A stretch of 33,757 bases of DNA, taken from the NCBI GenBank assembly GCA_945877625.1, contig CAMCSF010000007.1, positions 1 through 33,757 of the forward strand. The letters are read 5' to 3'. The stretch comes from Methylomonas koyamae (GTDB taxonomy: Bacteria > Pseudomonadota > Gammaproteobacteria > Methylococcales > Methylomonadaceae). Each line of letters begins with the position of its first letter. Within the stretch, counting starts at the first letter, position 1. Shown in pieces: positions 1-33,757 of this stretch. The notes below the pieces were generated by a model. It searched no databases, was not told the origin of the DNA, and saw nothing but the letters and a program-made list of their open reading frames with translations. The position numbers were made by a program, and so were the translations under genes.

Positions 1-2
1 TA

Positions 3-266
3 ACCGGCAGCCAAGGCTTTAAAGTGCGGGTGCAAGCGGCGTTGGAAGATGTGTCGGTGGTCGAATGCGATGATGCTTTATTGTTCGCTCGCGCTTGTTA
101 CCACTTGGGCAATCGTCATGTCGCTTTGCAGATTCTGCCCAATCAATTGCGCTATCTCAGTGATCATGTGCTGGATCAAATGCTGGTTGGTTTAGGCTTG
201 ACGGTCAATCATCAACAATTAGCCTTTGAACCGGAAGCCGGCGCTTATCACGGTCATGGCCACTGA
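3..266 (+). CDS. ureE: Urease accessory protein UreE, C-terminal part (gene starts before the window)
   Basis: Frame is open from the window start ([17 protein letters not shown]...). It contains [12 protein letters not shown] and ends in a His-rich tail HGHGH, followed by ureF and ureG. Confidence 0.9.
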
Positions 267-930
267 TTTAGCCTTATTAAGACTGTTGCAATTGGTCAGC
301 CCCGGCTTACCAATTGGTATGTACAGCTATTCGCAGGGCTTGGAACGGGCAGTCGATGATGGTTGGATTCGTGATGTTGATGACTGCGAAGCCTGGCTAC
401 ATGGCGTGTTAAATCAAGCCTTAGGATTAACCGACGCCCCGATTCTGGCGCGTTTGTACGATGCTTGGGCCGCACACGATTTAAGCCAAGTCGAATACTG
501 GAGCCAATACCTAATCGCTTGCCGCGAAACCGCAGAATTGCGTAGTGAAGATAGACAAACCGGACAAGCGTTGGCACGGTTGCTGATTAAATTGGAAATG
601 CCCGACGCGCAAGTTTGGTTACGTCATAGTGACGCGACCTTAGCGACTTTATTCAGCTTGGCGGCGGTCAATTGGCAAATCAATAAATCGGCTGCCTTGA
701 GTGGTTATTTATGGGGTTGGTTAGAAAACCAAGTGTTATGCGCGGTGAAACTGGTGCCCTTAGGCCAAGTCGCCGGCCAACAATTACTCAGCGCCCTCGC
801 CCAGCAAATCCCCGCTTTGGTTGAACAAGCCTTGCAATTAACTGATCAACAAATTGGCGGCAGCGCGTTTGGTTTGGCTTTAGCCAGCAGCCGCCATGAA
901 ATGCAATATTCACGATTATTTCGCTCTTAA
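256..930 (+). CDS. ureF: Urease accessory protein UreF
   Basis: [30 protein letters not shown] is typical of UreF. The start at 256 overlaps the ureE end; the listed ORF start at 226 is probably upstream of the real one. Confidence 0.92.
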
Positions 931-990
931 CTGGGTGTACAGAAGCTACCGTCTGCCGCGCCAAGCGGCGGTCGGGTGGGCTTTCTTTTG

Positions 991-1024
991 GTTACTTTTC
1001 TTTGCCCAAACAAAGAAAAGTAAC
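991..1024. repeat. Perfect 14-bp inverted repeat (GTTACTTTTCTTTG-cccaaa-CAAAGAAAAGTAAC) in the ureF-ureG gap
   Basis: The arms 991-1004 and 1011-1024 are exact reverse complements with a 6-nt loop. Confidence 0.9.
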
Positions 1025-1138
1025 TCGCCTGTCGGTGCGAGAACCGACATTAAAATGGCCTCGCAACGCGAAACTTTCTAAAAACTAAAATCACTGTCAA
1101 CGCTTGGTAGCGTTGTATAACATCAGAGAGTAACAACA

Positions 1139-1753
1139 ATGACTAAAAAACCTGTCCTGAGAGTCGGTATCGGCGGCCCCGTCGGTTCTGGAAAAACTGC
1201 CTTGGTTGATGCTTTATGCAAAAAAATGCGCGATCAATATCAGCTTGGCGTGGTTACCAACGATATTTACACCCGCGAAGATCAACAATTTTTAATTCGC
1301 AGCCAAGCTTTGGCCGAAGACAGAATTTTGGGCGTCGAAACCGGTGGCTGTCCGCATACCGCAATCCGCGAAGATGCGTCGATGAATTTGGCGGCGGTCG
1401 ATGAACTCTGCGAACGCTGGCCGGATTTGGATTTTATTATGGTGGAAAGCGGTGGCGATAACCTCAGCGCTACCTTTAGCCCTGAACTAGCCGATTTAAC
1501 CATTTATGTAATCGATGTTTCAGCCGGTGACAAAATCCCACGCAAAGGTGGCCCGGGGATTACCCGCTCTGATTTATTGGTGATTAATAAAATCGATTTA
1601 GCGCCTTATGTCGGTGCTTCGCTGGAAGTGATGGATAGGGATGCCAAGAAAATGCGCGGTGAGCGGCCGTTTGTGTTTACCAACATCAAAACTGGCCATG
1701 GTTTGGAGGCGGTGGCGAATTTTATTGTTGAGCAAGGGATGTTGGATCAATAA
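1139..1753 (+). CDS. ureG: Urease accessory GTPase UreG
   Basis: [20 protein letters not shown]-loop, [15 protein letters not shown] and [18 protein letters not shown] are diagnostic of UreG. Confidence 0.97.
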
Positions 1754-1775
1754 ATCGGTGTTATTTCACCGAGAT

Positions 1776-2381
1776 TTAATATTGATGCAAATCCTGAAAA
1801 TCAGCCAAGGTATCAATATCTAATTCTGCTTCTGGCAACGAGATTCTGATTAAGTCGGTTTGATGTTTGATCAACACCGACTTGGCACCTTTGTCACCTT
1901 CTAGCATCAATAACCGATCAAAATAACGGGCTGGAAAAATAGCCGGAACACCGATTGATTGGTGATATTGGCTGGCGGTGATCTGTTCCGGTGTGGCTTG
2001 CCAAGCACTGACTAAGCTTTGTAACTGAACATCGGTAATCAAAGGCTGATCGCATAACATCAACATCACGGCGGTCGCTGAATTTGGCAAAGCCCGAATC
2101 GCCGCTCGAATTGATGACGCCATACCGGTTTGCCAGTCGGGATTCACAATCACTGTCGCGCCCGCCAAATTAATCGTCGATTGAATTAATTCCGCCTCGG
2201 CACCCAACACCACTAAAACCCTATCCTCAAAAACCACGCTGGCATTGATCAAAGCATGTTCCAGCAAAGTGCGGTTTTGCCATTCTAATAACTGTTTGGG
2301 TTGGCCCATCCGAGCCGATTTTCCGGCGGCTAGAATCACCGCATAGACTTGATCAATGGCGAGTTTGGTTTGATTTGACAT
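1776..2381 (-). CDS. MobA/MocA-like nucleotidyltransferase (possible molybdenum cofactor cytidylyltransferase)
   Basis: YAVILAAGKSARMGQPKQLLEW at the N-terminus. The Met at 2381 fits better than the listed 2465 start. Confidence 0.8.
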   Translation of the reverse strand: MSNQTKLAIDQVYAVILAAGKSARMGQPKQLLEWQNRTLLEHALINASVVFEDRVLVVLGAEAELIQSTINLAGATVIVNPDWQTGMASSIRAAIRALPNSATAVMLMLCDQPLITDVQLQSLVSAWQATPEQITASQYHQSIGVPAIFPARYFDRLLMLEGDKGAKSVLIKHQTDLIRISLPEAELDIDTLADFQDLHQY

Positions 2382-2465
2382 GCTTGACTCTAGCAATGGG
2401 TTAATTAATGCGCCTAAGCCAGCACATTCTAACCAGCACGGTTTCAACAAACAATTTCCTATCAC

Positions 2466-2828
2466 CTAACCAATTAAACACCCCCGTATATCTTGATTGG
2501 AAAACGGTTTAGCTAAAAAGCCGCAAATAATTCCTTCTTCAATCGCCTGCCGAATCACTGGATCATCGGAATAATGGTAACCCGACACCAAAAACACCCT
2601 CGGCCTAACGCCTTCTAAACGACTCGCAAAACGCGCCACATCTAAGCCGTCCATATCCGGCAATTTGGCATCTAAAAACACAATCGAAAAATCACCCCGC
2701 GCTAATTTAAAACAGGCATCTTCACCGCTGTAGGTAGTGATGATGTTGAAGTTTTCAGATTGCAAAATATGCTCAATCGCCCAGCACATATCTGGTTCGT
2801 CATCGACGATTAAAATTGAAGTGGTCAT
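2466..2828 (-). CDS. Single-domain response regulator (receiver)
   Basis: ILIVDDEPDMCWAIEHIL...VFLDAKLPDMDGLDVA...FLAKPFS receiver signature. The start is 4 nt after the histidine kinase stop. Confidence 0.88.
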   Translation of the reverse strand: MTTSILIVDDEPDMCWAIEHILQSENFNIITTYSGEDACFKLARGDFSIVFLDAKLPDMDGLDVARFASRLEGVRPRVFLVSGYHYSDDPVIRQAIEEGIICGFLAKPFSNQDIRGCLIG

Positions 2829-2832
2829 CAGC

Positions 2833-4314
2833 TTACTGCAACGGCAAAGTGACAATAATCGTCGCGCCTTCACCATGTCGGCTTTCGGCCTGAATCGAGC
2901 CCAGATGCTGCTGAATAATGCTGTAGCAAATTGACAAACCAAGACCTGTGCCCTGCCCGACTGGCGACGAGGTATGAAAGGGGTCAAAAATCTTATCCAG
3001 CTCACCGGCCGGAATCCCAACCCCGGTATCAGAAATACTGACAATTACCCTATCCTCAAAAGTGTCGGTGACTATCGTCAACAAACCACCGTCCGGCATC
3101 GCGTTGATGGCGTTTAAAAAGATATTCATAAACACCTGCTGCAACAAACCCGACACCCCCGGCACTAAAATCGGCTCTTGATGACTAGGCAAAACAATCT
3201 GCACTTTCTGGACTTTGGCCTGATTAGCGATTAACTCGGTGGTTTCTTTCAGCACCGCCATCAAGTCGACTTCGACCATTTCGGTATCGAGTGAGGAACG
3301 GGCAAAGCGCAGTAAATTTTCAATAATCGCAGAAGCTTTTTGAATATTGGTTTGGATTTTGTTGGAACATTCGCGATGAAACTCTGCGCCAATATCATCT
3401 TGCAGCAAAAACTGCGCTGCCGCCGAACAAACCGCCAAAGGATTGCGGATTTCGTGAGCAATCCCACCGGCCATCACCCCCAATGCACTGAGTTTATGCG
3501 ACTGCCGCAACTGCAATTCCAACTTACGCCGCTCAGCCAAATCCCGCCCGACAATCACCGTCCCCACCGTCAAACCATAATCATCTTTCATCGGCGAAAA
3601 CACCCAAGAAATCAGAATACTGCCGCCATTATTCGGCGCTAATAAATGAAATTCAGTGGTATGCGATTCATTGCTGGCCTTCATCCGCATAAAAATCATC
3701 CGCACTGTTTGCTGCTGATTTAGATCGCAAAAATCATAAAAATGTCGGCCATGCACTTCTTGCGAACTCAAGCCGGACAATTTCTCAGCCGCCGAATTCC
3801 AAGTCAAAATCCGACCATCAATATCGGTAGAAAGCACAATATCACTGGCACTTTCTACCACCGACGCCAAATGTCGCTCAACCCGCCGCACTTCTTCAGA
3901 AAGCCGCACCTGCTCGGTAACATCTTCCATCAACAACATAATTTGATTAGTGGGAATCGGCAAAATCGAATAGTAATAAATCCGAATCGGCACCCCCGGC
4001 GCTCGATAAGTCATTTTTTGGCCGTTGATCGGCTGTCGATTGCGGAACACGTTACGAATTCGATCTTCAATGCCGGTGTTTTCTAAAATCACCGGTGGAA
4101 ACACATCCGATAAAGCTCGCCCAACAGTATCGGCCTTGCTACGTTGGCTTTTTAGTAGGAAATTGCGATTGACTGATACGACGTGGAGTTTGTCATCGAC
4201 CATTAACACTGAAGAGGGAATGGCGTCTAACAACATGTCGTATAACAACTCGAAATGATCGGTGCTGGGTTTTTTTAGCAATTTATTGGTCATAGTTATG
4301 ATGTTAGAGAGCAA
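2833..4314 (-). CDS. PAS-domain sensor histidine kinase (NtrB-like); alternative start at 4293
   Basis: PAS-like segments, H-box LGVMAGGIAHEIRNPLA, and ATP-binding motifs ISDTGVGIPAGELDKIFDPFHTSSPVGQGTGLGLSI. Confidence 0.92.
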   Translation of the reverse strand: MLSNIITMTNKLLKKPSTDHFELLYDMLLDAIPSSVLMVDDKLHVVSVNRNFLLKSQRSKADTVGRALSDVFPPVILENTGIEDRIRNVFRNRQPINGQKMTYRAPGVPIRIYYYSILPIPTNQIMLLMEDVTEQVRLSEEVRRVERHLASVVESASDIVLSTDIDGRILTWNSAAEKLSGLSSQEVHGRHFYDFCDLNQQQTVRMIFMRMKASNESHTTEFHLLAPNNGGSILISWVFSPMKDDYGLTVGTVIVGRDLAERRKLELQLRQSHKLSALGVMAGGIAHEIRNPLAVCSAAAQFLLQDDIGAEFHRECSNKIQTNIQKASAIIENLLRFARSSLDTEMVEVDLMAVLKETTELIANQAKVQKVQIVLPSHQEPILVPGVSGLLQQVFMNIFLNAINAMPDGGLLTIVTDTFEDRVIVSISDTGVGIPAGELDKIFDPFHTSSPVGQGTGLGLSICYSIIQQHLGSIQAESRHGEGATIIVTLPLQ

Positions 4315-4321
4315 TTAATTT

Positions 4322-4399
4322 GTAGGGTGTTTTCGCCGTCAGGCAAAACACCGAGCTTCAAAGCTTTGGCGGATTGCCTGACGGCGAATCCACCCTACC
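4322..4399. repeat. Intergenic inverted repeat (GTAGGGTG..TTCGCCGTCAGGCAA // TTGCCTGACGGCGAA..CACCCTAC)
   Basis: Two nested complementary arm pairs read directly from the sequence, between the gvp locus end and the histidine kinase gene. Confidence 0.85.
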
Positions 4400-4487
4400 A
4401 ACTTTCAATAACATTACCCCCGTTATTCCTGTTAGCTTCGTCATTCCAGCGAAGGCGGGAACCAATCCACACACCTAACAACATCAG

Positions 4488-5105
4488 CTAATTAACAAAG
4501 CTATAAACCGGCCAAGGCCCACTAACAACGCCCTGGTTATCAATATCCGCCAACATCTGCTGAAACAACATTAACTGTTGCCGAGGCACTAGATAACTCA
4601 GCAAATAACTCTGATAGCCATTAAACACATCAACCACCAAATTCTGCTGTCGATACAAACCCGCTAACGCCTTATTGATCTCGCAAACCTGCCGCTCAAT
4701 AAATGCCGGCACAGCATAAGCCTGTTTCCTCGCTTGCAAATACGCCAAACCACTCTGCGCGGAACAATCCGCTGGCCTCAACTCAGTTAACAATCGCACC
4801 CCCATCTCGTCACAATCTGCCAACTCAAGCAACAAAGCCTGATAATCAGTTTGATGCGCCCGCAAATATTCGATAACAGCCGCCTCATCGACCAAAACAC
4901 TGCCATAACGAATCGGGATTAAAGTGGTTTGCTGATGCCATTGCTGAATTTGCTGGCCATAAGCCAAAACCTCGACACTATCCCGACTAATACTGTGATT
5001 AACCGTCTTAACCAGCGCCGCTAAACCCGCCGCTTTAATCACAGCAAACTCAGGCGCTATCTCACCCAGCGCTTGCTCGGCAATCACCCCATAAACTAAC
5101 AACAT
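4488..5105 (-). CDS. Gas vesicle protein, GvpF/GvpL family
   Basis: LLVYGVIAEQ..., IPIRYGSVLVDE and C-terminal GPWPVYSFVN match GvpF/L. The start at 5105 overlaps the upstream stop. Confidence 0.82.
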   Translation of the reverse strand: MLLVYGVIAEQALGEIAPEFAVIKAAGLAALVKTVNHSISRDSVEVLAYGQQIQQWHQQTTLIPIRYGSVLVDEAAVIEYLRAHQTDYQALLLELADCDEMGVRLLTELRPADCSAQSGLAYLQARKQAYAVPAFIERQVCEINKALAGLYRQQNLVVDVFNGYQSYLLSYLVPRQQLMLFQQMLADIDNQGVVSGPWPVYSFVN

Positions 5106-5848
5106 CAATTCACAAAACTGTAAGCAGCCCAAGGGCCGGTGAGGCGAAACTGAAAGCCATAAGGCTGATAATGCTGGCTAAGTAAAGCAATCTGTAACTC
5201 AAACGCTGGCAAATGCTCTTGCGCCAGCAAAAACGCCCAATTCAACACTTTGTCATCGCCCAGTTTTCGCTGCCTTGCATCACGCGCCAACCGCATTAAG
5301 ATTTGCCACTGCGCGGCCAAACACTCGGCTAACCAGTCATTTAATTGCCCCAGCAAATGACGGCGGAGTTTCTGTTCTTCTAAATGCCGCCTGCCCAGCG
5401 TTTCCGGTAAGCTGAATCGGCCATTGGCCAAACCTTCTGCTAATAAAACCTCAACCGCTTGCTGCCTGTCCAAACTAGCTTCCAGCGCCCATTCCTGACA
5501 ACCAGCAATTTGCTCAAGCTTGCTTAACACCTGTTCGGCACGTTGCGACATGGTCTGTTGCAAGGCTGCAAAACTGGAAAACAAGGTGCCAAACGGCAAA
5601 GGATAAACAGCGCCTTGTTGACTAAATTTTTCAATCACCCAACCATGCCGACAAACCCTTGGCGTCAACCATTCGACGTTTTGCAAATTCAGCTCGCCTA
5701 ACTCGCCCGTAAACTCAGCGACATCAACCAAACTAATCATCGCAGCAAGCCCTGCGTACTGATAAATCATCACCGCTTCGCTGGATAAGCTCGAATCCGA
5801 CAAGGTAAAGCCATACAAATAAATCGCTTGCTCGGCTTTGAGCATCAT
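5105..5848 (-). CDS. Gas vesicle protein, GvpF/GvpL family
   Basis: IYLYGFTL..., YPLPFGTLFSS and C-terminal GPWAAYSFVN match GvpF/L. It sits within the gvp locus. Confidence 0.85.
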   Translation of the reverse strand: MMLKAEQAIYLYGFTLSDSSLSSEAVMIYQYAGLAAMISLVDVAEFTGELGELNLQNVEWLTPRVCRHGWVIEKFSQQGAVYPLPFGTLFSSFAALQQTMSQRAEQVLSKLEQIAGCQEWALEASLDRQQAVEVLLAEGLANGRFSLPETLGRRHLEEQKLRRHLLGQLNDWLAECLAAQWQILMRLARDARQRKLGDDKVLNWAFLLAQEHLPAFELQIALLSQHYQPYGFQFRLTGPWAAYSFVN

Positions 5849-7989
5849 TGGTAATACTCGTCGGCAAACATGTCGGTAATCACTCGATCAAAATCGGCTT
5901 GCTCGACCAATACGGTTTGCGCTTGCGGCAAAGCACTATCCTCGCTTTGCTGCACAGCTCGCCGCAGCGCCATCAAAGCCGCTCGATTACAAACCGCGGC
6001 TAATTCGGCACCACTGGCTTGGGCGCAACGAAGGGCGATAGCTTCAACATCAATCGCTGCTGCCAAAGGCTTATTGCGTAAATGCACCGCTAAAATCTGC
6101 TGTTTAGCCGCTTCATCCGGTAAGCCCAATTCGATAATGTCATCGAAACGTCCTGGGCGCAGCATGGCGGGATCAATCAAATCCACTCGATTGGTCGCGC
6201 CTAATACAAACACCCCTTTCAGCTCTTCAAGGCCATCCATTTCTGACAAAAACTGGCTCAACACCCGTTCGGCAACGTGAGAATCGGTAGACCCCTCGCC
6301 ACGCGAAGGCACCACCGAATCGACTTCATCCAAGAAAATAATGCACGGTGAGGCTTGGCGGGCTTTATGAAACAACTCGCGCACCCCTTGTTCGGAATCA
6401 CCGACATAACGCGACATTAAAGCTGGGCCTTTAACCGAAATCACATTAACGCCACTTTCATTGGCCACCGCTTTCGCAATCAAGGTTTTACCAACCCCCG
6501 GCGGCCCAACCAATAACAAACCTTTGGGCGGCTTAACCCCCGCTTGTTGATACAACTCAGGATATTTAATCGGCCATTGCACCGACTCAATCAATCGTTG
6601 ACGAATGCTGTCCATGCCGCCGACATCCTCCCAACGCACATCAGGAATATCGACAAATAATTCACGAATCGCTGAAGGCGACACTTCGCACAAGGCGGCG
6701 CGAAAATCATCCAGCGTCACGGTTAATTCGGCCAAACGCTGATAAGGCAAATCGGCGCTATTGAAATCAATTTCCGGTAATAAACGCCGCAGAGCGCTCA
6801 TCGCCGCTTCACGACACAAAGCTTCTAAATCGGCACCGACAAAACCGTGCGTCACATCGGCCAGCAAATTCAAATCGACATCGGCATTCAACGGCATACC
6901 GGTGCTGTGAATTTCGATAATTTCACGGCGGCCTTCGCGGTCGGGAATCGGGATATTAATTTCGCGATCAAATCGCCCTGGCCGCCGCAAAGCCGGATCA
7001 ATCGCATTCGGCAAATTAGTCGCAGCAATCACGATCACTTTGCCACGCCCTTTCAAGCCATCCATCAAAGCCAATAATTGCGCCACAACCCGCTTTTCGA
7101 CATCGCCCACCACTTTGTCGCGGTGCGGGGCTATCGAATCAATTTCATCGAGAAAAATAATGCTCGGGCCTTTGCGCCCTGCTTCGTCAAAGATTTTGCG
7201 TAAATGCGCTTCGCTTTCGCCGTAGAACTTATGGACGATTTCTGGACCGCTGATGCTAAAAAATTGGGCGTCGGTTTCTTGGGCGATGATGCGAGCGATC
7301 AAGGTTTTTCCGCAACCGGGTGGGCCGCTAAGCAACACGCCTTTCGGGGCATCAATCCCCAATCGATCAAAGACTTCGGGATAGCGCAACGGCAGTTCTA
7401 TCATTTCCCGAATTCGCCGCACTTGGCCTTTTAAGCCACCAACATTTTCATAGGAAAGCCGTTGCTGGCTGTGTTCGGCTTTTTTGCTATCAACTGGGGT
7501 ACCAATCACCAAAGTGGTGGTGGGATTGATTAAAACCGGCGCGTTGGGCTGAGTGCTCTCGACTTTAAAATCTGCCGAGCGACTGCCAAATAAATGCGCC
7601 CGCACCAAATCACCTTGCTGAACCGCCAAGCCATCCAGCAAGCTGCCGATGTAATCCAAATCGCGGGGATTGGGAGTGATGGAAATCGGCATCAGCGTCA
7701 CCCGGGTTGCCGGTTTGCAGAGCATGGCTTCAATGCTGACTTTTTCATCCAGATTTAAGCTGGCATTGCGGCGGCTTAAACCATCCAGTTGCACGATAGC
7801 TTTGCCGCGCAAATCAGGATAAGTTGGCATTAACTTGGCAACACAGCTGCCCTTTTTGCCGCTTAGTTTTAAGGTGTCACCAATCGCCAAACCCAATTTA
7901 GCCATATCAGCCGGATCAAGCCGCGCATAGCCTCGGCCAATGTCTTTCGGCAAGGCTTCAATCACTTTTAGCGTTAATGCCTCAGCCAT
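5845..7989 (-). CDS. CDC48/VAT-like AAA+ ATPase with N-domain and two AAA modules
   Basis: Two Walker A motifs (GPPGCGKT, GPPGVGKT), two Walker B motifs (IIFLDEIDSIAP, IIFLDEVDSVVP), and a CDC48-type N-domain (LPKDIGRGYARLDPADMAKLGLAIGDTLKLSG). The Met at 7989 is preferred over 8007. Confidence 0.93.
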   Translation of the reverse strand: MAEALTLKVIEALPKDIGRGYARLDPADMAKLGLAIGDTLKLSGKKGSCVAKLMPTYPDLRGKAIVQLDGLSRRNASLNLDEKVSIEAMLCKPATRVTLMPISITPNPRDLDYIGSLLDGLAVQQGDLVRAHLFGSRSADFKVESTQPNAPVLINPTTTLVIGTPVDSKKAEHSQQRLSYENVGGLKGQVRRIREMIELPLRYPEVFDRLGIDAPKGVLLSGPPGCGKTLIARIIAQETDAQFFSISGPEIVHKFYGESEAHLRKIFDEAGRKGPSIIFLDEIDSIAPHRDKVVGDVEKRVVAQLLALMDGLKGRGKVIVIAATNLPNAIDPALRRPGRFDREINIPIPDREGRREIIEIHSTGMPLNADVDLNLLADVTHGFVGADLEALCREAAMSALRRLLPEIDFNSADLPYQRLAELTVTLDDFRAALCEVSPSAIRELFVDIPDVRWEDVGGMDSIRQRLIESVQWPIKYPELYQQAGVKPPKGLLLVGPPGVGKTLIAKAVANESGVNVISVKGPALMSRYVGDSEQGVRELFHKARQASPCIIFLDEVDSVVPSRGEGSTDSHVAERVLSQFLSEMDGLEELKGVFVLGATNRVDLIDPAMLRPGRFDDIIELGLPDEAAKQQILAVHLRNKPLAAAIDVEAIALRCAQASGAELAAVCNRAALMALRRAVQQSEDSALPQAQTVLVEQADFDRVITDMFADEYYQ

Positions 7990-7996
7990 ATCCACC

Positions 7997-8509
7997 TCAG
8001 TTTGCAAATTTGATTTCTAAAATACCGTTACGGCAAGATCGGCTGATTTGCTGGCTTTGATAAGCACGCGGCAAGACGATTTCTTTATGATATTTCTTGC
8101 TGCCTTTTTCGGCGTGCAGGGTTAGTACATCACCGTCTAAGGCTAAATGAATGTCTTCATCAGCGACGCCGGGCATTTCAGCTAACACCAATAAATGCTG
8201 TGCGTCATCAATCACATCAATCAACGGCTCAGCGACTTCTTGAACCGTAGTTTCACCGGTGATTTGATCGTGATGGAGATTGCCAAACGGCTCGATTTTC
8301 GGCTCATCGTTTTCGTTAATACCCATTTTTACCGAAAAACCATAAACCGCTTTGGCGTCTTTACCACCACCCTTATCAACATCAAACACCCCGCTACGCT
8401 TGAGTTGCTCGCCAGTTTGCGCCAACTCATTTAATCTGCCGACCAAATCCCCCAAGCCACGCAAAATGCCCTCGACATTGCCAGTTACTTTGTCATTTTT
8501 ATTAGCCAT
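7997..8509 (-). CDS. gvpH: Gas vesicle protein GvpH, Hsp20 family
   Basis: The C-terminal Hsp20 domain (PLIDVIDDAQHLLVLAEMPGVADEDIHLALDGDVLTLHAEKGSKKYHKEIVLP) follows a variable N-terminal region, in gvp context. Confidence 0.8.
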   Translation of the reverse strand: MANKNDKVTGNVEGILRGLGDLVGRLNELAQTGEQLKRSGVFDVDKGGGKDAKAVYGFSVKMGINENDEPKIEPFGNLHHDQITGETTVQEVAEPLIDVIDDAQHLLVLAEMPGVADEDIHLALDGDVLTLHAEKGSKKYHKEIVLPRAYQSQQISRSCRNGILEIKFAN

Positions 8510-8604
8510 GATTTTTGCCTCGGTGTTTGTGAGTTTTTATCGGTGCAATATTGCTAGGGGGCATTCCATGTACCCTACGCCTACCATTAAGGCTCTAGCC
8601 AACC

Positions 8605-10017
8605 CTAATCACTAAACCGCTTAATCTTGGTCAGCAAAGTTTTGTAATCAATCTGCAAACGGCGTGCGGTTTCGGCTTTATTGCCTTCGGTTTGTTTCAG
8701 CATGTTTGAAATAATCACCCGATCTAAATAATCAGTATTTAACTGCTTAATTTCCTTTAACGACTTGCCTTGCAGATTCAGCGGTTCTAAAAAATCCAGA
8801 TAATCATTGGCCGTGTTTGGAGTCACTGTTTCTAGCGACGTCGGGTCAGGACTATGTAAATTTAGCTCTCGCAAACCGATTTCAGTTTCAGCCATTAATG
8901 CCGCTCGCCGAATCACCGCCCGTAGTTCACGGACATTGCCCGGCCATTGATAATGGGTCAGCAGCTCAATCGCGACCGATGCAAATTTCAAAGGCGGCTT
9001 GCCTAATTCGACACAGACATCGTTCATAAAACGCTTAGCTAAAAACAAAATATCGTCTGGCCGCTGCCGCAAGGGCGAAATGCGCAACACAAATTCATTG
9101 AGTCGGTAATACAAGTCTTCGCGGAAACTGCCATTGACCACCGCATCCAGCAGATTCTCATTACTGGCCGCAACCACCCGAACATTGACCGGAATCGGCT
9201 TATTGCCGCCAACCCGATAAATCACCCGTTCTTGTAACACTCGCAATAATTTCGACTGCGCTGGCAACGGCATATTGGCGATTTCATCGAGAAACAAAGT
9301 GCCACCTTCTGCGGCTTCAAACTTACCGGTGCGTTGCTGGTCTGCGCCGGTATAAGAGCCTTTTTCGTGACCAAATAATTCGTTTTCAATCAAAGTATCG
9401 GGAATCGCTCCGCAATCGAGCGGGATAAAAACCGCATCGGCTCGCTTGCTGGCTAAATGCAGATTGTTGGCAATCAACTCTTTACCTGTACCAGTTTCGC
9501 CTTGAATAATCACCGAAAAATCGGTTTGCGCGACACAGAGAATATTTTGGGTTAAGGCCTGAATATCGGCACTATTGCCCATCGCATTGGCGATTCGCAA
9601 TTGGGTTGCTTGGCTGGCTTGATCACTCAGATCAACACCGCCACGAGTCTGCACGGCTCGATTGACTAGCTCCAAAACCCGTGAATTTTCAAACGGTTTG
9701 GCGATGTAATCCCAAGCCCCCGCTTTCATAGCACACACGGCGCCTAAAATGCCGCCATTGCCGGTAATCACAATCACCGGTAACTGCGGATAGTGAGCAT
9801 GGGCATAGGCCAAAACGTCCATGCCACTCGCGCCGGGAATAATGTTATCGAGCAATAACACGCTCGGCTCTCGCTGCGCCAATAAGCTCAGTGCGCTATT
9901 ACCATCGTAAGTTTGCTGGGTTTGATAACCTGCTTGTTGCAATAAATGTGACAACAAATCACAAATATCCTGATTATCATCGACCACTAACACATAGCCA
10001 CGATGTTTATCTTTCAC
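8605..10017 (-). CDS. NtrC-family sigma54-dependent response regulator
   Basis: Receiver (VLVVDDNQDICDLL...VLLLDNIIPGASGMDVL), AAA+ domain with GETGTGKE and GAFTGA-like GSYTGA (ELFGHEKGSYTGADQQRTG), and a C-terminal Fis-type HTH (NKAETARRLQIDYKTLLTKIKRF). Confidence 0.95.
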   Translation of the reverse strand: MKDKHRGYVLVVDDNQDICDLLSHLLQQAGYQTQQTYDGNSALSLLAQREPSVLLLDNIIPGASGMDVLAYAHAHYPQLPVIVITGNGGILGAVCAMKAGAWDYIAKPFENSRVLELVNRAVQTRGGVDLSDQASQATQLRIANAMGNSADIQALTQNILCVAQTDFSVIIQGETGTGKELIANNLHLASKRADAVFIPLDCGAIPDTLIENELFGHEKGSYTGADQQRTGKFEAAEGGTLFLDEIANMPLPAQSKLLRVLQERVIYRVGGNKPIPVNVRVVAASNENLLDAVVNGSFREDLYYRLNEFVLRISPLRQRPDDILFLAKRFMNDVCVELGKPPLKFASVAIELLTHYQWPGNVRELRAVIRRAALMAETEIGLRELNLHSPDPTSLETVTPNTANDYLDFLEPLNLQGKSLKEIKQLNTDYLDRVIISNMLKQTEGNKAETARRLQIDYKTLLTKIKRFSD

Positions 10018-10138
10018 AACTCAACCACCCTGTTTTACTTGTCAGCATCCGTGGAAATTAGGAAGTCAGTTTATTAAGCAGGGTTGATGGTGTCTGTTCG
10101 TAGGCAAACATTAATCGCGTGCGCTGAGCGAAGCCGAA

Positions 10139-10233
10139 GCGTAGGCCGGAATAAGCGCAGCGTTTCCGGCGAAAGCTTGCATGGTTGCCGATAAGCTATC
10201 CGCGCGAGACGCTGCGCTTATTAGCGCCTACGC
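10139..10233. repeat. Imperfect inverted repeat, arms GCGTAGGCCGGAATAAGCGCAGCG / CGCTGCGCTTATTAGCGCCTACGC
   Basis: The 24-nt arms match at 21 positions by my comparison. It lies between the 191-aa gvp-linked gene and the sigma54 regulator. Confidence 0.85.
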
Positions 10234-10241
10234 CCCAAGCT

Positions 10242-10817
10242 TCATTGAGTCGCCGTCGGCTTTCCCAAGGGCTGAATCAATAAAATATCCTCAGCTAATT
10301 TGGCTTCGATGTTATGGGTCATGCCTAAAAACAACACCGCCATTTCATCTTCGAGCAAGGTTTCATTAATCCGAGTCGCAATAAAGTTATCGCGTTGTTC
10401 CAACAAAGCTTGAGCCTTTTCTAAACTGGCTGGTTTTTCAACTTTGGCTTTCAGTAAATCGCCCATTAACTGCCGTTCTTCCAACAACAATCCCACCGAT
10501 TCGGTGCCGACTAAAGTCGCACCTTTGGCTTGCAATTTTTGTAACAACTGAAAGTTTTGACTACCACAGGCGGCCACATTTTCGACAATCCGATCCACAT
10601 TGTCGCAAACCGGCAAGCCATCTTGATAGAGCTTTAGCTGTTGATAATTAAGATTAAAACTATCCAGCGTGGTTTCTATCATGCGCCAAAACTGCTCCAC
10701 CGCTTCGTAATATTGCTTACTTTGAATTTCAGTTCGGGTATTGGCAACAGCATCGGCAAACGAGCCTAAATCTTGAGGACAATGAATAATCGGGAAATGT
10801 ATCAATGCTCGCATCAA
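10242..10817 (-). CDS. Uncharacterised gvp-linked protein (191 aa)
   Basis: Same-strand operonic position directly after gvpJ. Distinctive motifs: HFPIIHCPQDLGSF, LYQDGLPVCDNVDRIVENVAACGS, LFLGMTHN. Confidence 0.75.
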   Translation of the reverse strand: MMRALIHFPIIHCPQDLGSFADAVANTRTEIQSKQYYEAVEQFWRMIETTLDSFNLNYQQLKLYQDGLPVCDNVDRIVENVAACGSQNFQLLQKLQAKGATLVGTESVGLLLEERQLMGDLLKAKVEKPASLEKAQALLEQRDNFIATRINETLLEDEMAVLFLGMTHNIEAKLAEDILLIQPLGKPTATQ

Positions 10818-10833
10818 ACGATCCTAGTAATGG

Positions 10834-11142
10834 CTAAAGTAGCGGATTTAATTGCGCTTCCAAGCGTTGTAAGCGTTGCTCTAAATCTAAATCCGCGTTG
10901 GGCAACGCCGCTCTAGCTCGGGAATCAAAGGCCGGATTACCGCTCCACCAATCCAAGCCCATTTCCACCGCTTTATCGACCGAACAAATCAATAAACGGA
11001 TTTCCAAGGTTAATAGCTCGACTTCGACCAGTCGGATGCGAATATCGCCGCTGATCACAACCCCTTTATCCAACAAGCGTTCCAGTAAATCGGCAACGGT
11101 GGTTGAATCGGTTGAATTGGTTATTTTTGTGTTGCTGCTCAT
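10834..11142 (-). CDS. gvpJ: Gas vesicle protein GvpJ (GvpA-family domain)
   Basis: LLERLLDKGVVISGDIRIRLVEVELLTLEIRLLICSVDKAVEMGLDWW is a GvpA/J core with a C-terminal extension. Confidence 0.88.
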   Translation of the reverse strand: MSSNTKITNSTDSTTVADLLERLLDKGVVISGDIRIRLVEVELLTLEIRLLICSVDKAVEMGLDWWSGNPAFDSRARAALPNADLDLEQRLQRLEAQLNPLL

Positions 11143-11178
11143 CGCGGTATTCCTTAAAAAATGAGTCGAGCTAAGCGA

Positions 11179-11448
11179 CTAAACTTGATCGGCTTTCCAA
11201 TCAAGATTGGCCTCGTCCAATCGCTCGAATATCGCCTGCGCTAATCGATATAAGCCTTGATGTTCGTAGCTGTAAGCAATGTTCAATAAGGCCGATTGCG
11301 CGACACCGGCTTGTTCGCTATCACGGTACTCGCTGAGGATTTTCAGATAGCTAAATTCGGCTTGGCGAACATCGTTTTGTCGCGCTTGCGCATCGGCCAT
11401 TCTTAATAAAAACGCGGCAGTGCAAGAATCTAATTGGTTGCTGGTCAT
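11179..11448 (-). CDS. Small TPR-like helical protein in the gvp operon (about 89-91 aa)
   Basis: AEFSYLKILSEYRDSEQAGVAQSALLNIAYSYEHQGLYRLAQAIFERL reads as helix-turn-helix repeats. It is flanked by gvpK and gvpJ on the same strand. Confidence 0.65.
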   Translation of the reverse strand: MTSNQLDSCTAAFLLRMADAQARQNDVRQAEFSYLKILSEYRDSEQAGVAQSALLNIAYSYEHQGLYRLAQAIFERLDEANLDWKADQV

Positions 11449-11464
11449 CGTCATGGCGGTTTCC

Positions 11465-11749
11465 TTACAGTAATCGACCCAAAGGGCCTAAATTCAAATT
11501 TAAGTCTTCATCTTTCAGCTCAAACACCTCTCGCAAGCGTTGCAATTCTTCCGCTTGCTGCATTAAGGTTAAGCCTAAGCGTTCTATTTCTTCATCGCTC
11601 AAAGTGCCGGAATCCATACGTTTAATGGCTTGCCGCTCCAGTAATTCATGTAACAACTTGACCAAGGTTAAAACCAATTGCGCCAAGCCATTGCGCACCT
11701 TTTCACCATCAATTTCTAAGCGATTCAGCGAGTTGGCGGGTTGGGTCAT
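11465..11749 (-). CDS. gvpK: Gas vesicle protein GvpK
   Basis: RLEIDGEKVRNGLAQLVLTLVKLLHELLERQAIKRMDSGTLSDEEIERLGLTLMQ is typical of GvpK. Confidence 0.93.
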   Translation of the reverse strand: MTQPANSLNRLEIDGEKVRNGLAQLVLTLVKLLHELLERQAIKRMDSGTLSDEEIERLGLTLMQQAEELQRLREVFELKDEDLNLNLGPLGRLL

Positions 11750-11752
11750 GGC

Positions 11753-11938
11753 TTAGTCCTTATTGGGTAAATTTTGGCCGGTGGTTACCGAAGTCAGCAC
11801 CGCTTGTAGGCTTAGATAAATCAAATCGATATTGGCGACTGAAATCGTCACATCAGCTACGACAACAGCACCTTTGTTCAAGATTCGGTCTAAGGCTTCG
11901 CATAATGAAACTTGTTGGTCTTGAGCTTGGTTCAACAT
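11753..11938 (-). CDS. Short GvpA-family protein (GvpS/M-like)
   Basis: SLCEALDRILNKGAVVVADVTISVANIDLIYLSLQAVLTSV matches the GvpA core. The start lies next to gvpK. Confidence 0.8.
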   Translation of the reverse strand: MLNQAQDQQVSLCEALDRILNKGAVVVADVTISVANIDLIYLSLQAVLTSVTTGQNLPNKD

Positions 11939-11968
11939 CGACGCTCTCCTGAGTATTTTGTAAAGCCA

Positions 11969-12000
11969 TATAGGATGCGCTGTCGCTTAGCACATCCTAT
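11969..12000. repeat. Hairpin repeat ATAGGATGCGCTgtcgcttAGCACATCCTAT overlapping the ArsA-like gene stop
   Basis: The arms ATAGGATGcGCT and AGCaCATCCTAT are complementary except for one wobble. They share a core with the repeat at 16549-16630. Confidence 0.8.
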
Positions 12001-13919
12001 TTCTGACTAAGAAACATCGCTTCACCTAAAGCCGTCAGCATCGAGATACCGGCTGGATCGGTTTGCCGAAAAATCTTGATTTGCGGCAATTCGGTAAACA
12101 AGCCCAGCCCTGTTTTCAAGGCTAATGCCTCTCTCGCTACCCGAGCTTGGCAAAATCGGCATTGATTCACCGCTGTCAGTTGATTGATCAATAAGGCATG
12201 GCAATCAATCCCTAAATTCTGCAAGCTATCCAGCATTTCAATAGTTTTCTCGACCGCTAATTCGGTCGCTATCGTCACCGCATACAATCGCGTTTGCTGC
12301 GGATTTTGTAACAAACTGTGCAGCTTTTTTAAGCCGCGCGACAGAGCCACCAAACGCGCCGATAAATTGGGCAATCGCAGCACTTGCCGATATTTCAGTA
12401 ACAACGCAAAAAACAGCCTTAACCAATCGCGGATTAACGCCGGCATTTCCAACAACCGTAATAAATGCCCGCTCGGCGCGGCATCCACGATAATCATGTC
12501 ATAACGGCCTTGATCGATATGTTCGATGATTAACGTAAGAGCAATAATTTCATCTAAACCCGGCGGCGCTAAATCCAGTAAATGTTCCATCACCTCGCGA
12601 TCAAAGCTAATGTCTATCTGCGGCAGGGCTTGTTGTAAAAACTCGGCCAGTTCTTGGCGAAAATTACGCCGCACACTGTCGAACTCGGCTTCGGCATTGA
12701 CTTCTTGTCCATCCAAATCGCCCATCACCTGAGTGGGTAAAGCCTGTAGTTTGAGCTTTAAACAATCACTCAAAGAATGTGCGGGATCGGTTGAAAACAA
12801 TAACAAGCGCAAATCAGGATATTGATGCTGTAATTGCAAAGCGGTGGCACAGGCCATAGTGGTTTTACCAACCCCGCCTTTGCCGGCAAAAATTAGTAAG
12901 CGTAAATCTTGGCTAGGCAATGGTTGAGGATTGATCACCTGTGAACTCAAGCGTTGATGACCGGTTTTAATTGTCAGTTTTGACATTGAAAGTCGCTGGG
13001 CTTGCTGCCAAAAATCAAGCAATAACTCACCACGCGGCTCGGCTACCAGCAAAGGCAAACTCCAGAAACTTAGGCTTGGGATTCGTTTCAGCGCCTCTTG
13101 CAAGGCGATGATTTGCCGATTGCGTTCGGCAATACAGGCTTCACAGTGGTTTTCAGCTTGCAAGGGATTGACCACGATTTCAGCAACCGCAATCTGCAGG
13201 GTCTGCAAGGCTTTCAGCAAATCCAGACTCTCCTCAACGCTCATCCGCTCGGCCTGCATCACCAACACAAATCGACAACGCTGTTTATCGGTGATGACTT
13301 GTTGCATGGCTTGCAGTTGTTGATTCATGTCCAGCAAAAACTGGTCTAAATGATCCCGCTGATGGTTGCCAGCAAACCGACGTCGCATATAACGATGTTT
13401 TGCCAGCAAGGTGTCTAAAGCGCTTAACCATCGATGTATCAAGGTCGGCATTTCCAACAACCGCAAGGTATGACCGGTCGGTGCGGTATCGACAATAATC
13501 CGCTGGTATTGGTCTTGCTGTAGCCAGTCGGCTAACTCGAAATAGGCGGCTAATTCATCCATGCCCGGCATCGCCGCATCCATTAAACCGTGAATATCTT
13601 CGGCATCGAGGAACGTGCCGCGATTGGCGATTTCTTGCAGTAAAGCATCGTATTTGGCTTTGAAATCATGCAAGCTGGCGGCAGCATCTAATTCACGAAC
13701 GAGCAGATTTTCTGGCAGTGCTAAATCCGCCAAAATATGCCGTAGCGAATGGGCTGGGTCGGTGGAAACCAACAAAAACCGCTGTTGTGGCTGTTGTCGC
13801 GCCAGTTTTAAAGCCGCTGTTAGCGCGCAAGTGCTTTTGCCTACTCCGCCTTTGCCACCAAAAAATACTAATTTCAGCGCTGAGGCTTGTAAAAAATCCG
13901 GTTGGTTAGCCCTGTTCAT
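11997..13919 (-). CDS. Tandem ArsA/Get3-like ATPase in the gvp locus
   Basis: Two deviant Walker A motifs (GGKGGVGKST, AGKGGVGKTT), two STDPAHSL motifs and two CxxC motifs (HCEACIAERN, QCRFCQARVA). Confidence 0.93.
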   Translation of the reverse strand: MNRANQPDFLQASALKLVFFGGKGGVGKSTCALTAALKLARQQPQQRFLLVSTDPAHSLRHILADLALPENLLVRELDAAASLHDFKAKYDALLQEIANRGTFLDAEDIHGLMDAAMPGMDELAAYFELADWLQQDQYQRIIVDTAPTGHTLRLLEMPTLIHRWLSALDTLLAKHRYMRRRFAGNHQRDHLDQFLLDMNQQLQAMQQVITDKQRCRFVLVMQAERMSVEESLDLLKALQTLQIAVAEIVVNPLQAENHCEACIAERNRQIIALQEALKRIPSLSFWSLPLLVAEPRGELLLDFWQQAQRLSMSKLTIKTGHQRLSSQVINPQPLPSQDLRLLIFAGKGGVGKTTMACATALQLQHQYPDLRLLLFSTDPAHSLSDCLKLKLQALPTQVMGDLDGQEVNAEAEFDSVRRNFRQELAEFLQQALPQIDISFDREVMEHLLDLAPPGLDEIIALTLIIEHIDQGRYDMIIVDAAPSGHLLRLLEMPALIRDWLRLFFALLLKYRQVLRLPNLSARLVALSRGLKKLHSLLQNPQQTRLYAVTIATELAVEKTIEMLDSLQNLGIDCHALLINQLTAVNQCRFCQARVAREALALKTGLGLFTELPQIKIFRQTDPAGISMLTALGEAMFLSQK

Positions 13920-14167
13920 TACTCGTCACCAATCATGGCATCGTCTTCATCCAAGGCATCTAAACGGTCGAGTAAAAGGCTTTCTTGTTGGTCAAATTCC
14001 TGTTCGCTGATTTGGCCGGTTTCTAGCTGCATATACAATTCGGTCAAGCTGTCTCGAATCCGGTCGGCTTCACCGCTTAATTCTTCTTCGGCTAATTCAT
14101 GGACTTTGCGAAAAATCCAGTTGATGCCTTTAACCGGCGCAAATAGCAAGTCATCGACTAACAACAT
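13919..14167 (-). CDS. gvpG: Gas vesicle protein GvpG
   Basis: LVDDLLFAPVKGINWIFRKVHELAEEEL...SLTELYMQLETGQISEQEFDQQESLLLDRLD is typical of GvpG. It overlaps the ArsA-like gene start. Confidence 0.93.
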   Translation of the reverse strand: MLLVDDLLFAPVKGINWIFRKVHELAEEELSGEADRIRDSLTELYMQLETGQISEQEFDQQESLLLDRLDALDEDDAMIGDE

Positions 14168-14176
14168 CGCGCCAGC

Positions 14177-14983
14177 TCAATCAACATCAACGGTTTTGCT
14201 TTTGGTCTTTGCGCTCGGTGCGTGTAAATCGAGGGTGATGAAATTATGCGGTGCCCAAGGGCCGGTGTAGTCAAACACATAGCTGTTATCGAAGGCTTTC
14301 GAGGCTTCAAACACGCCTTTGGCGAAGTCTTCCAAGCTGTCACGTTCGACTAAACAAGCTAGATTCATTACGTCTTTTTCTTTTTTGACGGGGTTCTCGA
14401 TGATGTCCTCGCAATAATCGGCCATGATTTCTTTGACCGTATCGGTAGCTTGTTTGCGGTCTGCGCTACGCAAGGATTCATAGAGATTGCCTAATTGAAT
14501 TTTCTCTTCGCGTCGGGCATTACTGGGGTTGTATTTATCCCAAATCGCATCACGGGCTTCGCTTAATACCGAATGCTGTTCGACAAAATATTCATAAATA
14601 TTGGCCACATCCCAAGCCACGCGCAGCCCCATTTCAACGCGACCATTGAGCCGTTCAAAATGCTCGTTGATACTTTTTTTATTCGCCGCTAACAGTTTTT
14701 GCACCGCTTCAGCATTGCGCGCCAGCACGCCAAACCGCATTGGTAATACCGTGCCTTCTGTCGTCAAAGCATGAAGCACCGCTTGATGGGCGCTGATGTT
14801 GCGCCGCTCCGGTCGTAAACGGGTACTTAAAGTATCGCTAACCACCGCTCTTAAACCGTTTTGGTCTATTGCGTAAATCGGCGCAGCTTCTAAGCCGCGC
14901 ACCGAGTATTTTGGGGCGCTATCATCAGCGGCACATAAGGCATAAAGCACTTTGCCGCGATGCTGTTTATTAGCAACGCTCAC
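14177..14983 (-). CDS. gvpF: Gas vesicle protein GvpF (GvpF/L family)
   Basis: HQAVLHALTTEGTVLPMRFGVLARN..., GRVEMGLRVAWD and FDYTGPWAPHNFI match GvpF/L. Confidence 0.9.
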   Translation of the reverse strand: MSVANKQHRGKVLYALCAADDSAPKYSVRGLEAAPIYAIDQNGLRAVVSDTLSTRLRPERRNISAHQAVLHALTTEGTVLPMRFGVLARNAEAVQKLLAANKKSINEHFERLNGRVEMGLRVAWDVANIYEYFVEQHSVLSEARDAIWDKYNPSNARREEKIQLGNLYESLRSADRKQATDTVKEIMADYCEDIIENPVKKEKDVMNLACLVERDSLEDFAKGVFEASKAFDNSYVFDYTGPWAPHNFITLDLHAPSAKTKSKTVDVD

Positions 14984-15167
14984 GATTAACTCCCTGTTGC
15001 TGTTGGATGGCGGTGATTCGATCTAAGCGTTTTTGCTGTTGCAGATGAAGCCGGCCAAGATCGGCCAAGCGTTGTGATTTGCCCGTCAAATGGCGAACAG
15101 CGCGAAAGCTTTTAATCATGGCTGAAGTACGAATCTGACTTAGCGTGTGGATTGCATTCATCGTCAT
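14970..15167 (-). CDS. Small basic uncharacterised protein in the gvp operon (about 64-66 aa)
   Basis: MTMNAIHTLSQIRTSAMIKSFRAVRHLTGKSQRLADLGRLHLQQQKRLDRITAIQQQQG. It begins a few nt after the upstream stop and overlaps the gvpF start. Confidence 0.6.
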   Translation of the reverse strand: MTMNAIHTLSQIRTSAMIKSFRAVRHLTGKSQRLADLGRLHLQQQKRLDRITAIQQQQGVNRERC

Positions 15168-15171
15168 CCCC

Positions 15172-15468
15172 TCAATATTTAATCCGTAAACCCAAGGCTT
15201 TTTTACTAGCAGCGGGCTGTTCTGGACTGGCATAAACCGCCGCTGCGCCAGCTAGTAGCCAATGCTTTTCCTGATCAATTTCCGCTATCCGGCTATTGAT
15301 CGCCGCAATCCGCGCCGCGGCTGCTTCGCGTTCTTTGGCGCGTCGGCAACGCTCTAATTCCAATGCGCCGACTTGGAAATAATCGCGATGGGTTTGATGA
15401 TCGCCTTTGACGCGACCGGAATGGGTTTTTATATCGGACAGAGTGCGGCGTGGACGGGTACTAATCAT
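15172..15468 (-). CDS. Small coiled-coil-like gvp-linked protein (98 aa)
   Basis: RRTLSDIKTHSGRVKGDHQTHRDYFQVGALELERCRRAKEREAAAARIAAINSRIAEIDQEKHWLL. It has a 4-nt overlap with gvpN. Confidence 0.75.
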   Translation of the reverse strand: MISTRPRRTLSDIKTHSGRVKGDHQTHRDYFQVGALELERCRRAKEREAAAARIAAINSRIAEIDQEKHWLLAGAAAVYASPEQPAASKKALGLRIKY

Positions 15469-16469
15469 AGTGATGGCTCGACGATTTTGATTTTGCTGGC
15501 CGCTTTGACAGACGCCAGCGGTTTCAATGGCGGGCAGATGTTACGAATCACTTCATCGACCATTTCATGAAAAACCGATTGCCCTGCCCGCTGGATTTTG
15601 GCGGTTTCCATACTTAAAACGTCGTAACAAATCGCGTGGAATAATTTATCGCCATACCGCGGTTTCAAGCCTTGCAGACTTAGAATCCGCGCAATCGCAA
15701 TCCCCGCTCTTAAACCGTGTTTGGTTTGATGTTCGTTACCGCGCAAGGCTCTGACAATATCGACAATAAACGCCGATTCGCTGACATCGAGTTCTGAACG
15801 GGCATGAAGAATTTGCAGCTCGGTATCACGATCCGCTAAACCCACATTGATAGTAATCATCCTATCCATTAAGGCATCTTGGGTTTTGTGAGTGCCGGCG
15901 TATTCTTCTGGGTTAGAGGTGAAAATCGCCCGAAAACCGGGATGAACATCCATATAACCTTCACCAGCACCCCGCAATCCTGGCAGATTCAAAATCCCTT
16001 CCGATAAGACTGATAACAGCACGTTATTGGTTTCGGCTTTGGAGCGGTTGAACTCGTCATAAATCAACATATCGCCATTGCGACACGCGGTGGTCAAGCG
16101 GTTATCAACCCACATCCGGTTCATTTGCTCTTCGGTTTTTAATACCGAATGAATGTAATTATCGACCACGCTGCTTTTGCGGTAGCCAATGTCTTTACCG
16201 GTTAAATCGGAACTGACGAATTCTTCATTACCTTGCAACAACGTCACGGGACGACCCCATTGCGCAGCTAAATGAAACGCCAAGGTGGTTTTACCGGTAC
16301 CCGATGGGCCAGCAAAATGCACGGGGTAGCCGCTGTGTAAATAAACCATTGCCCGTTCCATAATTTCTTTGACGTAATTAGTTTGGACAAAGTGATCACT
16401 GGCTTCCGGAACGATTAAATCTTCTTCGCGCGGGTAATTGGCCTTAGAAAAACTGGCTTTGTTAATCAT
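15465..16469 (-). CDS. gvpN: Gas vesicle AAA+ ATPase GvpN
   Basis: HFAGPSGTGKTTLAFHLAAQWGRPVTLLQGNEEFVSSDLTG, LIYDEFNRSKAETNNVLLSVLSEGIL and FTSNPEEYAGTH are diagnostic. The Met at 16469 is preferred over 16514. Confidence 0.95.
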   Translation of the reverse strand: MINKASFSKANYPREEDLIVPEASDHFVQTNYVKEIMERAMVYLHSGYPVHFAGPSGTGKTTLAFHLAAQWGRPVTLLQGNEEFVSSDLTGKDIGYRKSSVVDNYIHSVLKTEEQMNRMWVDNRLTTACRNGDMLIYDEFNRSKAETNNVLLSVLSEGILNLPGLRGAGEGYMDVHPGFRAIFTSNPEEYAGTHKTQDALMDRMITINVGLADRDTELQILHARSELDVSESAFIVDIVRALRGNEHQTKHGLRAGIAIARILSLQGLKPRYGDKLFHAICYDVLSMETAKIQRAGQSVFHEMVDEVIRNICPPLKPLASVKAASKIKIVEPSL

Positions 16470-16538
16470 AAAAATAATACTCCTGTGCCATACGGCGCTC
16501 CTTGCCGATTGCAAGGAAATGAGGGGGAATTAGCGCGC

Positions 16539-16664
16539 TTAAGTTAAGGCATAGGATGTGCTGAACAATGTGCTGTGCATCTGGTTGAGAGCGATGGATG
16601 CAAAACATGATTGATCAGCACATCCTATGCCTCGCTCAGAACAAACCCAAAATCCTTAACTTAA
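16539..16664. repeat. Large nested inverted repeat between the GvpC-like gene and gvpN
   Basis: Outer arms TTAAGTTAAGG (16539-16549) / CCTTAACTTAA (16654-16664); inner arms GCATAGGATGTGCTGA (16549-16564) / TCAGCACATCCTATGC (16615-16630). Both pairs are perfect. Confidence 0.9.
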
Positions 16665-16677
16665 TGACTGACTATCG

Positions 16678-17333
16678 TTAACGTTTTTTCGGTTTGTTTT
16701 TGCTGGTTTTGTAAATATCCACTAACGCCGTATCTGCTGGATTGACTGATTTTTCTGGCTCAGCCGGTAAATCGGGCTCTGGCGCTTGCTGTTCCATCAA
16801 CAATTGCTGAGGTATCGCCGGTTCAAAATGCAAGGTACTCAGAGCGCCAATGGCGTTTTTTTTTTCGACACACCGGTATCAAAAAACACCTGATGGGCAT
16901 GCAGCCGATCTTGGGTAATCTCGCTAATCAAAGCCGCCACACTGTTTGCCATGTCCGAAACAAAATCCGCTCTTGCAGTCACACTGCGTCTGGCCATATT
17001 TTTGTGATCCACAGCGAATTTAGTTAACAAATGCTGGGTGTTTGTTTTTACACCCGCGACAAACGCCCGACGCTCACCGCGACTTTTGCGGCTGTTGGCT
17101 TGGCGAGTCCGAGAAAAATCGTTTAATAAACGACTAACATCGTGGCGATTATCGGCCACGGCTTGCGCGCGTTGTCGAGCGTCTTTGCTCGCATTAAAAG
17201 CACGGGTTGTAGCGAAATCGGACAGTAAAGCTCTGACACTATGATTGCGGGCAGATTGATTAGCGCGGCGCTGGTCATGACTACTATCAATATCGCTGCG
17301 TAAGCGAGTCATATCATCGGTTAAGCGTCCCAT
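16678..17333 (-). CDS. GvpC-like helical-repeat gas vesicle protein, apparently split by a frame change at an A10 run (frame 0: 17333-16839; tail frame: 16857-16678)
   Basis: SD AAGGAG precedes the ATG at 17333. Repeats of about 33 aa start at VRALLSDF, VSRLLNDF, HLLTKF and VAALISEI. After the A10 tract the -1 frame stays open to a TAA at 16678-16680. Confidence 0.75.
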
Positions 17334-17420
17334 AGGAATGCTCCTTTGTTATCTTGATGGATGAAAAGCACCCAAGCCGATGAATTATTCAACGACTTGG
17401 ACACATTGGATCTTCGTTTA

Positions 17421-17639
17421 CTACGCAGGCGTCGCGGCGCTGGCGGTTAGGCCAATCGCTTCAGCGTATTTCAAATAAGTTTCTACTGAAGCGATAACAA
17501 CACGCGCTTCGATAGATAATAATTCGATACCTACTAATGAAACCTTGACCCAAGCATCAACAACAATGCCTTTGTCTAGGATGCGGTCAACGACTTCAGC
17601 TAAGCTAGAAGATTCTGTTGATTTTTGAACTTTTGCCAT
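17421..17639 (-). CDS. gvpA: Major gas vesicle shell protein GvpA
   Basis: [54 protein letters not shown] is near-canonical GvpA. A GGAG ribosome-binding site is present. Confidence 0.98.
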
Positions 17640-17718
17640 GATGACATCTCCAAAAGGTTAAAAAAATACAGTATTTAACTGAATTTAATGTACAGCGTTT
17701 ACCGTACCCTTTTGTTAA

Positions 17719-17734
17719 TGCTATTTTCGTGCCA
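17719..17734 (-). promoter_or_regulatory. Candidate sigma54 (-24/-12) promoter for gvpA
   Basis: On the minus strand: TGGCACG-AAAA-TAGCA, against consensus TGGCACG-N4-TTGCA. GG and GC are separated by exactly 10 nt, about 80 nt upstream of the gvpA ATG. Confidence 0.75.
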
Positions 17735-17993
17735 ATATTTATTTCCCCCTGATTTTCTCGCCGACAAAAACCTTCACCATAAACTTAAAAACCTAACTAT
17801 CTGAATAACAATAAAAAAATCTTAAAAAATATAAAATTCCTTGTATTACATATAGTTACAAATAATTTAACTAACAAAATCACTAACTAAAACCAAGGAA
17901 AAAACTCCCTAAATAGCGAATTAATTCCATATCAAATATCAAAAATCTGATCTTAAAAAATTAATCATTTCAGCTTATCCGCTAATAATTAAA

Positions 17994-18009
17994 GCTATTT
18001 AGAAATAGC
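17994..18009. promoter_or_regulatory. 16-bp palindrome GCTATTT-AG-AAATAGC in the gvpA / 18055 divergent intergenic region
   Basis: Perfect 7-bp arms read directly; possible operator or activator site. Confidence 0.4.
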
Positions 18010-18054
18010 CAGGTAAAATGGCAGACTTGATAATTATAAAAATAGGAGTCAGTT

Positions 18055-18444
18055 ATGAAAAAAATAAAATTAGCCAGCGTTTTATTCGGTTTATCGCTAT
18101 ATGCCAGCTTGGGTTTTGCTGACATTGCATTGCAATCGAGTGATGAGTTAACCGGCAGTTGGAAATTGGAATACACCAAGAAATCTGCCACCAGTACCGA
18201 TACCCTGCCGCGCGAAGACACTTGGAGCTTTAAAGAGGGAAAAGTCACGATTACTCACATTCCCCGTGAAGGTACGTTTTATGACCAATTACCGGTCGCT
18301 TATGAAATAGAAAATGGCAAATTGAAAGTATCGCTGTTGGGCAGATCAGATAAGTTTGATGTGTTTTCCTTGGTCGAAAAAGATGACAAAGGCATGACGC
18401 TTAAAGGCAAGTTTGGTGATATTTACCACTTTATAAAAAAATAA
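18055..18444 (+). CDS. Secreted lipocalin-like small protein of unknown function
   Basis: Signal peptide MKKIKLASVLFGLSLYASLGFA, then ELTGSWKLEYTKKSA..., a beta-rich lipocalin-like pattern. RBS AGGAGT precedes the ATG. Confidence 0.75.
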   Translation: MKKIKLASVLFGLSLYASLGFADIALQSSDELTGSWKLEYTKKSATSTDTLPREDTWSFKEGKVTITHIPREGTFYDQLPVAYEIENGKLKVSLLGRSDKFDVFSLVEKDDKGMTLKGKFGDIYHFIKK

Positions 18445-18494
18445 AATCTCACTTATAGGGTCAATGGCAATTGGATCACTGGACCATGAAGAGC

Positions 18495-18528
18495 AAGGAC
18501 TTAACAATAATGTTAAGTCCTTTTTTTT
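18495..18528 (+). terminator. Rho-independent terminator
   Basis: AAGGACTTAACA-ataa-TGTTAAGTCCTT followed by a T run: 12-bp perfect stem. Confidence 0.93.
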
Positions 18529-18611
18529 GCCTAATGGATGTGACTAGGGCATTATGCGGCACCTAACCGCAAGTTTTGTCGCCAACCCTTTCTAAAAATC
18601 ACCGCTTATTA

Positions 18612-18989
18612 ATGAAATTTATCGTACCTTGGGCATTCCTTTTATTGGTGTTCATCATCGCGTGGTGGATGCGAATTGAATACATAGAACCGCAAGCGCT
18701 TTCTATCGTCTGTGAGTCGGGTGTGGAAGATTGGTCTTGCATGATGCGTAAACAGTTAATGACGATTTTTTACGACAATGCCGTTGGCTATTGGGTGCTT
18801 GGGCTTGGTTTAGTCGCTTTCACGCTGGGTTCTGGTGCGATAGGTTTACTGTGTGCTGTCATCGGCATGACAGCACTGGTTATTCATGGCGGTAAACATA
18901 ACGGTGTTGAGTACAGTTCACTGGGTTTTGTTCTGGGATTTTTGACGCTGGCGCGCACGCAATTCGAAAAACGCCGGCACCAAAATTGA
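18612..18989 (+). CDS. Small membrane protein of unknown function
   Basis: MKFIVPWAFLLLVFIIAWWM... with several hydrophobic segments. The start is uncertain; the ORF also has an alternative TTG at 18576. Confidence 0.6.
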   Translation: MKFIVPWAFLLLVFIIAWWMRIEYIEPQALSIVCESGVEDWSCMMRKQLMTIFYDNAVGYWVLGLGLVAFTLGSGAIGLLCAVIGMTALVIHGGKHNGVEYSSLGFVLGFLTLARTQFEKRRHQN

Positions 18990-20615
18990 GCCTGATAAGA
19001 TTAAACAAATAGCCGTCCAATAAAACACATTGACATTGATGCCGTCAGAAAAGTGACTGCTCATATCGGGGGCGAATATCAAATGCTCAATGATAGGCAG
19101 CCATAAACCGGCAATCGCTATCCAAGCGGCCATCACAATCTCCTCCAAACAAGCATCATGTTTCGCTTTAATCCAAGCCAACACAGCAAAGCTCAGCGAC
19201 GGCACCGCAAATAACGCCAACGGATAATCGCGATTGCGTAAATCAAACACTAACAAGATACAGGCAATCGTTGCCCCCAATAAGAACAACTGACGCAAAA
19301 TGCTCTGCCAATTATCAATATCTCTGAGGGTTGTCAGATTCAGGGTCATCAATCGATGGGGCTGGGAAACCGAAGGCGGCAGCTGATTTTGACTAAACCA
19401 AGCAACAAAGTAGCGACTGGATAAGAAAATAACACCAATCAAGGACAAGGCATAAAGGCCCGAGTATGACCATTCCAGCCAAGTGCGGTTGGTCATAAAC
19501 ATATCTCGCCAATAACTCACACTTGCTCCGCCGCCCGAAATGCTGGCAATCGCCAAAATCATGGTGGTTGTTAAATCTGAGAGAGGGTTAACTTTATGAT
19601 TGATCAGTAATAAGGTAAACAGCAATAGACTGGTAAAAATCGCAATCGCTTGCCATTGCGGTGCCTCAGCAACGGCGCCTTTTAAAGAAAACTTTGCCGT
19701 ACCATCTTCTGAAAACATCCCCCAATAACCGCCCACGGCGCCTTCAGAATGACGTTTCCAAGGCTGATCGAAGGCTTCAATAATGTTGTAGGGAATGTTC
19801 TGCTGCTTAGCAATAACCGAAAATTCGCGAATAAAACGGGCTTGATTAATCTGTGACGATGCGGCATCTTGACGCTGACGACCGTAACTGGGCCAGCCGG
19901 TTTCGCCTATCAGTATTGGTTTGCCGTTGAATGCTTCCTGAATGCGGCGATAGGTGTTACCCACATATTCAGCCGCCTCTGACACAGCGACGGTATCGTC
20001 ATCCCAAAAAGGTAGGATGTGCACGGTTGCAAACGACACAACATCTAACAGCTCATTTTGGTAACGCAGCCAAAAATCCCAACTATCTGCATAGCTTATT
20101 GCGACACCGGGCGCGCGGGTTTTGATTTCCATCAAATATTGACGCATGTTGCTGGGGGTTTGCTCGCGGCGCATCAATACTTCGTTACCAATAATCAAAG
20201 CACTCACCGTCTCAGGATATTCGCGTGCTAAACCGGCACCAATCGCCAACTCTTTTTCATTATCGATTGGATTTCGGCCTATCCAAATGCCGAGTAAAAC
20301 CCGCATATCTAATTGCTTGGCAATCTGCGGAACCTCAGCGAGTCCTTGGCTGACAGAATAAGTCCGCACACAAGCGAATTGTTTTGATAGTTGATTAAGA
20401 TCCGCTTCAATTTGTTGTTTGCTAATCGTTAGCTGACTATCTAATGGCGTTTGCCCTGGTTTATGAAAAGGCGAATAGGAAACGCAATTGAGTTTTTCAA
20501 CCGGCGCTTCAACCAAATCTATGGGCTGTCCTAATTTCCACCAATAATGGATGGTGTAAAGCGCTGCCAATAGAAGAATCAGGAAAATAACTTTGGGTTT
20601 GAAAGGCATGGTCAT
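18918..20615 (-). CDS. GH17-like glycosyl hydrolase (beta-1,3-glucanase-like) with a C-terminal multi-pass membrane region
   Basis: VLLGIWIGRN, ALIIGNEVLMR, ILIGETGWPSYGR and NIIEAFDQPWKR match the GH17 catalytic region, followed by several TM segments. Confidence 0.85.
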   Translation of the reverse strand: MTMPFKPKVIFLILLLAALYTIHYWWKLGQPIDLVEAPVEKLNCVSYSPFHKPGQTPLDSQLTISKQQIEADLNQLSKQFACVRTYSVSQGLAEVPQIAKQLDMRVLLGIWIGRNPIDNEKELAIGAGLAREYPETVSALIIGNEVLMRREQTPSNMRQYLMEIKTRAPGVAISYADSWDFWLRYQNELLDVVSFATVHILPFWDDDTVAVSEAAEYVGNTYRRIQEAFNGKPILIGETGWPSYGRQRQDAASSQINQARFIREFSVIAKQQNIPYNIIEAFDQPWKRHSEGAVGGYWGMFSEDGTAKFSLKGAVAEAPQWQAIAIFTSLLLFTLLLINHKVNPLSDLTTTMILAIASISGGGASVSYWRDMFMTNRTWLEWSYSGLYALSLIGVIFLSSRYFVAWFSQNQLPPSVSQPHRLMTLNLTTLRDIDNWQSILRQLFLLGATIACILLVFDLRNRDYPLALFAVPSLSFAVLAWIKAKHDACLEEIVMAAWIAIAGLWLPIIEHLIFAPDMSSHFSDGINVNVFYWTAICLILSGSILVPAFFELRARQRQKSQNKTQ

Positions 20616-20786
20616 CGGTTGGTTTTTTGATCATAAGCAAAGCCCTATCTGTGTAGGCCATCTGCTTACTATAGCCGATATGTGGCGCTTGCTGTCTTAA
20701 TTCGCGACTCATCACAGCGTATTAGAAAACAATGACTATTTCACGGTAAGCTAAATCGCCTATTCGATCTGAATCAGGGGGCTCAA

Positions 20787-21011
20787 ATGACAAGACAGAT
20801 TAATCCCACCAAATTACTGCTGAGTAAATGGACTGCGGTTAGACCAGTGAACAAAGAAAAACATTTCCTTGTGATTAAATTGATTGATCCAGAAATTGAA
20901 GGCGATCCGCTTGAGTTGATTGAACTTGAAGCAATTTTTAGTCAGCGGGTTATCGTAATGAACTGGCGAGAATTAAAAAACCTGGATAACTGGTTGCAGG
21001 GTTGGAAGTAG
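20787..21011 (+). CDS. TIGR02450-like tryptophan-containing small conserved protein
   Basis: INPTKLLLSKWTAVRPVNKEKHFLVIKL...MNWRELKNLDNWLQGWK. Confidence 0.75.
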   Translation: MTRQINPTKLLLSKWTAVRPVNKEKHFLVIKLIDPEIEGDPLELIELEAIFSQRVIVMNWRELKNLDNWLQGWK

Positions 21012-21093
21012 CTTTCGACTTTGTTTTACCCTTAAATACGATTGGTTTAAGTTAAAAAGGCTCGTACCATTAAATACAAGCCTTGATTACAGC

Positions 21094-21330
21094 TTAAATA
21101 GCAATTTCTTCCATGAGTTTTAAACAGCCTAAGCTCCTTGCAAATTCCTGTAACTCACTTGCCATGTGAAAGTTGATAATCGAATTGGTTTTAATATCCA
21201 CGATTGCATATTCATCAATCGGATGGTCGCTGCTAATCCTAGGTTTGTACTTTAAGAGCTGCTTTGAGTCTTTAGCCAATCTGCGATTAATTCTAGTTGT
21301 TAGTTCGCGAATTGAAATGAATCTTTTCAT
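21094..21330 (-). CDS. Small hypothetical protein
   Basis: ORF MKRFISIRELTTRINRRLAKDSKQ... with a GGAG ribosome-binding site 7 nt upstream of the ATG at 21330. Confidence 0.55.
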   Translation of the reverse strand: MKRFISIRELTTRINRRLAKDSKQLLKYKPRISSDHPIDEYAIVDIKTNSIINFHMASELQEFARSLGCLKLMEEIAI

Positions 21331-21591
21331 AATCAAACTCCAAATGTCTAAAGGAGATTTGAGTATATCGGGAAATTTTGTGGTTTGGAACTTGAGATTG
21401 CGATTTTAGATGGTATGAACTGTACTAGCTCAAACCTATTTAAAGGCGACAACCGCCTGGCATCTGAGGATTATCTCTTCTCGTCTTTATCCGCTTATTT
21501 GCACAAGAAAAGAAATCCAACCCCACGATGTTCGGTAAAATGCTGTCAGTTTTAGCTTAAACGCTTACCAACAACTTTTATCAAAATAGCC

Positions 21592-22896
21592 GTGACTACT
21601 TTATTCCCAATCCCCCAAAATCATCCGCAACGCTTTGTTTTACATAACGAAGTCCACGCCAGAGCTTCGTCAATTCTGAGTTTGCCGGTGCGGGCCAGTT
21701 ATTTAGCCTTATCATTAACCAGCGAAGAAAAAGCCCTTGAACGTCAGCATTTGATTGCATTGTGTGAAAGATTCGCCGCGACCCCACCTGATTTTGATGC
21801 CGACCACTTCAGCGCCCAGTTCGATTCATTCCAAATGAGTTGGGAGCAGCACGGCGAGTTTAGCGCTTATACCTTTTATGCTTATGACGCTACCGAAGCG
21901 CCGTTTTCAGCGCCGGCTTTGAAAAAAGTCCCAATTGATTGGTTGTCGCAAATTAGCGGCAAAGTGATTGTCGCCGCTCATACCAGCGTGGTGTCTGCCA
22001 CTGAAATTAATTACAGCGATGAAATGGATTTATCACCGTTATCGACTTATTTCTCCAATAATCCGATTGTTGGTTCTAAAGTCAGTGGCGGTGCGGCGTC
22101 GGTTTTCACCGATTTTCGGATTCATGGTGATGGCTTCAGCCGTTTTTTGGTGATTAACCATACCTTAAAAACCGCACAAGCCGGCCGCTTGTTGCATCGT
22201 TTGTTTGACATTGAAATTTATCGGGTGATGGCGTTATTGGCATTCCCGATTGCTCGCAAACTGTATCCCGAGCTTAAAAAAGCCGATCGTCAGCTTTACA
22301 CCATCACCAATTCAATGACCCAGCCCGACAATGATGACGCCAAATTGCTGGATGAATTAACCGCCTTGGCCGCAGAAGTTGAAAATCATATTTCTACCCA
22401 TCATTTCCGCTTTGCCGCTGCCAGCGCTTACTATCAATTAGTTGGACAGCGTCTGGAAGATTTACGGGAAATGCGGATTCAAGGGATTCAAACTTTGGGC
22501 GAATTTACCAAACGCCGCTTAGAGCCAGCGATGAATACCTGTAATTCAACATCGCACCGCTTTACGCTGATTTCAGAACGGGTGAGCAACGCCAGCCAGT
22601 TGTTACGCACTAAAGTTGATATTTTGATTGAACGCCAAAACCAAGCCTTGCTGTCATCGATGGATTTACGGGCGAAAATGCAATTGCGGATGCAACAAAT
22701 GGTGGAAAGCATTTCAATGGTGGCAATTACCTACTACGCGGCCAGTCTAGTCGGCAAGATTGCCGAGGCTTTGCATGGCTTTGGTTGGGAAGTTAATCCT
22801 GAAATTGTTGAAGGCGTATCGATTCCGTTTATTTTGATCATCATCGCGATTAGCGCCAAACGGATACATAAAATCATTGCCAGCACCACCGAGTAA
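21592..22896 (+). CDS. DUF3422 family protein
   Basis: HPQRFVLHNEVHARASSILSLPVRASYLAL N-terminus and C-terminal TM pair are typical. GTG start. Confidence 0.85.
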   Translation: MTTLFPIPQNHPQRFVLHNEVHARASSILSLPVRASYLALSLTSEEKALERQHLIALCERFAATPPDFDADHFSAQFDSFQMSWEQHGEFSAYTFYAYDATEAPFSAPALKKVPIDWLSQISGKVIVAAHTSVVSATEINYSDEMDLSPLSTYFSNNPIVGSKVSGGAASVFTDFRIHGDGFSRFLVINHTLKTAQAGRLLHRLFDIEIYRVMALLAFPIARKLYPELKKADRQLYTITNSMTQPDNDDAKLLDELTALAAEVENHISTHHFRFAAASAYYQLVGQRLEDLREMRIQGIQTLGEFTKRRLEPAMNTCNSTSHRFTLISERVSNASQLLRTKVDILIERQNQALLSSMDLRAKMQLRMQQMVESISMVAITYYAASLVGKIAEALHGFGWEVNPEIVEGVSIPFILIIIAISAKRIHKIIASTTE

Positions 22897-23047
22897 ATCG
22901 CAATTACCACAAATAATTGCAGGATTTATAGCGCTTGCGTATGATGGTGACAAGCTTAATGAAGTTTGAGAAAACTCATTGGCTGCGTAGCCACTCATCA
23001 ATATCGAGATGGGTGGTTTTCTGAATTTTTTTTGGAAGAAAAAATTT

Positions 23048-23263
23048 ATGTTCCCAGAATATCGTGACCTAATTTCAGAATTAAAAACTAGCGATCATCA
23101 TTTTATTAAGTTGTTTGATAAACATAATGAACTAGATCAGCAAATTAAAAATCTTGAGGCGCATATTGAAAACGCAACGCCGGAAGAAATTGAAGATTTA
23201 AAGAAAGAAAAACTTTTATTGAAAGACCAGCTTTACGCCATTCTTAAAAAGGCCAGTGCCTAA
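23048..23263 (+). CDS. YdcH/DUF465-like small helical protein
   Basis: MFPEYRDLISELKTSDHHFIKLFDKHNELDQQIKNLEA...LKKEKLLLKDQLYAIL. Confidence 0.85.
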   Translation: MFPEYRDLISELKTSDHHFIKLFDKHNELDQQIKNLEAHIENATPEEIEDLKKEKLLLKDQLYAILKKASA

Positions 23264-23316
23264 TCTTTAGATTTTAGTTGGGTTATGGCTTGCCCTATAA
23301 CCCAACCTTGTCTTAA

Positions 23317-23745
23317 TCAAGCAATTTCAATTCGCTTGCCGGTTTTTTTCTGCAATTTAGCTAAATTCAAAGTCAAAACGCCATTTTCATAATGTGCTTT
23401 GCTGGCTTGTTCATCAATCTCATTAGCCAACTGAAAACTCCTAGAAATCTCACCATAGTAACGCTCAGTGCGTAGCGTCTTTTCGTCTTTACACTCGCTA
23501 TCGACTTGATCAATATGGGCATGAATACTAACCACACTGCCATCAATATCGACATTGATATTTTCTTTACTGGCACCCGGAATATCGGCTTTCACCGTAA
23601 ATTCAGCCGGCGTCTCTTTGACATCAATTCTCAGTTGGCTCGGTAAAGGGTCACCGTGTAATGGCTTAATAAAATACGACGGATTAGTATCTCGAAACAG
23701 TTCATCAAATAAGCTGTGACTAACAAATGGCGTTAAATTGTTCAT
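23317..23745 (-). CDS. Hsp20/alpha-crystallin small heat-shock protein
   Basis: RIDVKETPAEFTVKADIPGASKENINVDIDGSVVSIHAH...SFQLANEIDEQASKAHYENGVLTLNLAK. Confidence 0.93.
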   Translation of the reverse strand: MNNLTPFVSHSLFDELFRDTNPSYFIKPLHGDPLPSQLRIDVKETPAEFTVKADIPGASKENINVDIDGSVVSIHAHIDQVDSECKDEKTLRTERYYGEISRSFQLANEIDEQASKAHYENGVLTLNLAKLQKKTGKRIEIA

Positions 23746-23966
23746 TTTCAGTTTCCTTTTTTTCATTGAAATTACTCATAACAACAGACTTTGGATTAAA
23801 GCCGTTTTTAATTTTATAGAAAATAAAATCGGATTATTTTTTTCTGTCTTTGAACTTTGTTTTGATGTTTTACATAAATCAATTAATGTGATTCAAATAT
23901 AAATATTGCGCTTGATTATCTTGTTAAATAAGTCGATTTCGTTATTAATTATTAACAGGAGAATTT

Positions 23967-24395
23967 ATGCGTAACACTTGGGTGGTAGTCGCGGATAGAA
24001 GCAGAGCACGATTTTTCTTATTGCAAAGCCGGATTGAGCCAATGCAGGAATTTGAGGGCATGGTGCATGAAGAAGGTCGAATGACGGGGCGCGATGAGTT
24101 GTGTGATCGACAAGGCGGCATTGCCGGCGGTCATGGCGAAGGCGATCATACTTTTGAAGCACCGACCGATTTAAAGCAACATGAAGCCGAGGTATTTGCC
24201 CGACAAATTGAGGCCAAGCTGGAGTATGGTCGGGTAAATCACCAATATCAAAAGCTGATTTTGATTGCACCGCCGTTTTTTCTAGGTGTGCTAAGGCAAA
24301 TCCTTAGCGACCATATTCAGGATTTGGTCGGCAGTTCACTGGATAAAAATCTAGTGGATGAGTCTGAAAAACAGATTCGCGAGCATATAGTCTAA
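23967..24395 (+). CDS. Host-attachment protein family (PF10116-like)
   Basis: [19 protein letters not shown]...[40 protein letters not shown] ribosome-binding site upstream. Confidence 0.82.
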
Positions 24396-25876
24396 ATCTC
24401 GCATTCTGGCAGCATCGAGGTGCGCCAGAACTGGCCTTCTTTTTCAAATAGCCGTCTGCTTTCCGCTGGCCCCCAACTGCCAGCGGGATAGGTGGCTATG
24501 TAATCACGCTCGGTGGCCCAGTGTTGCAAAATCGGGTCAATAATTCGCCAAGCGTATTCCACTTCATCAAAGCGCAAAAACAGCGAATGATCGCCTTTCA
24601 TCACATCCAGCAATAAATCTTCATAAGCATCAACCGCGCGTTGATTCGGTAATCGGAAACTGGCATCCAAGCTAGTGGTGCGGGTTCGCATTTCCAAGCC
24701 CGCCTCTTTAATCGTCATTTCTAGTCGAATTGATTCGTCGGGTTGAATCCCCATCAAAATCCAATTAGGCGTCATGCAACTAACGCCGGTGCCATGAAAC
24801 AACTGCAACGGTGGATGACGAAAGCAGATGGAAATAGTCGATTGACTGGCAGCCATGCGTTTACCGGTATGTAAATAAAACGGCACCCCACGCCAACGCC
24901 AGTTATCAATAAACAATTTCAGCGCCGCATAGGTTTCAGTCGAGCTATCCGCAGCAATATCGGCTTCATCCAAATAGCCGTTGACGGTTTCGCCTTTAAT
25001 CGTGCCTTTGCTGTATTGGCCGCGAAAGGCATGAGCGTGGACTGCTGATTTGGGAATCGGCCGAATCGATTTCAGTACTTTGACTTTTTCATCGCGCAAG
25101 GATTCGGCATCCATTGAAACCGGTGGCTCCATCGTCACTAACGTCAGCAATTGCAGCAAATGACTTTGCACCATATCGCGCATCGCACCAGCGCTATCGT
25201 AATAGTCACCGCGACTGCCGATGCCTAATTGTTCGGCATGGGTAATTTGAATGTGATCAATATAGTTACGATTCCACAGCGGCTCGAACATCACATTGGC
25301 AAAACGAAACACCAACACATTCTGCACCATGCCTTTGCCAAGGTAATGATCAATTCGGAAAATTTGCGATTCGTCTAAATAACGATGGATGCGTTTTTGC
25401 AGAACTTGTGCGCTTTCCAAGTCATAACCAAACGGTTTTTCAATCACTACTCGTCGCCAGCCATAGGCTTGATTGAATAAATTGACATGACTGAGCGACT
25501 CAATCACAGGGCCAAAATTCTCGGGGCTAATCGCTAGGTAAAAAGCGATATTTTTAGAAAACTGCGGATTGTTGCTTAGGCGTTCGGCGAGTTGTTGATA
25601 GCATTCGGGGTTATCCATATCGCCTTGGTGATAAAACAAACGCTGGCAAAACCGTTCAAATACGGTTTCGTCCAGCTGGGTTTTTTGTTCCAAGATGCTG
25701 CGAACTTCGCTGATCCAATGGCTTTGATCCCAAGCCCTACGCCCCACCGCCAAAATGGAGCATTCCGGCGGTAGTTTGTTATCGATTTCCAGATTATAAA
25801 AACCCGGTAACAATTTCAGTCGCGCTAAATTACCGGTGGCGCCAAAAATAATGTAGGTACATGGATCTGGCAACAT
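24392..25876 (-). CDS. zwf: Glucose-6-phosphate 1-dehydrogenase
   Basis: [36 protein letters not shown] and [21 protein letters not shown] signatures. Confidence 0.96.
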
Positions 25877-25904
25877 AAAACCACCTGGGTTGAATTGATG
25901 AACG

Positions 25905-26807
25905 CTAACTTCGGGTTTGGGCTTGGCTAATATGACTGTTTTCAGGGACGCTGTGGGTTAGCCAGACATTGCCGCCTATCGTTGAACCTTGGCCGATGGT
26001 AATCCGGCCTAAAATGGTTGCACCGGCATAAATCACCACATTATCTTCAACGATAGGATGACGGGCATTGCCTTTGACCAACATACCATTGTCATCTTTA
26101 TCAAAGCGTTTAGCGCCCAATGTTACTGCCTGATACAAACGCACGTTGCGACCAATAATCGCAGTTTCACCAATCACCACGCCTGTGCCGTGGTCGATGA
26201 AAAAACTATCGGCAATTTGTGCGCCGGGATGAATGTCGATACCGGTGTTGGAATGAGCGATTTCGGCAATCATTCTCGCCACTAACGGCGTGCCCAATTG
26301 ATACAAGACATGGGCAAGACGATGGTGAATCACTGCGACGATGCCAGGATAACAAACCAATACTTCATCAGAACTACGAGCAGCCGGATCGCCTTCGTAA
26401 GCAGCTTGAATATCGGTATCAATTAAGTGTCTGATTTCCGGCAAATGCGCGGCAAATTGACGGGTTAATTGCGCGGCTTCATCATGGGCATCAATACTTA
26501 ATTGCTGTTGTTCAGCGGCAAAATTTAGCTCTAAAACTAACTGTTTATGCAGCTGACCAAGCGATTTATCGAGCGTATGCCCAACAAAATAATCAATGCT
26601 TTCTTCGGTTAAACCCGGAACGCCAAGACGATTGGGGAATAGCACCGCCTTTAAATTATCGACAATCAAACCCAGCTCGGCGCGTGACGGTAATTTAGGC
26701 GGTTGGTGGCGACGTTGGCGGCTTTCTAACGATTGCAAACGCAAAGTTCGCAATTCGCTGACTAAATGATCAATGCCCCAATTTTGGCCATTATCAATCA
26801 AACTCAT
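25905..26807 (-). CDS. Serine O-acetyltransferase (EpsC/CysE type)
   Basis: [47 protein letters not shown]...[22 protein letters not shown] hexapeptide repeats. Adjacent to cysK. Confidence 0.92.
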
Positions 26808-27781
26808 GCCGCAATCCCTTGGGCGTCAAATAAGCCTTCAAATAAAGCCGAGCTTAAATAGCGTTCACCGGAATCTGGCAAAATCACCACGATGGTTTTG
26901 CCGCTGTTTTCTGGGCGTTTAGCGACTCTGACTGCTGCAGCAACTGCCGCGCCGCACGAAATACCGGCCAAAATGCCTTCTTCGCGCGCTAAACGACGTC
27001 CATACTCGATGGCATCATCGTTGCTGACTTGTTCGATGTCATCAATTAACGATAAATCCAATACATCAGGCACAAAGCCGGCGCCTATGCCTTGGATTTT
27101 ATGTGGTGCTGGTTGAATTTCTAAACCAGCGCGATGTTGGCTTAATACTGGACTGGATTCGGGTTCAACGGCAATTGAAGTAATCGCTTTATTTTGCGCT
27201 TGTTTTACAAAGCGAGAAACACCGGTAATGGTGCCGCCTGTGCCGACACCGGCCACCAAGATATCAATCGCACCATCAGTATCCGCCCAAATTTCAGGGC
27301 CAGTGGTTTCAAAATGAATTTGTGGGTTAGCGGGGTTTTTAAATTGTTGTAATAACAAATAGCGATCTGGATCGGAAGCGGCTATTTCTTCGGCTTTAGC
27401 AATTGCGCCTTTCATGCCTTTGGCGCCTTCGGTTAGCACTAATTTGGCACCATAAGCGGCGAGTAATTTGCGGCGCTCGATGCTCATGGTGTCTGGCATA
27501 GTTAAAGTCAATGGAATGCCTTTGGCTGCTGCAACAAAGGCTAAAGCGATACCGGTGTTACCGCTGGTTGGCTCAATAATTTCTTTACCTGCGCCCAGTA
27601 AACCGCGTTGTTCGGCATCTTTAATCATCGCCGCACCAATTCGGCATTTCACCGAATAAGCCGGATTACGGCCTTCGATTTTGGCCAATAATGTCACCGG
27701 TGCGCCGTCGGTAATTCGGTTAAGACGGACTAAAGGTGTGTTGCCGATGGATTGTGAATTGTCTGGGTACCAATGAGCCAT
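26804..27781 (-). CDS. cysK: Cysteine synthase A
   Basis: [47 protein letters not shown] and [14 protein letters not shown] signatures. Confidence 0.96.
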
Positions 27782-27967
27782 TTTCGATTCCTTGTAGGGA
27801 TGATTGTGGGTAAAAAGCCAAGTTACTTGTTGTTGAGGGTTAATGTCAAGGTATTGAATCTTTAAACAGATTGCTGTTGGTTTTGACTCGACTCAGTAGC
27901 TTAGGTACTATCAAAAAAAGCTAATATAGCGTTTGTAGTCTTTTCAAACTTTAAAACTAGACATTAA

Positions 27968-28384
27968 ATGACAGAAATAACGATTTTATCGGCCGCATTG
28001 GGCGGTGTGGTTATTGGCCTTGCGGCTGGATTATTATTGCTTACCCATAAGCGGGTGGCGGGGATTTCGGGGATCGCTTCGGGGCTTTTATTGCCTTGGA
28101 ATGCAGAATCCGGCTGGCGGCTATGGTTTGTATTGGGCTTGATTGGCAGTGCGCCTTTGTATCGAATCACGGTCGGCGAGATAGTCATCAATCTGGATGC
28201 GCCGTTGCCGATTTTGGCGGTTGCGGGGGTATTGGTTGGTTACGGCAGTCGCTTAGGTGGCGGTTGTACTAGCGGTCATGGCGTTTGTGGCATCGCTCGT
28301 TTATCGGTACGTTCGATTGTCGCGACTTTAATGTTTATGTTTACCGCAGGTGTAACGGTTTACATCCAGCGCCACCTTTTATAA
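27968..28384 (+). CDS. YeeE/YedE family transporter subunit (first half)
   Basis: GGVVIGLAAGLLLLTHKRVAGISGI and GYGSRLGGGCTSGHGVCGIARLSVRS. Confidence 0.9.
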   Translation: MTEITILSAALGGVVIGLAAGLLLLTHKRVAGISGIASGLLLPWNAESGWRLWFVLGLIGSAPLYRITVGEIVINLDAPLPILAVAGVLVGYGSRLGGGCTSGHGVCGIARLSVRSIVATLMFMFTAGVTVYIQRHLL

Positions 28385-28395
28385 GGCAAAAAATC

Positions 28396-28800
28396 ATGAT
28401 TAAAAATTTAGTGGCGGGCTTGTTAGGGCTGTTGTTTGGCTTTGGCTTAATCATTGCCAATATGACCAATCCCAGCAAAGTGTTGGCGTTTTTGGATGTG
28501 AGTGGCGAATGGGACCCGAGTTTGGCGATAGTGATGGCGAGTGCCTTAATCACCTTGGCAGCTATCCAGCGCTTGATGGATTTATCACCCGAAACCCAAA
28601 CCTCTTGCGACGGTGTTAAACAGGGAATCGACCGTAAATTGTTAATAGGCTCAGCAATATTCGGGATTGGTTGGGGCTTGTCGGGGATTTGCCCGGGGCC
28701 AGCGTTGGTGGGATTAAGTTCAGGCTTACCAGCAGTTTTGGTCTTTATAGGCGCGATGTTGGTCGGTTTTGTGGTGTTTAATCGCTTTCACCAGCGTTAA
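28396..28800 (+). CDS. YeeE/YedE family transporter subunit (second half)
   Basis: GLLFGFGLIIANMTNPSKVLAFLDVSGEWDPSLA and GWGLSGICPGPALV. The ATG at 28396 is preferred over the listed 28285. Confidence 0.9.
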   Translation: MIKNLVAGLLGLLFGFGLIIANMTNPSKVLAFLDVSGEWDPSLAIVMASALITLAAIQRLMDLSPETQTSCDGVKQGIDRKLLIGSAIFGIGWGLSGICPGPALVGLSSGLPAVLVFIGAMLVGFVVFNRFHQR

Positions 28801-29303
28801 GCCTGATTTAAACGGTGGATGGTGCGGAGATTGATTAGCATCGCCACCGTTTCCGCTAACAAAGCCGGCCAAGCTTGCCAGTAAATATCATTAGCAATCC
28901 ACGCTAAACTCGATGCTAACAACAGTTTTCGCATCTTGAAGTTATCCAGATAAAACAAGGCAATCGTGGTGTTAATCACCGCAAAAGCCGGTAATAAAGA
29001 CACATAACCCTGCCAAGAGATAACTGTTAGGCCGATAAACAAACCGATAAAGCCAGCTGTCAGCCAATGTTGATGTTTGGATTGATTATTTGAAGACAAC
29101 AGCGTTCTCAACGCGGTCATCGCCATGGTTAAACAAGCCGTCCAAGCCTCTAATAACGCATATTGCAGCGCCCATAAAGCCGCACCAACCGCCGACCAAC
29201 GTCTAAACGCTTGACCACAATCTAGCCAATAAGCACGCCATTCGACCACTACACCAAGGCCGCCAACGCTATACGCCAACAGCGTGTTTGATAATTCAAT
29301 CAA
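28797..29303 (-). CDS. YgjV-like inner membrane protein
   Basis: Multi-pass hydrophobic protein with LLSSNNQSKHQHWLTAGFIGLFIGLTVISWQGYVSLLPAFAVINTTIALF. Confidence 0.65.
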   Translation of the reverse strand: MIELSNTLLAYSVGGLGVVVEWRAYWLDCGQAFRRWSAVGAALWALQYALLEAWTACLTMAMTALRTLLSSNNQSKHQHWLTAGFIGLFIGLTVISWQGYVSLLPAFAVINTTIALFYLDNFKMRKLLLASSLAWIANDIYWQAWPALLAETVAMLINLRTIHRLNQA

Positions 29304-29366
29304 GCCGAATCCTCGTAATTTTGATATAAAGCTAAAAAACTATAATAACTAAAACAGGAGAACACC

Positions 29367-29441
29367 ATGATTTCAGCCGCTATTTACTTATTAACTGTCG
29401 CTTACGTTGCCTATGTAATGTATTCGCTGAAGACTAAGTAA
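29367..29441 (+). CDS. 24-aa single-TM microprotein MISAAIYLLTVAYVAYVMYSLKTK
   Basis: AGGAG at 29356-29360 sits 6 nt before the ATG. One hydrophobic helix with a basic C-terminus; a 9-bp-stem hairpin follows. Confidence 0.6.
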   Translation: MISAAIYLLTVAYVAYVMYSLKTK

Positions 29442-29467
29442 TATTTAAAAGCACTGAAGGTTTTAGC

Positions 29468-29498
29468 TAGACGGCTAAGGTCGATACCAAGCCGTCTA
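29468..29498. repeat. Hairpin TAGACGGCT...AGCCGTCTA downstream of the microprotein ORF
   Basis: Perfect 9-bp arms with partly pairing interior (AAGGT/ACCA). There is no long T tract, so it is not called a terminator outright. Confidence 0.6.
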
Positions 29499-29629
29499 TT
29501 AACGATTTTCACCTGATTGTTTCAAATTGCTCAAACCACTTTTATATCAATTAGGCGAGCTTGAGTATGACAGATAAAATCCCAACCACTAGCAAGAACC
29601 AAATCAAGCTTTATTGCTAACTTCAATCT

Positions 29630-31528
29630 ATGAACTCCTCAAACCGCCTGATTGGATCTGGTTTATTGGCCTTTACTTGTAGCTTTTGCGCCAATGCCAA
29701 ACAAGATGCTTCATTAAGCGAAGTATTGGTGGAATCGCCGTCGTCCAATAAAAGCACCCAACCACTCCAACAAGCCTCTGAATTTAACCGTAGCGATTTA
29801 GATGCGGCAGATAAAGCCGATTTAAACGGCATGTTGCGAAGTCTGGCCGGGGTGAATATTGCACAAAGTAATACAGCTACTCCGTCAACATTACAAGTGC
29901 GCGCTGTCAGTGGTGGCTTAGGGATGGTGACTTTAGACGGCGTTCCTTTATTTAACAGTTTTGTTGGCTTTTTCCCACTCAGCCATTACCCGCTGGATTT
30001 TTTTGATGGTGTGACCGTTGACCGAGGTCTGAACAGTGAACGAGACAGTAGTCGAACTATCGGTGGTGCGATTAATCTGTCCAGTCGTCAAATTGAATCG
30101 GGTAGAGGATTTTTACATACCGAAGGCGGCAGTTACGGGACTTTGCGTAATCATTTAGGGACTGGAATTAGTGGTGATTTGGGCAACTTGACCATGATTG
30201 GCGGGCGTAGCGATATTTTTGAATCGGTCAGTCAAGCTGGGCCTGCAAATGACGGTAGTGAGCGTGATAACTTTGGTATGAGTAATGGCTTATTGCGATG
30301 GAATCGTGAATTAAGTCGCGGCAACCTTGATAGTTCGCTGTATTTCGCTCGATCCCATGAAGGCTGGGACGGTCCGGGTCGCTTAGCCGATGCTAAATTT
30401 GGTTGGACGGATGATTTAAATGGCGCCGTCGATCATGAAATTTGGGTGACCCAAACTCACGGCAGTTATCAAATTGCAAATAATTGGGAAAGTTCGCTAA
30501 AAATCGGCTTTACCCAAGATCAACAAACCGGACGGATAGGCTCTCTTCCTAGCGGACCTTTGCCAATGAATCTAAACAGTCAGCTACTACTTGGCCGCTG
30601 GCAAAATACCCACACGGTGGCGATTAATCCGCAATCTACCGATGCCCTGCGCTGGATTTGGGGCATAGAATCTCAGCAACAAAGCGGTCACAGTCCGTTT
30701 AACCCCTACAAAGTGTTTGAGCTAAACAATCATTTGCTTAGCCCTTTAGTGCGGGGCGAAATTGATTGGGGAAGATGGTTGGCGAATGTCGAACTACGTT
30801 TTGATCATTATCAAAATTATGGCGATCACCCCGTTTTAAATGCCAGCACTGGCTGGCGGTTAAATCCTGATATGTTGATTTGGGCTAAAGCAGGCAACGC
30901 TTATCGAATTCCGGCAGTCAATGAGTTACTGCATCCGGTTTTCGGCAATCCAAATTTATTGCCAGAAAAAAGCCTTGGTGGCGAAGTGGGTTGGCGCTTT
31001 AAAGACAAGCATGATGATGTCAGTGTCACAGCTTATATGCAGTTCTATGACAACATCATCTATTTAGAACAAAGTGTTAGCAAAGGCACTATTAGAGCTG
31101 CCAATTTGCCGGAAGCAGAAGTGTTTGGTGTAGAAATTCAGGGCAAACACGCTTGGAATCAGGTTTTAAGCAGTGGTATTAGCTATACCTATATGAATTC
31201 CCGCAGTTATAACAATGCCATTCCTTCTGGATTTTCTTCACCGCAACGTCCACCGCATCAAGGCCAATTTTGGAGTGAATGGCGATTATTGGAGCCGGTT
31301 CGATTTCGGCTGGATATGACTTTTCGTGACGGTTATTGGGTTGATTCTGAACACACCGTCAAAATTGGCTCAGCGCCGCGATTGAACGCCAGCATTAACT
31401 ACCAAGTCAGCCCAACATTGCGCTTAAACGTGCGGGGCGAAAATATCAACAACCAACTCACCCCCGATTTATACGGTTTTAATTATGTCGGCGCCGCCGT
31501 TTATGGTGGTGCGTATCTGGATTGGTAG
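29630..31528 (+). CDS. TonB-dependent outer membrane receptor
   Basis: Signal-like N-terminus, plug motifs (LNGMLRSLAGVNI, LQVRAVSGG.GMVTLDGVPLFNS, GGAINLSSRQIE) and a long beta-barrel with an aromatic C-terminus (GAAVYGGAYLDW). Confidence 0.92.
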   Translation: MNSSNRLIGSGLLAFTCSFCANAKQDASLSEVLVESPSSNKSTQPLQQASEFNRSDLDAADKADLNGMLRSLAGVNIAQSNTATPSTLQVRAVSGGLGMVTLDGVPLFNSFVGFFPLSHYPLDFFDGVTVDRGLNSERDSSRTIGGAINLSSRQIESGRGFLHTEGGSYGTLRNHLGTGISGDLGNLTMIGGRSDIFESVSQAGPANDGSERDNFGMSNGLLRWNRELSRGNLDSSLYFARSHEGWDGPGRLADAKFGWTDDLNGAVDHEIWVTQTHGSYQIANNWESSLKIGFTQDQQTGRIGSLPSGPLPMNLNSQLLLGRWQNTHTVAINPQSTDALRWIWGIESQQQSGHSPFNPYKVFELNNHLLSPLVRGEIDWGRWLANVELRFDHYQNYGDHPVLNASTGWRLNPDMLIWAKAGNAYRIPAVNELLHPVFGNPNLLPEKSLGGEVGWRFKDKHDDVSVTAYMQFYDNIIYLEQSVSKGTIRAANLPEAEVFGVEIQGKHAWNQVLSSGISYTYMNSRSYNNAIPSGFSSPQRPPHQGQFWSEWRLLEPVRFRLDMTFRDGYWVDSEHTVKIGSAPRLNASINYQVSPTLRLNVRGENINNQLTPDLYGFNYVGAAVYGGAYLDW

Positions 31529-31660
31529 GTTTTTATGTCGGGTTTTGCACATAAAAACCGAAAAAACTTTTATTTTATAATTAGTTGCGTAAAAACAGAT
31601 TGAAGTTTGTAACAAGTTTGCTGTTAAGATAAAGCCGACGTCACTTATCTTCAAACCTAT

Positions 31661-32959
31661 ATGACATTTTGCTCAAGGTCGTTATTTCGTCTTCCTAATC
31701 TGTGCTTGGCAATCATTGCTGTTCAAGGTTTAACCGCTTGTGAAACTATGTTGCCGATTACCCGACAAGCTGAAGTGACTGTTGAACCTTTACCCACCAA
31801 TGTCGAAACTCATGTCTTTAAAGTGCAGGATCAGCAATCCAGTATTGGCCTTAATGCTCATGTGCCTGCAAAAGCTAGCGATACCTTGTCCGATCTCGCC
31901 CGCCATTTTGGTTTAGGTTTTGACGAGATACAAATGGCTAATCCTGGGGTTGATCCTTGGGTTTTAACCGACAAGCAAGGCATTGTCTTGCCCTTGCAAT
32001 ATCTATTGCCAGAAGCGCCAAAGAAAGGCATCGTCATCAATCTCGCCAATATGCGGCTGTTTTTCTATCCGCCCAAGCAAATCAATACCGTGGTCACTTA
32101 TCCAATTGGTATCGGTCGCGATGGTTGGAGCACGCCATTAGGTAAAACTAGCGTGATTACTAAACGCTACAAACCCGATTGGACTGCGCCTGAATCGATC
32201 TTAAAAGAACATCAGCAATTGCATGAGCCTTTGCCCAAAGTGATACGCAGTGGCCCTGATAATCCGCTCGGATTGTATGCCATGAATCTGGGTTTTAAAG
32301 GTTATTTAATTCATGGCACCAATAAACCTTATGGGATTGGGATGCAAGTCAGTCATGGCTGTATTCAAATGTATCCTGAAGATATTGAAGCGCTGTTTCC
32401 GCAAGTTGATCTGAATACCCAAGTCAATATTATTCATCAGCCTTATATGTTGGGTTTTAAAGACAAAGTGTTATATGTCGAAGCCCATCCTTCGCTGGAA
32501 AAATGGAAATCGCAACAAAAAAGCCAACAAGCTAATTTGCTGAAACGCTTGAAAGCCGCCGCGGCTAGTTATCATTTAACGGTGGACTGGCAGAAAGTGC
32601 AGCAGGTATTAAAACAAGCGGATGGCGTGCCAAGTCCTGTGACTTTACCTGAACCTCCAGTAACGCGGATTGCGCTTGATCATCCGCCGGCTTTAAAAGC
32701 CCAACCTATCATCGAAGCTAATCTCGACAATCAACATTGGTATTTGTCAGTTGATGAAGCAATGGAAGAATATTCAGCCAAAAAACTGGCGGCGATGTTG
32801 AATCACCAAGGGCCAGCGATTCCGGTCAGGAGTTTACCTAAGCAAGAAAAGTTCGAAGTGATTGCCGGGCCGTTTCAATCCAAACAAGAAGCAAATAGCG
32901 TCAAAACTCGAATTAAAAAAACGTTTGATTTGAAATCAGAGTTGATTGTGCCGCATTAA
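31661..32959 (+). CDS. L,D-transpeptidase (YkuD) lipoprotein with LysM-like and SPOR-like regions
   Basis: Lipobox LTAC, LysM-like SDTLSDLARHFGLGFDEIQMANPG, catalytic YLIHGTNKPYGIGMQVSHGCIQMYPEDIE, C-terminal FEVIAGPFQSKQEANSVKTRI. Confidence 0.92.
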   Translation: MTFCSRSLFRLPNLCLAIIAVQGLTACETMLPITRQAEVTVEPLPTNVETHVFKVQDQQSSIGLNAHVPAKASDTLSDLARHFGLGFDEIQMANPGVDPWVLTDKQGIVLPLQYLLPEAPKKGIVINLANMRLFFYPPKQINTVVTYPIGIGRDGWSTPLGKTSVITKRYKPDWTAPESILKEHQQLHEPLPKVIRSGPDNPLGLYAMNLGFKGYLIHGTNKPYGIGMQVSHGCIQMYPEDIEALFPQVDLNTQVNIIHQPYMLGFKDKVLYVEAHPSLEKWKSQQKSQQANLLKRLKAAAASYHLTVDWQKVQQVLKQADGVPSPVTLPEPPVTRIALDHPPALKAQPIIEANLDNQHWYLSVDEAMEEYSAKKLAAMLNHQGPAIPVRSLPKQEKFEVIAGPFQSKQEANSVKTRIKKTFDLKSELIVPH

Positions 32960-33105
32960 CTCATGCTTGTAACAGCAGAACCTTTGCAAAATACGCGATA
33001 TTTAATCAAGAAGATAGTAGCTTAAATGCGTTTTAATCAGGAAGGTTTGGATAGGTTTTAACAATGATTATTTGAATAATGCATTGTTTATACTGGAAAA
33101 TCAGG

Positions 33106-33182
33106 TGGGGTGAACGATGGGGCTCGAACCCACGACAACCGGAATCACAATCCGGGACTCTACCAACTGAGCTACGCTCACC
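33106..33182 (-). tRNA. tRNA-His (anticodon GTG)
   Basis: Reverse complement gGTGAGCGtagctcagttggtagagTCCCGGATTGTGATTCCGGttgtcgtgggttcgagccccatCGTTCACCCCA folds as a cloverleaf. CCA is encoded. Confidence 0.95.
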
Positions 33183-33215
33183 ATAGCGTATAACAATGTA
33201 AAAACGAGGATTTTT

Positions 33216-33292
33216 TGGTGCGCTTGGCAGGACTCGAACCTGCGACCCCCGACTTAGAAGGTCGGTGCTCTATCCAGTTGAGCTACAAGCGC
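33216..33292 (-). tRNA. tRNA-Arg (anticodon TCT)
   Basis: GCGCTTGtagctcaactggatagagcaCCGACCTTCTAAGTCGGgggtcgcaggttcgagtcctgcCAAGCGCACCA. Anticodon loop CTTCTAA. Confidence 0.95.
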
Positions 33293-33301
33293 AAAGAAAA
33301 T

Positions 33302-33378
33302 TGGTCGGGGTAGAGAGATTCGAACTCCCGACATCCTGCTCCCAAAGCAGGCGCGCTACCAGACTGCGCTATACCCCG
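33302..33378 (-). tRNA. tRNA-Pro (anticodon TGG)
   Basis: CGGGGTAtagcgcagtctggtagcgcgCCTGCTTTGGGAGCAGGatgtcgggagttcgaatctctcTACCCCGACCA. Anticodon loop TTTGGGA. Confidence 0.95.
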
Positions 33379-33423
33379 AAAATCTTTGCTTGAAATCCTT
33401 AGTCCTTAAGACTAAGAACACAT

Positions 33424-33452
33424 ATGATAATTCCTCAAGGTTTTGTCGTCAA
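33424..33452 (-). promoter_or_regulatory. Sigma70-type promoter for the Pro-Arg-His tRNA operon
   Basis: Minus strand TTGACG-N17-TATCAT, 45-75 nt upstream of the tRNA-Pro 5' end. Confidence 0.7.
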
Positions 33453-33462
33453 TTTTTATTTT

Positions 33463-33506
33463 AAAAAATCTAATTTTTTTAGCACAATAAAATTAGATTT
33501 TTTTTT
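33463..33506. terminator. AT-rich hairpin terminator between pyrC and the tRNA operon
   Basis: AAAAAATCTAATTTT...AAAATTAGATTTTTT perfect 15-nt arms with T tracts. Confidence 0.75.
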
Positions 33507-33519
33507 CAAAAACAAATAA

Positions 33520-33757
33520 CTAAACCATTGTCCACTGCAACAATTCGCCCGATTTTAACGGTTTAATTTCGTCATAGCTTGCGGGAATAATCCAATCACG
33601 TTTTTCTAACGTTACCGTCTCCCCATTTCGTGACAAACCATAAAAATCCGCGCCGTAAAAGCTCGCAAAACCTTCTAATTTATCCAACGCATTCGCACTT
33701 TCAAAGGCTTCAGCATAAAGTTCCAACGCAGCAAACGCACTGTAACACCCCGCACAC
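33520..33757 (-). CDS. pyrC: Dihydroorotase, C-terminal part (gene runs off the window)
   Basis: Open to the window edge: [41 protein letters not shown]...GELLQW, a PyrC C-terminus. Confidence 0.9.

Follow-up and report, generated by a model that had tools for sequence, protein, structure and literature searches.

The closest described precedents for the gene analysed here are two type VI secretion genes, tssM1 of Citrobacter rodentium, with a run of eleven adenines (A11), and tssM3 of Yersinia pseudotuberculosis, the inverted case (PMC4256274). In both, an A run lies within a structural gene, and transcriptional slippage, proven by experiment, gives short and long TssM variants; the slip yields the long form in one species and the short form in the other. 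In dnaX of Thermus thermophilus, polymerase slippage on A9 likewise produces two lengths of one protein, and the genomic frame encodes the long form (PMC1088944). Runs of nine or more A or T are of a length that many bacteria select against in genes (PMC1088944).

With respect to the protein, the nearest counterpart is GvpC of gas vesicles, the mark of which is a repeat of ~33 residues (PMC9501494). In Anabaena, Halobacterium and Serratia 39006, GvpC combines such repeats with a helical rod and a place in the gvp cluster, and no frame break in any of these proteins is described in the literature that we found. Haloarchaeal GvpC interacts through its C-terminal part with GvpN and further Gvps (PMC9501494). 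When GvpC is missing in Serratia, the collapse pressure falls more than threefold.

The window, that is, the whole stretch of 33,757 nucleotides that was analysed, belongs to a 2.5 Mb draft genome of 289 contigs that is 81% complete. It contains a gas-vesicle cluster, in which a GvpC-like gene is flanked by gvpA1 and gvpN. Cluster genes were named by their domains; the gvpF3 reading frame was named by position only. The features are as follows:

2466 to 15468, minus strand: remaining gas-vesicle cluster (gvpF/L, gvpG, ArsA-type ATPase, gvpA2, gvpK, gvpA3, gvrA-like, gvpH, CDC48-type gvpZ-like, gvpF2, gvrB-like and gvrC-like genes)
15465 to 16514, minus strand: gvpN, the downstream neighbour (TIGR02640 above cut-off)
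16678 to 16680, minus strand: TAA, the long-frame stop, read from the sequence
16681 to 16857, minus strand: 59-codon tail in the -1 frame, with an acidic, Pro/Gln-rich linker and a basic end, belonging to a predicted long form of 218 aa
16839 to 16841, minus strand: TGA, the short-frame stop
16856 to 16865, minus strand: A10, the predicted slippage run
16839 to 17333, minus strand: gvpC-like reading frame in the genomic frame, short form of 164 aa with 33-residue repeats
17421 to 17639, minus strand: gvpA1, the upstream neighbour (Pfam PF00741)
17719 to 17734, minus strand: sigma54-like promoter, TGGCAC-N5-TAGCA, upstream of gvpA1, read from the sequence; in Serratia, gvpA1 is under sigma54 control

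The A10 run parts the 164-residue reading frame, which ends in SKKKTPLAL, from the open tail in the -1 frame (NAIGALST...KPKKR). Reading the shifted frame through to the TAA showed that one A added to the run gives a frame of 218 residues. With A9 in place of A10, a third frame is entered, which likewise ends soon (169 aa). The position of the run, the frames and the 218-residue product had all been given in a preliminary description of this DNA and proved correct. The run is the longest homopolymer of the window. There are just 18 A or T runs of at least nine in the source genome, two of them of length ten.

The GvpC-like identity of the gene, proposed in the same description, is supported by the exact 33-residue periodicity of the encoded protein, by its predicted helical rod and by its place between gvpA1 and gvpN. 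Specifically, the periodicity of the rod has a z of 6.5 in the window protein, and a lag of 33 was the best lag in 9/9 proteins tested (z 6.2-13.3). The extended alpha-helical rod of GvpC was recovered by AlphaFold2, which predicted two long helices, 2-80 and 85-154, with low confidence at the end of the chain, residue 152 onwards (mean pLDDT 73, pTM 0.32). In contrast to the three GvpC proteins named above, the methanotroph protein matched no curated family model of Pfam or NCBIfam above cut-off, and it is named by its architecture and gene place. A profile search of solved structures returned one coiled-coil-like match (E 0.04), which was not accepted as a relative.

Several further observations were made around the gene. 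A double ArsA-type ATPase is encoded at 11997-13919, inside the gas-vesicle cluster. Between the gvpC-like gene and gvpN, at 16549-16630, there is a perfect 16-nt inverted repeat, GCATAGGATGTGCTGA, which is probably a small palindromic repeat element. The genome has similar half-sites at seven further positions, with one pair of them on contig C144, and one half is also present 3' of the gene in a relative (L006). Three tRNA genes lie on the minus strand at 33109-33378. No plasmid copies of the gvpC-like gene were found.

Homologues were surveyed in 311 genomes of the order, mostly drafts or metagenome bins, with isolates and one single-contig genome (G167) included. A GvpC homologue was present in 26 genomes and gvpN in 30. 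The methanotroph family of the window contributed 18 distinct homologues, the window included and that of the single-contig genome G167 among them. The A run is at the same codons in all 18 (A9 in three, A10 in twelve, A11 in one and A12 in two), the genomic frame stops within five codons of the lysines in 18/18, and the open tail of 59-84 codons is in the -1 frame in every case. Although run length and flanking sequence differ among these homologues, the register is constant. The homologue alignment, suggested as a check in the preliminary description, thus found run and tail kept throughout the family.

In a second family, A10-A11 occurs at the homologous place in 6/6 distinct sequences with the register inverted. 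The genomic frame continues into the tail, giving 354-369 aa where complete, and an early stop is reached by a one-base shift. A single tree branch splits the two registers (support 100/99). Taking both families, an A run of at least nine (A9-A12) marks the frame junction in 24/24 homologues. Homologues in Methylococcales that lack the tail also lack the run: in the tail-less GvpC-like genes of three gvpN-bearing genomes (G039, G084 and G058), every A run is shorter than eight. In another gvpN-bearing genome (G179), the contig stops before the GvpC gene. In two weak class-wide matches (L045 and L046), no A run within the gene reaches seven, and in a deltaproteobacterial homologue (L013) the frame is unbroken and the longest run is at most six.

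The homologues vary in other respects. The second family (L032, L034-L037) has about three more 33-residue repeats in its rod than the first. In the GvpC genes of one genus (L029 and L038), the 33-residue repeats stand in tandem and are almost identical (in L029, z is 13.3 at lag 33), and the repeat number may change easily there. In L045/L048 and L052, a gene for a protein with repeated CxxCxGxG zinc-finger-like motifs lies between a short GvpC-like gene and gvpN; L013 has a similar reading frame after its GvpC homologue.

Conservation covers the run, its register, the two ends and the two reading frames, and the tail changes in the manner of a protein-coding sequence. The short-frame stop occupies an identical column in 24/24 sequences of the two families. 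At this column, the tail-frame codon is ATA in 16 sequences, TTA in three, GTA in two and CTA in one, each followed by G; in the window and its sister it is CTG followed by AG. Codons ordinarily evolve the other way round; a varying first base with fixed next bases is the pattern that preservation of a stop in the other frame should produce. In synonymous reshuffling, the nominal products for this stop in all sequences were 4.5e-10 in the first family and 2.4e-4 in the second, with residual relatedness ignored. The median synonymous identity between sequences was 0.55 and 0.50, respectively, versus 0.42 and 0.36 at saturation; thus, the sequences are nearly, not fully, independent. Because the genomic frame of the second family encodes the long form, keeping the early stop there is sensible only if the short form is also made.

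The run itself is less telling. Given the protein and a strong preference for AAA, reshuffling produced A runs of at least nine at ~0.6 per first-family sequence, which is not rare and makes the run by itself weak evidence in that family. In a per-column scan of synonymous constraint, the gene start was strongest and the slippage region second; a column-wise synonymous measure alone would therefore have missed the site.

The tail, which in the preliminary description looked like a real acidic, Pro-rich linker with a basic end, is under purifying selection, with a pooled pN/pS of 0.47 (P 2e-4, five separate pairs). Of the 13 tail differences that separate the window from its closest relative, 10 are at third codon positions in the -1 frame. 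The tails have in common an NSIPSIAI-like start, an acidic middle rich in Pro, Gln and Ser, and a basic end; their conservation is modest.

We consider it probable, at roughly 0.7, that the gene is a gvpC homologue in which programmed, mainly transcriptional, slippage gives a short and a long form. According to this model, RNA polymerase would stutter on A10 and release transcripts of varying A number. Those with A10 would encode the 164-residue short form, consisting of the repeat rod and TPLAL. Those with one additional A, or 1+3n, would encode the 218-residue long form, in which a flexible acidic, Pro-rich linker and a lysine-rich end follow the rod. The vesicle surface would then be a mixture, the rods reinforcing the shell and the tail on some of them adding a contact, perhaps with other vesicles, GvpN or other Gvps. 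Such a contact is plausible because the C-terminal part of haloarchaeal GvpC has partners of this kind (PMC9501494).

Both GvpC forms would then be made. We infer that slippage takes place during transcription and not on the ribosome, because the runs are always of at least nine, shifts in both directions are needed across the two families, no consistent fold or strong Shine-Dalgarno element accompanies the run, and tssM provides a precedent. The likeness to tssM1 and tssM3 is not complete: those runs are in two genes only, whereas in the methanotrophs, sequence comparison shows run, register and stop conserved in several genera. Similarly, the dnaX arrangement matches that of the second methanotroph family, but dnaX encodes a DNA polymerase subunit, a different protein with a different function. 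More tentatively, and at somewhat less than even odds, the slippage ratio may be a built-in stoichiometry device that sets the fraction of GvpC rods with a basic tail, the run, stop and register having been selected and the default form swapped between the two methanotroph families.

The long form could instead arise by -1 ribosomal frameshifting on A_AAA_AAA from transcripts with the genomic number of A, which we regard as unlikely. The window run does hold this slippery heptamer in the right phase for a shift into the tail frame, and long A runs may make ribosomes slip even where clear stimulators are missing; a reporter study is cited in PMC3711429 for 10-63% frameshifting, rising as A runs lengthen from 7 to 11. 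However, the second family requires a +1 shift to its conserved short end, which -1 slippage would not supply. Stimulators were also wanting: among 17 sequences, the fold downstream of the run was within 1.2 z of zero in 12 (range +1.3 to -3.2) and none was consistent, while near the run there was no strong Shine-Dalgarno-like element and upstream pairing was weak. A mini-hairpin, CGCCATTGGCG, had been put forward as weak but compatible with stimulation. It is restricted to the window and its closest relative, in which the stretch 3' of the run folds no better than its shuffles (z +1.0 and +1.1), and the suggestion was not supported.

Much less probable still is phase variation, by which slippage during replication would switch the tail on and off in sub-populations. 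Homopolymers are known as contingency loci (PMC3711429), and the run length differs among relatives, from 9 to 12. A contingency switch should give mixed registers, and none were seen: length changes are always compensated, with the register fixed in 18/18 sequences of the first family and 6/6 of the second, on either side of one tree branch.

The preliminary description had left a choice between a miscounted or mutated homopolymer and programmed -1 frameshifting or transcriptional slippage that would give two forms of a vesicle-surface protein; conservation of run, register, stop and tail in separate genomes strengthened the latter and told against the former. A miscount or a recently broken gene, conceivable in a draft of 289 contigs, is ruled out for practical purposes by the register shared by relatives in many separate assemblies, isolates and one single-contig genome among them, and by selection on both the short-frame stop and the tail. 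Equally negligible is a separate tail gene translated by re-initiation past the short-frame stop: the tail is an open frame that changes like a protein-coding one, but its start codon is not conserved (one tail, L033, has no ATG, GTG, TTG or CTG at all, and in the others the first is 14-42 codons in), and in the second family tail and rod form one continuous reading frame.

A literature search, with most subscription papers outside its reach, found no paper linking either gas vesicles or methanotrophs with transcriptional slippage. The matches for gvpC with frameshift and for gas vesicles with frameshifting looked irrelevant by title and abstract, and vesicles are absent from the main text of a survey of prokaryotic frame transitions. 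If programmed slippage on the gvpC run is confirmed, it would be, as far as the searched literature shows, the first programmed recoding in a gas-vesicle gene, and the gene of an organelle shell protein would join the few in bacteria that are listed for programmed slippage. Ordinary gene calling would then shorten GvpC in one methanotroph family, and engineered vesicle clusters of this type should allow for two GvpC forms. Finally, the broad conservation and the natural swap of the default product make the purpose of the two forms testable.
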